NCBI RefSeq assembly: GCF_039645995.1
Contig: NZ_CP147920.1
Span: 1,674,001 to 1,738,000, forward strand
Reading direction: 5' to 3'
DNA: 64,000 nt
From: Sulfurimonas sp. HSL3-1
Lineage (GTDB): Bacteria > Campylobacterota > Campylobacteria > Campylobacterales > Sulfurimonadaceae
The position numbers and the translations under genes were made by a program. The notes below the pieces were generated by a model. It saw nothing but the letters and a program-made list of their open reading frames with translations, did no database searches and was not told where the DNA came from. The first letter of the stretch is position 1. The number at the start of each line of letters is the position of its first letter. Of this stretch, positions 1-64,000 are shown piece by piece.

Positions 1-748
1 GCGACTCCATCACCTGCGCATGGTCGATCTCGACGACCATCAGCTCCTCCGTGTCCCCCAGCGTGCTTTCGATCTCCCCGTCGGGGTTGGCCAGGAGCGA
101 GTCGCCGTAAAAGCGCCAGAGGTGCCCGTCGTCTTTCACGTCGCCAATGCGGTTCGCCCGCAGCACGAAGCAGTTGTGCGTAAAAGCGCGCATCTTGATC
201 AGCTCACGCCACCGCTGCTGCGACTCGAAAGTCGAGGCCGTCGGCAGCAGGATGCAGTCGATCCGCTTTTCCCAGATGCTCTGCCACAGCGCGTCGAAGT
301 GCAGCTCGTAACCGCCGAGAATCCCAAAGCGGACGTTGTCGACGCGGAAAGTGAGCGGCTCATGCAGCGTTTCGACCGGGTTGGCAAAGAAGGCGGCCTC
401 GTTCCAGTGGGGGTAGTCGATCAGCACCTGCTGCTGGTAATAGGCCGTCGAACGGGGAGAGACTTTGACGATGCTCTTAAAGGGGGTGCCCCCTTTGACC
501 GTCACCAGGGGGGCGACGAAGGTCATGTCGTAGGTGGCGGCGAGGTCGCGCAGAATGCCCAGCTGGTGATCACAGAGTTCGCGCAGCATCGACACGGGGG
601 TCTGCTGCAGCTCTTTGAAAAAGGAGTTCAGGAGGTACTCGCCCATCAGCAAAACGCGGACACCGCGCTTGTGGGCGATCCGGACGTAGTGGTACAGCTT
701 CGTCGTGCTCATGCCGACCGAGGGAAGCTGCAGCACGCCCAGTGTCAC
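1..748 (-). CDS. Nitrilase-superfamily protein, partial (C-terminus beyond window)
   Basis: The minus strand is open from a GTG at 748 to the window edge (249 codons seen). That GTG overlaps the xseB stop as GTGA. The protein has the layout of carbon-nitrogen hydrolases: a GEYLLN stretch that can carry the catalytic Glu, a Lys-containing FKSIVKVSP segment, and the strand-elbow motif FGILGGYELHFDALW. In catalytic members the elbow has Cys before Tyr/Glu (for example CYDxRFPE); here that position reads Gly-Gly-Tyr-Glu. The nucleophile therefore seems to be missing, so amidase or nitrilase activity is doubtful. It is the last visible gene of a metY-metX-xseB run and probably co-transcribed with xseB. 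Family assignment is from fold motifs; the substrate is unknown. Confidence 0.7.
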   Translation of the reverse strand, partial: MTLGVLQLPSVGMSTTKLYHYVRIAHKRGVRVLLMGEYLLNSFFKELQQTPVSMLRELCDHQLGILRDLAATYDMTFVAPLVTVKGGTPFKSIVKVSPRSTAYYQQQVLIDYPHWNEAAFFANPVETLHEPLTFRVDNVRFGILGGYELHFDALWQSIWEKRIDCILLPTASTFESQQRWRELIKMRAFTHNCFVLRANRIGDVKDDGHLWRFYGDSLLANPDGEIESTLGDTEELMVVEIDHAQVMES

Positions 749-945
749 GACTCCGTCTCCTCCCCGCTGCGGATCTGTTCGATCTTTTTGCGCGCCTCTT
801 CGAGGATCCGCTGCGCCTCTTTGAGCGCCCTGGTCCCCGACTCGTAGGCCTTGACGCTCTCCTCGAGGGTCATCTCGGGGTTCATCAGCTTCTCGAGGAT
901 CTGTTTCGCCTCTTCCAGGCGCCCTTCAAAATCGTTCGCTTCCAC
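745..945 (-). CDS. xseB: Exodeoxyribonuclease VII small subunit
   Basis: A 66-68 residue acidic, helical protein with the XseB pattern FEGRLEEAKQILEKL, then MTLEESVKAYESG and a charged C-terminal helix. XseB subunits coat the long helix of XseA in exonuclease VII, which degrades single-stranded DNA to oligonucleotides. Two GTG starts are possible. The one at 951 overlaps the AAGGAG ribosome-binding site itself, whereas GTG at 945 lies 5 nt after it, so 945 is preferred. The stop overlaps the next gene's GTG. xseA is not in the window. Length is normal for the family. Confidence 0.9.
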   Translation of the reverse strand: MEANDFEGRLEEAKQILEKLMNPEMTLEESVKAYESGTRALKEAQRILEEARKKIEQIRSGEETES

Positions 946-978
946 TCTCACTCCTTCGCTGCGTGCAGCATGGGTACG

Positions 979-2094
979 CTAGATACCGTGTTCCAGCGCC
1001 TCGCGCACGTACTCTTTGAATTTCTCCAGTTCGACCAGGAAGGCGTCATGCCCGTAATCGCTCTTGACTTCCAGGTAATCGACCGGCGTCGTCTTCTCCT
1101 TCGCCAGAATGTCCGCCATCACCCGCATCTCTTCGGGAATGAAGAGCATGTCGTTCTCGAAACTGACCAGGTAGAGGCGGCTTCTGATACGCAAAAGCGC
1201 CTCTTCGAGGGTATCGAACCCCCGGGAGAGGTCGTAGATGTTGATCGCCTTCGTAATATAGAGGTAGCTCAGCGGATCGAACCACTTGGTGAAGTTGTAG
1301 CCGTTGTACTCGAGATAAGACTCCACCTGGAACTTCCCGAAGAGCTCGTAAAGGCCGTCGGTACGTTTGTATTCGCGCCCGAATTTCCGCTCCATGCTGT
1401 GGGGCGAGAGGAAACTGATGTGTCCCGCCATCCGGCCGACCGCCATTCCCGTCAGGCCGTTTTCTTTGATATCCGCGGGGTCGTAATAGCCGCTTTTGAA
1501 ATCGGGATCTTTCAGGATCGCCTCCTGGGCGATCTTGTTAAAGGCGATCGTCCAGGGCTGGGTCGCATGGGTACAGGCCATGGCAACGATACGGTCGGCG
1601 AAGTTGGGGTAGTGCACCGCAAACTGCAACGCCTGCATGCCGCCCATAGAACCGCCGACGATGGCATGGACACGGTGGATCCCCAGCTTGTCAAAGAGGA
1701 TACGCTGCGCCTTGACCATATCTTTGACCGTGATGACGGGGAACTTGTAGCGATAGGGCTCATCGCTCGGAAGCATCGGCGACATCGGGCCGGTCGAACC
1801 GAAACAGCTGCCGATGACGTTGGAACAGATGACGAAGAAACGGTCCGTGTCGATCGCCTTGCCCGGCCCGATCAGGCCGTCCCACCATCCTGGTTTGTTA
1901 TCCCCTTCATAAAGGCCCGCGGCATGGTGTGACCCCGTCAGGGCGTGCGTGACGACAACGACGTTGTCCTTTGTCTCGCTGAGGTGCCCGTAGGTTTCAT
2001 AGACAATATCATACGGTTCGAGGATACGCCCGCTCTCCAGATAGAGCGGATTGGTAATATGCTCGGTATGGGTCTGAAGGTTTAAAGGGTCTAT
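979..2094 (-). CDS. metX: Homoserine O-acetyltransferase
   Basis: An alpha/beta-hydrolase fold enzyme that acetylates homoserine with acetyl-CoA in methionine synthesis. The nucleophile elbow is GGSMGGMQAL, the acidic residue lies in FENDMLF and the His in YGHDAF. The N-terminal part (NPLYLESGRILEPYDIVYET, then HALTGSHHAAG) is encoded upstream of the first in-frame ATG at 1785, so the real gene must start near 2094 to give the usual ~370 residues. No ATG, GTG or TTG is available there. The only candidates are ATA at 2094, which overlaps the metY stop as ATAG, or ATC at 2097. The gene follows metY directly, so translational coupling is likely. Function is firm; the start is unresolved. Confidence 0.9.
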   Translation of the reverse strand: MDPLNLQTHTEHITNPLYLESGRILEPYDIVYETYGHLSETKDNVVVVTHALTGSHHAAGLYEGDNKPGWWDGLIGPGKAIDTDRFFVICSNVIGSCFGSTGPMSPMLPSDEPYRYKFPVITVKDMVKAQRILFDKLGIHRVHAIVGGSMGGMQALQFAVHYPNFADRIVAMACTHATQPWTIAFNKIAQEAILKDPDFKSGYYDPADIKENGLTGMAVGRMAGHISFLSPHSMERKFGREYKRTDGLYELFGKFQVESYLEYNGYNFTKWFDPLSYLYITKAINIYDLSRGFDTLEEALLRIRSRLYLVSFENDMLFIPEEMRVMADILAKEKTTPVDYLEVKSDYGHDAFLVELEKFKEYVREALEHGI

Positions 2095-3362
2095 GATGCC
2101 GCCTCGAGTGCCTGTTTGATGTCGGCGATAAGATCCTCCGCGTTTTCAAGACCCGCACTGATGCGGATCAGTCCCGCCGGAACGCCGCAGGCGTCCATCT
2201 CCTCGGCACTGAGCTGCTGGTGCGTCGTCGAGGCCGGGTGGGTGATGATGGACTTGGAGTCGCCGATGTTGACAACGAGCGAATAGAGCTGCGTTGCGTC
2301 AACGACCTGCTTGGCCGTTTCCAGATCGGCGACTTCGAAACTGAGGAGGCCGCTGCTCATACCGCCGTCAAAATAGCGGCTCGCATTCGCGTAATTCTTG
2401 TTGGAAGAGAGTCCCGGGTAGTTGACACGCTTGACCTTCGGGTGCGTCTCCAGGAACTTTGCGAGCATCAGGGCATTGTGCGAATGCTCTTTCATCCTTA
2501 TTTGCAACGTCTCGAGCCCCTGGATAAAGAGCCAGGAGTTGAACGGCGATCCGACCGCGCCGATGTCGCGCAGAAGACTGAGCCGTCCGCGCAGGGTATA
2601 AGGCGGCAGCGGTACGTCGACGTAGACCAGGCCGTGGTAGCTGGCGTCGGGTTCATTGAACTGCGGATAGCGCGCGTTGCCCCGGAGTTTGTCGACGAGG
2701 TTGCTGCGTTCGACCATGATCCCGCCAATGGCGAGTCCCTGTCCCGTCGTATACTTGCTGGCACTGTGGACGACCACGTCGATGCCGTGCTCGATCGGCC
2801 GGCAGAGCGCCGGGGTCGCGACGGTGTTGTCGACGATGCTGAGGATGCCGTACTTGTCCGCCAGCGATGCGAGCTCGCTGATATTGGGAACGTCAATGCT
2901 CGGATTCGTCAGCGTCTCGAAAAAGAGCGCTTTCGTCTTCTCGTCGATGAGCTTCTCCGCTTCGGCGGGGTTGTGCACATCGAAAAAACGCGCTTCGATG
3001 CCGAAACGTTTCATGGTATGGGCCGTCAGCGTGAGGGAGCCGCCGTAAAGCTGCGCGGCGCAGACGATATTGTCGCCCGCCTCCGCCGCATTGGCCAGGG
3101 CGTAGAAGATGGCGGACATGCCGCTTGAGGTCGCCAGTGCCGCCGCACCCCCTTCGAGGCTGGCGAAACGCTTCTCGAAGACGTCCGTCGTCGGGTTGTT
3201 CAGGCGGGTATAGATATTGCCGAGCTCTTTGAGCGCGAACAGGTTCGCCGCATGCTCCGCGTCGCGGAACTCATATGCCGTCGTCTGGTAGATGGGCACC
3301 GCCATCGTTCCTTGCATATCCTTCGTATAGCCTTCATGGAGCGCTTTGGTCTGAAAATGCAT
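2091..3362 (-). CDS. metY: O-acetylhomoserine sulfhydrylase (aminocarboxypropyltransferase)
   Basis: A PLP-dependent Cys/Met-metabolism enzyme of 423 residues, the family length. It condenses O-acetylhomoserine with sulfide to give homocysteine, by-passing cystathionine, which suits a sulfide-rich lifestyle. The N-terminus MHFQTKALHEGY is typical, and the PLP lysine lies in HSASKYTTGQG. Substrate-binding loops (IYTRLNNPTTDVFEKR; SSGMSAIFYALA) are intact. It is the first gene of a metY-metX-xseB run with touching or overlapping borders, and metX makes its substrate. The 120-bp leader shows no SAM-riboswitch-like architecture by eye. Confidence 0.95.
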   Translation of the reverse strand: MHFQTKALHEGYTKDMQGTMAVPIYQTTAYEFRDAEHAANLFALKELGNIYTRLNNPTTDVFEKRFASLEGGAAALATSSGMSAIFYALANAAEAGDNIVCAAQLYGGSLTLTAHTMKRFGIEARFFDVHNPAEAEKLIDEKTKALFFETLTNPSIDVPNISELASLADKYGILSIVDNTVATPALCRPIEHGIDVVVHSASKYTTGQGLAIGGIMVERSNLVDKLRGNARYPQFNEPDASYHGLVYVDVPLPPYTLRGRLSLLRDIGAVGSPFNSWLFIQGLETLQIRMKEHSHNALMLAKFLETHPKVKRVNYPGLSSNKNYANASRYFDGGMSSGLLSFEVADLETAKQVVDATQLYSLVVNIGDSKSIITHPASTTHQQLSAEEMDACGVPAGLIRISAGLENAEDLIADIKQALEAAS

Positions 3363-3484
3363 GTGTACTTCCCCTCTTTACAACGCGGGGAGCGGGGCCC
3401 CTCCGCTTTTTCCGCCGATAGCGGCGGTCTGTCGTAGCGCAGCGGCGTGAAGCAATACGCTTACGCTATCCGTTAGTATACCGA

Positions 3485-6278
<2,794 letters not shown>

Positions 6279-6282
<4 letters not shown>

Positions 6283-6404
6283 TGTTCATCCTTTGCTTTT
6301 TTTGCCCGGCGCACGGCCAGGATACCTATTGCGACCACGGCGAAGATCACCAGGACCGTCTCTGTGATGAAGCCCATCGGTACGGGGGCTGCCAGATCAG
6401 GCAC
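6279..6404 (-). CDS. Small single-span membrane protein (41 aa)
   Basis: A short reading frame fills the ileS-gatA gap. GTG at 6404 is preceded by a strong GGAGGTGA ribosome-binding site and overlaps the end of ileS by 8 bases; the TGA at 6279-6281 overlaps the gatA ATG. The protein has a hydrophobic span ([18 protein letters not shown]) followed by a basic tail ([10 protein letters not shown]), so one transmembrane helix with a cytoplasmic C-terminus is expected. A shorter start at an internal ATG (residue 10) is possible. Overlap with both neighbours and the good ribosome-binding site favour real translation, at least for coupling to gatA. Function unknown. Confidence 0.65.
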
Positions 6405-9162
6405 CGGTCACCTCCGCGCAGCGGGCACAGAGTGTCTCTTCTTCGTGGGCGTGGAATTTCCAGCAGCGCGGACACTTCTGCAGCGCTGCCGCCGCGATCA
6501 CGTAGCGCTCGCCGTCCACCTCGAATTCGCCCAGCGTCTCGCCCGCCGTTTCCAGCGGCAGTACGCCGGAGACGACGAACCAGTCCTCCGCTTCGATCTG
6601 CGGCAGCGCCTTGACGATCGCCGCGTCCGTATGCAGGGCCAGTTCCAGCGTACTCTTGATCTTCTTCTCTTTTTTGAGGGCGTCGACAATCTCGTACATC
6701 CCCTCTCTGACTTTCACCAGCGCACATTCGTTGAAGGTGCTCGTCGGGACGTCGATCGACGCGTATTCAAGGTCGAAGATGCTCGCGGCGTCGCCTTTGA
6801 TCACCGCCGGGGCCGTCTCGACGATCTCGTCGGCCGTATAGGTGAGAATCGGCGCGACGAGCAGCAGCATCGAGCGGGTGATCATCGCCATCGCGCTTTG
6901 GCTGGCGCGGCGGTGCGGATCGTTCTTCGCATCGCAGTAGAGGCGGTCTTTCGTGATATCGAGGTAGATGCCGCTCAGCTCGTTGACAATGAAGTTGTTC
7001 AGCGTGCTCATCCCGCCGACGAAGTTGTAACGCTTGAACTGCGCGTGGACATTGTCGAAGACGTGGGAGGCCTTGGAGACGATCCACTGGTCCAGTACCC
7101 CCATCTCACCAAACGTGACGATCGTTTCCAGGTCGTTGATGTTCGCCAGGAGGAAACGGAACGTATTGCGCAGCTTGCGGTACTGCTCTGCCGTCTGCTT
7201 CAGGATATCATCGCTGATCTTCTGGTCGTTCTGGTAATCGGCCAGCGCCACCCAGAGGCGCAGAATCTCCGAACCGTACTGCTTGAGCACCTTGTCCGGG
7301 GCGACGACGTTGCCCTTGGACTTTGACATCTTCTCACCCTTGCCGTCCATCGTAAAGCCGTGCGTGATCAGCGCTTTATACGGCGCGCGGTGTTCGACGG
7401 CCGCGCTGAGGAAGAGTGAGCTCTGGAACCAGCCGCGGTGCTGGTCGCTCCCTTCAAGATAGACATCCGCCGGGTAGCTGCCCGCGTCGTAGTTGCGGGA
7501 TTTAAGCACCGCGTTCCACGTCGAGCCGCTGTCGAACCAGACGTCAAGGATGTCATCGACTTTCTCCAGCTCGTCGGCCGTGTGTGCGCAGCCCGGGTAG
7601 AGCAGCTGTTCGATCGGCAGGCTGTACCATGCATCGGTCCCGTGCATCTCGAAGACCATCGCGGTAAAGTTGAGGACCTTCTCGTCCAGGACGACCTCGC
7701 CCGTCGCTTTGACGCGGAAGAAGGCGATCGGCACGCCCCAGTCGCGCTGGCGGGAGATACACCAGTCCGGGCGGTTCTCGACCATCGCCTTGATGCGGTT
7801 GCGGCCCCACTCCGGGTAGAACGTCGTCGCTTCGACCTCTTCCTGGGCGATCTCGCGCAGGGTCTTGCTCTGCCCTTCGGGTTTCTCGTCGACGGCGATG
7901 AACCACTGCTTCGTCGCACGGAAGATCAGCGGCGTATGCGAACGCCAGCAGTGCGGATAGGAGTGGTTGAACTTGCTGACTTTCAGCAGGCTCTCCCCCA
8001 GCAGTTCGATGATCGGCTCGTTGGCTTTGAAAATGTGCATGCCGACGAAGGTCTCCGCGTTAGGGATGAGGCGTTCGCGCACGACGCTCTGGTCGTAGCA
8101 GCCCGTCTCGTCGACCGGCATGATGACGTCGAGGTTGTACTTGAGGCCGACGCGGTAGTCATCCTCACCGTGGCCCGGCGCCGTGTGGACACAGCCCGTA
8201 CCGTTGTCCATCAAGACGTGCTCGCCGAGCACGATCTGCGAGCGGCGGCCGTTGAGCGGGTTCACCGCGTGCAGGTTCTCGAACTGCGTCGCGTCGAAGG
8301 TCTGGACGACCTCGCCCTTGATGATCTCCTGCTCTTTGAGCGCGCCGTAGAGCTTCTGGGCGACAATGTAGCCGTCGGCGCTGCGGACATACTTCTCGTC
8401 GGGGTTCAGGGAGATCCCCGTATTGGCCGGCAGGGTCCACGGGGTCGTCGTCCAGATGACCGGCGCGGCGTTGCCCTCCAGCCCCAAGCGGACCTTGGAC
8501 TCCTCGCTCAGCTCGAAGGCGACGAAGATGGAGTAGTCCTCTTTGTCTTCGTACTCCACTTCCGCCTCGGCCAGCGCCGTGCGTTCCGCCCAGCTCCAAT
8601 AGACCGGTTTGCTGCGTTCGACGAGCAGCCCCTTCTTCGCTACGTCGCAAAGGGTGCGGTAGATGTTCGCTTCGAACTTGTAGTCCATCGTCAGATAGGG
8701 ATTGTCCCAGTCCGCGATGATGCCGAGCTGTTTGAACTCGTCGCGCTGGATGCCGACGAAGCTCTGGGCGTGCTCGCGGCAGAGCTTGCGCACTTCGGCC
8801 GTGGAGAGCGCCTCTTTCTTCTGCTTGCCGCCGAGCTTTTTCTCGACCTGCTGCTCGATCGGCAGACCGTGGCAGTCCCAGCCCGGGGTAAAGCGGACGC
8901 TGCTGCCGTTGAAGTAGTGCTGCTTGACGATAATGTCTTTGAGGATCTTGTTGAGCGCATGGCCGATGTGCGTATGGCCGTTGGCATAAGGCGGGCCGTC
9001 ATGCAGGGTGAAAGACGGGGCCCCCTCGCGTTTTTGTTTCATCGTCTCGTACACACCCGATTCGAACCATTTGGCATAGCGTTTGGGTTCGTTCTGGACC
9101 AGGTTGCCGCGCATGGCGAAGTCCGTCGTGGGCAGGAGCAGTGTCGCTTTGTAATCCATCAT
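6397..9162 (-). CDS. ileS: Isoleucyl-tRNA synthetase
   Basis: A class I aminoacyl-tRNA synthetase of 921 residues. The HIGH motif is in PPYANGHTHIGHALNKILKD and the KMSKS loop in GEKMSKSKGNVVAPDKVL. The large CP1 editing domain is present (TTPWTLPANTGISLNP; DNGTGCVHTAPGHGEDDY). The C-terminal zinc motif is CPRCW...CARC, a bacterial-type arrangement. The start is one of two adjacent ATG codons (9162 or 9159). A TATAAT box lies 46 bp upstream on the same strand. It heads the ileS-smORF-gatA-guaB run. Confidence 0.97.
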   Translation of the reverse strand: MMDYKATLLLPTTDFAMRGNLVQNEPKRYAKWFESGVYETMKQKREGAPSFTLHDGPPYANGHTHIGHALNKILKDIIVKQHYFNGSSVRFTPGWDCHGLPIEQQVEKKLGGKQKKEALSTAEVRKLCREHAQSFVGIQRDEFKQLGIIADWDNPYLTMDYKFEANIYRTLCDVAKKGLLVERSKPVYWSWAERTALAEAEVEYEDKEDYSIFVAFELSEESKVRLGLEGNAAPVIWTTTPWTLPANTGISLNPDEKYVRSADGYIVAQKLYGALKEQEIIKGEVVQTFDATQFENLHAVNPLNGRRSQIVLGEHVLMDNGTGCVHTAPGHGEDDYRVGLKYNLDVIMPVDETGCYDQSVVRERLIPNAETFVGMHIFKANEPIIELLGESLLKVSKFNHSYPHCWRSHTPLIFRATKQWFIAVDEKPEGQSKTLREIAQEEVEATTFYPEWGRNRIKAMVENRPDWCISRQRDWGVPIAFFRVKATGEVVLDEKVLNFTAMVFEMHGTDAWYSLPIEQLLYPGCAHTADELEKVDDILDVWFDSGSTWNAVLKSRNYDAGSYPADVYLEGSDQHRGWFQSSLFLSAAVEHRAPYKALITHGFTMDGKGEKMSKSKGNVVAPDKVLKQYGSEILRLWVALADYQNDQKISDDILKQTAEQYRKLRNTFRFLLANINDLETIVTFGEMGVLDQWIVSKASHVFDNVHAQFKRYNFVGGMSTLNNFIVNELSGIYLDITKDRLYCDAKNDPHRRASQSAMAMITRSMLLLVAPILTYTADEIVETAPAVIKGDAASIFDLEYASIDVPTSTFNECALVKVREGMYEIVDALKKEKKIKSTLELALHTDAAIVKALPQIEAEDWFVVSGVLPLETAGETLGEFEVDGERYVIAAAALQKCPRCWKFHAHEEETLCARCAEVTGA

Positions 9163-9207
9163 TTTCCTTCAAGAAGGGCGAATATTCTCAATCTAAAAAA
9201 TTGGTGC

Positions 9208-9213
9208 ATTATA
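9208..9213 (-). promoter_or_regulatory. -10 box of the ileS promoter
   Basis: Read on the minus strand this is a perfect TATAAT preceded by GC. No good TTGACA is seen 17 bp upstream, only a T-rich tract. A strong -10 with a weak -35 is common for the housekeeping sigma factor of Campylobacterota. It would give an ileS leader of about 40 nt. Confidence 0.5.
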
Positions 9214-9304
9214 GCTTCAAACCCATTAAAAAAAGCTGTTTATTCCTGCGCAGGGGCCGAACGGGGCGCAATCTTCGTTTCGCCGACAACGGAGCGTTTT
9301 GCGC

Positions 9305-9310
9305 TATACT
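9305..9310 (+). promoter_or_regulatory. -10-like box directly before the cinA start
   Basis: TATACT ends only 6 nt before the ATG at 9317, so transcription from it would begin at or beside the start codon and give a leaderless mRNA. No ribosome-binding site is seen in this gap. Confidence 0.4.
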
Positions 9311-9316
9311 CACGGT

Positions 9317-10411
9317 ATGAAGTACTCCCTTTTTCTTATCGGCGACGGCCTGATCGAAAACCAGCCGATGTGCCGCTATATCGACCGCCATTTCGCGCGT
9401 TTCGGCATCACCCCGGAAAAGCGCTTTCTGTTCAGGGAGCCCCAGCGCTTTTTTCCGGAACGCGCCGGCGACACGGAAAAGGCAGAGACCTGTTTTATCC
9501 TTTGCGATCCCTCCCTGGCCCCCCTCGTCGCCAGGGAGATCGCCACGCTGACGGGCGACACCCTCATCATACGCGATGAGTACCTCGTTCCTTCCCGCTC
9601 CAGCAGTATGGCTCCGACCTATTACCATCTCAACGACGGCACCCTGCATCTGCACGTCATGCAGGTCGAAAGCGGCGGCGAGCTCCCTGCCCCCGAGTTG
9701 ACGCTCCCCCCGTCTGAGAGCGCCGTCGTTCACCTTTTCGAGAGCGACGAGACGGCGTTAATGCCCGTGCTGAAACAGATCGCGGAGAGCTACCGGGTCG
9801 ATTACGCCCTTACCGCGCCCATCCCCGGCTGGCTGCAGTGCCGCCTGGAAGCGGAGCGTTTCGGGGATGTCGACGGTGCCCTCCAGCATCTTCTGACCCG
9901 CTTCCCGAGTGCCGTCGCGTCGGACAATATCGCCCTTTGGCTCATCGAAGTCCTGCAGGATGCGGGCAAGACGGTCACGTTCGCAGAGAGCTGCACCGGC
10001 GGCCTGCTCAGTTACTACCTTACCAAAGAGAGCGGCGCTTCCGGGGTCTTCGAAGGCGGACTCATCACCTACTCGAACCGCCTCAAATCCGAATGGATCG
10101 CCGTGGAAAACGCGACCCTCGAAGCCCACGGCGCCGTCAGCCGCGAAGTCGTCGAGGAGATGAGTGCCGGTGCGCTGGAAGTTTCCGGCGCCGATTACGC
10201 CATCGCCGTCAGCGGCGTCGCGGGGCCGACGGGGGGCACGCCGCAAAAACCTGTCGGGACGGTGCAGGTCGCCGTGCGCAGCAACGAGGCAGTGACTACG
10301 GCACGTCTGCAGCTCTGCGGCGACCGCAACTATATACAGGAACAGACCGTCCTGTATGCGGTCAAAATGCTGATGCTCCTGGATAAAAAAACTTTTTTCA
10401 AAATTTATTGA
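9317..10411 (+). CDS. CinA-family protein with C-terminal nicotinamide-nucleotide amidase-like domain
   Basis: A 364-residue two-part protein. The C-terminal ~160 residues are a clear CinA/PncC domain: TFAESCTGGLLSYYLT with the Ser/Cys/Thr catalytic region, SNRLKSEWIAV, and the GVAGPTGGTPQKPVGTV loop. PncC-type domains deamidate nicotinamide mononucleotide in NAD recycling. The N-terminal ~200 residues (beginning MKYSLFLIGDGLIENQ) replace the usual MoCF-like half of CinA and are weakly recognisable. The ATG at 9317 is chosen over one 18 nt upstream because the family-like start MKYSLFLIGDG follows it. The gene is divergent from ileS and stands alone before the tRNA cluster. Confidence 0.85.
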   Translation: MKYSLFLIGDGLIENQPMCRYIDRHFARFGITPEKRFLFREPQRFFPERAGDTEKAETCFILCDPSLAPLVAREIATLTGDTLIIRDEYLVPSRSSSMAPTYYHLNDGTLHLHVMQVESGGELPAPELTLPPSESAVVHLFESDETALMPVLKQIAESYRVDYALTAPIPGWLQCRLEAERFGDVDGALQHLLTRFPSAVASDNIALWLIEVLQDAGKTVTFAESCTGGLLSYYLTKESGASGVFEGGLITYSNRLKSEWIAVENATLEAHGAVSREVVEEMSAGALEVSGADYAIAVSGVAGPTGGTPQKPVGTVQVAVRSNEAVTTARLQLCGDRNYIQEQTVLYAVKMLMLLDKKTFFKIY

Positions 10412-10418
10412 GTTTTTC

Positions 10419-10448
10419 TTGACTTTATCAGGCATATTTCCCTATAAT
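10419..10448 (+). promoter_or_regulatory. Sigma70-type promoter of tRNA-Lys
   Basis: TTGACT (10419-10424) and TATAAT (10443-10448) are separated by 18 bp and followed by a GC-rich discriminator. Expected transcription start is near 10456, about 16 nt before the tRNA. This is the best -35/-10 pair in the window. Confidence 0.7.
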
Positions 10449-10471
10449 TTCGGCCTTGCATTTGTGAGCAT

Positions 10472-10547
10472 GTCTCGTTAGCTCAGCTGGTAGAGCACGT
10501 CACTTTTAATGATGTGGCCGTTGGTTCGAATCCAACACGGGACACCA
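10472..10547 (+). tRNA. tRNA-Lys (anticodon UUU)
   Basis: A cloverleaf folds by eye: acceptor GTCTCGT with ACGGGAC, D arm GCTC/GAGC, anticodon loop CTTTTAA giving UUU, T arm GTTGG/CCAAC with TTCGAAT. Discriminator A and the CCA end are encoded. It has its own promoter at 10419-10448. Confidence 0.96.
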
Positions 10548-10577
10548 TCTATTTTGCAAAATGAGATTGATCCACCA

Positions 10578-10599
10578 TTAATCTTTTTTTAAAGATTAA
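10578..10599. terminator. Perfect AT-rich inverted repeat between tRNA-Lys and tRNA-Asp
   Basis: TTAATCTTT (10578-10586) and AAAGATTAA (10591-10599) are exactly complementary around a TTTT loop. It could end tRNA-Lys transcription, but the stem has almost no GC. It also overlaps the likely -35 region of tRNA-Asp (-10 TAAAAT at 10604-10609), so it may instead be a promoter-region palindrome. Confidence 0.35.
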
Positions 10600-10630
10600 G
10601 CGGTAAAATTTCGCCCTACTTATTACGGAT

Positions 10631-10707
10631 GCGGTGGTAGTTCAGCTGGTTAGAATACCTGCCTGTCACGCAGGGGGTCGCGGGTTCGAGTCCCGTCCAC
10701 CGCGCCA
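10631..10707 (+). tRNA. tRNA-Asp (anticodon GUC), copy 1
   Basis: Acceptor GCGGTGG pairs with CCACCGC; the anticodon stem CCTGC/GCAGG holds loop CTGTCAC, giving GUC. Discriminator G and CCA are encoded. The 77-nt sequence is identical to the copy at 12477-12553. A TAAAAT -10 box lies at 10604-10609. Probably co-transcribed with tRNA-Val 10 bp downstream. Confidence 0.97.
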
Positions 10708-10717
10708 CATTTTGGTT

Positions 10718-10793
10718 GGGAGCTTAGCTCAGTTGGTAGAGCGCTACCCTTACAAGGTAGATGCCACTGGTTCGAGTCCAGTAGTTCCCACCA
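10718..10793 (+). tRNA. tRNA-Val (anticodon UAC)
   Basis: Acceptor GGGAGCT pairs with AGTTCCC (one G-U); anticodon stem CTACC/GGTAG with loop CTTACAA gives UAC. CCA is encoded. It lies 10 bp after tRNA-Asp with no promoter between, so both are likely on one transcript. The following 242 bp to the next gene are AT-rich with no further RNA gene seen. Confidence 0.96.
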
Positions 10794-11035
10794 TTTCCCG
10801 AAATACTTTCTTTGTATCACAAAAAACCAACTTTATCGACACCGAAACTCAAAGTGACCAGCGCCACAAACAGCATTTACCCGCACATCGAAAGATCACA
10901 CTGGCAAAACCACTATAACATATAAAAATATATAATAATAAAATACACTACAACACCCTATTTACCGTACAAAACCCTTAAGCCACTGCTAATTTTTGTT
11001 ATGCCATTCTGTGTTATCAACACAAAGGAATGGCT

Positions 11036-12115
11036 ATGAAAAACGTCGGTTTAATAGGTCTGTCATTACTGGCAGCAGCATTAGTTATGTCCACAGGATG
11101 TGGCAGCAGCAGTTCAAGTGTTCCGAAATCAAAATACGTCATCACCGCCAATGCGGAAGATGATACCCTCTCCTCTTTCAGCCGTGATACGACAACGGGG
11201 GCGTTGACACCGGTTGCGGTGATGGCTGCGGGCTCCAACCCGACCGGCCTGGTGCAGCATCCAAACGGCAAATTCGTCTATTCGATGAACGTTGACGACT
11301 GGGACAACACCTCTTCAGCCAGTATCGATACCTGGGAGCTCAATGCAAGCGGTGCCCTGTCGCACCTTGCAAATACCAGAGTTGTGGGTATGGCCCTGAA
11401 CGCCGTTATTTCACCAAACGGCAGATATCTCTACGTCACCGATCAGAATGACTATGAGTTGCATTCATTCAAGATCAATACGACCACGGGCGCATTGACG
11501 GAACAGCCCTTCTCACCGACATATGAGTATGAGGCGCACTCCATCGCCATGCACCCCTCCGGCAAGTTCTTCTATGTCGGGACGGAAAATAATCAAATCC
11601 ATGGGCATGTCATCACGAATGACGGTAACTACACCGGCACGCCCAATACGCCCTATGCGGCTACAGGGGCCAACAACTGGCTGGCCATTACCCCGAACGG
11701 CGATTACCTCTATACGGTCGATGCCACCGGCAATGAAATCAAGGGCTTCAGTGTGAATGAGAAGACCGGCGAGATCACCCTCATGGCCGGTTTCCCGGTC
11801 ACGACCACTGGCTCCGGTATGAAAAGCTGTGCCGTAACACCGAACGGTAAGTATTTTTATGTGACAACGAAATCCGATGCTTCCGTCAATGCGTACAACG
11901 TCGAATCAAACGGTTCGCTGACATACATCGACACCTATGCCTCCGGCGGCCATCCGAAATCTGTGGCCGTCGACTCCAAGAGTACCTCGCTTTACGTCGC
12001 AAATTACGACGATAATAATGTAAGTGCTTTCGAGATCGGCGCGACAGGTGCATTGACACCTATCAGCAAGTATGCCGTGGGAGTCGGACCGAAAATGTTG
12101 ATCACGGCGCATTAA
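11036..12115 (+). CDS. Beta-propeller lipoprotein (lactonase/YncE-like)
   Basis: An exported lipoprotein of 359 residues. The signal peptide KNVGLIGLSLLAAALVM is followed by the lipobox STGC and a Ser-rich linker. The rest is a propeller of repeating blades, each with a P-N/S-G-[KRD]-[YF] turn and a Y-V strand: HPNGKFVYSMN, SPNGRYLYVTD, HPSGKFFYVGT, TPNGDYLYTVD, TPNGKYFYVTT and DSKSTSLYVAN. This resembles the 6-phosphogluconolactonase/YncE class, but the outer-envelope location argues against a sugar-phosphate role. The second ATG (11036) is preferred because AAGGA lies 6 nt before it and directly abuts the first ATG. The gene sits alone between tRNA genes; ligand or binding partner unknown. 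Confidence 0.8.
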   Translation: MKNVGLIGLSLLAAALVMSTGCGSSSSSVPKSKYVITANAEDDTLSSFSRDTTTGALTPVAVMAAGSNPTGLVQHPNGKFVYSMNVDDWDNTSSASIDTWELNASGALSHLANTRVVGMALNAVISPNGRYLYVTDQNDYELHSFKINTTTGALTEQPFSPTYEYEAHSIAMHPSGKFFYVGTENNQIHGHVITNDGNYTGTPNTPYAATGANNWLAITPNGDYLYTVDATGNEIKGFSVNEKTGEITLMAGFPVTTTGSGMKSCAVTPNGKYFYVTTKSDASVNAYNVESNGSLTYIDTYASGGHPKSVAVDSKSTSLYVANYDDNNVSAFEIGATGALTPISKYAVGVGPKMLITAH

Positions 12116-12132
12116 GCCGTCAACAACACGGT

Positions 12133-12154
12133 GTGTCGGTACATGCGCCGGCAC
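12133..12154 (+). terminator. Hairpin after the propeller lipoprotein gene
   Basis: GTGTCGGT (12133-12140) pairs with GCCGGCAC (12147-12154) through six Watson-Crick and two G-U pairs, 17 bp after the stop codon. No strong T tract follows, so the terminator call is tentative. Confidence 0.35.
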
Positions 12155-12329
12155 ATCCCCTTTCAAGACACTTCATCCTTTCATGCCTCTCGGCTTATCA
12201 TCGTATTTTATCTTTTCGCTGCTCACAGGTAGACGCTATTTCCATACCAAAGACAAAGCGGCAATTTTCGATAAATTAATAACAGAATAGGTAACTTCGC
12301 AGTATAATCCTCCCCTGCTTTTGCACGAT

Positions 12330-12405
12330 GACCCTTTCGTCTAGGGGCCAAGGACGCTGCCACTTCATGGTAGAGACGGAGGTTCAAATCCTTCAAGGGT
12401 CGCCA
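12330..12405 (+). tRNA. tRNA-Glu-like gene (anticodon UUC), unusual anticodon loop
   Basis: Acceptor GACCCTT pairs perfectly with AAGGGTC; D stem GTCT/GGAC, anticodon stem CTGCC/GGTAG, T stem GGAGG/CCTTC with loop TTCAAAT, encoded CCA. The anticodon loop reads ACTTCAT: UUC is in the Glu position, but position 33 is C instead of the almost invariant U, and positions 32 and 38 can pair. The D loop (AGGGGCCAA) is also one base longer than in a typical tRNA-Glu. A TATAAT box at 12303-12308 suggests it is transcribed. Either a diverged tRNA-Glu paralogue or a decaying copy. Confidence 0.75.
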
Positions 12406-12476
12406 TATGGGTGCTTTTAGATGCCCAAAAAGCTCTTTTTAAAGTTAGCGAAGTATACTTTCGCTCTACTTCATGT

Positions 12477-12553
12477 GCGGTGGTAGTTCAGCTGGTTAGA
12501 ATACCTGCCTGTCACGCAGGGGGTCGCGGGTTCGAGTCCCGTCCACCGCGCCA
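12477..12553 (+). tRNA. tRNA-Asp (anticodon GUC), copy 2
   Basis: Identical over 77 nt to the copy at 10631-10707, including discriminator G and CCA. A TATACT -10 box lies at 12454-12459. The last 13 bases of this gene plus about 40 bp of downstream sequence recur imperfectly from 12746. Confidence 0.97.
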
Positions 12554-12798
12554 TGCTTTTACAATCAAAACACCTTTATTTCAACCTATTTCCAACCGTT
12601 CCAATACTCTCTCACCCGCTTCGCTATCAAGGTATCGCTCCGCTCTCTGTTTATGACACCACCTTCGTGGTCTCACGCCGTTCGACAACACGCCGGTTTC
12701 AAAGCTAAAAACGTGAAGCAGTTCACGTTTTGTGACGCTTCTCACGTCCACCGCGCCATGCTTTTACAATCAAATCTCCTTTTATCAACCTATTTCCA
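12541..12798. repeat. Direct repeat of the tRNA-Asp 3' end and flank
   Basis: The sequence from 12541 (GTCCACCGCGCCATGCTTTT and onward) recurs at 12746. The first ~29 bp are identical, followed by ~25 bp of similar sequence ending in CAACCTATTTCCAACC. The copies are 205 bp apart. The interval holds a perfect hairpin, AAAACGTGAA at 12708-12717 with TTCACGTTTT at 12722-12731, and no credible gene. Duplication of a tRNA 3' end is typical of integrase attachment sites or of unequal recombination. The remaining non-coding DNA from about 12800 to 12904 shows nothing recognisable. Confidence 0.6.
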
Positions 12799-12904
12799 AC
12801 CCCTTCAGAACACACTGACTTTATTCCACCATAGCATCTCTGCCTGTTTTATTTTTTAAGAGTGATTTTGTCTTATTTACCCTATAGTGGCTGGATAGAC
12901 ACGA

Positions 12905-13173
12905 GGGCATCACCAAAATCCCTGTGCGGTCTCAGCATAGCAGAGAAAGTCATAATCAAGGCGACGCTTTGAAGACCTAGCCTTAGCTAAGTCGAAAAGT
13001 GGCAACGCTGAGTATGGCTTTTCACTGTTATGCCCTGCGGGAGAGCGTTTGAAGCACGATCTTTCTTCCGTTTTCATCTTGACTTAGCTTTTGGCTAGGC
13101 CTTCAATGAAAACAAAAAAAATCTCATGCTTCAAATGCTCTCTGAGCTCCACACAGGGACTTTGGTGATGCCC
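12905..13173. mobile_element. 269-bp MITE-like element with long terminal inverted repeats
   Basis: The left end (12905-12935) and right end (13142-13173) are inverted copies of about 31 bp starting GGGCATCACCAAA, with roughly three substitutions and one indel. Inside there is a second inverted pair: GACCTAGCC...TTAGCTAAGTC near 12981-13002 against GACTTAGCT...GGCTAGGCC near 13080-13100. The whole element could fold into one long hairpin. No transposase is encoded and no target-site duplication is visible at the borders. The right end stops 15 bp before the sufB ATG, just ahead of its ribosome-binding site, so the suf leader or promoter must run through or lie inside it. Alternatives: a structured leader RNA or an old palindromic repeat. 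Confidence 0.6.
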
Positions 13174-13188
13174 TTAAAAGGAGCCGCC

Positions 13189-14618
<1,430 letters not shown>

Positions 14619-14622
<4 letters not shown>

Positions 14623-15365
14623 TGGAGATAAAGAACCTGCATGCCGCCATCGGCGGCAACACCATTCTCAAAGGTCTCAGCCTGACCCTGGAAAAAGGCA
14701 AAGTCCATGCCATCATGGGCCCCAACGGTGCGGGAAAATCGACCCTCTCCAAAGCCGTCGTCGGCCATTACGACGTCGACGTCACGGAGGGAGAAATCAT
14801 TTACGACGGACAGAATGTCCTTGAACTGGAACCGGAGGAGCGGGCACTGGCAGGGATCTTCCTCAGTTTCCAGAATCCCGTCGAGGTGCCCGGCGTCAAC
14901 AACGCCTATTTCCTGCGTACCGCCCTCAACGCCAAGGAGCGCCATGAGGGTAAACCCGAAACGAACGCGGCGCAGTTTCTGCGGCTGATGCGCAGCCACG
15001 TCGAACAGCTGGGGATGAAACCCGACATGATCTCGCGCAACCTCAACGAAGGCTTCTCCGGCGGCGAGAAAAAACGCAACGAGATCCTGCAGATGGAGAT
15101 CCTGCAACCCGACGTCATCCTCCTCGACGAGATCGACTCCGGCCTCGACATCGATGCGCTGAAAGCCGTCTCCGAGGGGATCAACCGGATGAAGAACGGG
15201 GAGCGCACCTTCCTCGTCATCACCCACTACAGCCGCATCCTCGACTACATCGACCCCGACTATATCCATGTCCTCCAGGACGGAAAAATCGTCAAAACGG
15301 GCGGCCCGGAACTGGTCAAACGCCTCGAGTCCGAGGGCTACGGGGCGATCGCGGAGGATGCATGA
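14619..15365 (+). CDS. sufC: Fe-S assembly ATPase SufC
   Basis: An ABC-type ATPase of 248 residues with no membrane domain. Walker A is GPNGAGKST, the Q-loop [13 protein letters not shown] is the SufC form, the signature is [13 protein letters not shown], Walker B is [14 protein letters not shown], and the switch His is in VITHYSR. ATP-driven dimerisation of SufC remodels SufB-SufD during cluster assembly. Two adjacent ATGs (14619 and 14622) overlap the sufB stop, and the C-terminus overlaps the sufD start, so translation is coupled. Confidence 0.97.
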
Positions 15366-16534
15366 TGGGCGCGCTGACCCTTGACCTCGTCCGGGAACAG
15401 GCCCAGGAACCGCTGTTCGAACGGCTCACTACCCTCGGGCTTCCCGGCAACAAAACAGAGCAGTACCGCCATTTCGCGATCAAACCCCTGTTCGCACGGG
15501 ACTACACCCTCAAGACGGCGGCAGTGCACACACCGAAAACCGGCGAACGCCTCGTTATCGAAAACGGGACCGTCACCGAACTCCCGGCGGGCTGTTCGAT
15601 CTCCTACCGTTCCCCTTTCCCGGCCGATCCGGACCACTACGACGCGCTCTATTTTCTCTCGCACCTGCTGGCGCCCGCCGTCATCGCGCTCGAGATCGCC
15701 GAGGAAGCAAGTTTTGAGCTCCGGCATATCGTCAGTGACGCCCGGACCCTGCTGCCCTACCGCCTCTCTCTCACCGTCGCGCCGGAGAAACATGCGGAGA
15801 TCTTCGAGACCTTCGAGGGGGAAGGAAGCGCGGAGAGCCTCGTGCTCTACGGTATCGACGCCAAGATCGGCGACGGTACCGCCCTGCGGTGGATCCGGGA
15901 CGAGAGCGGCACGGCGGAGGAGACGGCGCTTATCGGCACCCACCGCTTCCATGTCGGCGCAAACGGCCGACTGGAGCTGAAGACCTTCGACTTCGGCAGC
16001 GCCCAGGCCCTGCACCTCTACAAGATCGACCTGGAGAGCCATGCCCGCTGCGACGCCGGCCACCTGCTGATGGCGTCAGGCACGGCGCGCCGGGGCAACG
16101 TCGTGCATATCATCCATCACGCCCCCCACGCCACCTGCGTCCAGGAGGCGCGCAGCGTCCTGCGCGGCGCGGCCACCGGGATCTTCGACGGCCTCATCCG
16201 CGTCGACGCCAAGGCGCGCTACGCCGACGCGCGGCAGAACACCAAAGCCGTGCTGCTCTCCCCGCAGGCCTATATGTACGCCAAGCCGCAGCTGGAGATC
16301 TATACCGACGAACTCGAAGCCTCCCACGGAGCGACAATTGGCCAGCTCGATGAAGACGCCCTCTTCTACCTGCGTTCACGGGGGATCGCGGAGAAGGAGG
16401 CGCGCAGCATGCTCGTCCTCGCCTTCGCCGACGCCCTCATCGGCAGCGTCGGCGACAACGCCTATGCCGAACGCATCCGCGCCGATTTCCGGTCGGCCTA
16501 TTTTACGGCACCCGCCGCAAAGGAGATACCATGA
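15362..16534 (+). CDS. sufD: Fe-S assembly protein SufD
   Basis: A 390-residue SufD, the SufB paralogue in the scaffold complex, which helps iron entry. The N-terminus has GNKTEQYRHFAIKPL, as in SufD proteins where a WR/YR motif follows the first helices. The C-terminal half is the SufB/D beta-helix with [32 protein letters not shown] and ARSMLVLAFADALI. Overlaps with sufC and sufE are both of ATGA type. Function is firm from the C-terminal motif and context. Confidence 0.95.
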   Translation: MMGALTLDLVREQAQEPLFERLTTLGLPGNKTEQYRHFAIKPLFARDYTLKTAAVHTPKTGERLVIENGTVTELPAGCSISYRSPFPADPDHYDALYFLSHLLAPAVIALEIAEEASFELRHIVSDARTLLPYRLSLTVAPEKHAEIFETFEGEGSAESLVLYGIDAKIGDGTALRWIRDESGTAEETALIGTHRFHVGANGRLELKTFDFGSAQALHLYKIDLESHARCDAGHLLMASGTARRGNVVHIIHHAPHATCVQEARSVLRGAATGIFDGLIRVDAKARYADARQNTKAVLLSPQAYMYAKPQLEIYTDELEASHGATIGQLDEDALFYLRSRGIAEKEARSMLVLAFADALIGSVGDNAYAERIRADFRSAYFTAPAAKEIP

Positions 16535-16947
16535 CGATGGATGAACAGGTTCAGCTCTACAAAGAGGACCTTGCCCTCCTCCCCGACAAAGACGCGAAGA
16601 TGGAGTACATCCTCGATTTCGGCAAGGAGGCGGGGACACTTGAACCGCAATACAAAACCGACGAGAACATCATCAAAGGATGCTCCTCCCTGGCGTGGCT
16701 GCACAAAGCTTATGACAAGGGAAAGATCCTCCTCGAGGCCGAAGGGGACTCCATCATCGCAAAAGGGATGCTCGTGATGCTGCTCGGCATCTTCCACAAT
16801 AGGACCCCCGACGAGATCCTCGCCTTCGATCCGAACAAACTCAAAGAGATGGGGATTATGGAGCTGCTCAGCCCCGTCCGCCAGCAGGGGCTCGAAGCCT
16901 TCCTGAACGTCATTTACGGGTACGCCAAGGCCTGCAAAGGGGAGTGA
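16531..16947 (+). CDS. sufE: SufE-type sulfur acceptor protein
   Basis: A 138-residue SufE. The sulfur-accepting Cys is C51 in IIKGCSSLAWL, at the same position as in E. coli SufE. The motif GMLVMLLGIFHNRTPDEIL and the C-terminal RQQGLEAF are typical. SufE takes persulfide from a SufS-type desulfurase and passes it to SufB. Since no sufS is beside it, the donor enzyme is unlinked or a NifS/IscS-type protein serves it. Start overlaps the sufD stop. Confidence 0.93.
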   Translation: MTMDEQVQLYKEDLALLPDKDAKMEYILDFGKEAGTLEPQYKTDENIIKGCSSLAWLHKAYDKGKILLEAEGDSIIAKGMLVMLLGIFHNRTPDEILAFDPNKLKEMGIMELLSPVRQQGLEAFLNVIYGYAKACKGE

Positions 16948-16948
16948 G

Positions 16949-17278
16949 ATGAACTTCGACGCCCTCAAAGAGAAGATCACCGACAAGCTGCGCGGCATCT
17001 ATGACCCGGAGATCCCCGTTAACATCTACGACCTCGGGCTTATCTACGGTATCGACTGCGCCAAGGAGAGCGGCGGGGCGACCAGGTGCGTCGTGACGAT
17101 GACCCTCACCTCCGCCACCTGCCCCGTCTCCGAGAGCCTGATCGACCAGGTGCGCAACATCGGCTACCTCATCGACGACGAACCCGACCTCGTCGTCGAA
17201 GCCAACCTCGTCTTCGATCCCCCCTGGACGATGGAGAAGATGAGCGAGGAGGCGCGGCTGCAGCTGGGGATGCTGTAA
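16949..17278 (+). CDS. sufT: SufT/MIP18-family (DUF59) Fe-S maturation protein
   Basis: A 109-residue stand-alone DUF59 protein. It has the family core LRGIYDPEIPVNIYDLGLIYGI and the conserved Cys in TLTSATCPVSESL, ending with DPPWTMEKMSEEARLQLGML. SufT and MIP18/PaaD-like proteins help deliver Fe-S clusters to client enzymes. It lies 1 bp after sufE and closes the suf run, which fits a carrier acting after SufBCD. Confidence 0.9.
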   Translation: MNFDALKEKITDKLRGIYDPEIPVNIYDLGLIYGIDCAKESGGATRCVVTMTLTSATCPVSESLIDQVRNIGYLIDDEPDLVVEANLVFDPPWTMEKMSEEARLQLGML

Positions 17279-17315
17279 GTCCGTTTCCAAGCGCACAAGT
17301 GCTACACTATGCCTT

Positions 17316-18149
17316 ATGAACAGTCCCGTATTTCTGACCGATCTTGACCACACCTTTCTGCGCTCCGACCAGAGTGTCAGCCCCTTCTCCCGCGACGTCT
17401 GGAACCGCATCGCCCGCCACACGCCCCTGACCGTCGCCACGGCACGCAGTTTTTCCAAGTCGCACGATTTCCTCAGCGCCCTGCATCTCGACGCGCCGAT
17501 GATCCTGCTCGACGGCTCCATGGTCGTCCTCCCGGACAAGACCCTCATCGACATCAAAACCGTCGCCAAAGAGATCGGGGACGAACTGATCGAGGCGGGA
17601 CGCCGCTTTGACAACATAGAGCCCTTCGTCATCGGCCTCACCGACCGCGACCTCAACGAAGCGTTCCGCTACCCCGAAAAGGTCACGCCGATGCAGCGGC
17701 AGGTGCTGGAGAACTACAAAAGCGATCCCCGCCTGGAGCGGCTGGGGCGCATGGAGGCGATGGAGGAGACCCTCAAGATCGTCTACATGGCCGAAGAGGC
17801 GCGCCTGCGGCCGCTCACGGAGCACTTCAAGGCGCTCTTCGGCGATGCGCTGGAGTTCAAGCTCTCCCCGGAGAAGTATACTGGGGGCTACTACCTCACC
17901 ATTTTGCACCCCCTCGGCGACAAGGCCCACGCCATGGCGAAGGTCGCCGAGTACATGGAGCACGACACCGCCGACTTCACCGTCTTCGGCGACAGCCTCA
18001 ACGACCTGGGGATGTTCGAACTCGCCGGGACCGCCTGCGCCGTGCAGAACGCCCTCGACGAGGTAAAGGCCGCCGCGGACATCGTGCTGCCCCACACCAA
18101 CGACGAAGATGCCGTCGCACGCTACCTGCAGGAGGCCACCCATGCCTGA
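17316..18149 (+). CDS. HAD-family hydrolase (Cof/sugar-phosphatase type)
   Basis: A 277-residue cytoplasmic HAD phosphatase with a C2-type cap. Motif I is FLTDLDHTFL (nucleophile first Asp), motif II the Thr/Ser in VATARSFS, motif IV the pair in FGDSLNDLGMFE. Cof-like enzymes and mannosyl-3-phosphoglycerate or sucrose phosphatases share this form. The neighbours (sugar transporter, hexose-6-phosphate mutarotase) suggest a sugar-phosphate substrate. The ATG at 17316 has no clear ribosome-binding site; a TACACT box ends 7 nt before it, so the message may be leaderless. The exact substrate cannot be told. Confidence 0.85.
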   Translation: MNSPVFLTDLDHTFLRSDQSVSPFSRDVWNRIARHTPLTVATARSFSKSHDFLSALHLDAPMILLDGSMVVLPDKTLIDIKTVAKEIGDELIEAGRRFDNIEPFVIGLTDRDLNEAFRYPEKVTPMQRQVLENYKSDPRLERLGRMEAMEETLKIVYMAEEARLRPLTEHFKALFGDALEFKLSPEKYTGGYYLTILHPLGDKAHAMAKVAEYMEHDTADFTVFGDSLNDLGMFELAGTACAVQNALDEVKAAADIVLPHTNDEDAVARYLQEATHA

Positions 18150-19416
18150 CAAAACCTCCGCCCTCCTGCCCATGAGCATCCTCGGCCTGCTCTTCTTCAT
18201 CTTCGGATTCGTCACCTGGCTCAACGGCTCGCTCATCCCTTTTCTCAAGATCATCTGCGACCTTACCGCCTTTGAAGCGCTCCTGGTCACCTTCGCCTTT
18301 TACATCGCCTATACGGTGATGGCCCTGCCGATGGCGACGGTGCTGCGCTACACCGGCTACAAACAGGGGATGGCCCTGGGGCTCGGCATCATGGCCGCCG
18401 GGGCCCTGCTCTTCATTCCCGCGGCCCAGAGTGCGGACTACCGCCTCTTCCTCGGCGGCCTCTTTACCCTGGGGGCGGGCCTCACCCTGCTGCAGACGGC
18501 ATCGAATCCCTACATCGTCCACATCGGCCCCCACGAGAGCGCGGCGGCGCGCATCAGCATCATGGGGCTCATCAACAAGGGCGCCGGCGTCCTCGCCCCG
18601 CTGCTCTTTACCGCCCTCATTTTCGCCGACTTCACCGCCCCCGTCTCCGCCGATGCGACGCCGGAGATGAAAGCGGCCCTGGCGCAGAAACTCGTCAGCC
18701 CCTACCTCTCCATGGCCTCCGCCCTCGCGCTGCTGGCGGTCTTCGTCCGTCTCGCACCCCTGCCGAAACTCCCCTTCGAAGCCGTTCCCGCCGCCCCGGG
18801 CGACTCCGTCTGGCGCCATCCGCACCTCCTGCTCGGGGCCGTCACCCTCTTCTTCTACGTCGGCATCGAGGTCATCGCGGGGGACACCATCGGCCTCTAC
18901 GGCCAATCGCTCGGCATTGAAAACGCGACGGCGCTCACCGCCTATACGATGGTCTTTATGGTGGCGGGATACCTCATCGGCGTCACGACGATCCCCAGGT
19001 TCATCTCCCAGGAGAAGGCGCTGCGCTACACGGCCCTGGCCGGTCTGGTCTTTACGGCCGGGATCCTCTGGAGCAGCGAACAGAGCCACACGGTCGCGTC
19101 GATCCTCTGGGGCTGGAGCGGCATCGCCACCCTGCCCGACAGCCTCACCTTCGTCGCCCTGCTGGGGCTCGCCAACGCCCTTGTCTGGCCCGCCGTCTGG
19201 CCCCTGGCGCTCAAGGACCTCGGCCCCCTCACGGCCAAGGGGAGCGCCCTGCTCATCATGGGCATCGCCGGCGGCGCGCTGCTGCCGCTGCTCTTCGGCC
19301 AGATCGGGGAGATGGGCGGCACCCTGCGCCACGGCTACGCCCTGGGCTTCGTCTGTTACGCCTTCATCTTCTACTACGCCCTTACCGGCCACAGCATAAG
19401 GAGAAACCATGCATAA
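18142..19416 (+). CDS. FucP/GluP-type sugar MFS transporter
   Basis: A 12-span major facilitator of 424 residues. The N-terminal signature FGFVTWLNGSLIPFLKI is characteristic of the fucose/glucose/galactose:H+ symporter family, as are LLQTASNPYIVHIGP and GMALGLGIMAAG in the following spans. It probably imports a hexose with protons. ATG 18142 follows AGGAGG closely and overlaps the HAD stop by 8 bp, and the next gene overlaps its end, so HAD-transporter-mutarotase form an operon. Sugar import is unusual for a strict autotroph and suggests some carbohydrate use or glycan salvage. Confidence 0.88.
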   Translation: MPDKTSALLPMSILGLLFFIFGFVTWLNGSLIPFLKIICDLTAFEALLVTFAFYIAYTVMALPMATVLRYTGYKQGMALGLGIMAAGALLFIPAAQSADYRLFLGGLFTLGAGLTLLQTASNPYIVHIGPHESAAARISIMGLINKGAGVLAPLLFTALIFADFTAPVSADATPEMKAALAQKLVSPYLSMASALALLAVFVRLAPLPKLPFEAVPAAPGDSVWRHPHLLLGAVTLFFYVGIEVIAGDTIGLYGQSLGIENATALTAYTMVFMVAGYLIGVTTIPRFISQEKALRYTALAGLVFTAGILWSSEQSHTVASILWGWSGIATLPDSLTFVALLGLANALVWPAVWPLALKDLGPLTAKGSALLIMGIAGGALLPLLFGQIGEMGGTLRHGYALGFVCYAFIFYYALTGHSIRRNHA

Positions 19417-20266
19417 GCTTGTCACCTCGGAAAACGGCCTGGAAATCCTCGAGATCATCAACACCGAAGCCACGGCCAAGATCGCCCTGCAGGGGGCGCA
19501 TCTTTTCGAATACGCCCGCCACGGCCAGCCCGAACTGCTCTGGCTGAGCCCGACGGCCCGTTTCGAGCCGGGACGGGCCATCCGCGGCGGCGTCCCCGTC
19601 TGCTGGCCCTGGTTCGGCTCGGACCCCGACATCCCCGAGCGGCCCCAGCACGGTTTCGCCCGCGCCGTACTGTGGCGCCTCGAGAGCGTCGAGGAGGCGG
19701 ATGACACCGCGACCGTCGTCACCCTAAAGCTCGACGACACGATGCTCGAACAGCACGAGCGCCGCTGGTTTCCCTACCTCTTCGAACTCACATTGCGCAT
19801 CACCATCGGCGAGCAGCTTGAACTCGCCCTTACGACAAAGAACCTGGGCAAGGAACCCTTCGAGATCACCGAGGCGCTGCACACCTACTTCAGCCTCGGC
19901 AATATCGCCGCCGTCAGCATCGTCGGGCTGGAGGGGGTCACCTACGCCGACGCCCTGGACGGGTTTGCCAAAAAATCCTCCGGCGCCCCCATCGGTATCA
20001 CCCGGGAGACCGACCGCGTCTACCTCGACACCGAAGACACGGTGATCCTGCTGGACGAACGGCTGGGACGCACCGTCATCGTCGGCAAAAGCGGCAGCAG
20101 CTCCACCGTCGTCTGGAACCCCTGGATCGACAAAGCGGCGCGCATGGAGGATTTTGCCGACGACGGCTACAACACGATGGTCTGCATCGAAACGGCCAAC
20201 GCCCTCTCCAACTCCGTCACCGTCGCCCCGGGCGATTCCCATACGATCACGCAGAGCATCAAGTGA
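19409..20266 (+). CDS. D-hexose-6-phosphate mutarotase (YeaD-like)
   Basis: A 285-residue aldose-1-epimerase-fold protein. GGVPVCWPWFG, the HGFAR catalytic-His region and the ITEALHTYFSLG strand are diagnostic of the YeaD/glucose-6-phosphate 1-epimerase branch, which interconverts anomers of hexose-6-phosphates. The second half contains VIVGKSGSSSTVVWNPW. It overlaps the transporter stop by 8 bp and its TGA overlaps the next GTG start. Confidence 0.9.
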   Translation: MHKLVTSENGLEILEIINTEATAKIALQGAHLFEYARHGQPELLWLSPTARFEPGRAIRGGVPVCWPWFGSDPDIPERPQHGFARAVLWRLESVEEADDTATVVTLKLDDTMLEQHERRWFPYLFELTLRITIGEQLELALTTKNLGKEPFEITEALHTYFSLGNIAAVSIVGLEGVTYADALDGFAKKSSGAPIGITRETDRVYLDTEDTVILLDERLGRTVIVGKSGSSSTVVWNPWIDKAARMEDFADDGYNTMVCIETANALSNSVTVAPGDSHTITQSIK

Positions 20267-20874
20267 AGCAGGTCATTTTCGACGGCCGCGAGGTCTCGCC
20301 GTCCAAGGTCGTCTGCATCGGCCGCAACTATGTCGAACACATCGAGGAGCTCGGCAACGAGATCCCCGAGCAGATGGTCGTCTTCAACAAACCCAACTCC
20401 GCCATCACCGACACCCTCCGCTACATCGAGCCGACCTGCCGCTTCGAAGGGGAGATCTGTTTTCTCATTGAAAAGGGGGAGATCGCAGGAATAGGCTTCG
20501 GTCTCGACCTCACCAAGGCTTCTATTCAGAACCGTTTGAAAGAGAAGGGCCTGCCCTGGGAAAGGGCGAAGGGGTTCGACGGCTCAGCCGTTCTGAGCGA
20601 CTTTGTCCCTTTTCGCGAATCAATGGAGTCACTTCGGATGACCCTGCACGTCGACGGCAAACTCCAGCAATACGCCGGCTACGGCCTTATGATGTACAAA
20701 CCCTCAGTCATGCTCGAAGAGATCAAATCGTTTATGACATTGGAAGACGGCGACATCATCATGAGCGGGACCCCAAAAGGGGTCAGCACCTACGAGGCCG
20801 GGCAGACCTTCGTCGGTCGGGTCTACTCGGATGAAACCCTGCTTATCGAGCAAACGTGGGTTGTTCAGGGCTAG
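20263..20874 (+). CDS. Fumarylacetoacetate hydrolase-family protein
   Basis: A 203-residue single-domain FAH-fold protein. VVCIGRNYVEHIEELGNEIP is the standard family opening; the metal-binding acids are in FEGEICFLIE and in the Asp of AKGFDGSAVLSDF; the end carries GDIIMSGTPKGV. Relatives act as acylpyruvate hydrolases or oxaloacetate decarboxylases/tautomerases. The start is GTG at 20263, overlapping the mutarotase stop as GTGA, so it is the last gene of the sugar operon. Substrate unknown; an acylpyruvase or oxaloacetate-related role is the best guess. Confidence 0.88.
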   Translation: MKQVIFDGREVSPSKVVCIGRNYVEHIEELGNEIPEQMVVFNKPNSAITDTLRYIEPTCRFEGEICFLIEKGEIAGIGFGLDLTKASIQNRLKEKGLPWERAKGFDGSAVLSDFVPFRESMESLRMTLHVDGKLQQYAGYGLMMYKPSVMLEEIKSFMTLEDGDIIMSGTPKGVSTYEAGQTFVGRVYSDETLLIEQTWVVQG

Positions 20875-20911
20875 AAGAAAGACCACTTCCAACTAAGTAT
20901 GTAGGAAGAGG

Positions 20912-21094
20912 TTATTCTGTTGCACTTTCGTCAACTTCTTCATTGATGATACTTTTTTTATGTCTATGATCAGCGATGATTACGAGAATGAATGCGAATG
21001 CAAAAAAAAGATTAATAGCAGCCCATATGGGATGCCCTGCGTTATAAGCAGTATATAGCAATATGATTATTGTGATATACAGAAATATAATCAT
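20912..21094 (-). CDS. Small AT-rich membrane protein (60 aa)
   Basis: The protein has two hydrophobic segments (IIFLYITIIILLYTAY and AINLFFAFAFILVIIA) and a charged C-terminal tail (DHRHKKSIINEEVDES), a plausible hairpin membrane protein. The DNA is clearly richer in A+T than the flanking operon, and there is no recognised family. It faces the FAH gene tail to tail. Could be acquired DNA or a spurious frame; the hydrophobic pattern and tail favour a real protein. Confidence 0.5.
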   Translation of the reverse strand: MIIFLYITIIILLYTAYNAGHPIWAAINLFFAFAFILVIIADHRHKKSIINEEVDESATE

Positions 21095-21204
21095 CTACTC
21101 TTTTTCTCTCCTTTATTAGTAATTCTGATTACACATGATCACAATATACTGTAAACAATTCCACACCCAAAATTGATACAAATTTCAGGTATGTCAGTGC
21201 CGCA

Positions 21205-21489
21205 TCACCACCGAGGTCCATATTTAAAGAAAGTATAAATATACATCAACGCAATCCCAAGCGCTGCCAGTTGTAACTCAGGGGTTCGCGTCATGTGGAG
21301 ATCTTCTATCAGTGAACCGCCTTTGAAAATCACTCCATATGAACCAATACAAACAAACATGAGAGTGAGATAGATGATTCCCTTGAGGTCAAAAAAATAC
21401 TCATGTTTGTACCTAAACACCTTTTTAAGAATAAGTGTCACAACACCCCAGAGGGCAATTGACACGAGCATAAAGATAATAACTTCCAT
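21205..21489 (-). CDS. Small membrane protein (94 aa)
   Basis: Starting at the ATG at 21489, which has GGAG 7-8 nt upstream, the protein has three hydrophobic spans (VIIFMLVSIALWGVVTLIL; IIYLTLMFVCIGSYGVIF; ELQLAALGIALMYIYTFF). A longer frame begins at 21555 but runs into the end of the DASS gene region and lacks a site. AT-rich compared with neighbours. No family recognised. It lies 13 bp downstream of the transporter gene on the same strand and may be co-transcribed. Confidence 0.55.
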   Translation of the reverse strand: MEVIIFMLVSIALWGVVTLILKKVFRYKHEYFFDLKGIIYLTLMFVCIGSYGVIFKGGSLIEDLHMTRTPELQLAALGIALMYIYTFFKYGPRW

Positions 21490-21502
21490 CAACCACTCCA
21501 GG

Positions 21503-22945
21503 TTAAAAAAACGTAGACACCAGGTAGATCCACCCCAGGATAACGAGGGGCCCAAGCACCCCGGAGACGATCCCCATCATCCAGAAATCCCGGCTTTTCA
21601 GCGCCCCTGACGCAAAGACAATGGCGTTGGGCGGGGTCGAGACCGGCAGGGCCATCGCCAGCGAGGCGCTGAGCGCGACGGTGACGACGGCGAGCACCGG
21701 GCTGCTGTTGCCCACGACGACGGCGACGGCCGCCACCAGCGGCAGCAGAATGTTCGCCGCGGCCGTATTGCTCATAAAATTAGACAGCAGCACGACGAGG
21801 TAGGCGAAGATCGGAACAAGCAGGAGCAGCGGCAGCGTCTGCTCGGCAAAAAGCGTCGCGATCCAGTCGTCCAGCCCGCTGCTGCTCACAGCGCTTCCCA
21901 GGGAGAGCCCCCCGATGATCAGGATGATGACGTCCCAATGCAGCGCCCGGATATCCTCCGCTTCCAGGATGCCCAGCATCGTGAAGATGACGATGGGAAG
22001 GAAGGAGACTACTGTCGTCGGGATGTGGTGCAGCGGCCCCGTCAGCCAGAGCAGGACAGTGACCGAAAAGGTGAGGACGACGGCGCTCTTTTTCCAGCTG
22101 GGCACGCTCGGCACCGTCGCGTGCACAAGGCTGGTGTCGTCGGTGTGGTCGACCCCGTGCAGCGGGCCGAGGTCGATCAGCGGTTCGTTGGAGGGGTAGC
22201 GCTTCAGCAGCAAAAATCGCAATGCGATGACCAGCAGCAGCGCCGGCGGCAGCGCCAGCATCATCCAGCCGACAAAGCTGGGGGCCTCCGCACCCAGCAG
22301 CCCCACGGCGATGGCGTTGGGCGGCGTCCCGATGATGGTCCCCATCCCCCCGATATTGGCGGCCATCGTGACAGCGAGCATCAGCCCCTTTCTATAGGGA
22401 TTGTCCGGCCGCATCGTGGCGAGCATGGGGAAGAGGATCGAGACGATCAGCGCGGCCGTCGCCGTATTGGAGATGAACATCGACATCGTGAATGTCACCA
22501 GGATCATCCCGCTCATAATGTGCTCGGGGCGGTTGCCTACGAGGAAAAGGACCCGCTTGGCGATCCAGATGTCCAGGCGGGTCTTCGACGCCGCGCTGGC
22601 CATAATGAACCCGGCCAGAAAGAGGAAAACGAGCGGACTGGCCCAGGGGGAGAGGAACGCTTCCCACTCCTCGCCGGGGATGAGGCCGAGCATGACGATC
22701 TCAAGCGCGATGATGAGGAAGGAGACGGCAAAGGCGGGAATAGCCTCCGTCAGCCAGAGCCCGGCGGCGAAGATGAGAATGAAGAAGGTCGCCCGCCCTT
22801 CGCTGCCCAATCCTTCGTACTCGGGGAGGTAGGCCGCCAGAAGCGCCACGATCAGCGAGACGGCAAAGCGGATAAGGCGGTCTGCCCGGTTCTCAACGCC
22901 CCCCAGGTTGGCGAACTTCCGAATGCCTTGCCGCGTATCGATCAT
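21503..22945 (-). CDS. DASS (SLC13)-family sodium/anion symporter
   Basis: A 480-residue polytopic inner-membrane protein. Two inverted halves each carry the hallmark pair: SNTATAALIVSILFP with GTPPNAIAVG, and MSNTAAANILLPLV with STPPNAIVFASG. The Ser-Asn-Thr and Thr-Pro-Pro-Asn elements form the sodium and anion sites. Substrates of the family are dicarboxylates, sulfate or phosphate; sulfate or a C4-dicarboxylate is plausible here but not shown. Its ATG overlaps the stop of the upstream 186-aa membrane protein. Confidence 0.9.
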   Translation of the reverse strand: MIDTRQGIRKFANLGGVENRADRLIRFAVSLIVALLAAYLPEYEGLGSEGRATFFILIFAAGLWLTEAIPAFAVSFLIIALEIVMLGLIPGEEWEAFLSPWASPLVFLFLAGFIMASAASKTRLDIWIAKRVLFLVGNRPEHIMSGMILVTFTMSMFISNTATAALIVSILFPMLATMRPDNPYRKGLMLAVTMAANIGGMGTIIGTPPNAIAVGLLGAEAPSFVGWMMLALPPALLLVIALRFLLLKRYPSNEPLIDLGPLHGVDHTDDTSLVHATVPSVPSWKKSAVVLTFSVTVLLWLTGPLHHIPTTVVSFLPIVIFTMLGILEAEDIRALHWDVIILIIGGLSLGSAVSSSGLDDWIATLFAEQTLPLLLLVPIFAYLVVLLSNFMSNTAAANILLPLVAAVAVVVGNSSPVLAVVTVALSASLAMALPVSTPPNAIVFASGALKSRDFWMMGIVSGVLGPLVILGWIYLVSTFF

Positions 22946-23502
22946 GTTAGCTTCTCTTCTACAACTTGTTTCTCATGCCTTTTTCTAAAACACCTTGCCA
23001 ATCCAAGCAATACAGAAAAAACAACGATAAAAATCCATGCTACGGTATTTCGTTTCGTCCCTCTTGTCATAGCATCCATGCAAGCTTCTGTTATCACCCA
23101 TTCCTTGAAAGTGTCGATATCCTCCTGGGTAGGTGTAAATACTACCTCTTCCCCTTCACAATTTTCATATGTTCTCAAAACCCCATTTTTCATAAATGCT
23201 CTTTCCGAAATTACTTTTTGAGCCATCATCACAAAATCGCAATCTTTATGCTCTAATCTGGAAAGGAGCTTTTTTTCAATACCCTTGTCATCATTAAGTA
23301 GAGAGGTCAAATTTCGAATCGTTTGGTTCATGTAAATAGGCCCGCCTACCATTAAAGCAGCTATCAATACTCCAGCGGTAATGAAAGAAAGCGCTTTAAG
23401 ATGAAATCCATACTTACACCATTTTTCCGTTCCTAAAAACAACCCAATTATTGCCATAACGATAAGGAGGGAATCAAAAATACTTTCCTGTCCCCACGGC
23501 AT
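22942..23502 (-). CDS. Hypothetical two-span membrane protein (186 aa)
   Basis: One long N-terminal hydrophobic stretch (FDSLLIVMAIIGLFLG, then SFITAGVLIAALMVGGPIY), a soluble middle with several Cys and a run of acidic residues, and a C-terminal span (TVAWIFIVVFSVLLGLA) before a basic tail RCFRKRHEKQ. No family recognised. Lower GC than murU, whose stop it overlaps by 1 base, and than the DASS gene it overlaps by 4. The tight packing suggests it is expressed with them in spite of its different composition. Confidence 0.6.
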   Translation of the reverse strand: MPWGQESIFDSLLIVMAIIGLFLGTEKWCKYGFHLKALSFITAGVLIAALMVGGPIYMNQTIRNLTSLLNDDKGIEKKLLSRLEHKDCDFVMMAQKVISERAFMKNGVLRTYENCEGEEVVFTPTQEDIDTFKEWVITEACMDAMTRGTKRNTVAWIFIVVFSVLLGLARCFRKRHEKQVVEEKLT

Positions 23503-24167
23503 CAGTTTTCCTCATTCAACAATTGAAGCCGCTCCGGCGTCCCGATGTCGCGCCACTCTCCCTCGTAGAGTTCCGCCGAGACGAGGTTCCCGGCCATCTT
23601 CGTACAGTAGGTAATCTTCAGGGGCTTGTTGCCGTACGTCAGTCCCCAAAAGAATTTCGGTGCATAGTAGCCGATGCCCGAAAAGGTGTAGTTCTCTTCA
23701 TCTTCGTCGCAGGCGGCGCGCCCCTCCTCGATGGCGAAGTCGCCTTCGGGGTTGTGCTCGGGGTTGGGCACGAGGATCAGGTGCCCCAGCGATGCGGGCA
23801 GTTCGAACTCAGTATCGAAGGGGAAGTCCGTCCAGACGTCGCCGCTGATGATGAGAAACGTCTCGTCCCCCAGCATCCCCAGCGCCTTGACGATGCCCCC
23901 GATCACGCCCAGAGGCTCCTCGTGCTGCTCGTCTGAGTAGAAAATCTCCACCCCCCACTTTGACCCGTCGCCCAGCGCTTCGGGGATCATATAGCCCAGG
24001 TAGGCGATGTTGATCACGATCCGTTTGAACCCCGCCGCCGCGAGGCGTTCGATGTGATGCACAATGAGCGGTTTACCCCGGACTTCAAGCAGGGGCTTCG
24101 GAATCGTGTTCGTAAGCGGGCGCATCCGCTCGCCCTTTCCTGCCGCCAAAATCATCGCTGTATCCAA
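23502..24167 (-). CDS. murU: N-acetylmuramate-1-phosphate uridylyltransferase
   Basis: A 221-residue nucleotidyltransferase, matching MurU in length. The opening MILAAGKGERMRPLTNTIP and PKPLLEVRGKPLIVHHIERL are the nucleotide-binding and sugar-1-phosphate loops; SGDVWTDFPF carries the metal-binding Asp. MurU makes UDP-MurNAc from MurNAc-1-phosphate. It follows amgK and anmK, which supply that substrate, and this linkage separates MurU from generic sugar nucleotidyltransferases. The start is a TTG at 24167 with GAGGAG just upstream; an internal ATG four codons in is a weaker option. Confidence 0.87.
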   Translation of the reverse strand: MDTAMILAAGKGERMRPLTNTIPKPLLEVRGKPLIVHHIERLAAAGFKRIVINIAYLGYMIPEALGDGSKWGVEIFYSDEQHEEPLGVIGGIVKALGMLGDETFLIISGDVWTDFPFDTEFELPASLGHLILVPNPEHNPEGDFAIEEGRAACDEDEENYTFSGIGYYAPKFFWGLTYGNKPLKITYCTKMAGNLVSAELYEGEWRDIGTPERLQLLNEEN

Positions 24168-24212
24168 ATCATCTCCTCTTTGTCGGGCCGAAAAGCCCCT
24201 GTTGAATTTTTC

Positions 24213-25184
24213 TCATTTTCCTTCGCTATCCGACGGCAGCGGCGGCAGTGTCACCCGCTCAAGCAGCGCGGCGAGCGGCTTTGTCTCTTCGTAGCGGTTC
24301 GCCGCCTCGATGGTGTAGCGCAACGTCAGCGGCAGGTCGCCGAGGTAGCCCGGTTTGCCGTCGCGCAGCCAGAGGCGCGCGAAGATGCCCAGCACCTTGA
24401 TGTGGCGCTGCAGCCCCATGAAGTCGAACCACTTCAGGAACGTCGCGTCGTCGGCGACGATCCCCGCCCTGTCCCGGAAGCGCAGCGCCAGCACCGCCAT
24501 CTCTTCCGGCTCGAAACGGATGTAGAGGTCCTTGAGCAGGGAGACGAGGTCGTAGGTTACCGCCCCCTTCATGGCGTCCTGGTAGTCGATGACCCCCGTC
24601 TCGTCCGAGGGCGTCACCATGATGTTGCGCGAATGGAAATCGCGGTGGACAAAGACGCCCTGCGGCTGCGACAGCACCGTCTCCGAGATCGTATCCAGCA
24701 CCTCGGCGAGCATCCGCTCCTCCTCTTCGCTCAGAGTCATCCCGAGGTACTTCTCCAGGAACCAGGTCTTCATCAGGTCCATCTCAAAGTGCAAAAAGGC
24801 CTTGTCGTAGAGCGGCAGCCCCTCCGCATCCGCCGCCTGCATCTTGACGATCTCGTCGATGGCGCTGCCGTAGTAGGAGTCGAAATTCGCCTCGTTCAGG
24901 ACATTGAGCAGGGAGCGCGAACCGAAATCCTCCAGGACGAGGAACCCTTCGTCCCTGTCCTCCAGGTACACCTGCGGCGCTTTGACATCGACACCGAGCA
25001 GCCTTCCCGTGACGTCGAGGAAAGGGTCAAGCGACTCCTTTTCCAGCGAAGCGTCCATGACGATGAGCTTCTCCCTCCCCCGGCGCAGCCGGAAATAGCG
25101 CCGGAAACTGGCGTCGGCACTGGCGACCTCCACCTCCCAGTCGCGGTAGGGCGTCTTTGCCAGCCACGCTTTTACTTTATGCAT
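24213..25184 (-). CDS. amgK: N-acetylmuramate/N-acetylglucosamine 1-kinase
   Basis: An aminoglycoside-phosphotransferase-fold kinase of 323 residues. The catalytic loop is VHRDFHSRNIM and the metal-binding Asp lies in GVIDYQDAMKGAVTYDL, both as in AmgK. AmgK phosphorylates MurNAc (and GlcNAc) at C1, feeding MurU and so by-passing fosfomycin-sensitive de novo synthesis. It overlaps the end of anmK by 8 bp and precedes murU by 45 bp. The pathway also needs a MurNAc-6-phosphate phosphatase (MupP), which is not recognised in the window. Confidence 0.88.
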   Translation of the reverse strand: MHKVKAWLAKTPYRDWEVEVASADASFRRYFRLRRGREKLIVMDASLEKESLDPFLDVTGRLLGVDVKAPQVYLEDRDEGFLVLEDFGSRSLLNVLNEANFDSYYGSAIDEIVKMQAADAEGLPLYDKAFLHFEMDLMKTWFLEKYLGMTLSEEEERMLAEVLDTISETVLSQPQGVFVHRDFHSRNIMVTPSDETGVIDYQDAMKGAVTYDLVSLLKDLYIRFEPEEMAVLALRFRDRAGIVADDATFLKWFDFMGLQRHIKVLGIFARLWLRDGKPGYLGDLPLTLRYTIEAANRYEETKPLAALLERVTLPPLPSDSEGK

Positions 25185-26274
25185 ATATCCCCCCGAGGAT
25201 CGTATTTTGCGACGCGCCCGTCACGCTGGAGAGCTCGACGGTCTCCTCGTTCATGCGCTTAAAAGCCAGCCAGGCGAAGGCCATCGCCTCCATCCACTCG
25301 CCGGGGATGCCGTATTCGTCCGTGCGGACAACTTCGACGCCCGCCAGCTGCGAGGCGATCCGCCCCCGCAGGTAGACGTTCTCCGCCCCGCCGCCGCAGA
25401 GCAGAACCCTCGACGGGGCGTATTTCGCGGCCTCCTGCGCGATGCTGCGGGCCGTCAGCTCCGTCAAGGTCGCCAGGAAGGCGTCGCTGCGCATCCCCTC
25501 TTTGACAAAGCGCTCCGCCCAGGCGGCGTTGAACTGCTCCCGCCCCGTGCTTTTGGGTGCCGGGCGCGAAAAATAGGGGTCGGAGAGCATCGCGCCGAGC
25601 ACGTCTTCGTCTACTTCCCCCCGCTGCGCGATGGTTCCGTTCTCATCATAGGAGCAGCCGAACTTCTCCGCGCACCAGCCGTCCATCAGCACGTTGCCCG
25701 GCCCCGTATCGTACCCCAGCAGTTCGCTGCCGATGACGGTGATGTTGGCCATCCCGCCGATATTGACGACGAGGGTGCGCCCTTCGAGCTTCTCGAAAAG
25801 GAAGCGGTGAAACGCCGGGGCGAAGGGCGCGCCCTGCCCCCCGAAGGCCATATCCTTCCGGCGGAAATCCGCGACGGTCTTTATGCCGGTCCGGGCGCAG
25901 ACAATGTTGGGGTCCCCCAGCTGCATTGTAAAGGGATTGGGGCCGGAGGGACGGTGCCAGAGCGTCTGGCCGTGCAACCCTATCGCCTCGATCCGGCCCG
26001 TGTCGAGATGGTGCTCGCGGATGAGCGCTTCTACGGCCTCGGCAAAGAGCAAGCCCAGCCGGTGATCGAGTTCCCCTATCTCCTCCAGCGTCGTGCTGCC
26101 GCCGATAACGCGGAGCAGGTCGGCACGCAGCTGCGCGTCAAAAGGGTAGGCAAGCGACGCCGCCAGCTCGATGCCCTCCCCGTCCACGGGACAGAGCACG
26201 ACGTCCACCCCGTCCAGGCTCGTTCCCGACATGACACCAATATAACACTGTTTCGAATCAAAGCTCATTTTCAT
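25177..26274 (-). CDS. anmK: Anhydro-N-acetylmuramic acid kinase
   Basis: A 365-residue AnmK. The ATP loop GVMSGTSLDGVDVVL, the segment GLHGQTLWHRP, the sugar-binding region GDPNIVCARTGIKTVADFRR and the phosphate loop LCGGGAENVYL are all present. It opens and phosphorylates anhydro-MurNAc released from peptidoglycan turnover, giving MurNAc-6-phosphate. It starts at 26274 or at the second ATG two codons later. Divergent from the DUF808 gene. On the other side of the hotspot, on the same strand, lie the symporter and NagZ-AmpD genes likely to supply its substrate. Confidence 0.95.
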   Translation of the reverse strand: MKMSFDSKQCYIGVMSGTSLDGVDVVLCPVDGEGIELAASLAYPFDAQLRADLLRVIGGSTTLEEIGELDHRLGLLFAEAVEALIREHHLDTGRIEAIGLHGQTLWHRPSGPNPFTMQLGDPNIVCARTGIKTVADFRRKDMAFGGQGAPFAPAFHRFLFEKLEGRTLVVNIGGMANITVIGSELLGYDTGPGNVLMDGWCAEKFGCSYDENGTIAQRGEVDEDVLGAMLSDPYFSRPAPKSTGREQFNAAWAERFVKEGMRSDAFLATLTELTARSIAQEAAKYAPSRVLLCGGGAENVYLRGRIASQLAGVEVVRTDEYGIPGEWMEAMAFAWLAFKRMNEETVELSSVTGASQNTILGGIYA

Positions 26275-26324
26275 TCCTACCGATATGGTACTATATGCAT
26301 CTTCAACTTCCGCAGGAGAGTCCT

Positions 26325-27179
26325 ATGACAGGAGGCTTTTTCGCCATTCTCGATGATATCGCGGCGCTGCTCGACGACACGGCTGTCATGAGCAAGGTCG
26401 CGGCCAAAAAAGTGGGCGGCGTCCTGGGCGACGATCTCGCCGTCAACGCCGAACAGGCCTCCGGCCACGCCAGCGCGCGCGAGCTGCCGGTGCTCTGGGC
26501 CATTACAAAGGGCTCTTTCCGCAACAAGGCGATCATCCTCCCCATAGCCTTTCTGCTCAGCGCCTTCGCCCCCTGGGCCATCGTGCCCATCCTGATGCTC
26601 GGGGCGGCCTACCTCAGCTACGAGGGGGCGGAAAAAGTACTGGAATACCTCCGGCCGGGTCACCATGGTGAAGAGCAGAAAGGCGCCGTCGACGAGGCCG
26701 TCAAGATCAAATCGGCCATCCGGACGGACTTCATCCTCTCCATCGAGATCATCGTCATCGCCCTGGGCGTTGTCGCCGGGGAGGCGCTGACGACCCAGAT
26801 CCTCGTCGTCACCCTGATCGCGCTGCTCGCGACCGTGGGGGTTTACGGCATCGTCGCACTGATGGTGCGCATGGACGACATGGGCTTCGCGCTGGTCGGT
26901 TTCAGTCAGACAAGCACGGGGACAAAAGCCGCGGTGCTGAAACGCTCCGGCCTGCTGCTCGTGCAAGCCATGCCAAAACTCATCAAGGCGCTGGGCTACA
27001 TAGGCACCGTGGCCATGCTGCTGGTGGGCGGCGGCATCTTCGTCCACCACTTAGAGTGGCTGCACCACGCTCTCGCTTTTATGCCCTTCGTCCTGCCCGA
27101 ACTCGTAAGCGGTCTTGCCGCTGGTATGCTGCTCGTGGCGCTTGTCCTTCTCTGGGAACGGCTGACGCAGCGGAACTGA
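26325..27179 (+). CDS. DUF808 (YedI-like) inner-membrane protein
   Basis: A 284-residue polytopic protein opening with the family sequence GGFFAILDDIAALLDD, then AAKKVGGVLGDDLAVNAEQA and the ELPVLWAITKGSFRNK loop, with about six membrane spans. Function of the family is unknown. The ATG at 26325 follows CAGGAGAG by 6 nt and is preferred to an ATG 30 nt upstream. It ends PELVSGLAAGMLLVALVLLW...RLTQRN. A diverged copy of this 3' end lies at 31232-31337, which marks this gene as the left border of the accessory hotspot. Confidence 0.88.
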   Translation: MTGGFFAILDDIAALLDDTAVMSKVAAKKVGGVLGDDLAVNAEQASGHASARELPVLWAITKGSFRNKAIILPIAFLLSAFAPWAIVPILMLGAAYLSYEGAEKVLEYLRPGHHGEEQKGAVDEAVKIKSAIRTDFILSIEIIVIALGVVAGEALTTQILVVTLIALLATVGVYGIVALMVRMDDMGFALVGFSQTSTGTKAAVLKRSGLLLVQAMPKLIKALGYIGTVAMLLVGGGIFVHHLEWLHHALAFMPFVLPELVSGLAAGMLLVALVLLWERLTQRN

Positions 27180-27419
27180 TTCTCGGATCGCCATCCAAAT
27201 GATTCCACCATATAATTAGCAAAAACCTTAAGTATTCCTCTGTAGAATATGTGAAATTATGTCATTTTGTTGAGTTTTAAAAATCATTTTTTGATAGCAG
27301 GACACTTTTGATGTCTGAATATCTTTTGAGATTCCGACAAAAGAACATAGTTTTGGTATCAATGAATAGTTATGTAACTGCTAGAAAACAAAAAATACAT
27401 ATCAAGATAAAGAAGAAAA

Positions 27420-30400
27420 ATGACAATTATCAAAGAGCTAAAACGACGAAGTGAGAATCCATCTGATAATGTAAAAATTGAATTAAAGCTTTACAATCTT
27501 GCAGATGAATTAGAGAAAAAAGCCAGAGCTCATCTAAAACGAATCACCAATATACTTCCTGAATTTGATATTCATGATGAAAATCATAGTGAAAAAGTCA
27601 TTTTCAATATAGAGCAGTTATTGGGAGTTGAGAAGATTAAAGAATTATCTTCTTATGAGCTGTTTTTCCTTTATTTATCATCATATTTTCATGATGCAGC
27701 TATGGCACCTTCAGATTGGGAAATAAACACGTTAAAGCTTACAGAAGGAACTGATAAATTTATTTCGTTTGAGCAATCTATTAGACATGACTTAAAGACA
27801 CCATTGAAGCTGTCATCCGCAATTGCGTTGATAAAAGAAAAAAAAGAGCTTCTCTATCCAAAGTTTGAAGGTGATGTAGCAGGTTGGTTGTTTAGTCCAA
27901 AACAAGAAAATATACTAATTGAATACTTAGCTAAATTACTTATTGAATACCAAAATTTTAGAAATGGGTTTGCAGATAAAATTAAAAAGATAAAAAATCA
28001 AAAGGATTTTGACAGCCTAAATGAATTTATTCGAATTGACTACATTAGAGCTACCCATCACATCCGAATAGAAACTTATATCAAACATCTAGAATCATCA
28101 ATCAGTAGTGCATTTGAACAGCCTGCTTGGGGGAAAAAGCTTGCTAAAGACTTGGCATTAATTTGTAGGTCTCATGGTGAAGATGCCAACTTCATTAATC
28201 CATTTGATACTAATGCACAATATTATGGCTCAGAAAGTACTAATTTGCAACTTGTTGCAATTTTGCTTAGATTGGGAGACATTATTCACTTTAGTTTTGA
28301 TCGAGCACCGTTCGACTTACGATCCTCTCGCTTGTTCAAATCAGAATATAGTTTTCAAGAATGGGCAGTAAAAAATAGTGGTGTCAATTATACTATTGAG
28401 AATGGTGAGATAATCTTTAGAGCATATTGTGAAACACCGGAAACCTATTTTAAATTGCACCAATATATAAAATGGATCGAAAATGAAATACAAAACTTTT
28501 TTATTTTCCAGAGACAATGGGAAAAAACGTATATAGAAAATCTAAAAGACAAAGTCAATATAAAAAACATAACAAATGATACAGAAAAATTTCTTCCCCA
28601 ATTAGGGTTAAGTTTTTCATTGAATCAAAATAAAATAATCGAGCTACTGATGGGGGTTGGGCTCTATAAAGATAAGTTTGCTTGCTTAAGAGAGCTCTAT
28701 CAAAACTCGCTGGATGCTTGTCGTTGTGCATTGTCAGAAAATATGGTGTCAAGTATCACATCAAAAAGATCAATCGAATTTTCCCTGATCCAAGATGGAG
28801 ATGAAATTTATTTATCTTGCCTAGATAATGGTATAGGCATGTCGAAATATATTATTGAAAGATATTTACTTAAAATAGGTAATTCTTATTATAAATCATC
28901 AGACTTTTATAGACAACAAGCACAATGGGGAGGAACCTTTACACCTACTTCTCAATTTGGCATAGGTATTCTCTCTTGCTTTATGATTGGGGAGAAAATA
29001 GAAATCACTTCTAAAATGAGAGATAATGATTATGTTTCCTGCACAATAAATGGACCTCATGAAAATTTTTACTATAAAAGTACAACAGAACTTGAAAAAG
29101 AAAAAATTCCTTCTACTGGAACCTGGATAAAAGTATTATTAAATGATGAAACAAAAAGCACATTAGTCAATAGCGAAATCAATAAATTAGGATTGTTGCT
29201 ATTCTCTAAACCACTTAGGTTTGCAGATAATTTTGAAAAGTATGCACCATATTATAAAAATTGGGAACATCATTTATATAATATAGTTAATGGGTTTGTT
29301 CAAATAATACCAGATGATATTGAAGTAAGTGTTACTTTATCTGACAACCAGCTAATTCCAATATGGTCTAAACCTATGGTGCTTGATTTGGACAATAAAA
29401 GATTAGATATCAACGATGATGATTTAGAATTCATCCATTACTTGAATAACTACAGACGTATACATCCTTTCAAAGTAAAATATAGCGAAACAAAAGAATA
29501 TATCGAGACATATATCATATCAGTTTCTTACAAGTCTTTAGAATACAAAACGATACTGACTTTGCCCAAAAATAATTTCAGTTTCATGGAATTAGACCAC
29601 TTATATACAATTCCAACGATTGGAATAAATGGGTTGTGTATTGATGGAATTCTCGTTAATAATAGCAATCTTTTAGGCCTTGACAATGACTATTCAAATG
29701 CACTTATATATATAGGTGTTATGAGTTTTACAGGTGAAACAAGACCACAACTATCTGTCGACAGAACACAGCTAGTAAATTATCCAGTTGAATGTGAACT
29801 TATAGCTAAAGAAGTGGCTAAGTTATTCGTTAGAGAAGTTCTAGACATTACAAAAAAACATATCGAAGTTCATCTCATAAAAGATGATGCTTTAAAATTG
29901 ACTTGGGAATATGTATTTAATAAAATAAATTTTGCTGATATATATTTTATCAATGAGTTATCTCTAACTGAATATGGAAATATAATTTGGGAAGGTTTAA
30001 CAAATAGTATCGATCAAGAAATATCAATTCGAGAATTTTTGTCAAAAAAAGAAATCACATTTAAAGATGTTGATTTCTCTAATCTTGATATTTTGACAAA
30101 AAAGCTAATTTTGACTAAATGTATTTCTGCGAGTGAAATTGAAGTTGATGAAAATACCATGTTCTTGAAGTTTGATGAATTATTGTTTACTGAGTTACTA
30201 CCAAAGGGACGTTCAAATTCTGATAGTGACATAGTGATATTTACAGATAAATGGAAGGGGTCTATTGCTGAGTACGATATAGTCTCTAATTTATACCCTT
30301 TTATATCGCCATCACTATATTCTTTAATGAATCAAGTTGAATTGCAGGAATTTTTCAAATCACATATAAATAAAAAAGTTAAAGTTTTGCATGCCTACAG

Positions 30401-30857
30401 TAATGGAATAACAGCTTTTTTCACTCAGAACCCTTTATTGATAAATGAAAAACTTGGTCTATATTCAGAAGAAAATGACATATACGGAAAAAAGAAAAGC
30501 CAGGTATACAACTTCGAGAAAAAACGAGCAAACTTTTGGCTCAGTGAAATGAATGAAAGAGACTATGAAAATGAAAATATGGACAAGTACGTACTAGTTG
30601 TTTTTATTGCACCTAAAGAATTAACAGCAGAAGAAAAAATCGAATTAGAAAAAATTAAATATGATGATCCATCTTACTATAAAGGTGTGAATCAAGGATG
30701 GAGCTTACTTGTTACAGGAATGAAAAAAGAAAATATTGTGATTATTCCTGGTAAGTGTGAAAGAAAAGTATTGGTTGCTAAATTATCTGACTCTTTTTGG
30801 CAAGAGTATGATAAGTATACTTTTAAGTTTACAGATGGATCTGTAATGGAAAAATAA
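27420..30857 (+). CDS. HD-domain and GHKL (Hsp90-like) ATPase protein, putative defence gene
   Basis: A 1145-residue protein in strongly AT-rich DNA unlike all neighbours. Residues ~45-290 form an HD-type domain: H56 (DENHSEKV), H91-D92 (YFHDAAM), H252 (CRSHGED) and D286 (RLGDIIHF). Residues ~400-575 are a Bergerat/GHKL ATPase: RELYQNSLDACR with E425 and N429, DNGIGMS (469-475), SQFGIGILSCF like the Hsp90 lid motif, and GTWIKV (567-571). The last ~550 residues resemble no family I know. There is no signal peptide, so it should be cytoplasmic. HD plus Hsp90-like fusions are seen in variable bacterial regions; an anti-phage role is inferred from architecture, composition and hotspot location. 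No ribosome-binding site stronger than AAAGAAGAAAA is seen. The 240 bp upstream are AT-rich and empty. Confidence 0.8.
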   Translation: MTIIKELKRRSENPSDNVKIELKLYNLADELEKKARAHLKRITNILPEFDIHDENHSEKVIFNIEQLLGVEKIKELSSYELFFLYLSSYFHDAAMAPSDWEINTLKLTEGTDKFISFEQSIRHDLKTPLKLSSAIALIKEKKELLYPKFEGDVAGWLFSPKQENILIEYLAKLLIEYQNFRNGFADKIKKIKNQKDFDSLNEFIRIDYIRATHHIRIETYIKHLESSISSAFEQPAWGKKLAKDLALICRSHGEDANFINPFDTNAQYYGSESTNLQLVAILLRLGDIIHFSFDRAPFDLRSSRLFKSEYSFQEWAVKNSGVNYTIENGEIIFRAYCETPETYFKLHQYIKWIENEIQNFFIFQRQWEKTYIENLKDKVNIKNITNDTEKFLPQLGLSFSLNQNKIIELLMGVGLYKDKFACLRELYQNSLDACRCALSENMVSSITSKRSIEFSLIQDGDEIYLSCLDNGIGMSKYIIERYLLKIGNSYYKSSDFYRQQAQWGGTFTPTSQFGIGILSCFMIGEKIEITSKMRDNDYVSCTINGPHENFYYKSTTELEKEKIPSTGTWIKVLLNDETKSTLVNSEINKLGLLLFSKPLRFADNFEKYAPYYKNWEHHLYNIVNGFVQIIPDDIEVSVTLSDNQLIPIWSKPMVLDLDNKRLDINDDDLEFIHYLNNYRRIHPFKVKYSETKEYIETYIISVSYKSLEYKTILTLPKNNFSFMELDHLYTIPTIGINGLCIDGILVNNSNLLGLDNDYSNALIYIGVMSFTGETRPQLSVDRTQLVNYPVECELIAKEVAKLFVREVLDITKKHIEVHLIKDDALKLTWEYVFNKINFADIYFINELSLTEYGNIIWEGLTNSIDQEISIREFLSKKEITFKDVDFSNLDILTKKLILTKCISASEIEVDENTMFLKFDELLFTELLPKGRSNSDSDIVIFTDKWKGSIAEYDIVSNLYPFISPSLYSLMNQVELQEFFKSHINKKVKVLHAYSNGITAFFTQNPLLINEKLGLYSEENDIYGKKKSQVYNFEKKRANFWLSEMNERDYENENMDKYVLVVFIAPKELTAEEKIELEKIKYDDPSYYKGVNQGWSLLVTGMKKENIVIIPGKCERKVLVAKLSDSFWQEYDKYTFKFTDGSVMEK

Positions 30858-30905
30858 CATAACAAAACCTCGAACTAAACAGTGAACTATTGGTTGAGTT
30901 GAACG

Positions 30906-31231
30906 TTACTCTCCCTTGCTTCCAAACTGCATAATCACAAATGCCACCGCCGTCCCTCCGACGAGCTGATCGGCCAGGGAGAATGCCCCGCCGAAACAGT
31001 AAGGCTGCAAGAGAAGGACCGTGACGAAACCGCCGCCCAGGGCCCACGGCACGGCCCGTGCGCTTCCGCGTTTTGTAAAGAGCGCCGAGGCGTAGACGCC
31101 CAGCAAGCCGGCATAGGCAAAGCTCATCACCCCCAGCGCGAAACTGACCAACGGCAGGTCCGTCGCACGCTGCCAGTAATAGCTCACGACGGCCATCACG
31201 GTCAGCACGAGCGCGAAGAGCAGTACGGCCT
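30906..31231 (-). pseudogene. Truncated 3' end of a sodium/solute symporter gene
   Basis: About 108 codons encode the C-terminus of a symporter (SYYWQRATDLPLVSFALGVM, then FAYAGLLGVYASALFTKRGS) almost the same as the end of the intact gene at 34275-35771. By eye roughly 90 percent of nucleotides match, with most changes at third positions. Homology stops abruptly at 31231 after the AVLLF codons, where DUF808-like sequence begins. The fragment is a left-over from an alternative allele, not a gene: no promoter, no N-terminus and no ribosome-binding site. Confidence 0.88.
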
Positions 31232-31337
31232 GGCTTTCCTCCCTTCCCTCCTGCCCGAACTCGCAAGTGGCCTCGTCGCCGGGATGCCGCCGGTGGCAAT
31301 TATGATAGCCTGGGAGCGTTTAGTACAACGGCAGTGA
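31232..31337 (+). pseudogene. Truncated 3' end of a DUF808 gene
   Basis: The plus strand encodes LPELASGLVAGMPPVAIMIA, then WERLVQRQ and a TGA at 31335-31337, clearly homologous to the C-terminus of the DUF808 protein ending at 27179. It is fused directly to the symporter fragment at 31231/31232 and has no 5' part. It is more diverged than the symporter fragment. It marks the left border of a second hotspot allele whose cargo is the lipoprotein gene that follows. The rest, to 31543, is AT-rich and shows nothing recognisable. Confidence 0.8.
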
Positions 31338-31543
31338 CCCTTGCGGACAAACAGAATTAGGAAAAAGCTAAAATATTAATATATTTTTTTTGTTTAATAA
31401 CAAACATGATCATTCACTGCTAAGGTATCCGGAAAAAATAGTCAGTGCTATTAAACAAAAAAGGTTTCGCTATGGCCATTAGAATAGAGGCTCCATTTAT
31501 TCATTACGCAACACATCAGAGTTGCACTTTCAATCAATAAATC

Positions 31544-34171
31544 ATGCTCATTCAGATTCGATACGCGCTCGCGGCACTTGTCGCCGTCTCCCTGACTTCC
31601 TGTGCCACTGGCCCATCCCCATCCGCTTCTGCCGGGGCCAAGCCCACCCAAAAATCCGCACCGCCAAAAACAGCCGGCGACCTGGACCCGATGTACCGGC
31701 CACTCGGGGATGTCGATCTTTCGCAATACAAGAGCGCCGGTAACGGCCTGCTGCTGGTTGCCCGAAAGGGCGACTACGATATCCTGCTGACCAAACCCGG
31801 GTACCCCTATGAATTGCCTGCAATGGGCTGGTCCGGCATCAACTACCACAAAGCCACACGAAACGTATCACAGTTCAGCGGGTACATGATGCGCGCGAGA
31901 AATAATGGGAATAATCCACTTCCCTACATCGGGCGCCAGGTATTCGTAGATATTGACGGCGTCGCGGAGTCCTACTACGGATCGTTTGCTTGGAACAGCT
32001 TCAAGCAGTGCCTGTTTTGCAGCCGCGACACCATTGTAGAGTTTGTCGAGGGTATTCCCGAGGTTCGGGACACGGACGGCAAGGTACTTAGAATGCCGTA
32101 CAAGATCAACCGCTATTGGGAATATTGGTATCAATTCAACAGTGGCAACTACGTATGGCATTACGTTACCAATAGCGAACAAACTTCCCGCAAAATCCAG
32201 CTAAGACCGGCTAGCCATGACCAAAAACCGGTCTACACCGAGGTCTCCGGTCTGCCCCAGTACGAATTCGTGCTGCCGCATCCAGAGCAGGTCGCTGCCA
32301 ATTTTCCCAGCACTGACCGTGCGCTGTTCACACGTACCTACTCGCTGGGCGACCTGCTCCGGCAAAAAAAAATCAATCCTGACAACCTGCTCCTGAAGCC
32401 GTTTAGCCCAACCTCGCTGAGGGACAACTTCAATAAATCCAAGATTCACAAGTATGATCATGCCTGGATTTCACACGGCCAGTCGGCGTTCGTCTCCAGC
32501 CCGATGACCGGGAAAACCTACCTGCAGCCGTACCAAAAACCGCCGGTGCTGACACTGCCTTCATTGAAAGAGATCGTCATGAACGGCAAGCTCTCCGTCA
32601 ACCGTCAGTGCATGGGAAAAACGGATGGCATGGTAGTACTCACAGGCCAGTGTGACCCCGCATCGCCGGTGTTCCCACTGACCGTAATGACGCAGATCTC
32701 CGCCAACCAGTTTGTCGTTAACGTGTGGTCGGACATCAATCGCCGCAGCAGCTACCTGCTGACCGGCGGCCAGTTCCCAAAACAAAACTTCTACCGCTGG
32801 AACATCGATGCCTTTATGGTGAACACAACTGTTGATCCCGACACTACACTTGCTGCCCTAGAGACGGGTGACGATCCCTTTTCGGAAAAAATAATCGCCT
32901 TTGCCAACCAAAACCAGGACCGTCAAGTCTGCGACAAGATGGCCACGGCGGTCAGCAACGCCGAAAAAGCCCTGCACTTCGACCCGGATATCGAGGAGCG
33001 TCTCGCGAAATATGAGCACTACTACAAGATGGATTGGGCTGACATGGGCAAGGCCATCTCAAATATCGACAGAAACCCCAAGCACACGCCGGTCACCGAT
33101 TTCGAGGAGTTCGTCTGGGACGATCTGGTCAGTATGAGAACGGACATCGACCAACGTCTCAATGTCCTCAACCGCTACAAGGATGTCAACAATAGCGTAT
33201 GCCAACCGGATCCTCAACGTATGACCCAACTGGTAACGGCGCTCACGAGCTTCAAAGCAGATCTTAGGGCCTCTATGAAACAGTTGGACGACACCTACTA
33301 CGATCAAGCCGTTGAACGCAAAAAAGAGATCTACTATTGGGCCAACCGGCTGGAAGAGGCCAAGAAACAGGCTGCAATGGCACAGTTTATGGACAAGCTT
33401 CATGCCTCACTGAATGCCGATCTGGCGGCAAAACAGGCGGAACGCCGTTCGATGACGCGCAGCATACTCGAGAGTCGCCGCGCCGTCAAGGCCCAAATCG
33501 CGGATGTCAAGGCACGCAATGCCGCTTATTTTGCCAACCATAAACCGGCCGTGAGTGCACCGAGCGCGGTGACCATCGCCCCGGTCACGATGCCGTCGTA
33601 CTCGCTCGACACTACCGCGGATTCAAAGGTCTACCTTGGTGGCTTGAGATCGAATCGTCTCAGTTTCCAAGACGCTATCGCTCAGTCAAAGATCAAAACC
33701 GCACAGCTAAAGCAAACGACTACGGGCACGGCTCCAAACGCGACCGCTGCAACACCGTCCGCAGAGTCGGCCCCTGAAGCGAAACCTTCCAGAGATGCTC
33801 CCGGAGGTGCTGCGATCTGTGTCGCTGTGAGCCGCAATGCCAGCAATAACATGACAGACCTTGGCTACTACTACGCCTATGATCAGCACTCTACGCCACT
33901 CAAGACCGACAGAGTGGCTCGCCAGAAATATGCCGCCGAACACAACGGCACCCCAAGCTGTAAACACAATGACGAAGACGAGGTCGGCGCATTGGTCGTG
34001 GTCGTATGGGACGGCAAGGACTATACCGGTGCCGCAAGCCGAACCTACGGCATGGGCTTCGGTCTATCAACCGGTGCCGCGGAAATGGATGCCGTCAATA
34101 ATCTGTCCAATCGCAACTGGAGCTGGAAACCATCAATGGGCTACCGCGTTGTGTTCGCCAAGCAGTATTGA
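31544..34171 (+). CDS. Large lipoprotein with coiled-coil segment (875 aa), unknown function
   Basis: The signal peptide IRYALAALVAVS ends in the lipobox LTSC (C20), followed by a Ser/Ala/Pro-rich linker; it should be anchored in the outer membrane or periplasm. Residues ~45-430 are a beta-rich region with many aromatic residues (YEYWYQFNSGNYVWHY-like pattern). Residues ~490-660 are charged and helical with likely coiled coil (RKKEIYYWANRLEEAKKQAA; LAAKQAERRSMTRSI). The last ~100 residues form a compact domain with two Cys. No family recognised. Composition is intermediate between the HD-GHKL gene and the chromosome. It is the second cargo of the hotspot. A hairpin (34205-34213 with 34228-34236) follows and may terminate it. 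Confidence 0.7.
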   Translation: MLIQIRYALAALVAVSLTSCATGPSPSASAGAKPTQKSAPPKTAGDLDPMYRPLGDVDLSQYKSAGNGLLLVARKGDYDILLTKPGYPYELPAMGWSGINYHKATRNVSQFSGYMMRARNNGNNPLPYIGRQVFVDIDGVAESYYGSFAWNSFKQCLFCSRDTIVEFVEGIPEVRDTDGKVLRMPYKINRYWEYWYQFNSGNYVWHYVTNSEQTSRKIQLRPASHDQKPVYTEVSGLPQYEFVLPHPEQVAANFPSTDRALFTRTYSLGDLLRQKKINPDNLLLKPFSPTSLRDNFNKSKIHKYDHAWISHGQSAFVSSPMTGKTYLQPYQKPPVLTLPSLKEIVMNGKLSVNRQCMGKTDGMVVLTGQCDPASPVFPLTVMTQISANQFVVNVWSDINRRSSYLLTGGQFPKQNFYRWNIDAFMVNTTVDPDTTLAALETGDDPFSEKIIAFANQNQDRQVCDKMATAVSNAEKALHFDPDIEERLAKYEHYYKMDWADMGKAISNIDRNPKHTPVTDFEEFVWDDLVSMRTDIDQRLNVLNRYKDVNNSVCQPDPQRMTQLVTALTSFKADLRASMKQLDDTYYDQAVERKKEIYYWANRLEEAKKQAAMAQFMDKLHASLNADLAAKQAERRSMTRSILESRRAVKAQIADVKARNAAYFANHKPAVSAPSAVTIAPVTMPSYSLDTTADSKVYLGGLRSNRLSFQDAIAQSKIKTAQLKQTTTGTAPNATAATPSAESAPEAKPSRDAPGGAAICVAVSRNASNNMTDLGYYYAYDQHSTPLKTDRVARQKYAAEHNGTPSCKHNDEDEVGALVVVVWDGKDYTGAASRTYGMGFGLSTGAAEMDAVNNLSNRNWSWKPSMGYRVVFAKQY

Positions 34172-34274
34172 GCGGAAGTAACAGTCTACTATGAAGAAAA
34201 CTTTCAACTCGTCCCGTCAACCCTGAGGATGAGTTGCAAACATGACCCAATAAAAAAATTAATTTGTCATTGGA

Positions 34275-35771
34275 CTAGCCGACTGCTTTTTCCTCTGTCC
34301 CCAACTGCATAACCCCGAAAGAGACCATTGCCCCCGCGACGAGCTGATCGGCCAGGGAGAAGGCCCCGCCGAAACAATAGGGCTGCAAAAGCAGGACCGT
34401 GACAAAACCGCCGCCCAGGGCCCACGGCACCGCCCGTGCGCTTCCGCGTTTCGTAAAGAGCGCCGAGGCGTAGACGCCCAGCAGCCCGGCATAGGCAAAG
34501 CTCATAACTCCCAATGCAAAACTGACCAGCGGCAGGTCCGTCGCCCGCTGCCAGTAGTAGCTCACGACGGCCATCGCCGTCAGTACGAGTGCAAAGAGCA
34601 GTACGGCCGACCGGGCAGCGGCCACGTAGTGAGCCTCTTCCGTCTCGCCCCGCGCGCTCTTCCAGGGACGGTAGATGTCTTCCACGGCGACCGAAGCCAT
34701 CGCCGCGAGTACCGAGTTCGTCGAGGAGAGCGCGGCGGCAATCGCCCCCACTGTCACGAAGCCGCGCAGCCCCGCGGGCATTTCGTTGAGGATGTAGGTC
34801 ATGAAAATAGTGATCTTCTCCCCGCCGAACTCCTGCACGGCACCGCCGCCGATGCCGGAGAGTTCCGGGTGGTTGTAAAAGAGGTAGAGCAGCAGCCCTA
34901 TCGCCAGGAAGAGAAGCACGACGGGGATCGTCATGACGATGGAGACGACCAGCGCCCGGGAGCCGTCGCGACCGTTCTTGCAGGCCAGCACGCGCTGGGT
35001 CATATCCTGGTCCAGGCCGTAGGCCGCGATGTTGAGCAGCAGCCATCCGCCCAGCAGGCTCCAGATGCCGAAGTTCCCGGCCGTGTCAATGACAGTCAGT
35101 TTCCCCTCGGCATTCAAAACGTCAACCATTGTGCCGATGTCCGTCTGCAGCGTGCCATAGAGGTAGATCAGTACGGCGACTCCCGCCCCGATGTAGGTCA
35201 CCGCCTGGATGACGTCGCTGTAGATGACCGACTTCACCCCGCCGAAGTAGGTATAGGCCAGCGCGCCCAGCACGAGCATAAGGATAGCGGCAAAGAGGTG
35301 CAGCGGCGCGATGTCGGCGAAGACGATCATCGAAACGGCCAGCGCCCCGATGTAGAGACGCGCGCCGCTGGCGAGGACCCGGCCGACCAGGAACATGATG
35401 CCCGCTTCGCGTTTGGCCTTCGCCCCGTAGCGCTGCTCCAGCAGTTCGTAGACGGTGACGGCGCGGATGGCGTAGAAGCGCGGGACCAGCACCTTGGCAA
35501 TGAAGAGCACGGCCAGCAGCGCCGAGACGTAGAAGCCGACAAAGGTGAGGTTGCTGCGGTAGGCGTACTCCGGGCCGCCCAGGAAGGTCGCCGCCGACTG
35601 CGAGGTCGCCAGCACGGAGACGGCGGCCGCGAGCATCGGGACGCTGTTGCCGCCGACGAAGTAATCGCGCGATGAACGGATGTTCACGCGGGAGAAAAGC
35701 CACGAACTGAAAGCGAGGATGGCAAAATAGCCGCCGAAGACGGTCCAGTCGAGGGGGGAGAATCCCATCAA
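34275..35771 (-). CDS. SSS-family sodium/solute symporter, likely amino-sugar importer
   Basis: A 498-residue symporter with about 13 spans. Family marks: DYFVGGNSVPMLAAAVSVLA, SAATFLGGPEYAY, the sodium-site region GAIAAALSSTNSVLAAMASV and the YTYFGGVKSVIYSDVIQ segment. Start ATG overlaps the NagZ-AmpD stop as ATGA, so the two are translationally coupled. As the partner enzyme releases GlcNAc and anhydro-MurNAc in the periplasm, and anmK-amgK-murU lie on the same strand beyond the hotspot, import of one of these sugars is the best prediction. A truncated relative of its 3' end lies at 30906-31231. Confidence 0.88.
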   Translation of the reverse strand: MMGFSPLDWTVFGGYFAILAFSSWLFSRVNIRSSRDYFVGGNSVPMLAAAVSVLATSQSAATFLGGPEYAYRSNLTFVGFYVSALLAVLFIAKVLVPRFYAIRAVTVYELLEQRYGAKAKREAGIMFLVGRVLASGARLYIGALAVSMIVFADIAPLHLFAAILMLVLGALAYTYFGGVKSVIYSDVIQAVTYIGAGVAVLIYLYGTLQTDIGTMVDVLNAEGKLTVIDTAGNFGIWSLLGGWLLLNIAAYGLDQDMTQRVLACKNGRDGSRALVVSIVMTIPVVLLFLAIGLLLYLFYNHPELSGIGGGAVQEFGGEKITIFMTYILNEMPAGLRGFVTVGAIAAALSSTNSVLAAMASVAVEDIYRPWKSARGETEEAHYVAAARSAVLLFALVLTAMAVVSYYWQRATDLPLVSFALGVMSFAYAGLLGVYASALFTKRGSARAVPWALGGGFVTVLLLQPYCFGGAFSLADQLVAGAMVSFGVMQLGTEEKAVG

Positions 35772-37495
35772 CGCGCTTCCGGCGGGGCTTTCAGCTGCAG
35801 GTCGCTGACGGCGCTGCGCACCTTCCGCATGAATGCGTCTCCCGGGTCGCTCTTTTCCGTGCGGTACCCCTTGTCAAGCTCCCGCCACAGCGGGGTCGCT
35901 TCCATTTGGCGGTATTCATGGTGGCCTATGAGGTATTCCATGTGGGGGTACTTCCGGGCGAGGTAGCGCACCAGCGCAATGTTCGCGCGCAGCTGCGCCG
36001 GGGTGAGGTCCTCTTTGGCGTTGTCCTCCCCGCCGACGTTCTCGATGCCGATACTGTCAAAATTGAGCCCGATGACATGGCGCGCCATCCGGTTCTCCGG
36101 CATCAGGCGGTAGATCGTGCCGTCCCGGTCGACGAGGAACTGCGAGGAGACGTTGAGCGCGCCCGCGGTCGCGATGTCGCCGCGGCTTCCGGGCAGCAGC
36201 TCCGGCTGCAGGCGCGAAAACGAGGACTCCAGCCCCATATCGGCCGTCCAGTGCAGGACGATCACTTTCGGATCGATCGTAATGTCACTCACGTCCATAC
36301 CGTAGTGCTGCTTGACGTACTGCTTAGTCAATGCGATGCGCTGCGGCCCGAAGGCGATGGGCTTGTCGACGATTGTCGGCGCGCCGATGCCGTAGGCGTC
36401 AAAGAGCGCGTTGATACGGCGGTTCGACTCGGCGATCCGCTCGCGGGAGATCCGCCCCGCTTTGACCTCGGCGTAGATCGTCTCGACAATCCGGCCGAGC
36501 ATGTTGCTGCCGAGCTGGTTCGCGAAGAGCAGCATGTCCACCCCGCCGTTGATGGCGAGGCGCACCGTCTCTTCAAGCGTGTAGTGTTCCGAGATCGCCT
36601 TCATCTGCAGGTCGTCGCTGACGATGACCCCCTTGAAGCCCAGCTCACCGCGCAGCAGCTCCGTGTTGATCTTGTGCGAGAGCGTCGCCGGATAGTCGGG
36701 GTCGAGACGGCGGTTGAAGACGTGGGCCGTCATGATCATGTCCGCCTTGCCCTCACCGATCAGGCGGCGGTAGGGTTCGAGCTCTACGGGCGTCCACGTT
36801 TCGGTGACATCCACAAAGCCTTTGTGCGAATCCCCCAGCGACGAGCCGTGGCCGGGGAAGTGCTTCAGCACCCCGATGACCTTTTGCCCACGCAGGGCGT
36901 CGAGCATGATTCCCGCGTACTTCGTCACCTTCTCCGGCGACTTGCCGTAGGAGCGCTTCAGCCCGACGATCACCGTGTTCTCAGGGTTGACCGCCAGGTC
37001 GACGTCGGGGGCGAAGTCCGTATTGATCCCGGCATCTGAAAGGGTAGTCGCCAATGTCCCGTACACCTGCTGCGCGTACGCCGGGTCGTCCCGTCTGCCA
37101 ACCGCTTCCGCCGAGGGGACTATAGGGAAACCGTAGGCGTGTTTCAGCCGCGCGACCCGTCCGCCCTCCTGGTCGACGGAAATGAGCAGCGGGGCGGTGG
37201 CAAAGGCCTTCAGCTGGGCCGTCAACGCCGCGAGCTGGCGGGGTGAACGGATGTTCTTCGTACGTTTCAGGTCGGGGTAGCCGAGGTCAAAAAGGATCAC
37301 CCCGCCCGGTTTGTACTGCCGCAGCTCCGTCACAAAAGGGTCCGACGCGTCAAGCGATTCGGCATCGAAACCGACAATGAGCATACGCCCGATCTGCGCC
37401 TTGAGCTCGGCGTCAGTTGGCGCCGCCGCACCGAAGAGAAAAAGGGGAAGTAAAAGTAAGAGTGTCAATGTTCGCATCACCCGCATTGTACACAC
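35768..37495 (-). CDS. Secreted beta-N-acetylhexosaminidase (NagZ) fused to N-acetylmuramoyl-L-alanine amidase
   Basis: A 575-residue two-enzyme protein. A signal peptide (RTLTLLLLLPLFLFGAAA) is followed by a GH3 domain at ~25-380 with KHFPGHGSSLGDSH (catalytic His/Asp loop) and the nucleophile in VSDDLQMKAI. Residues ~405-560 form an Amidase_2/AmpD-like domain: VIVLHWTADMG, SSQFLVDRDGTIYRL, GIENVGGEDN and GHHEYRQ. In E. coli both enzymes are separate and cytoplasmic; here they should act together in the periplasm, freeing GlcNAc, anhydro-MurNAc and peptide from wall fragments. It precedes the symporter. Starts at 37495 or at an internal ATG three codons later. Confidence 0.92.
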   Translation of the reverse strand: MCTMRVMRTLTLLLLLPLFLFGAAAPTDAELKAQIGRMLIVGFDAESLDASDPFVTELRQYKPGGVILFDLGYPDLKRTKNIRSPRQLAALTAQLKAFATAPLLISVDQEGGRVARLKHAYGFPIVPSAEAVGRRDDPAYAQQVYGTLATTLSDAGINTDFAPDVDLAVNPENTVIVGLKRSYGKSPEKVTKYAGIMLDALRGQKVIGVLKHFPGHGSSLGDSHKGFVDVTETWTPVELEPYRRLIGEGKADMIMTAHVFNRRLDPDYPATLSHKINTELLRGELGFKGVIVSDDLQMKAISEHYTLEETVRLAINGGVDMLLFANQLGSNMLGRIVETIYAEVKAGRISRERIAESNRRINALFDAYGIGAPTIVDKPIAFGPQRIALTKQYVKQHYGMDVSDITIDPKVIVLHWTADMGLESSFSRLQPELLPGSRGDIATAGALNVSSQFLVDRDGTIYRLMPENRMARHVIGLNFDSIGIENVGGEDNAKEDLTPAQLRANIALVRYLARKYPHMEYLIGHHEYRQMEATPLWRELDKGYRTEKSDPGDAFMRKVRSAVSDLQLKAPPEAR

Positions 37496-37551
37496 TCATT
37501 GTGGATAATGCGTTTAATGGATCAAAGCTACCAATGGCGCCGGAAATAGTG

Positions 37552-37578
37552 TACAATAGTTATAATCCACTGAAAGGA
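37552..37578 (+). promoter_or_regulatory. Promoter -10 and ribosome-binding site of the coiled-coil protein gene
   Basis: TATAAT at 37561-37566 (with an alternative TACAAT at 37552-37557) is followed by GAAAGGAG at 37571-37578, 8 nt before the ATG at 37587. No strong -35 element is visible. Confidence 0.5.
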
Positions 37579-37586
37579 GCGATACC

Positions 37587-37892
37587 ATGTCCGCTAAGAA
37601 GAAAGACGAAGAGATCATCGAAGAGAGTCAGAAAACCCTCGAGGGCTACCGCGCCGAGATCGAAGCACTGAAAGAGAAAGCAAGTCACTACAGCACCGAG
37701 GTCAAAGCCGAGTTCGACAAGCGTCTTGACGAGCTGGAAAAGATGTACGGTGAAATGCAGGAGCGTTACGCCGCCTTCAAGGATAAAACCGAAGCCAAAT
37801 GGGATGAGACGAAAGCCTTTGTCATCCTGACCAACAAGGCGCTGGCCCACTCCTACCACTATTTCCTTTCCCACTACAAGAAAAAAGGGTAA
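37587..37892 (+). CDS. Small coiled-coil protein (101 aa)
   Basis: A soluble, highly charged helical protein with heptad-like spacing through EESQKTLEGYRAEIEALKEK and EFDKRLDELEKMYGEMQE, and an aromatic C-terminus HSYHYFLSHYKKKG. It resembles small stress-associated coiled-coil proteins but no family can be named. It has a good -10 box and ribosome-binding site and is probably monocistronic. Confidence 0.65.
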   Translation: MSAKKKDEEIIEESQKTLEGYRAEIEALKEKASHYSTEVKAEFDKRLDELEKMYGEMQERYAAFKDKTEAKWDETKAFVILTNKALAHSYHYFLSHYKKKG

Positions 37893-37910
37893 ACGTGTGC
37901 CGGGGAGGCG

Positions 37911-38123
37911 CTAAAAGAACTTAGCATCCTCCATCTCGTCACGCAGCCCCTTGCGTTTACGCGTCTCTTCTCGCCGCTCGACGGCAACGTTGGAGGGGTT
38001 TTCCGGGTTGGAAAAAACAGCTTTGCCATAAAGCACGCACCCTTTGTCGCCCGGATCGCAAACTTTTTTCAAAAGATCGCACAGCTCGCCGCGCTGATGC
38101 GAACAGGTCCATCCGCCCATCAC
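37911..38123 (-). CDS. Small Cys-containing protein (70 aa)
   Basis: Starts MMGGWTCSHQRGELCDLLKK and continues VCDPGDKGCVLYGKAVF, so four Cys occur within 29 residues with C-x7-C and C-x6-C spacing, a likely metal or disulfide site. The basic C-terminal half (VERREETRKRKGLRDEMED) is helical. It converges with the coiled-coil gene. Small proteins of this kind are common in the group, but no function is known to me. Confidence 0.5.
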   Translation of the reverse strand: MMGGWTCSHQRGELCDLLKKVCDPGDKGCVLYGKAVFSNPENPSNVAVERREETRKRKGLRDEMEDAKFF

Positions 38124-38169
38124 TGTTCCTTCGTTTTTGACAATTATAACCTCCCCGGCCCCGCTTTGC

Positions 38170-38658
38170 CTAGTAGAGTCTGACCGGGAGGACCCAGTCC
38201 GGTTCTGCCGATGCGACGTCCGGATTCTGCATCAGGCTGTTCGACTGATCAATATCATTTCTGTCGCTTTTGTTGACAAATACGACGCTACTCCCGTCGA
38301 TACCGATACGGCGGCGAAACTCCAAACCGTTTGACGCCGCAAACGTCTCCGGGTCAATCCGTTTCCCGGAGACAAAGCGGACGACGATATGGCCGGTCGT
38401 CACATGGCGGAATGCCGCTTCTTTCACACCCCATTTATAGAAGATCTCCCCGGCGTGCGCTGCCTTTTCACTTGCCAGGCGTGCATGATTCGATGCAGCC
38501 TGCTCGGCCGTATCAAATGCTTTTGCTTCCGTCTTGACGAAGAGTGTTTTTCTCCCGTGGCTGTTTTGCAAATAACAAAATTGCCCGATCGAATCTGCGA
38601 AAACCACTCCCGCAACTATCAAGCTTCCCACCATATATACAAGCTTCATCATTCCCAC
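38170..38658 (-). CDS. Secreted protein resembling a subtilisin propeptide (162 aa)
   Basis: After a signal peptide (KLVYMVGSLIVAGVVFA) the second half has the look of an S8 protease prodomain or I9-type inhibitor: GHIVVRFVSGKRIDPETFAA, a beta strand SSVVFVNK, then DVASAEPDWVLPVRLY, which matches the usual prodomain end where the chain enters the active site. It lies 3 bp downstream of a subtilase gene and on the same strand. That protease has no obvious I9 prodomain of its own, so this may act in trans as folding chaperone or inhibitor. The match is by pattern only. Confidence 0.55.
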   Translation of the reverse strand: MGMMKLVYMVGSLIVAGVVFADSIGQFCYLQNSHGRKTLFVKTEAKAFDTAEQAASNHARLASEKAAHAGEIFYKWGVKEAAFRHVTTGHIVVRFVSGKRIDPETFAASNGLEFRRRIGIDGSSVVFVNKSDRNDIDQSNSLMQNPDVASAEPDWVLPVRLY

Positions 38659-38661
38659 CTT

Positions 38662-41070
38662 CTAATGGCCGCTGATCTGTATGCCCCAGCTTGAGAGCGA
38701 GCCGATATAACCGCTCCTGAGATCCATGACCTTCAGACGCCATGTCCCCTGCGCGGGTTCATCCAGGCATCGTACAGTTGAAAAACGCCAATCTGCATAA
38801 CGTTCTACGCCGCGAATGTAGTTTTCACCGCCAACCGCGAGAACGCTTTCCGTCCCCAACGGAGAGACTACTACGATGCGGAGATCATCGATTCGGTAGT
38901 GTTCCGTCGTGATCCAAATATCCACATGTTCGACCGTCATGGATTCACTAACATTCAAGGTACGCTCAATCCCGCTGCTGTTGGCATCGGGAATATCGAC
39001 GTTGGCACTGTCGGTATACAGCGCGCTCGTCTGTTCCTGCCCCAAGGAAGAAAACCCCTCCGCCATAGCGACGGCAGCTGCTGCATCCACGATGCCGAAA
39101 CCGTATTTGTCGTTGATAGGCAGTCCTGCCCCGTTTAGACTCCAACTCCCGTCGGATGCATCGTTCTGACGTGCGCTCCTGGCGAGAATATACCGAACAT
39201 CTCTCCGTGTCAGTGCCGGATTGGCCTGGAGCACCAGGGCACACACGCCAGCCACTGCCGGACAGGCCGAAGATGTCCCGTTCATGAAACGGGTGTAGTT
39301 GCCGTCGGGATTGTTCCCATCAAGCAAAGAGTCACCGAGAACAATCTCGTCATTATCGTACTTTATATCATGCCCGATACCCAGCCCCGTCAGGTCCGTC
39401 GTCACGATGGCAGGGTTCGTAAGCCCATACTCGCCTCCCGTTCCAGCGACAAGCACGTTCGCCCCCGTGTTGGAATATGAGCTTAGCGTACCATCTGCAT
39501 TCACGGATGAAACGGTAATGGCGTATTTGCTGTTATGCAGGCTGGAGGTGTTGGCATATCCCTCATGGCTTGCCGTACGATCATTGCCGGCGGCAAAAAC
39601 ATAGATGGCGCCCTTGCCGTCACGACCGTTCACTGCGCCCTCTTCCAGCGCGCCTTCCAGCACCGGTCCCCAATCGGTCAGTGCGGCTGAAGTCATCGCC
39701 CCCCAGCTGTTCGAAAATATATCGATGCCCGGCCGGAGAAAGGCATCAGCAAAATGGGAGACCCTGCCTGTCGCCAGCACATTAAACCCGGCCAGCCGCG
39801 TCATCGGGGCAATGCCCCGTACCCCCCGTACGTTGAACCCCTGCGCGCCAATAATCCCCGCGCATGCGGTCCCATGGTATCCGATATCACTGCCGAGAGG
39901 CACAGGATCGTTTGCGTGGGTGCCGTAGTGATAGCTCAGGCTTATGTCAAGGTTGTTTGTCAAATCAGGATGCCCGGACTCGACGCCAGTATCGACAATG
40001 CCGACGACCACGTCACCACTGCCGGTAAAAGTGGTCGGCAGCCCGACGATGTCGAGGTCTTCTCCAGCGATGCCCCCGTTTTGCGCACCGCCCGTCTGCC
40101 CCGTGTTCAGCAGGTACCACTGATAGGGAAAAAGCAGGTCCCCCTCGACGCTTCCCCCGTTGAGAGGATCCGTACCGCTCCACACTTCGGCATAATCGTT
40201 CACCCCGTCGCTGTCGCTGTCGGGCAGCCCAGGATCCGTACCGGCGAGCTGTTCAAAGGCGTCCATAAGCCCCTCCTGATCGCCGTCTTTTTTCCAAAGC
40301 CCTTCACTGCCAGCATAGAGCCCTGTTCCATAATTGCCTTCCGCCAGCACCTTGTAACTGTCCGGGTCGTTCAGATAACCGAAATGTGTGGAACAGTTGT
40401 TCTCGATAACGGCAGGGTTAAACCGTGTCAGTGTCGCAGCATCGATCATACTCCCTGCCGGGTCGGAACTGAACAGCTTCTGCGCAACCTTCCCGAGGAT
40501 CATTGTGACCGTTGAGGGCACGGAGAGGTGGCGTTCCGCCGCGACGGCGGCAGCGGCAGAACTGAAAAGGTTGACCGACACGTTGCCGTCGCGCAAAGCC
40601 CCGAAGGTTGCGTAGGCATAAAGGGGACCGGCAAAGCTGCGTATTTCTCCCGGGACGACAAACCCGTCGCCGTCGGGGTCGATCTCATTCCCTCCGCTTA
40701 CTTTCAGAAGCATCATCGTTTCTTCCGAAGGCAGGGACGATACAGCGAAGGTGCGTGTAGCCGAAAAACGGCCGGAGGTCCTTTCGCCGAATGGCAGTAG
40801 TTTTGTCGCCGTCGCGTTGTACTCCGTGCCGTCGCGCTGCGGATCATAAGTGTAGCTTTTAGCAAGAAAAAGAGCGCTGCCGTCCAGCTTCGTCACTTCT
40901 ATATCCGCACCGCAAAGTGCCCCCCTGACTGCCGTACTGCCTCCGATGCTTACGGTAATGGTCTCTGTCGGCGTCGGCGTCTCGGAATGCGAGCCGCTCC
41001 CGCATGCCGTGAGCAGAAAAACAGCTGTGACAGGAGCGATCACTTTATGTACGACGCTATAAAAAAGCAT
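38662..41070 (-). CDS. S8 subtilase/kexin-like lipoprotein protease with P-domain
   Basis: An 802-residue surface or periplasmic protease. Signal peptide and lipobox LLTAC are followed by a ~200-residue region of unknown fold, a Ca-binding acidic repeat (DSDSDGVNDYAEVWSGTDP, thrombospondin type-3-like), and the S8 domain with catalytic Asp in VGIVDTGVESGHPDL, His in YHGTACAGIIGA, and Ser in MNGTSSACPAVAGV. The oxyanion Asn lies near YVFAAGNDRTA. The last ~120 residues are a proprotein-convertase P domain (MTVEHVDIWITTEHYRIDDL; WRLKVMDLRSGYIGSLSSWG). This order is like bacterial kexin-type enzymes. Likely self-contained with the following propeptide-like gene. Confidence 0.92.
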   Translation of the reverse strand: MLFYSVVHKVIAPVTAVFLLTACGSGSHSETPTPTETITVSIGGSTAVRGALCGADIEVTKLDGSALFLAKSYTYDPQRDGTEYNATATKLLPFGERTSGRFSATRTFAVSSLPSEETMMLLKVSGGNEIDPDGDGFVVPGEIRSFAGPLYAYATFGALRDGNVSVNLFSSAAAAVAAERHLSVPSTVTMILGKVAQKLFSSDPAGSMIDAATLTRFNPAVIENNCSTHFGYLNDPDSYKVLAEGNYGTGLYAGSEGLWKKDGDQEGLMDAFEQLAGTDPGLPDSDSDGVNDYAEVWSGTDPLNGGSVEGDLLFPYQWYLLNTGQTGGAQNGGIAGEDLDIVGLPTTFTGSGDVVVGIVDTGVESGHPDLTNNLDISLSYHYGTHANDPVPLGSDIGYHGTACAGIIGAQGFNVRGVRGIAPMTRLAGFNVLATGRVSHFADAFLRPGIDIFSNSWGAMTSAALTDWGPVLEGALEEGAVNGRDGKGAIYVFAAGNDRTASHEGYANTSSLHNSKYAITVSSVNADGTLSSYSNTGANVLVAGTGGEYGLTNPAIVTTDLTGLGIGHDIKYDNDEIVLGDSLLDGNNPDGNYTRFMNGTSSACPAVAGVCALVLQANPALTRRDVRYILARSARQNDASDGSWSLNGAGLPINDKYGFGIVDAAAAVAMAEGFSSLGQEQTSALYTDSANVDIPDANSSGIERTLNVSESMTVEHVDIWITTEHYRIDDLRIVVVSPLGTESVLAVGGENYIRGVERYADWRFSTVRCLDEPAQGTWRLKVMDLRSGYIGSLSSWGIQISGH

Positions 41071-41278
41071 TCCTTTCCTTCCGGGTCGATCCCGATATCC
41101 TTATGCATACAGCCGATTGGTCATCCCCTTAAACACTCCTATTATAGGGTATATGAGCTTCAGAGAAAGCGGCATAACCCAATAGCATTTTTTAACGCTT
41201 TCTATTTTATTGAAGCAATGTTTAAGCTTATCATTCATACACTGATAGTATCTCAACCATTGGTATAAGGGGTATATT

Positions 41279-42499
41279 ATGAAACGTGTTAGCGTGATAG
41301 GTATTTCTGTCGCAACAGCGGCATTGATCATGGGCGGCTGCGGCAGCAGCTCCTCCGGACCATCGGCACCTGCTGAGACCAAAGCTGCTACCAGCATTGA
41401 TCTCGCAACGGTGGAGAGTGCGTTGAGCATGCTCTATAACGGCGGAATTGCCGCCGCCGGTGCGCCAGCATCCCCGGTTAAAGCGGCGGTGGCGGACATC
41501 AAAACGGCGATCCAGACGAAAGTGGCCGCCAGCGGCGGCTACAGCGGAGGGGACAGCTATTCGCAGACTTATGATTGTCAGATCAGCGGTACGCGCACCA
41601 GCTCATATGAAAGTAGTTACGATTACCCGGCAGAGGGCGGCTGGACGGAAACCTATGCCTATACGTATAGGTACGACCACTGTATCGACAACTCCAGCGG
41701 GGACGTCAACGGTGAACCGGTCAACCGCTATTTCCAGAACGGAACATACTCCTACTCGAACACGGCAACGTATGACAACGACTCGAACATGTCCAAAGAG
41801 ACGTGGTCCTGGAGTGATAATCGCAGTTACGGCTACGACAACAACGAGACGACAACGTCACGCACCTATACCGCCAAAAACAGCGGGAAAGAGACCTGGG
41901 AAGCAGACGGTGATTACTTCGACGCCACCGGAATACCGGCATGGAGCGACACCTGGCACTACTCAGGCTTCAACAAAGTAGTCGACATCAACAGCAGCGG
42001 AAAAGTCAGCGGCGGTGAAAGAAATGTCTATAACGAGACATGGACCGACTCCGGCGCCCAGGACAACTCCCACTATAAAACAATGGCCGACGGGTTCTAT
42101 ACACACTATGAAACCGACGCAAACGGCGTGGAGAGTGTCACAGGGGGCGAATACTACAACAACTTCGTCATGGAAGTCTACATGAGCGGCAGCGAAGAAA
42201 ACGTCACTATCAACGGAACCTACGGCACAACCTGCCTCGGCGGATCGGTCACGTTCAAAACCGATCCGGTCGTCCAGTCCAACCAGGATGATTACTTCGA
42301 CGGCGACGGTGCCCACGGCAGCGACGTTCTTCCGTATGCCGGTACCGTTACCGTCAGCGGCAGCGGCAGCGCGACAGTCAGCTTCGACGCCAACGCCTCC
42401 ATGTACTCGACGGTCACCATCGTCGCACCGGATGGCAGTGCAACCTACAGCCGATGGAGCGACATCCCTGTCGGCAGCTGTAGCTCGATGATGCCATAA
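41279..42499 (+). CDS. Tyr/Ser-rich lipoprotein (406 aa), unknown
   Basis: Signal peptide VIGISVATAALIM with lipobox GGC and a linker CGSSSSGPSAP. The remainder is low in hydrophobic residues and rich in Tyr, Ser, Thr, Asp and Asn, with alternating patterns such as TYSYSNTATYDND and KETWSWSDNRSYGYDNN, which suggest a repeat of short antiparallel beta strands. Pairs of Cys (YDCQISG, YDHCIDN) and a late Cys (TTCLGGSVTF) may form disulfides. The start region resembles that of the propeller lipoprotein at 11036. Divergent from the subtilase gene. No family recognised. Confidence 0.7.
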   Translation: MKRVSVIGISVATAALIMGGCGSSSSGPSAPAETKAATSIDLATVESALSMLYNGGIAAAGAPASPVKAAVADIKTAIQTKVAASGGYSGGDSYSQTYDCQISGTRTSSYESSYDYPAEGGWTETYAYTYRYDHCIDNSSGDVNGEPVNRYFQNGTYSYSNTATYDNDSNMSKETWSWSDNRSYGYDNNETTTSRTYTAKNSGKETWEADGDYFDATGIPAWSDTWHYSGFNKVVDINSSGKVSGGERNVYNETWTDSGAQDNSHYKTMADGFYTHYETDANGVESVTGGEYYNNFVMEVYMSGSEENVTINGTYGTTCLGGSVTFKTDPVVQSNQDDYFDGDGAHGSDVLPYAGTVTVSGSGSATVSFDANASMYSTVTIVAPDGSATYSRWSDIPVGSCSSMMP

Positions 42500-42641
42500 C
42501 GGCCGTGGCACTCAGAAGTGAGGTACCTCCTCCCTTCTGCATGGTCAATCTTCTGACTTTCCGGCTTCCAAAACACATTTAGAGACTTGTAAGTCCCTAT
42601 CCACGATAATCCAGTATCTTTACAACCGAAAGCATCTGTAC

Positions 42642-43655
42642 ATGACTACTATTTTGCAACTGGCGGGCCTGCCCGATTCGAATGAGATCGTCCTGGAGAC
42701 GACGGATGAAGCGGGAGCACGCCGTTTTCTCGATTTCGCCTGGCTCTCGCCCCTGCTCGAACCGCTCGATCCGGCCCGTTTCCGGCACCTCAAGCTGCTC
42801 TACGGCGGTGCCGAAAACCCGATCAGCGTCAATATCAGGCCCGATGTCGTCTACAACAGCATCAGTGATCCCGAACGCTGTAGCCATGCCCTGGACCGTG
42901 CACAGCACGCGGCACAAAGCAATCCCTACCCCTTCATCAATCCGCCGGCCAATATTCCCCGTATCCGCTCCGACCGCCTCAGCGAGACCGTTGCCCCGCT
43001 TAAGGGGATCACGATGCCCAAAACCGTCCGGCTGACGCCGCATTCGCTCTCCGACGTCAGCAATACGCTGGAGCGCTCCGGCCTGAGGCCCCCGCTTCTC
43101 TTCAGGGAAGCCGCCGCTTACCCGGAACGTCCGAACCACTTCATCCTTGAAAGTTTTGACGATCTCCACGCCCTCGAACGTTTTCCCTTCGACGGTCGCG
43201 CCTACTATGCCTCCGCCTTCACAGACTACCGTTCACCGGACGGCCTCTACCGTCTCTACCGTTTCTATGTCATCGGAGACACCCTGCTGCCCGGTCACCT
43301 TATCCTCTCCGATCAGTGGCATATCCGAAACGATGCGGAGGCCCACCGGGGTTTGAAATCGAAAATGACAGGCATTCTGAACGAGGAAAAAGCCTTTCTC
43401 AAACAATTTCGCAAAAAGAGCTTTCCCGCCCTCTACGTGTTGAAACAACAGCTCGGTCTTGACTATTTCGCCGTGGAGTGTACCATTGACAAAAAAGGGG
43501 AACTGCTGCTTTTCGGTATTGATTGCAACGGCCACTATGCCGACGGGACAAAGATGCAGGGCTATTATTCGACAAAAGAGCTCGCACAGTTCAACCAAGC
43601 TGTCGAGAAAATGCTGCTTGATAAACGCCCTGCGGCAAAGGGCTATCATGCTTAA
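42642..43655 (+). CDS. ATP-grasp-like protein, first of tandem pair
   Basis: A 337-residue protein related to its downstream neighbour. Shared elements: PKTVRLTPHSL, LERFPFDGRAYYASAFTDYRS (partner: LERFAFDGREFYAIAFHDFRD), a RLYRFYVIGD strand and GHLILSDQWHI. The LDYFAVECTIDKKGELLLFGIDCN end matches the ATP-grasp Mg site where an acidic residue and Asn alternate on adjacent strands. The usual Lys/Gly-rich lid is reduced here: the partner has SAGEHGGGGMVLV, this one has REAAAYPERPNHFILE. It may have lost activity. No ribosome-binding site stands out. Substrate unknown. Confidence 0.65.
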   Translation: MTTILQLAGLPDSNEIVLETTDEAGARRFLDFAWLSPLLEPLDPARFRHLKLLYGGAENPISVNIRPDVVYNSISDPERCSHALDRAQHAAQSNPYPFINPPANIPRIRSDRLSETVAPLKGITMPKTVRLTPHSLSDVSNTLERSGLRPPLLFREAAAYPERPNHFILESFDDLHALERFPFDGRAYYASAFTDYRSPDGLYRLYRFYVIGDTLLPGHLILSDQWHIRNDAEAHRGLKSKMTGILNEEKAFLKQFRKKSFPALYVLKQQLGLDYFAVECTIDKKGELLLFGIDCNGHYADGTKMQGYYSTKELAQFNQAVEKMLLDKRPAAKGYHA

Positions 43656-44631
43656 AGTACTCAATCCCATCGGCACCCCCGACAACGGCCGTGCAACCGT
43701 TATCTGGAACAACGGCAATCCCCAGCAGCTCAGGATCAATTTTGAAGGGACCAACAGCCTTGTCGCCCTCATCGACCAGCAGCGCTGCCGCGTCCTGCCC
43801 GTCACCTTCGGTGGCCGCCATCCCAAACAGATCGTTCCCGAAGATGCCGATGTCGTCGTCAATTCGGTCTGCGACCCCGATACGAACGCCAAGGCCCTCC
43901 ATCAGCTGGAAGCGACACTGAGCAGTCTTACGATCCCCGTCATCAATCCCCCCAATCTGACCTTCCTGACTACCCGTGAACAGACCTACTCCCGTCTGCA
44001 CAGCATTCCCGGTCTGCGCGTACCGAAAACGGTACGGCTCTCGCCGACGCGGTTGGCGGAGATCCCGGGGATGATCGCGGAACACGGCCTGGACTACCCC
44101 TATATTTTCCGCTCGGCAGGGGAACACGGCGGCGGGGGGATGGTCCTGGTCGAAAGCGCACAGGATTTGCCGAAACTGGAACGCTTCGCTTTCGACGGCA
44201 GGGAGTTCTACGCGATTGCCTTCCACGACTTCCGGGACAAAGACGGCCTCTACCGCAAATACCGTCTTGTCGTCATCGATGGACAGATCTATCCGCGCCA
44301 CCTCATCGTCTCGAAATCATGGAACATCCACTCGGAAACACGGCAGGAGCTGATGAACGATTCTCAAGCCTTCCAGGATGAGGAGATCGCCTTTCTGGCG
44401 CACCCTCCCGCGCGCCCGGAAGAGACCTGCCGCCGCATCTATGAAAAACTGCCGCTCGATTTCTTCGGCATCGACTGCCACCTGGATACGGAAGGCACTA
44501 TGTTCATCTTCGAACTCAACACCTGTATGCGCATCGTCAGTAACGACCCCATTCCCTACCAGGCCCCTGCCCTCGATGCCATCAGGGAGGCCTTTAACGC
44601 ACTGATTGCACGCAAGGCCGAAGGCCGCTGA
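43648..44631 (+). CDS. ATP-grasp-like ligase, second of tandem pair
   Basis: A 327-residue protein beginning MLKVLNPIGTPDNGRATVIW. It overlaps the upstream paralogue by 8 bp. ATP-grasp elements: IFRSAGEHGGGGMVLVES (flexible Gly-rich lid), the strand YRKYRLVVIDGQIYPRHLIV and the metal site LDFFGIDCHLDTEGTMFIFE followed by LNTCM. NPPNLTFLTTREQTYSRLHS looks like the pre-ATP-grasp region of RimK-type ligases. The pair may act as a heteromer making an amide or ester bond, but the substrate is not evident. Convergent with the GNAT-BKACE gene. Confidence 0.7.
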   Translation: MLKVLNPIGTPDNGRATVIWNNGNPQQLRINFEGTNSLVALIDQQRCRVLPVTFGGRHPKQIVPEDADVVVNSVCDPDTNAKALHQLEATLSSLTIPVINPPNLTFLTTREQTYSRLHSIPGLRVPKTVRLSPTRLAEIPGMIAEHGLDYPYIFRSAGEHGGGGMVLVESAQDLPKLERFAFDGREFYAIAFHDFRDKDGLYRKYRLVVIDGQIYPRHLIVSKSWNIHSETRQELMNDSQAFQDEEIAFLAHPPARPEETCRRIYEKLPLDFFGIDCHLDTEGTMFIFELNTCMRIVSNDPIPYQAPALDAIREAFNALIARKAEGR

Positions 44632-44634
44632 CCC

Positions 44635-45990
44635 CTAAGCGAGTCCCAGCATCGCCCGCGTCTCATCGGGCGTCGCGATACGACGCTGCAACTCCTCCGC
44701 AATCCGCGCGACCCGACGGACCAGCGCTTCGTTCGAGGCGAGTACTTTCCGCTCGTAGTCGTAATGGATGTTATCCTCTATCCCGACGCGGACATGCCCT
44801 CCCGCAGCGACGGCGGCAGCATTCATCGGCAGCTGGAAACCGCCCAGCCCCGCCCCGGCCCAGACGGAATCCTCCGGCAGCGCCTCCGCGATCATGGTCA
44901 GGTTGCCGAGCGTCGCCGGCGCCGTGTTGAGATTACCAAGCAGGATGTTGAAGTATTTGCGCCCTTTGATGATCCCGTGCCGCTCAAGATACTTGGCCAG
45001 GTTGACCATCCCGTAATCGAAGACCTCCATCTCCGGCCGGATCCCCTTCTCCTGCATCGTCATCGCCAACCGCTCGACCATGTTGATCGTATTGACGCTC
45101 GCCCCGGAAAGGAAATTGAGTGACCCGAGCGTCAGGCTCGCCATATCCGGTTTCGCCGCACCCGTCAGATGCAGCACCTCGGAGCGCCGTTCGAAATCAC
45201 TCCAGTTTCGTCCCGACGTGGAGACACAGCAGACCATCCCCGGCCGCTCCCGGCGTATCCCCGTCAGAATCGCTTCGTAATAGCGGGCATCCGGCGTTGG
45301 CAACCCCCGTTCATCCCTTGCGTGGATATGGACGATGCGCGCTCCTGCATCATAAACGCGGATCGCATCCGCAACAATCTCCTCGACATGGACCGGGACA
45401 TACGGCGTGCTTACTTTCGTCGGTACCATCCCCGTCAGACAGACATTGATCATCAGCGGGGGGAAGGGGTTCAGCGGGTGCGGATCGTTCCCCTCGATAT
45501 AGGCCGCTGCCGCGATCTCGCGCTCTGCCCTTGTCTCGAAATGGCGGACAAGGTCCATCCGCAGCGTCGTCCAGTGGGTGACATCCTCCAGGCTGAAGGC
45601 GCAAAGCTTCTCCAGGCGGCCGACAACCTCATAGCCGTAATGCTTACGGTACCAGACGATCGTCTCGGGATGGTCCGCATTTGTCGTCACGTACTTCACG
45701 CCCGCGTCGTACATCGCCTCCAGCCGGGCATTCTGAAGCGCCTTCCCGATGTTCATGCCCTGGAATTCGGGATAGACTCCCAGCAGCGTCGTCTTTCCCT
45801 CCTCCGGGGAGAGGATCTTGTAACCACCCGCACCGATGATCCGACCATCTTCCGTCCGGGCGACATAGAAAAAGGCAAGATCGAGTTCTTCCATCTCCAC
45901 CGAGGGGACATGGTGCATATTCCATGGTTCCATCACTTTGAGAATTGCATCTCTGTCACCTATAGCGGCTCTTTCGATTCGGTAATCCAT
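44635..45990 (-). CDS. GNAT acetyltransferase fused to a BKACE-type beta-keto acid cleavage domain
   Basis: A 451-residue fusion. Residues 1-~150 are a GNAT domain with the acetyl-CoA loop VYPEFQGMNIGKALQNARLE and a DHPETIVWYRKHYGYEVVGR end. Residues ~175-445 form a DUF849/BKACE barrel: the metal His pair in IVHIHARDERG, CCVSTSGR, LGSLNF and the C-terminal GAGLGGFQLPMNAAAVAAGG and HVRVGIEDNIHYD. BKACE enzymes condense beta-keto acids with acetyl-CoA; GNATs use acetyl-CoA too, so the halves may share cofactor or product. The start is ATG 45990 (AGGGGG 6 nt upstream) and not the TTG at 45996. It faces the ATP-grasp pair tail to tail. Confidence 0.88.
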   Translation of the reverse strand: MDYRIERAAIGDRDAILKVMEPWNMHHVPSVEMEELDLAFFYVARTEDGRIIGAGGYKILSPEEGKTTLLGVYPEFQGMNIGKALQNARLEAMYDAGVKYVTTNADHPETIVWYRKHYGYEVVGRLEKLCAFSLEDVTHWTTLRMDLVRHFETRAEREIAAAAYIEGNDPHPLNPFPPLMINVCLTGMVPTKVSTPYVPVHVEEIVADAIRVYDAGARIVHIHARDERGLPTPDARYYEAILTGIRRERPGMVCCVSTSGRNWSDFERRSEVLHLTGAAKPDMASLTLGSLNFLSGASVNTINMVERLAMTMQEKGIRPEMEVFDYGMVNLAKYLERHGIIKGRKYFNILLGNLNTAPATLGNLTMIAEALPEDSVWAGAGLGGFQLPMNAAAVAAGGHVRVGIEDNIHYDYERKVLASNEALVRRVARIAEELQRRIATPDETRAMLGLA

Positions 45991-46069
45991 CGTCAACCCC
46001 CTAAGATCATCTATTCTACTGTTTTATAGCGCTCTTTTCCATTAGACCGCCCCAGATCCCGGAGTAAAG

Positions 46070-46075
46070 TATAAT
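46070..46075 (+). promoter_or_regulatory. -10 box before yaeQ
   Basis: A perfect TATAAT lies 26 bp before the yaeQ ATG, with AAGGAG in between as ribosome-binding site. No clear -35 element. Confidence 0.5.
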
Positions 46076-46101
46076 TACGCAGCTAATGACAAGGAGACCC
46101 C

Positions 46102-46635
46102 ATGGCGCTGGGCGCAACGATCTACAAAGTATCTCTTTCCATCTCCGACCTCGACCGCCACTTCTACCATGATTTCGACCTGACCGTCGCCCGCCACCCC
46201 TCCGAAACGGAGGAGCGGATGATGATGCGCCTGGCTGCCTTCGCCTTTCATGCCGACGAACGGCTCGCCTTTACCAAGGGGATCGTCCAGGAGGATGAAC
46301 CCGACCTCTGGAACAAGGACTATGACGGCACCATCCGCCTCTGGATCGACCTGGGACAGCCCGACGAAAAGCGCATACGCAAGGCGTGCGGACGCGCCGA
46401 GGAGGTGATCATTTACACCTACTCCCGCCGGGCGGCCGACGCGTGGTGGCGCCAGAACGGTTCGAAACTGGCGCGTTTCGGCAATCTTCAAGTGATCCAG
46501 CTGGATGCGCAGGGCGACGCCGAAGCCTTTGCAGAACGGAGTATGCAACTCCAGGCGCTGATCCAGGACGGCGAACTGCTTCTGAGCGACGAAAAGGATC
46601 GGCAGCTTAAAATCACGAGGGAGTCATGGGCGTAA
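46102..46635 (+). CDS. yaeQ: YaeQ-family protein
   Basis: A 177-residue protein of the YaeQ family, a PD-(D/E)XK-like fold. It has the opening ATIYKVSLSISDLDRHFYHD, RHPSETEERMMMRLAAFAF, LWNKDYDGTIRLWIDLGQPD and the VIIYTYSRRAADAWW strand. The fold suggests nucleic-acid contact but the function is unsettled. The ATG at 46102 follows AAGGAG. It overlaps the next gene by 10 bp. Confidence 0.92.
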   Translation: MALGATIYKVSLSISDLDRHFYHDFDLTVARHPSETEERMMMRLAAFAFHADERLAFTKGIVQEDEPDLWNKDYDGTIRLWIDLGQPDEKRIRKACGRAEEVIIYTYSRRAADAWWRQNGSKLARFGNLQVIQLDAQGDAEAFAERSMQLQALIQDGELLLSDEKDRQLKITRESWA

Positions 46636-47432
46636 GAACAATCCGTCTCGGCAGCAACTCCATTGCGACCATCGACCTTGAGACGGCCGAAGACGGTACG
46701 CAGCGGATCGTCAAATCCTCCGAAGACCCCTTCGCGCTGGAGGCGGAAGCGACAATGCTCGAACACCTCCGGCCCCACCTGCGCGTGCCAAAGGTGTTCG
46801 AGCAAAGCGCAGGGCGCCTGGTCATGGAGTACATTCCCAACGACGCCGCCTGCAACGGCCGCTGCGAAGAGGAGATCGCCGATGCCCTGGCCCACCTGCA
46901 CAGCATCCCCGCCCAGGGTGTCTTCGGGTTCGGCTCCGATACGACCATAGGCCCCTTCCGCCAGCGCAACCGGCCGCGGATACGCTGGGTCGATTTCTAC
47001 CGGGAGATGCGGGTGCTCGATTTCGCCGCCAAGGCCTTCGACGAGGGGCAGATCGACAAAAGCCTTTTGGGGCGCATCGAAAAGCTGGCCGCCGACTTCG
47101 AGCAGTTTCTGGACGAACCCGAGCACTCATCCCTGCTGCACGGCGACGTCTGGGGCGGCAACGTCCTGACCCAAAATAACCACCTCGCCGCTTTTATCGA
47201 CCCGGCGTGCTACTACGGCCACTTCGAGATGGAACTCGCTTTTATCGGGATGTTCCAGACGTTCGGCGAAGCTTTTTACGCGCGTTACCGCGCTCACCGT
47301 CCCATCCCCGAGGGCTTTTTCGAGCACAGAGCCGACCTCTACCGTCTCTACCCCTACCTCGTGCACGTCCGCGCTTTCGGCGGCAGCTACCTGGCGGGTT
47401 TAGAGGCCATCCTCCGGCGCGTCGGCTACTGA
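46626..47432 (+). CDS. Fructosamine/ketosamine-3-kinase-like protein
   Basis: A 268-residue protein kinase-like fold enzyme of the fructosamine kinase family. The catalytic loop is LLHGDVWGGNVL and the metal Asp lies in AAFIDPACYYGHFEMELAFI. These enzymes phosphorylate sugar-amine adducts so that glycated proteins can be repaired. It is translationally coupled to yaeQ. Its last 33 bp overlap the 3' end of the pyruvate kinase gene on the opposite strand. Confidence 0.88.
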   Translation: MGVRTIRLGSNSIATIDLETAEDGTQRIVKSSEDPFALEAEATMLEHLRPHLRVPKVFEQSAGRLVMEYIPNDAACNGRCEEEIADALAHLHSIPAQGVFGFGSDTTIGPFRQRNRPRIRWVDFYREMRVLDFAAKAFDEGQIDKSLLGRIEKLAADFEQFLDEPEHSSLLHGDVWGGNVLTQNNHLAAFIDPACYYGHFEMELAFIGMFQTFGEAFYARYRAHRPIPEGFFEHRADLYRLYPYLVHVRAFGGSYLAGLEAILRRVGY

Positions 47433-49265
47433 CCAGAGCATCTCTTTGCGCAGGAGCTGCCGGTTTTTCCGGAAGCTCTGGTGGACCTGCTCCAGGATGC
47501 GCAGCAGCGCCCCCGCCGTATCGATGGCGAAGGGACCTTTGTTGAGCATGACGCACTCCGCCCGCCCCGCCATCGCCGCGTCAGTGATCTCGGCGCGGCT
47601 GGGGAGGTTGTTCTTCATCTGGCTCTCGAGCACCTGCGTCGCCCAGATCACGGGGAGGTGTGCCGCGCTGCAGAGATCGAGCAGGCTCTCCTGAATGGTG
47701 GCGAGGTTCTCGAAACCGGTTTCGATCGCCAGGTCGCCCCGGGCGATCATCACCCCGCTGCGCTCCCACAACAGCAGCTGTTCCAGGATGCGCGGCATTC
47801 GGAAAACCGCGTGCCGGGTCTCGATCTTGGGCACGATACCGATATGGCCGCACGTCTCCGCCTGCAGGAGCGCCTGCAGGTCGGCGACGTCCCGGTCCGT
47901 CTGGCAGAAGGAGAGGCCGAGCATATCGGCATAGTGTTTGACGGCGCGCAGGTTCTCCCGGTCTGCCGGGGTCAGGGCCGGGATGTTCAGGTAGGTATCG
48001 GGGAGGTTGATCCCCTTCTCCTCCTTGAGCAGCGTCCCGCCCGGTTTCGCCTGGGTCACCCGGCAAAGCACGCCGTCCGCTTCGACTTCATGCACCGAGA
48101 GACCGATCTTGCCGTCATCGATGTAAATCCGGTCACCCGGACGAACGTAGGAGGCGAATGCCGGCAGCGTACAGGAGATCTGTGCCGGTACGGCCGTCTT
48201 GCCCGTCTCGTCCCGGATCGCGGCACACCCCTCCGCATCCGTCGCGGTAATACGTAAAGTGTCCCCCGTAAAGAGCCGGATGCGTTCGGGCTGGACGACA
48301 CAGCCCCGCACGTACCCCTTCCGGCCGCCGCCTGAGACCTTGCAGCTTTCGTCGACGGCGACCTTCTTGCTGATGACACCCGTCACCCCCTCCCCGTCGC
48401 GCTGCATGATCCTTACCTTGGCGTGCCGGCCGTTGATGTCCATCACTTTCAGCACGTCGCCTTCTGCAAGTTTGTCGAAGAGGCTCCTCTCCAGTGCGAG
48501 CTGCCCCGGGATCCTCGCACGGGTATTGGGATCGGTACGCTCGGAGATGGTCTGTGCAGGCAAGGGGCGGATCAAAATCGTCTTTTCGCGCTTGTTGCTG
48601 CCGAGCACGACGGGCAGCTTCAGCCGCCGGATCCGCCCGGTGCGTATCTTCGGCCCCGCCAGGTCGACAAAGATCTTCAACGTCTCCTCCGCGGGCCGCG
48701 TTTCGTTCAGCGCCAGGATGACATCGGCCATCCCCTGCCAGACGGCGGGATCGTCGTGCGCGGTATTGATGCGGAAGAGATTGACCCCGGCTGCCGAGAG
48801 GCCCCGGATCAGTTCCCCGCCGTTGCGGGCGGCGTCGGAGGGGAGCGTCACCATGACCGCCGTCGTCTGCTCCGCCGCGTCCGCAGCGCCTTTGCCGCCA
48901 AAGAGGGCCCGGCTGTTCTGCGCGATCATCTCCTGTGCCGCGGCGATGCCGAGGTGGTGGAACGCCGCCGTCTCCTCCGGGGAGATCTCCCCCCGTCCCA
49001 GTGACGAGGAGAGCTGGTCGTAGAGCGTATCGACACTGGCGGCGACGTGGGCGTAGGAGCGTCCGAGCGAGGAGAGCGAGAGCAGGAAAAGCTTCTCCTG
49101 CAGCTCCGTCCAGTCTTTGGAGCGGAGGATGAGATATTGCCTGAGATTGAGAAGGCTCCGGTAGTGCGGGTGGTTCCGGTCGGTCCCGTGACGGGCCGCG
49201 AGCAGGTCGCTCCGAAGCTCTTCGAAGATATCGAGAGCCGATTGCATCAAAGTTCTATCCAGCAT
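47400..49265 (-). CDS. Atypical pyruvate kinase (621 aa)
   Basis: Catalyses PEP + ADP to pyruvate + ATP in related enzymes. The first ~135 residues are a helical extension not found in common pyruvate kinases. The barrel then starts TAVMVTLPSDAARN and contains LFRINTAHDD (substrate Arg/Asn), LAGPKIRTGR, the catalytic Lys in GIVPKIETRH, and VMIARGDLAIETGFENLATIQ. WATQVLESQMKNNLPSRAEI is followed by CVMLNKGPFAIDT where canonical enzymes have VMLSGETA. The B domain is enlarged and the C-terminal allosteric domain is missing. It may be a divergent, unregulated enzyme or act on a related substrate. Confidence 0.8.
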   Translation of the reverse strand: MLDRTLMQSALDIFEELRSDLLAARHGTDRNHPHYRSLLNLRQYLILRSKDWTELQEKLFLLSLSSLGRSYAHVAASVDTLYDQLSSSLGRGEISPEETAAFHHLGIAAAQEMIAQNSRALFGGKGAADAAEQTTAVMVTLPSDAARNGGELIRGLSAAGVNLFRINTAHDDPAVWQGMADVILALNETRPAEETLKIFVDLAGPKIRTGRIRRLKLPVVLGSNKREKTILIRPLPAQTISERTDPNTRARIPGQLALERSLFDKLAEGDVLKVMDINGRHAKVRIMQRDGEGVTGVISKKVAVDESCKVSGGGRKGYVRGCVVQPERIRLFTGDTLRITATDAEGCAAIRDETGKTAVPAQISCTLPAFASYVRPGDRIYIDDGKIGLSVHEVEADGVLCRVTQAKPGGTLLKEEKGINLPDTYLNIPALTPADRENLRAVKHYADMLGLSFCQTDRDVADLQALLQAETCGHIGIVPKIETRHAVFRMPRILEQLLLWERSGVMIARGDLAIETGFENLATIQESLLDLCSAAHLPVIWATQVLESQMKNNLPSRAEITDAAMAGRAECVMLNKGPFAIDTAGALLRILEQVHQSFRKNRQLLRKEMLWSVADAPEDGL

Positions 49266-49299
49266 ACCGATATCTTACCGTGAAGGCGTTTCAAATCGG

Positions 49300-50577
49300 T
49301 TACGTTTTACTGCCCATTTCTGCGGCACGCCGCACGATATCCATGCCGTAACGCTCCCGCATCTTCATAACCGCGCCGTCGAGCCGCTGCATCTTCCGGT
49401 CCTCCTCGAGGGTGAACATATCGACCGCCTTGGGATCGTGGTGGAGGAACTTCGTCGCGCTCATGGCGATGTAGGTAACGGCCGCGTTCGGATAGCAATC
49501 GAGCTCCCGGAACTTCTCCAGGGCGAAGGCGGTGATAAAACGCTCGTTGAAAAAGCGGTAGACGGTGTACTGTTTCTTGCTGCGCAGCCTCCCTTCGTAC
49601 CCGATGCTGAAGTAGAAGGTCGTGGGGTTGACGCCCAGGCGGGCGATGGTATGCGTCCAGTGGCGCACCATCACCCGCACGCGGCGGTAGAACTCGTCGC
49701 GTGCGCGGATGGGGCGGTCCATGCTGCGCGACATCCCGATCCCCTTGCGGCTGCGGCGGGGGTTGATCCCCTCCCCGTCACGCCCGCTCATACGGGCATA
49801 GAGGTCCCGCCCGTGCCGCCCCCAGCTCGCAAACAGGTGCGGGCTCGCCACGGCCTCGCCGACGGTGGTGATGCCGTAACGCGCCAGCTTCTTCCCGAAG
49901 GCCCTGCCGACCCCCGGGAACTCCCCGACGGGGACGTCGCGCGTAAAGTCGTCGATCTCGTCATCGTAGACGACCCGCAACCCGTAGGGCTTCACCGTTG
50001 AGGTCGCCAGCTTCGCGATCCATTTGGCGTTGCTCGCCCCGATGGAGACGGGCAGCAGCAGCTCCTTCGTCACCTTCTCCTGGAGGTAGCGGATAAAATC
50101 GGGCATGTCACGCTCCTCGACCCAGCCCGTGACGTCGCCGAAAAGCTCGTCGATGCTGTACTGCTCCACCAGCGGGATCTCCTTGGCCAGCATCTCCATC
50201 ATTTCGTGCGACAGGGTGTGGTAGAGCAGATGGTCCGGGGGGACGAGGATCGCCCGGGGGCAGAGCTGCAGCGCCTCGCGGATGGTCATGGCCGTCTTGA
50301 CGCCGCAGGCCCGTGCCTCGTAGCTGGCCGTCGTCACGATCCCCCGGATGCGCCCGGCGTCGAAAAAGTAGTTCGAGGCGTCGTGCTCGGCGTGAAAGAG
50401 CGTCGGGACGAAGGCCCCCTGGTTGAGCTGGATGAGCTTCTTCTCCTTTGCCGGTTTCGCGTCAAAGATAAACGGGTCCCCCCGCCCGCCGACGATCACG
50501 GGCTTGCCCACGAGATCGGGGTTGCGGGTGCGTTCGGCGGAGACAAAAAAGCTGTCGAGGTCGAGGTGCAGTATCAT
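49300..50577 (-). CDS. Y-family DNA polymerase (DinB-like)
   Basis: A 425-residue translesion polymerase homologue. The catalytic acids are in LDLDSFFVSAERT and in QYSIDELFGDVTG. The fingers motif IVTTASYEARACGVKTAM is present, but about 45 extra residues (containing GDPFIFDAKPAKEKKLIQ) lie between GKPVIVGGR and it. The thumb helix-hairpin-helix is EFPGVGRAFGKKLARYGI, followed by a little-finger region. No typical clamp-binding pentapeptide is seen at the C-terminus (RRAAEMGSKT). Monocistronic by spacing. Confidence 0.9.
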   Translation of the reverse strand: MILHLDLDSFFVSAERTRNPDLVGKPVIVGGRGDPFIFDAKPAKEKKLIQLNQGAFVPTLFHAEHDASNYFFDAGRIRGIVTTASYEARACGVKTAMTIREALQLCPRAILVPPDHLLYHTLSHEMMEMLAKEIPLVEQYSIDELFGDVTGWVEERDMPDFIRYLQEKVTKELLLPVSIGASNAKWIAKLATSTVKPYGLRVVYDDEIDDFTRDVPVGEFPGVGRAFGKKLARYGITTVGEAVASPHLFASWGRHGRDLYARMSGRDGEGINPRRSRKGIGMSRSMDRPIRARDEFYRRVRVMVRHWTHTIARLGVNPTTFYFSIGYEGRLRSKKQYTVYRFFNERFITAFALEKFRELDCYPNAAVTYIAMSATKFLHHDPKAVDMFTLEEDRKMQRLDGAVMKMRERYGMDIVRRAAEMGSKT

Positions 50578-50620
50578 ACCGCCATGATACGGCCAAATGC
50601 GGACGGCGGGCCGTTTTATT

Positions 50621-51166
50621 TCACGGCGCCATCCCCTGCTGCGGCGGGAAGAGGCATCGCAGCAGTACGGGCGGCATCGGCACGCCGTCGTCCGAGAGCG
50701 TGTAGCGGATCCCGACCGTGTCGTCCACCGTCATCATCCCCGCGAAAAGCGAGGGAGGGGTGATGCCGAAGCGGCTCATTTTCGTTTTGAACGTCCCCGA
50801 AATCACCCCATCTTCCATACGGTCCGGCGTGGCGGCGACCTGCGTTTCATGGCTTCCGATGCGCATCACCCCTTCCAGCGAACCGTCCTCTTTTTGGGCC
50901 CGCAGCGTGAAAAGAACGGGACACTCCCGGTCGACGCCGAAAGCCTCATAGGCGTCGTTGTCCAGCGCCTCGTTCCCGCTTTTGAGCGTTTCGATGACCA
51001 GGGCGACCTGCAGCGTGTCGACCCTGCCGTTTTCCTGCACCATGTAAACGCGGACACTCTCCGACGCCAACTTCCAGTCATGCAACGAGGAGGTGCCGTT
51101 GACCTCAATGCTCCCTGCGGCCCATACGGTCTGCATCACGACCATCAAAAACCAAATAGCTTTCAT
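50621..51166 (-). CDS. YceI-like periplasmic protein
   Basis: A 181-residue exported protein: a short signal peptide (KAIWFLMVVMQTVWAAG) and a lipocalin-like YceI domain with GTSSLHDWKLAS, the VDTLQVALVIETLKSGNEAL strand and DAYEAFGVDRECPVLFTL. YceI proteins bind amphiphilic or polyisoprenoid ligands. The ATG at 51166 is preferred since the signal peptide starts there; an upstream frame extension to 51334 lacks a plausible start. Confidence 0.8.
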   Translation of the reverse strand: MKAIWFLMVVMQTVWAAGSIEVNGTSSLHDWKLASESVRVYMVQENGRVDTLQVALVIETLKSGNEALDNDAYEAFGVDRECPVLFTLRAQKEDGSLEGVMRIGSHETQVAATPDRMEDGVISGTFKTKMSRFGITPPSLFAGMMTVDDTVGIRYTLSDDGVPMPPVLLRCLFPPQQGMAP

Positions 51167-51336
51167 CGCTTCTCCCCCTCCTCGGAACACGCGGGGCGCC
51201 TCTTTTCCGCACCGCGCCATTGTAAAAAGTGTAACACAAAAATGCCGTGCGGCCGGAGAAAGAGACAGCGGTACCGCCATATGGCGTTCTGCCCTCTTTT
51301 GCGCTTTTGCGCGCAAAGTGCCATAGACTTGCACTT

Positions 51337-51636
51337 ATGAAACGCACTATCGACGCCGAAGAGATCCGGATCCTTTTTTTTACCACCTACTTTCTTTACG
51401 GCAGAAGCAAATACGGCAGCAGCGAGCGGGGAGACGTACGCCTGGGGAGGATGGGGGCGTACCGGGGAGTGATGCAGCTCTGCCGCGCGGCGATGGACGC
51501 CCCTTCGCCCTGCCTGCGCAGTGCGATGATCGAGGGGTGCCGCCGGCTGGAAGCGCAGGCGGAGGGGCTTCCCGAAGGCACGTTCAAAACCGCCTACCTC
51601 GAAACCCTTGCCGTCTTGCAGCGGCGCATCGCGTAA
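51337..51636 (+). CDS. Hypothetical protein (99 aa)
   Basis: A basic helical protein beginning MKRTIDAEEIRILFFTTYFL. It has Cys pairs in QLCRAAMDAPSPCLRSAMIEGC and a Leu-rich C-terminal helix. No family recognised. A TAGACT box ends 7 nt before the ATG and no ribosome-binding site is seen, so the transcript may be leaderless. It is divergent from the YceI-like gene and convergent with the ankyrin gene. Confidence 0.55.
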   Translation: MKRTIDAEEIRILFFTTYFLYGRSKYGSSERGDVRLGRMGAYRGVMQLCRAAMDAPSPCLRSAMIEGCRRLEAQAEGLPEGTFKTAYLETLAVLQRRIA

Positions 51637-51648
51637 ACCGAAAGCGGC

Positions 51649-52098
51649 CTAGAACATCCCCATCATCGAGGTGCGGCCGAACTTCTGCACCAGCATTGCC
51701 GCCGTCCCGCCGCGCTCGTTGGCGATGGAGGTATCGGCCCCGGCGTCGAGGAGCGTTTTGCACAGCTCGGGCATATCGTCCATGATGCTCTCCATCAGCG
51801 GCGTCCAGCCCACGCCGTCTTGTTTGTTGATGTCCGCGCCGTGGGTAAGCAGGTACGCCACCATGTCGCGGCGGTCGCGGCGGATGGCGATGTGCAGCGG
51901 GGTCCAGCCGTACTTGTTCTGCAGGTTGATATTGCCGCCGTTTTCGAATACCGCTTCGAACGCTTCAAGGTCATTCATGTAGACAATGTCCTCCAGCAGG
52001 TCGAACAGTCCCCCCTCGGGGTGGGAGGCGTAATCCAGAATGCGCTCTTCGATCTCCGGCGCCATCTTGTCCAGGATCTCCAGTTTATGATCGTCCAT
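51649..52098 (-). CDS. Ankyrin-repeat protein (149 aa)
   Basis: A soluble protein with about three ankyrin repeats in residues ~50-140: NKYGWTPLHIAIRRDRRDMV, GVGWTPLMESIMDDMPELCK and a degenerate ERGGTAAMLVQKFG, each preceded by a GADIN/GADTS turn. The N-terminal ~45 residues are acidic and helical. Probably a protein-binding adaptor; partner unknown. No signal peptide. Divergent from the ech operon. Confidence 0.88.
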   Translation of the reverse strand: MDDHKLEILDKMAPEIEERILDYASHPEGGLFDLLEDIVYMNDLEAFEAVFENGGNINLQNKYGWTPLHIAIRRDRRDMVAYLLTHGADINKQDGVGWTPLMESIMDDMPELCKTLLDAGADTSIANERGGTAAMLVQKFGRTSMMGMF

Positions 52099-52202
52099 TC
52101 TCGACTCCTTGTTAAATGTAAAGCTTTTCCTATTATACAGTCCGCCGCTTTTTTATACACCCGCGCTACCCCCGCCGTAGTCGTTTTGTGATGTAATGAG
52201 AG

Positions 52203-52208
52203 TACAAT
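52203..52208 (+). promoter_or_regulatory. Candidate -10 box of the ech operon
   Basis: TACAAT lies 34 bp before the preferred echA start, with a T-rich stretch near -35 but no TTGACA. It is the only promoter-like site in the gap between the ankyrin gene and echA. Confidence 0.4.
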
Positions 52209-52242
52209 AGCAAAAACCACGGACGAACGGAGTTTGGCAGAA

Positions 52243-54003
52243 ATGATGGTTTTTATACTGCTTTTATCACCGATGATTGCGGCACTGGCACTCTTTGCCC
52301 TCCCCTCGCTGCGGGGGCGCTATGCCGTGGCGACGCTGCTGTTCGGCGTGCTCTCGGTAGCGGCCCTCTCTCTCTTCCTGCACCCTGAAGCGCAGCCGTT
52401 CGCCATTACACCGGGAATGGGCACCCTGATCGAGGCCGCCGACATCGTTTTGCTCTTCTATTTCCTCTTCCAGGGGGTAAAACACCGCTCCCCTCCGGTT
52501 CTGCTGCTCGCGTTGATTCAGCTGCCGCTCTACCTCTGGGCCGTTGCGATCACCCCGGCAGAGGCCCCGGCGCTGGTCGTGGACGATCTCTCGCGTTTCA
52601 TGTTCCTCATCATTAACATCGTCGGCGGCGCCATCGTCCTCTACGCGGTCGAGTATATGCGCCGCGAAAAAAGCAGTGAAGGGAAACAGCGCCTTTTCAT
52701 CGCCTATCTGATGCTCTTCCTCGCCGTCATGAACGCCATCGTCATCGCCGACGACATCCTGCTCTTCTTCTTCCTCTTCGAGATGACGACGCTGGCCTCT
52801 TACCTCCTGATCGCCTTCCGCGGCGATGCTGCCGGCCGCCGGAACGCCCTGCGCGCGCTCTGGATGAACCAGGTCGGCGGGGTGTTCCTGCTTTTGGGCG
52901 CCCTGGCCGCAGCCTACGGGCCGGGCAGCGCGACCTTCAGCGGCCTGCTGCAGGGCGGCGGCGGGCTGCTGCTGCCCGCCCTGGCCCTGCTCGCCATGGC
53001 CGCCCCGGTCAAGGGGGCTTCGCTCCCCTTTGACGGGTGGCTGCTCGGCGCCATGGTCGCCCCCACCCCGGTCAGCGCCATGCTGCACTCGGCGACGATG
53101 GTCAAGATCGCCCCCTTCCTGCTCCTCAAGCTCGCCCCGGGGCTCGGAGGCACCCTGCCCGGTACCCTTTTGGCCCTCTTCGGCGCCCTGGTCTTCGTCG
53201 CCGCTTCCTACCTGGCGCTGTCGCGCAGCCTGCTCAAGGAGATCCTCGGCTACTCGACCGTCGCCCTGCTGGGGCTGATGATGAGCCTGGCCGCCGTCGG
53301 CACGCCCGAGAGCATGCAGCTCGCGATGGCGCTGATGCTCTTCCACGCCCTTGCCAAGGCGCTGCTCTTCCTCGCCGCGGGCGCGCTTGAGAAGGATTTC
53401 GGCCTCAAAGACGTCGAGCAGATGAAAGGGCTGCTGCAGTACGCCCCCCGCAGCGTCGGTTTCCTGTTGTTCGGCTTCTTCTCCCTCACCCTGCCGCCTT
53501 TCGGCCTCTTTATGGGGAAACTCTTTGCCATCGCCTCCGTCGCGTCGCTGCTGCATACGCAGCCGTGGTTCGTCGTGGTGCTGACGGGCATCGCCGTCGG
53601 CAGCGCCCTGCTGGTGCTGCTCTATTTCAAGATTGCCGCCGCACTCCTCGCCGCCGCCCCGGACACCCTCACCATCGAACGCGAAATGATGCCCCCCGGC
53701 TTCGCCGCCCCGCTGACCGTTTTGACCCTGCTCAGCCTCGCAGCGGCGGGCGGCTACATGCTGCAGCAGCACAGCAGCCTCCTCTGGCTGCTGGCGCTGC
53801 CCGTACTGATTGTCGCCCTGCTGCCGCTGCTGGCGCGCTCCCTTCAGCGCTTCGACCGCGTCATGCCTTACCGCTGCGGTGAAAAGAGCGAGTTTGACGG
53901 CGCCCTCTTTTACGTAGAACCTTCGGCGGCCGCGGCACGGAGCCTGCAATGGGGCTTCGGCCTGTTCTTCGCCGCCGTGGCCCTCTCGGGAGCGCTCACA
54001 TGA
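52243..54003 (+). CDS. echA: Ech-type hydrogenase subunit A (NuoL/Mrp-like ion pump)
   Basis: A 586-residue polytopic subunit of the proton/sodium-pumping antiporter family, about 14-16 spans. Key residues are kept: the Glu in LLFFFLFEMTTLASYLLI, a Lys in AAPVKGASLPFDGWLLGAM, His and Lys in VSAMLHSATMVKIAPF, and the C-terminal PYRCGEKSEFDGALFY seen in HyfB/EchA. In the complex it moves ions during H2/ferredoxin chemistry. ATG 52243 (10 nt after CGGAG) is preferred to the TTG at 52234, which directly abuts that site. Overlaps echB as ATGA. Length and gene order match EchA. Confidence 0.9.
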   Translation: MMVFILLLSPMIAALALFALPSLRGRYAVATLLFGVLSVAALSLFLHPEAQPFAITPGMGTLIEAADIVLLFYFLFQGVKHRSPPVLLLALIQLPLYLWAVAITPAEAPALVVDDLSRFMFLIINIVGGAIVLYAVEYMRREKSSEGKQRLFIAYLMLFLAVMNAIVIADDILLFFFLFEMTTLASYLLIAFRGDAAGRRNALRALWMNQVGGVFLLLGALAAAYGPGSATFSGLLQGGGGLLLPALALLAMAAPVKGASLPFDGWLLGAMVAPTPVSAMLHSATMVKIAPFLLLKLAPGLGGTLPGTLLALFGALVFVAASYLALSRSLLKEILGYSTVALLGLMMSLAAVGTPESMQLAMALMLFHALAKALLFLAAGALEKDFGLKDVEQMKGLLQYAPRSVGFLLFGFFSLTLPPFGLFMGKLFAIASVASLLHTQPWFVVVLTGIAVGSALLVLLYFKIAAALLAAAPDTLTIEREMMPPGFAAPLTVLTLLSLAAAGGYMLQQHSSLLWLLALPVLIVALLPLLARSLQRFDRVMPYRCGEKSEFDGALFYVEPSAAAARSLQWGFGLFFAAVALSGALT

Positions 54004-54818
54004 GCTGGGTCATGATTCTCCTCGCCCCCCTGCTCGGCGGCCTCGTCTACGGTGCGGAGCGTGTGCTGCGTGCGCGGATGCAGCGCCGTCAGGGACCGCC
54101 CCTGCTGCAGCCCTTCTATGACATGTTCAAGCTGATGGACAAGCGCACCCTCATCATCCATGCTCCCCACGCCCTGCTGGCGGTGGCCCACTTCCTGCTG
54201 CTCTGGCTCGCGGTGGGGGCGCTTTTTGCCGGATGGAACCTGCTCTACATCGTCTTTTTGCACCTCTTCGCCCTGATTGTCCTGGTCCTGGCGGGCTACA
54301 GCGTGCGCTCACCCTATTCGCAGGTGGGAGCCAACCGCGAACTCGCCGCCCTGGCCGCCTATGAGCCCATATTGGTGCTCCTCGCCGTCGGCTTCTACCT
54401 CGTCTCGGGCAGCTTCGACGTCAGTGCGATCCTGGAACACGGCGGCTACCTGGCACAGATGCCGCTGCTCTTCGCCGCGCTGCTGATCATCCTGCCCATC
54501 AAGCTCAAAAAGTCCCCCTTCGATACCGTCGAAGCGCACCAGGAGATCGTCGGGGGCGTCGAAGTCGAATACAGCGGGCTCTTCTACGAGTTCCTTTACA
54601 TGGCGCGTTTCCTGGAGTACCTCTTCGTTTACGGCCTTGTTTTCCTCTTTGCCGGGGCGTCGCCGCTGCAGGGGGTAGCGCTCGTGCTGGCCGTTTTCCT
54701 CCTCGTCAATCTCGTCGACAACGCCACCGCGCGGGTCAGAACCGACCAGATGATAAAGATCATCTATGCCACGGCGTTTATAATGGCAACAGCCAATATC
54801 ATCTGGATCAGCCTATGA
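54000..54818 (+). CDS. echB: Ech-type hydrogenase subunit B (NuoH-like)
   Basis: A 272-residue membrane subunit homologous to NuoH/HyfC, with about eight spans. It shows LLGGLVYGAERVLRARMQRR followed by QGPPLLQPFYDMFKLMDK, the membrane-peripheral-arm contact loop, and the acidic segment KKSPFDTVEAHQEIVGG with VEVEYSG. It anchors the hydrogenase module and forms part of the ion path. It starts inside the echA stop and ends 4 bp into echC. Confidence 0.94.
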   Translation: MSWVMILLAPLLGGLVYGAERVLRARMQRRQGPPLLQPFYDMFKLMDKRTLIIHAPHALLAVAHFLLLWLAVGALFAGWNLLYIVFLHLFALIVLVLAGYSVRSPYSQVGANRELAALAAYEPILVLLAVGFYLVSGSFDVSAILEHGGYLAQMPLLFAALLIILPIKLKKSPFDTVEAHQEIVGGVEVEYSGLFYEFLYMARFLEYLFVYGLVFLFAGASPLQGVALVLAVFLLVNLVDNATARVRTDQMIKIIYATAFIMATANIIWISL

Positions 54819-55342
54819 AATTTTTCAGCGCCTTTCGGAAAAAATCCCCCTGGATCCTCCACTACAACGCGGGCAGCTGCAACGGCTGCGATATCGAGAT
54901 CCTCGCCGCGCTGGGACCCCGCTATGACCTGGAGCGCTTCGGCGTCATCAATACCGGCAACCCCAAGCAATCCGACATCTTCCTCGTCACGGGCCCCGTC
55001 ACCTACCGCTCCCGCGAACGGCTCGTGGAGCTCTACTGCCAGATCCCCGAACCGAAAGTCGTCATCGCCGTCGGTTCCTGCACGGCGGCGGGCGGGGTGT
55101 TCCGCGGCATGTACAACGTCGAGGACGGCATCGACCGCTACATCCCCGTCGACGTCTATGTTCCGGGCTGCGCCTCCTCGCCCCAGCTCATCATCGACGC
55201 CCTCGTGGAAGGGGTGCAGATTCTGGAGACAAAGAGCAAGGCGATCGAAACCCCCTTCAAACTTTTCGGCGCCGTCGAAACGATTGCCGGGAAACTCAGC
55301 CGCCTCAAAATGGCACGAAAGGTCAACGATGCAGAAAATTGA
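54815..55342 (+). CDS. echC: Ech-type hydrogenase small subunit (NuoB-like)
   Basis: A 175-residue subunit holding the [4Fe-4S] cluster next to the NiFe site. Cluster ligands are in YNAGSCNGCDIEI (C-x2-C), VAVGSCTAAGG and VPGCASSPQ, the four-Cys pattern of the group 4 small subunit. The end is charged (KMARKVNDAEN). It overlaps echB by 4 bp and echD by 14 bp. Confidence 0.95.
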   Translation: MKFFSAFRKKSPWILHYNAGSCNGCDIEILAALGPRYDLERFGVINTGNPKQSDIFLVTGPVTYRSRERLVELYCQIPEPKVVIAVGSCTAAGGVFRGMYNVEDGIDRYIPVDVYVPGCASSPQLIIDALVEGVQILETKSKAIETPFKLFGAVETIAGKLSRLKMARKVNDAEN

Positions 55343-55673
55343 AACGACACTGGACGCGCTGCTGGGTGACCTTGGCGCTTTTTACGACCCCAAAACATGG
55401 CACTTCCTCACCGTCAACGGGATCGACCTGGGCGAGGGGAAAATAGAGCTGCAGTGGATCTTCTCCCGCTACGGCGCCAAGAACGACGTTGTCGTCTACT
55501 ACGCGCTGAGCGACTACGATACCGCGGTCCCCTCCGTCGTGCCCGTCATCCCCTCCGCCTTCCTGGGCGAACGGGAGGTCGTCGATATGTTCGGACTCCA
55601 TGTCGAAGGGACCGCGGGCGGCCTCTACCTCGACGAAGACTCCCAGCCTCATCCGCTAAGGGGGGATGCATGA
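55329..55673 (+). CDS. echD: Ech-type hydrogenase subunit D (NuoC-like)
   Basis: A 114-residue NuoC-related subunit. It keeps the core strand pair (GKIELQWIFSRYGAKNDVVV), PSVVPVIPSAFLGEREVVDM and FGLHVEG, then DSQPHPLRGDA, near the usual NuoC-type C-terminal motif. ATG 55329 lies inside the end of echC and the stop overlaps the echE ATG. It bridges the large subunit and the membrane part. Length matches EchD and is shorter than HycE-type fusions, where this domain is joined to the large subunit. Confidence 0.88.
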   Translation: MQKIETTLDALLGDLGAFYDPKTWHFLTVNGIDLGEGKIELQWIFSRYGAKNDVVVYYALSDYDTAVPSVVPVIPSAFLGEREVVDMFGLHVEGTAGGLYLDEDSQPHPLRGDA

Positions 55674-56755
55674 AGAAAACCGTCCAGATCCCGCTGGGGT
55701 CGCAGCACATCTCCCTGCTCGAGCCCATCCGTTTCCAGTTCGAGTGCGAGAACGAGACCATCGTCGGCGTCGACGCCGACGTGGGGTTCGTGCACCGCGG
55801 CGTCGAGCAGGCCTGCACCACCAAGTTCGACTTCAAACAGGTCGGCTTCGTCGTGGCGCGCGTCTGCGGGCTTTGCGCCATCACCCACTCTCTCTCCTAC
55901 ACCCTCGCCGCGGAGAAGCTGCTGGACTTTACTCCGAACGACCGCATCAGGTACCTGCGGATGCTGATGGTCGAACTCGACCGCATCCATTCGCATATGC
56001 TCTGCCTTGCGCACACGGCGGAAAACGCCGGCTTCGAGGCGCTCTTTATGCAGATCATGGGCGACCGGGAGCTCGTGATGGATATCCAGGAAGCCATCAG
56101 CGGCAACCGCATCCAGTTCGACTTTATCGCCATCGGCGGCGTCACCCGTGACCTTACCCCCGAGATGGTCGCGCTGCTGCACAAAAACCTCGACCTCCTC
56201 TTCCACAAAATCTTCGACCTCATCGAGCTCTTCGAATCCAACTGGTCCCTCTCGCTCAAGTACAAAGGCATCGGGGCGCTCTCGCTGGAGGAGGCGCAGA
56301 TCTACAACGCCCTGGGCCCCCTCGCCCGTGCCGCCGGGCTGGCCACCGACGTGCGGGTGGAGACGGATGACTTCCCCTACGAGGCACTGGGGTACGAGAT
56401 GATGCTTGAAACGGGCGGCGACATCCATGCCCGCAACCGGGTGCGGCTGCGCGAGATCATGAACTCCATCGCGATGTGCCGCAACATTGTCGACAACCTC
56501 CCCGCCGGGGAGATCATGGAGAAGGCCAAGGGCAAACCGAAGGGCGAGGCGATTGTACGCGTCGAAGCGCCCCGGGGCGAGCTCTTCTACCTCGTGCGCG
56601 GCGGCGGGCAGAACATGCTGGAGCGTGTCCGGATCAAGACCCCGACCTTCTCGGGCATCCCTGCCATGATGGAGGTGTTCAAGGGTAGCCGCTACGCCGA
56701 CGCCCCGGCGATCCTCGCCTCCTTTGATCCCTGCATGTCGTGTACGGCGAAGTGA
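55670..56755 (+). CDS. echE: Ech-type [NiFe] hydrogenase large subunit (NuoD-like)
   Basis: The 361-residue catalytic subunit. The NiFe site has both Cys pairs: C66/C69 in VARVCGLCAITHS and C355/C358 in DPCMSCTAK, so this is a true hydrogenase and not a complex I NuoD. The chain ends just 3 residues after the last Cys, with Lys where other [NiFe] enzymes have His or Arg and a cleaved extension; maturation protease processing is thus not expected. ATG overlaps the echD stop. A second copy of its last 7 codons lies at 56892-56918. Confidence 0.95.
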   Translation: MKKTVQIPLGSQHISLLEPIRFQFECENETIVGVDADVGFVHRGVEQACTTKFDFKQVGFVVARVCGLCAITHSLSYTLAAEKLLDFTPNDRIRYLRMLMVELDRIHSHMLCLAHTAENAGFEALFMQIMGDRELVMDIQEAISGNRIQFDFIAIGGVTRDLTPEMVALLHKNLDLLFHKIFDLIELFESNWSLSLKYKGIGALSLEEAQIYNALGPLARAAGLATDVRVETDDFPYEALGYEMMLETGGDIHARNRVRLREIMNSIAMCRNIVDNLPAGEIMEKAKGKPKGEAIVRVEAPRGELFYLVRGGGQNMLERVRIKTPTFSGIPAMMEVFKGSRYADAPAILASFDPCMSCTAK

Positions 56756-56918
56756 GTTGAAAATGCATGAAAAGCAAATCATGATGTCCAGCAAAGTCCG
56801 GCTAGCCGGGCGGGCCCGCCGCCGAGGCGAACCCAGTGTTAACGTAGGTCAAGGGGCTTGGCTCCTTGAGCGTGTGAAAACTTTAGAAGTACCCTGCATG
56901 TCCTGTACGGCGAAATAG
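56729..56918 (+). repeat. Duplicated echE tail enclosing a 140-bp insert
   Basis: The last codons of echE (CCCTGCATGTCGTGTACGGC at 56729) recur at 56892 with only silent changes (tcg to tcc, aag to aaa, tga to tag), again coding PCMSCTAK-stop. The second copy is followed at once by GGAGGAG and the echF ATG, the spacing expected of the original junction. The enclosed DNA codes nothing convincing, but holds the palindromes GCGGGCCCGC and CAAGGGGCTTGGCTCCTTG. It may be a remnant of recombination with another echE allele or an inserted hairpin unit. Confidence 0.7.
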
Positions 56919-56927
56919 GAGGAGTCT

Positions 56928-57362
56928 ATGTTCAGATCGATGTTCAACGCCTTTGCGAACCTCTTCAGACCCGTACGCACCCACCCTTATCCCGCCGAAC
57001 CGATGCCCCTGCCCACGGCCTGGCGGGGGCTGATAGAGTATAATGAGGAAGCATGCATTTTCTGCGACAAATGCGAGAAAGCGTGCCCGCCCAAATCGAT
57101 CCGGTTTTTCCAGCATGAAGACGGGCGCAAGGAGTACCGCTACAACGCCTGGCTCTGCATCTACTGCGGCGAGTGCGTGCGGGCCTGTCCCAAACCGGAA
57201 GAGGCACTGTGGCAGAGCGAAACGAAGGCTCGTCCCGCCGTCAAAGCGGACAACGTGAACGGCGGCTGGTTCGACTGGGAAGCGGAGTGCGCCCAAAGCC
57301 GCGACGATTATGCCGCGGCCAAAAAAGCGGCGAGGGCCGCCAAGAAAAACGAAGGAGCCTGA
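56928..57362 (+). CDS. echF: Ech-type hydrogenase ferredoxin subunit (2x[4Fe-4S])
   Basis: A 144-residue NuoI/HycF-like protein with two complete cluster motifs, CIFCDKCEKACPPKSI and CIYCGECVRACPKPEEAL, preceded by a short amphipathic segment (MFRSMFNAFANLFRPVR). It passes electrons between soluble ferredoxin and EchC. A strong GGAGGAG site lies 4 nt before the ATG. The C-terminal 35 residues are Ala/Lys-rich. It is 1 bp upstream of the next start. Confidence 0.94.
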   Translation: MFRSMFNAFANLFRPVRTHPYPAEPMPLPTAWRGLIEYNEEACIFCDKCEKACPPKSIRFFQHEDGRKEYRYNAWLCIYCGECVRACPKPEEALWQSETKARPAVKADNVNGGWFDWEAECAQSRDDYAAAKKAARAAKKNEGA

Positions 57363-57363
57363 T

Positions 57364-59811
57364 ATGCGTATCGTTATCGTCGGCGGCGGGATCGCGGCCG
57401 CGTATATCGCCAATGCGATTAAAGAGCAGTCGCCCTCCCACGAAGTGCTTATCGTCACCAAGGAGGCCCATCCTCCCTATGACCGTATCCACCTCTGCGC
57501 GCTTGTCAGCGGCAGCACCGATATCGACGAGATCGCCCTGCCCCTGCCTGCCGATGTGCAGGTGGAGCTGAACGCCGAGGTCACCAGCCTCGACACCGGG
57601 GCCAAACGCATCTTTACCGCTTCCGCTTCTTATGCCTACGACAAGCTCATCCTCGCCACCGGTTCCGAGCCGCGCCGCCTCTTCGACACGGCAGGCCTCA
57701 CCAACGTTGCCACCTTCCGCAGCGCCGACGACAGTGACTGCATCGCACAGCGGATCGTTGGCAAAAACGTCGTCATGATGGGCGTAGGCCCCATCGGGCT
57801 GGAGCTGCTCGATACGCTGAGCACCTTGGAGGGACCGGAGCATATCTATCTCGTCTCGCGGGGGAACCATCTTTACGACAAAGCCCTCACCCCCTCCGCC
57901 GTGGCGCTGATGAAACGCATCTACGAAGGCGCCGATCCCCGGGTCCATATCCTCTTTGAGGAGGAGATTACGGACAAGGTGATCGAAGGCGATACGATTA
58001 CGAAAATCGTCATGAAAGAACACACCATCGACAACCCCTTTGTCATCTTCGGTGTCGGCATCTCCCCCGCCGCCGCCTTCGCCAAAAGCGCCCTGGAGAC
58101 GGACAAGGGGATCCTGGTCGACGAGCATATGCGCACCTCCGATCCCGACGTCTACGCCGTCGGCGAAGTGGCCCAGCTTCACAACGGCTATATCGCCGGA
58201 CGGGTCAAGGAGTGTACGCTCCAGGCCGACGCCGCCGTCGCCGCCATCCTCGGGGTCGAAGACGAAGGGTTCCGGGACTTTGTCACCATCGACGGCCTCA
58301 AAGTCGGCTCCTTCCTGCTCGCCGACGTCACCTCGACCGCCTATGAGCCCAAGGACGAAGCGAACGAGGACATTGTCATCGCCTCGAAGGCGGAGGGACG
58401 TATCGACCAGTACATCGTCAACGACGACCGCCTCGTGCGTTTTATCGGGATCAATACCAACATCGACGTCCTGGCCCTCAAAACGATGATGGAGGAGGCC
58501 AAACCGGTCGACCCGGCTTTCTTCTACGACAACCGGCTGGTGAGCGAACGCGGACGCCTGATCTGCAGCTGCGCCAGCGGCTACGAACAGGACCTCGTCG
58601 CGCTGATCAAGGAGAACTGCATCGAGAGCTTCGCCGACCTCAAACCGCTGAGCGAAGCGGGGCGGGTCTGCGGCCGCTGCAAGCAGGACGTCGTTAAGCT
58701 CATCGCCGACACCCCGGTCGACCCCGAAGAGGCGGCCCGCCTCAAGGCCGAGCGCGAAGCGGCGGCCCAAGCCGAGGAGATGGCGAAGGTGCAGCGGCGC
58801 ATCGACAAGTTCAACAAGCTGCACCCCGCCAACCGCATCGACAGCGAGAACCTCGACGAAGCGCTCAAAGCCTTCGACATGAGCAGCGAGTTCAACCGCT
58901 GGGTCTCCATGATCACCGCCAATATGCGGCTGCACCCCTCCTACGAACCCCTGGTGGGCCAAAGCATAGAACAACTCAACAAAATCCCCATCATCTGGCT
59001 CGAACTCGCCGACTGCAGCGGCAACTCCGAAGGGTTCATCAAGTCCGCCCACCCCAAGGTGGATGACCTCATCCTCAAATACATCTCCCTTGATTACCAC
59101 GAACTGCTGATGGCGGGTTCGGGGGACCAGTCGGAGCTCTCCCTCGACGGGGTGCTCAAAAACGACAAGGGACGTTACATCCTGATGGTCGAGGGAGCCA
59201 TTCCCCTCGGCCTGGAAGGAAAGTTCCTGCGCATCGGCCCCAAGGGCGAAACGGGGCTGGAGCTACTGAAGCGCACGGCGAAAGACGCCGCGGCGGTCTT
59301 CTCCATCGGCTCCTGCGCCTTCGACGGGGGTGTCGTCGCCGCCGCGCCCAATCCCACCGGCGCCGTCGGCGTGGCGGAGGCGCTGGGGCGGGACGACATC
59401 ATCAACCTGCCCGGCTGCCCGGTCAACCCCATCAACATCGTCGGGACCCTCCTGCACTACATCATGTTCGACGAACTCCCCAAACTCGACGAAAAAAACC
59501 GCCCCGAATGGGCCTACGGTTTCCGGGTCCACGACAACTGCGAGCGGCGCGGCCACTACGACCTGGACGAATTCGTCCTCGAATGGGGCGACGAAGGGGC
59601 GAAGAAAGGGTGGTGCCTCTTCAAGATGGGCTGCAAAGGGCCCTATGCCGATCTAAACTGTTCGCTGGTAAAATTCAACGAAGGCACGAGCTGGCCGGTC
59701 CAGGTCGGCCACGGCTGTTTCGCCTGCGGCCAGGGCAAGATCGCCTTTGACAAGTACGCCAACAACCGGCCCCTGCCGGAAGGGGAAGAGGAAGAGATTC
59801 ATGGCCACTAA
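57364..59811 (+). CDS. FAD/NAD(P) oxidoreductase - BFD [2Fe-2S] - hydrogenase small subunit fusion
   Basis: An 815-residue, signal-less fusion. Residues 1-~395: two-dinucleotide-fold flavoprotein (VIVGGGIAAAYIANAI; LILATGSEPRR; MMGVGPIGLELLDTL; VYAVGEVAQL), as in NirB or rubredoxin reductases. Residues 400-445: BFD-like [2Fe-2S] domain with C401, C403, C436 and C439. Residues ~455-500: charged helix. Residues ~540-800: [NiFe] hydrogenase small subunit with WLELADCSGNSEG, IGSCAFDGG, LPGCPVNP, VHDNCERRGHYD, CLFKMGCKGP and HGCFACGQGK. Proximal-cluster ligands would be C551, C651 and C685; the fourth position is N554 where Cys is usual. The large subunit follows with an 11-bp overlap. Electrons from H2 would thus run to FAD and NAD(P) in one chain, in the cytoplasm. 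Gene symbol left open because subgroup (possibly group 2) is not certain. Confidence 0.93.
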   Translation: MRIVIVGGGIAAAYIANAIKEQSPSHEVLIVTKEAHPPYDRIHLCALVSGSTDIDEIALPLPADVQVELNAEVTSLDTGAKRIFTASASYAYDKLILATGSEPRRLFDTAGLTNVATFRSADDSDCIAQRIVGKNVVMMGVGPIGLELLDTLSTLEGPEHIYLVSRGNHLYDKALTPSAVALMKRIYEGADPRVHILFEEEITDKVIEGDTITKIVMKEHTIDNPFVIFGVGISPAAAFAKSALETDKGILVDEHMRTSDPDVYAVGEVAQLHNGYIAGRVKECTLQADAAVAAILGVEDEGFRDFVTIDGLKVGSFLLADVTSTAYEPKDEANEDIVIASKAEGRIDQYIVNDDRLVRFIGINTNIDVLALKTMMEEAKPVDPAFFYDNRLVSERGRLICSCASGYEQDLVALIKENCIESFADLKPLSEAGRVCGRCKQDVVKLIADTPVDPEEAARLKAEREAAAQAEEMAKVQRRIDKFNKLHPANRIDSENLDEALKAFDMSSEFNRWVSMITANMRLHPSYEPLVGQSIEQLNKIPIIWLELADCSGNSEGFIKSAHPKVDDLILKYISLDYHELLMAGSGDQSELSLDGVLKNDKGRYILMVEGAIPLGLEGKFLRIGPKGETGLELLKRTAKDAAAVFSIGSCAFDGGVVAAAPNPTGAVGVAEALGRDDIINLPGCPVNPINIVGTLLHYIMFDELPKLDEKNRPEWAYGFRVHDNCERRGHYDLDEFVLEWGDEGAKKGWCLFKMGCKGPYADLNCSLVKFNEGTSWPVQVGHGCFACGQGKIAFDKYANNRPLPEGEEEEIHGH

Positions 59812-61495
59812 AAAAATTGTTATAGACCCCATTACCCGCATCGAGGGGCACCTGCGCATCGAAGTCGAAATCGATGAAAACAACACCGTCAAAGAGGCGT
59901 GGGCCTCCGGCCAGCTTTTCCGCGGCATCGAAACCATCCTCAAAGGGCGCGACCCCCGGGACGCCGGCCTCATTGCCCAGCGCATCTGCGGGGTCTGTAC
60001 CAACGTGCACTACCGCGCCTCCATCAGTGCCGTCGAAGACGCCTACGGCATCGCCCTGCCCCCCAATGCCGAGAGTATCCGCAACCTCGTCACCCTCGCG
60101 CTCTTTGTCCAGGACCACATCGTCCACTACTACCACCTGCACTCCCTCGACTACGTCGACGTCGTCAGCGCCATCTCCGCCGAGCCCGACAGGGCCGCAG
60201 AAGTGGCACAGACCTATCATAACTACCCCTACCGTACGTCGACGGGGCATATGAGTGCCGTCAAGGAGAAGCTGACCTCCTTCGTCAACGCGGGACGCCT
60301 TGGGCTCTTCGCCAACGGTTACTGGGGGCACAACGCCTACCGCTTCACCCCCGAGCAGAACCTTATCCACATGAACCACTACCTCGAGGCCCTGCGGGTC
60401 CAGCGCGACCTCAGCCGGGCGGTGGCGATCTTCGCCGGCAAGACGCCCCATCCGCAGAACCTTGTCGTCGGCGGCGTCACCAGCGTCGCGGACATGCTCA
60501 ATCCGCAGCGTCTCAACGACTTCATGTTCATCATCAAAGACGCCCGCGACTTCATCGAGCGCGCCTACCTCCCCGATATCAAAATGGCGCTCGAGGCCTA
60601 CAGGGACGATATCAAAGCCGGCACGGGGCGCGGCAGCGGCAACTTCATGGCCGTGGGCGGCTACCAGTTCGGACAGGAGCAGCAGCTCTTCGAGGGGGGA
60701 ACCGTTTTCGGGCATGACTTCGGCAGCGTCGAACCCTTCGACGAACAGTACATCACCGAAGAGGCGTCACGCTCCTGGTACGCCGATGACGCCCCGGTTG
60801 CGCCCTACGACGGCAAGACGGAACCCTTCTATACGAACCTCAACAAAGACGGCACGCTGAAGACGGAGGGCAAATACAGCTGGGTCAAGGCGCCGCGCTA
60901 CAAAGGCAAGCCCATGGAGGTGGGGCCACTCGCCAGGATGATCATCGGCTACCTCAAGGAGTCCCCGGTCATCAAGCCCTACATGGAGCAGTTCATGAAG
61001 GAGACGGCCCTCGAACTGATGGACTTTTCGACGACGCTGGGGCGTAACGCCGCCCGCGCCGTGGAGGCGCGGGTCTGCTGCGACTACCTCTTCGATTTCT
61101 GCAGCGACCTGATCGAGAACATCAAGTACTACGACGAGGAGACCTGGACGAAGTACGACTTTGCCGCCCTGCCCAAAGCGGCGCAGGGGCGCGGCATCTT
61201 CGAGGTACCCAGAGGGGTACTCGGCCACTTCATCCGCATCGACGACGCCAAGATCGCCAACTACCAGGCGGTGGTGCCGACGACCTGGAATGCATCGCCC
61301 AAGGATGAAGGCGGTGTCCGCGGCCCCTACGAAGAGTCGCTGGTCGGCATCACTCTCGCTGACCCTTCTGCGCCGCTGGAAGTACTGCGGGTCGTGCACA
61401 GTTTCGACCCCTGTCTCGCCTGCGCCGTCCACGTCATTAACACCAAGGGCAGAGAGCTCTCGCACTACAAGATCGCCGCGGCGTGCGTACTTTAA
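59801..61495 (+). CDS. Cytoplasmic [NiFe] hydrogenase large subunit
   Basis: The 564-residue catalytic subunit paired with the upstream fusion. NiFe ligands: C63/C66 in IAQRICGVCTNVHYRAS and C538/C541 in DPCLACAVH. H544 is followed by a 20-residue tail (VINTKGRELSHYKIAAACVL), the usual substrate of a maturation endopeptidase. The N-terminus IDPITRIEGHLRIEVE is standard. The ATG at 59801 lies inside the end of the upstream gene, so the subunits are coupled. No Tat-bearing partner is present, so the enzyme is cytoplasmic. Hyp and endopeptidase genes are not in the window. Confidence 0.96.
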   Translation: MATKKIVIDPITRIEGHLRIEVEIDENNTVKEAWASGQLFRGIETILKGRDPRDAGLIAQRICGVCTNVHYRASISAVEDAYGIALPPNAESIRNLVTLALFVQDHIVHYYHLHSLDYVDVVSAISAEPDRAAEVAQTYHNYPYRTSTGHMSAVKEKLTSFVNAGRLGLFANGYWGHNAYRFTPEQNLIHMNHYLEALRVQRDLSRAVAIFAGKTPHPQNLVVGGVTSVADMLNPQRLNDFMFIIKDARDFIERAYLPDIKMALEAYRDDIKAGTGRGSGNFMAVGGYQFGQEQQLFEGGTVFGHDFGSVEPFDEQYITEEASRSWYADDAPVAPYDGKTEPFYTNLNKDGTLKTEGKYSWVKAPRYKGKPMEVGPLARMIIGYLKESPVIKPYMEQFMKETALELMDFSTTLGRNAARAVEARVCCDYLFDFCSDLIENIKYYDEETWTKYDFAALPKAAQGRGIFEVPRGVLGHFIRIDDAKIANYQAVVPTTWNASPKDEGGVRGPYEESLVGITLADPSAPLEVLRVVHSFDPCLACAVHVINTKGRELSHYKIAAACVL

Positions 61496-61716
61496 AGAAC
61501 GGCATCCGAGCCAAGCCCGGATACCTACGCTAACGCTATGTTCGCGTTGTCCTCACTGCGTTGCGAAATTCCGCTTTGCTACATCGGCAGCAAGCCCGCG
61601 CACAGCTAAACCGTGCTAACCCTTATCTTCAAAAACATTTGACGCAATCTGTTTTAGGCCCCCTCTAACGCAGCAGACGTTATACTTCCGTCATCTATTC
61701 ATTGAGGGGAATACGT

Positions 61717-62400
61717 ATGGAACTTTGCGTCGCGCTCGATCTGCCGAGCATGGAAGAAAACCTGGCACTGGTGGAAAAGATCAAGGCCTACCCGGTCTGG
61801 CTCAAAGTCGGGCTGCGCGCCTACATCCGCGACGGCGAACCTTTTCTCAAAGCGCTCAAAGCGATCAACCCGGACGCGAAGATCTTCCTTGACCTCAAGC
61901 TCTACGACATCCCCAACACCATGGCCGACGCGGCGGAGTCCATCATGGGCCTGGGCGTCGACATGTTCAACGTTCACGCCAGCGCGGGCAAACGCGCCAT
62001 GCAAACGGTCATGGAACGCCTCTCGGCGTATGAGAAACGCCCCCTCGTTCTGGCCGTCACGGCGCTGACCTCCTTCAGCGAGGAGGAGTTCGGCGACGTC
62101 TACAACAGCGGCATCGCCGCGACGGCGGACAAGTTTGCTCAGGACGCACACGAAGCGGGCCTGGACGGCGTCGTCTGCAGCGTCTTTGAAAGCGCATCCA
62201 TCAAACGTATGACCAGTAGCGACTTCGTGACTCTGACCCCGGGCATCCGTCCCTTCGGCGAGGACGCCGGCGACCAGCAGCGCGTCGCCACGATCGAAGC
62301 GGCCGAGGCGGAAAAAGTCGACTTCATCGTCGTCGGCCGTCCCATCTACCAGGCCGAAGATCCCGCCGCCGTCGTCGCAAAGATCCTCGAACGCCTTTAA
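61717..62400 (+). CDS. pyrF: Orotidine 5'-phosphate decarboxylase
   Basis: A 227-residue barrel enzyme making UMP from OMP. The catalytic Lys/Asp array is in [13 protein letters not shown], with [10 protein letters not shown] and the phosphate site [20 protein letters not shown] with [14 protein letters not shown] 61717 follows GAGGGGAA; an ATG 15 nt upstream has no site. A TATACT box is at 61681-61686. The 220-bp gap before it shows no gene, only uneven short GCGTT-type repeats. It is a single gene between the hydrogenase genes and the tRNAs. Confidence 0.97.
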
Positions 62401-62446
62401 AGAGTCGGCGGCACACTTTTTAAGCGAAATATTATGTCTGTCTGAT

Positions 62447-62452
62447 TATAAT
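62447..62452 (+). promoter_or_regulatory. -10 box for tRNA-Ser/tRNA-Asn
   Basis: A perfect TATAAT 22 bp before tRNA-Ser, with no clear -35. It probably drives both tRNAs, which are 11 bp apart. Confidence 0.5.
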
Positions 62453-62474
62453 CTCACTCTCATTTTTGAGACTT

Positions 62475-62563
62475 GGACAGGTGGGTGAGAGGCTGAAACC
62501 ACACCCCTGCTAAGGGTGCGTACGTCCTGCGTACCGAGGGTTCGAATCCCTCCCTGTCCGCCA
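62475..62563 (+). tRNA. tRNA-Ser (anticodon GCU)
   Basis: An 89-nt class II tRNA: acceptor GGACAGG pairs with CCTGTCC, anticodon stem CACCC/GGGTG with loop CTGCTAA gives GCU, a long variable arm (GTACGTCCTGCGTAC) and encoded CCA. Confidence 0.96.
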
Positions 62564-62574
62564 CTCACATCGAT

Positions 62575-62649
62575 TCCGGATTAGCTCAGCGGTAGAGTAG
62601 GTGACTGTTAATCACTTGGTCACTGGTTCGAATCCAGTATCCGGAGCCA
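62575..62649 (+). tRNA. tRNA-Asn (anticodon GUU)
   Basis: Acceptor TCCGGAT pairs with ATCCGGA; anticodon loop CTGTTAA gives GUU; T arm ACTGG/CCAGT; CCA encoded. Its Asn would be made by the GatCAB route if AsnRS is absent. Confidence 0.96.
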
Positions 62650-62678
62650 TTTTCTTCGACGCTTTTTCCTTTACTCTT

Positions 62679-62884
62679 CGTTGTCAACAAGCTCATGTAC
62701 ATGAGTACACTTCACTTGTCTCCGCCTCGATTAAAGAAAAAATCGTCTTCGAAAATTTGCTTATCCAAAAAAACATGCATTTAGCATCTTTTTTATCGGA
62801 ATATCGTTGTCAACAAGCTCATGTACAATAGTAAGCTTCGCACTGTTCCGCCTTGATTTTAGAAAAAATCGTCTTCGAAAAATT
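62679..62884. repeat. Two ~80-bp direct repeats downstream of tRNA-Asn
   Basis: Copy 1 (62679-62758) and copy 2 (62805-62884) share a nearly identical beginning (CGTTGTCAACAAGCTCATGT) and end (AGAAAAAATCGTCTTCGAAA) with a more variable middle. They are separated by 46 bp of AT-rich DNA. No gene is supported in the 280 bp between tRNA-Asn and the helicase stop. The spacing and position suggest a duplicated tRNA-flanking unit; the function is unknown. Confidence 0.7.
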
Positions 62885-62930
62885 CTTTCATAATCTAAAT
62901 TCAAATTGATTGAGAGTGTATACTCGGCGC

Positions 62931-64000
62931 CTAACGCTCTTCGGCCTCTTTGCGGGCCTGTTCGCGCAGACGGTCTTTCTTGCTTTTTTTCTTTCCCTTT
63001 ACCGGGGCCGGACCTTTTGTCTTTACCGGTGCTTCGCCGGTCAGTTCGAAACCTTCGACCCGCTCGCGGGGCAGCCGGATCTTCGCGCGTTTTTCGATGA
63101 CTTTGAAATGCGCCTGCGTCTCATGGTCGATGAACGAAATGGCCGTGCCCGACTTTCCGGCGCGCCCTGTCCGTCCGATGCGGTGAATGTAATCCGCCGG
63201 AGAACGCGGGAGGTCGAAATTGACGACGCAGTCGATATCGTCTACATGCAGTCCCCGCCCGACGAGATCGGTGGCAAAGAGGATACGGAACCGCTTTTGT
63301 TTGAAATCGTCCAGCGTCGCACTGCGCTCCTCCTGCGTGAGGTCGCCGTGGAACGACTCCGCCGAAAAGCCGTACTTGCGAAACTTCGCGGCGATATTGT
63401 CCGCCGCGCGCTTGTTGGCCATGAAGACCAGGACCTGTTCCCACGGTTCGTTCTCCAGCAGGTGCCGCAGCAGCGGCCCGCGCTTCTCGCGGTCCACCTC
63501 GATAACGTGCTGGTCGATGCTCTGAACCGTCGGTGCTTCCGACGCAAAGGCGACTTCCACGGCCTCCTGTGTAATGCGCGATGCGATGGTCTGCATCTTT
63601 GGCGGGTAGGTTGCGGAAAAAAGAAGGTTCTGCCGTTTTTCTGGAAGCTGCGGCAGAATAAGATCCAGCTCTTCGGCAAAACCGAGATCGAGCATCTTGT
63701 CCGCCTCGTCAAGGACCAGGAACTCCAGGTGCGAGAGATTCATCTGCTTCTTGCTCAGTACATCGATGAGCCGCCCGGAGGTCGCCACGACGATATCGCA
63801 CCCCTGCTGTACGGCGTAGAGCTGGTCGCCGATACGCTCGCCGCCAATGATGCTGACGACCTTGGGCAGCTTCGGCAGGAAAACGCCAAAGGTCTCGAAC
63901 GCCTGCGCCACCTGCAGCGTCAGCTCCCGCGTCGGGGTCAGCACCAGGGCCTTGATCTTCGCCTTGCCCTCCCCTTTGCGCTGCGACCAGAGCTGCAGCA
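62931..64000 (-). CDS. DEAD-box RNA helicase, partial (N-terminus beyond window)
   Basis: At least 356 residues of a RhlE/DeaD-type helicase. Visible motifs: Ia LTPTRELTLQVAQAF, Ib ATSGRLIDVLS, II VLDEADKMLDLGF, III LLFSATYPPK, IV QVLVFMANKRAADN, V FATDLVGRGLHVDDIDCVV and VI YIHRIGRTGRAGKSG. Motif Q and Walker A lie beyond position 64000. The C-terminus is a short Lys/Arg/Pro-rich tail (KGKKKSKKDRLREQARKE) fit for RNA binding. It likely unwinds structured RNA in ribosome assembly or mRNA decay. Confidence 0.95.
   Translation of the reverse strand, partial: LQLWSQRKGEGKAKIKALVLTPTRELTLQVAQAFETFGVFLPKLPKVVSIIGGERIGDQLYAVQQGCDIVVATSGRLIDVLSKKQMNLSHLEFLVLDEADKMLDLGFAEELDLILPQLPEKRQNLLFSATYPPKMQTIASRITQEAVEVAFASEAPTVQSIDQHVIEVDREKRGPLLRHLLENEPWEQVLVFMANKRAADNIAAKFRKYGFSAESFHGDLTQEERSATLDDFKQKRFRILFATDLVGRGLHVDDIDCVVNFDLPRSPADYIHRIGRTGRAGKSGTAISFIDHETQAHFKVIEKRAKIRLPRERVEGFELTGEAPVKTKGPAPVKGKKKSKKDRLREQARKEAEER

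Follow-up and report, generated by a model that had tools for sequence, protein, structure and literature searches.

The combination of an HD-type domain with an Hsp90-like ATPase is already catalogued in Pfam, under the families HD-CE, iHD-CE and wHTH-HSP90_Na-assoc, so that the protein described here is, to judge from its architecture, not a new kind. We take the Pfam "CE" families to have their origin in work on conflict systems. In the literature collection searched, neither HD-CE nor an HD-Hsp90 fusion was the subject of any paper, the text matches to HD-CE being unrelated abbreviations. Hsp90 itself is best known as a chaperone, in which the "LNxSR" motif provides the catalytic arginine. 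A GHKL ATPase is also found as the N-terminal domain of VcSduA, a Shedu protein, where it has been proposed to control the effector within a single anti-phage protein (PMC12137116).

The gene considered here lies in a 64,000-nucleotide stretch of the Sulfurimonas sp. HSL3-1 chromosome (hereinafter the window). It is an open reading frame of 1145 codons without internal stop at 27420-30857 of the forward strand, exactly the coordinates, strand and length given in the preliminary description of this DNA, which had also set it apart from the chromosome by its base composition. The coding sequence has a GC content of 0.305 and a GC3 of 0.243, against 0.590 in the remaining window, and no other 3438-bp stretch of the window falls below 0.492, making it the sole strongly AT-rich stretch of such size. 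The protein combines an HD-CE domain (residues 46-359) with an Hsp90-type ATPase and a middle/transducer fold (400-857), followed by about 290 subfamily-specific residues:

27420..30857, + strand: coding sequence of the HD-CE and Hsp90-like ATPase fusion, 1145 aa, ATG start (ORF, Pfam, NCBIfam)
27555..28496, + strand: HD-CE domain, residues 46-359, with H52, H56, H91-D92, H213, H252 and D287 conserved (Pfam PF24391, conservation, model)
28605..29339, + strand: Hsp90-type N-terminal (Bergerat/GHKL) ATPase domain, residues ~396-640, with E425, N429, DNGIG 469-473, SQFGIG 511-516 and GT 567-568 (Pfam, NCBIfam, structure, hhalign)
29340..29990, + strand: predicted Hsp90 middle/GHKL transducer-like region, residues ~641-857, with the invariant R782 at nt 29763-29765 (VIA-align, conservation)
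29991..30854, + strand: subfamily-specific C-terminal region, residues ~858-1145, partly of low confidence and fast evolving (model, profile search, copy comparison)

The HD-CE domain matches Pfam PF24391 over the full profile (positions 1-263; 144.7 bits against a cut-off of 27, E=5.6e-42). Its ligand pattern is HxxxH plus HD: H52, H56, H91, D92 and H213 are present in all 41 alignment rows covering those positions, D287 is kept in 42 of 42 sequences with a residue there, and H252 in 41 of 42. Among the HD residues originally read from motifs, H56, H91-D92 and H252 are correct and the last is to be moved to D287, position 286 being a glycine. Folded alone, the HD part gives a predicted structure with a pLDDT of 88.9. 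The best Foldseek match of this model is GppA, at a non-significant E of 0.045; structural re-alignment places PPX/GppA and cyclic-nucleotide phosphodiesterases in the best rows at Z 10-12, a range where chance matches of helical bundles occur; and the HD profile run against PDB sequences finds HD-superfamily proteins as best matches at E 0.046-0.2. We treat these predicted fold similarities as leads, with the Pfam match and the conserved ligands as the firm basis of the assignment. Against viral models the domain gave no match at E<0.001. By sequence and structure comparison it is an HD domain of the phosphohydrolase type with conserved metal ligands, for which nucleotides or another phosphoester are the putative substrate class.

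The second domain is recognized by Pfam HATPase_c_3 over residues 423-537 (25.4 bits, cut-off 25) and by the NCBIfam HSP90/HtpG profiles over residues 399-590 (5e-18 and 7e-16), at 64.8 and 57.9 bits, far short of their respective equivalog cut-offs of 455 and 371. A profile-profile comparison by hhalign matches HtpG at 99.7% (E=9.9e-27, residues 395-640). The positions of E425/N429, DNGIG at 469, SQFGIG at 511 and GT at 567 had been read correctly from the start, and E425, N429, D469, G473, G514 and G567 show no variation across the 43 aligned sequences. These span many phyla, including an archaeon, with the catalytic residues conserved throughout, and the same 43-sequence alignment was used for a full-length structure model with a mean pLDDT of 82.6. 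By VIA-align, residues 400-857 of the model superimpose on residues 9-441 of closed yeast Hsc82 (Z 25.6, rmsd 4.2 A, 319 residues), followed by topoisomerase VI-B and GyrB (Z 17-18), as expected for GHKL relatives. The invariant R782 (43/43) sits in "QLSVDR" in the window protein and in "DLDLNSAR" in its relatives, a motif close to that of Hsp90, by which R782 may be likened to the catalytic arginine. Since the sequence-profile match to HtpG covers only residues 395-640, it is the structure and the motif that carry the assignment of a middle domain. The structure check proposed in the preliminary description yields a predicted Hsp90-type GHKL fold and, in agreement with Pfam, an HD-like one. 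The approximately 550 residues said there to have no known family were too pessimistic a count, as the Hsp90-middle/transducer fold extends up to about residue 857; some 290 residues do remain without assignment, and a profile search of PDB sequences with this C-terminal region gave chance-level matches only. Short relatives stop about 60 residues past the R782 position and thus have no equivalent of residues 858-1145; on this evidence, the C-terminal dimerisation domain of Hsp90 is probably not a feature of the family.

A relative from Azospirillum suggests how these parts relate to one another:

L028:4081-8664: caspase-iHD-CE-Hsp90 fusion on an Azospirillum brasilense plasmid, with a wHTH-HSP90_Na-assoc match near residue 1188

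This 1527-aa protein runs from a caspase through an iHD-CE domain (inactive HD, 1.4e-35) to the Hsp90-like part. When it is placed against the family alignment, all six equivalents of H52, H56, H91, D92, H252 and D287 are replaced, and those of E425, N429, D469, G473, G514, G516, G567 and R782 are kept. Though it is one protein, it suggests an exchangeable effector mounted on an Hsp90-like switch, in which the ATPase part would be the core and the enzyme domain the changeable output. That Pfam keeps iHD-CE as a family of its own suggests that this caspase swap is not unique.

Comparison with same-genus genomes places the gene between two conserved genes, one for a DUF808 membrane protein and one for a transporter, which are present in all three complete genomes compared (G004, G006 and G007) and enclose other genes there. 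From left to right, the site reads:

26295..27179, + strand: left flank, conserved DUF808 membrane-protein gene (same-genus comparison)
27193..27372, + strand: constant leader of ~180 bp, 85-86% identical in G004 and G006, where other cargo genes follow it (blastn, alignments)
27373..30898, no strand: variable cargo extent without match to the same-genus genomes at the site, the coding sequence being ~97.5% of it (blastn against the G004 and G006 sites, alignments)
30915..31235, - strand: scar, duplicated 3' end of the transporter gene, protein 89% identical, residues 387-493 (sequence comparison)
31206..31331, + strand: scar, remnant of the DUF808 3' end, residues 252-293, 55% (sequence comparison)
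31544..34171, + strand: second cargo slot, an 875-aa putative lipoprotein, 100% identical in G007 (same-genus search)
34275..35771, - strand: right flank, conserved transporter gene (same-genus comparison)

Homology ends at about 27372 on the left and at 30899 on the right, delimiting a cargo of 3.5 kb that is nearly all coding sequence. The cargo at this site consists of a 432-aa and a 135-aa gene in G004, a 119-aa gene in G007, and an MtlR-like and a DUF4357/GIY-YIG-like gene in G006. The G006 site (L151:1696-5145) additionally holds a 314-aa unknown and small unknowns, with all its genes below the chromosome in GC. The earlier impression that the gene stands alone in a hotspot is borne out by this comparison, and it is likewise the case that no phage or plasmid genes accompany it at the window locus; read from these alignments, the gene is mobile, swappable cargo. 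The leader of about 180 bp upstream of its ATG occurs once in this genome (G000) and may supply a promoter for whichever cargo gene occupies the site. We interpret the fused 3' ends of the transporter and DUF808 genes (30915-31331), common to G007, as the scar of an old cargo-site duplication, which separates the slot of the HD-Hsp90 gene from the second cargo slot. The putative lipoprotein in the latter has no Pfam match and, G007 aside, is absent from the same-genus genomes searched. There is no integrase gene within the cargo, and homologous recombination in the flanks would be the simplest route of exchange. An integron-like hotspot was considered and dropped, there being no recombination-site repeat at both cargo ends. 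Farther to the right, a subtilase-like gene occupies 38662-41070 (- strand), and a separate small ORF at 38170-38658 (- strand) resembles a subtilase propeptide.

In the phylum, HD-CE is sporadic (8 of 397 genomes). The closest copy, 75% identical over its full length, comes from another genus of the same family (G467), and the DNA match to it (window 27382-30848 against 9667-13118 of L162) includes nothing beyond, i.e., it is a one-gene homology block. This copy occupies the interval from dnaJ to recR together with a RhuM-like gene and an MNT/HEPN-like pair, as we name these from their sequences. The two flanking genes are adjacent, about 70-95 bp apart, in six of seven relatives (G468, G471, G414, G053, G474 and G458), and the seventh, G441 (L175), carries a different AT-rich pair there, an AAA-type ATPase (by motifs) with a small partner. 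With inserts in G467 and G441 and none in the other six, dnaJ-recR qualifies as a second cargo site:

G467 C54 (L162:8363-15757), relatives L173-L179: dnaJ-recR cargo hotspot in the other genus of the family

After G467, the nearest relatives are from Bacteroidota (55, 50, 49 and 40% identity) and Heliobacterium (38%), among which the window protein is nested with support of 100/98; other Campylobacterota members are about 22-26% identical to it. Between the window and G467 copies, dN is 0.14 and dS 0.90 (NG86; dS varies by method), pointing to purifying selection. Identity between these copies is 0.88 in the HD part and 0.86 in the ATPase part, against only 0.53 in residues 861-1000. A plasmid collection gave no DNA match, and its protein matches were all below 60% identity, many of them HtpG; phage records gave three short unannotated matches only, to the ATPase region. 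Relatives do occur on plasmids and in nine IMG/VR contigs. A Ruminococcus MAG (L099:6038-12784) has two divergent HD-CE/Hsp90 genes, adjacent and on opposite strands, and the homologues in L049, L122 and L123 are split into two frames, possibly through decay or sequencing errors.

We then surveyed the neighborhoods of 81 homologue loci, taking the two closest ORFs to either side (called as longest ORFs) and matching them to PADLOC models at E<=1e-15. Near genes matched 157 (141 proteins) and 232 (140 proteins) models, against 29 for 140 proteins from the same loci at distances of 6 kb and over, in a tally that counts redundant models rather than genes and in which the far proteins are shorter (mean 283 vs 355 aa). 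Type I R-M specificity and methylase subunits occur among the near genes, as do AriA and the candidates PDC-S02 and PDC-S06; a Chryseobacterium relative (L044) adjoins an AAA ATPase and subtilase pair; and the Pfam tallies near homologues contain resolvases, relaxases and conjugation genes too. By this tally, defence-type matches are more common right beside homologues than among distant genes from the same loci. The homologues are sporadic and horizontally moved, and the survey gave no indication of a conserved housekeeping context. Neighbor clustering for a fixed partner gene recovered at most six related neighbors, some from a single locus and none obligate; on account of this absence of an obligate partner, the protein probably acts alone. 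Within the 64-kb window there is no recognised defence system near the gene, the few PADLOC matches resembling generic helicase, subtilase and ATPase genes, and the 1145-aa protein itself matches no PADLOC model at E up to 1 (2023 library).

The proposal that this is a candidate defence gene is therefore supported by the GHKL and HD-like folds, the sporadic and horizontally moved homologues and their defence-type neighbors, the role being inferred from these. That it is horizontally moving conflict-type cargo we hold to be very probable, and an anti-phage function to be rather likely; the full reading of a horizontally moving single-gene conflict effector, most likely anti-phage, we rate at a little better than an even chance. 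Under the mechanism that we envisage, the protein would dimerise and, as other GHKL clamps do, close upon ATP. A trigger derived from a phage would alter the state of the clamp, with the transducer and the variable C-terminal part as its probable readers, the latter being proposed as a sensor solely because of its variability. The altered clamp would then release the HD domain to hydrolyse nucleotides or another phosphoester, and this activity would halt the infected cell or the phage. In such a scheme, the Hsp90 part would stay constant as the switch and the HD part could be exchanged as the effector, and we regard the scheme as evenly poised between right and wrong. More tentatively, and with the balance leaning somewhat against it, the family could represent a widespread class of bacterial immune proteins in which an Hsp90-type ATP clamp serves as sensor and switch, the effector can be exchanged (an HD phosphohydrolase in most members, a caspase elsewhere), and recognition falls to a C-terminal region that evolves fast.

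The Hsp90 N-terminal and middle fold and the catalytic-arginine motif would also suit a specialised Hsp90-like chaperone or stress protein, whose clamp remodels client proteins, whose HD domain only tunes nucleotide levels or serves as an adaptor, and whose mobility reflects niche adaptation rather than immunity. One homologue, that of G467, is indeed inserted beside dnaJ; however, dnaJ is constant in that genus, and six of the seven relatives have no insert there. The HtpG/HSP90 scores far under the equivalog cut-offs, the short relatives ending about 60 residues after R782, by which the Hsp90 C-terminal dimerisation domain would be no family feature, and the excess of defence models among near genes also argue against such a chaperone, which we consider unlikely. 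Of similarly low probability is a regulator whose HD domain degrades a nucleotide second messenger as a phosphodiesterase and whose Hsp90-like part senses the state of the cell, acting on host physiology or on another conflict system: cyclic-nucleotide phosphodiesterases are among the closest HD-like folds (Z ~11) and the HxxxH plus HD ligand pattern agrees with it, but the homologues have no fixed partner gene and the single gene is inserted stand-alone.

Slightly more improbable still is that the gene serves a mobile element (prophage, plasmid or integrative element), guarding it from rivals or stabilising it, with the chromosomal copy a stranded remnant. While the relatives on plasmids, in nine IMG/VR contigs and near resolvase, relaxase and conjugation genes are in its favor, the insertion here is without element genes, homology to G467 is limited to one gene, and purifying selection has acted between the two copies. 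Should the reading as an anti-phage conflict effector be true, the coupling of a destructive enzyme to an Hsp90-type clamp would make for an uncommon kind of immune switch, the stimulus of which could be addressed with one gene. The DUF808-transporter and dnaJ-recR sites are also ready places to seek further uncharacterised defence genes in the family.

Among known systems, the HD-CE family (PF24391) with a HATPase/Hsp90-like ATPase, annotated as "ATP-binding protein", has the same two domains in the same order with the same catalytic residues. The clade of the window protein (eight members seen) differs from the common HD-CE members of ~810 aa by an extra HD insert of ~50-75 residues and the C-terminal extension of ~290 residues. 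The caspase-iHD-CE-Hsp90 fusion (PF24401; L028) carries the ATPase motifs of the window protein behind a homologous region of HD type; its HD site is lost and a caspase added, whereas the window protein has an intact HD site and no Peptidase_C14 match. With Hsp90/HtpG the window protein has in common the N-terminal ATPase, the predicted middle-domain fold and the catalytic-arginine motif, and it is unlike them in the HD domain placed in front, in scores under the equivalog cut-offs and in short relatives without the C-terminal region. The effector of VcSduA is a PD-(D/E)xK nuclease (DUF4263), of which the window protein has no trace by Pfam or PADLOC (E up to 1); this Shedu protein (PMC12137116) is its nearest tested analogue.
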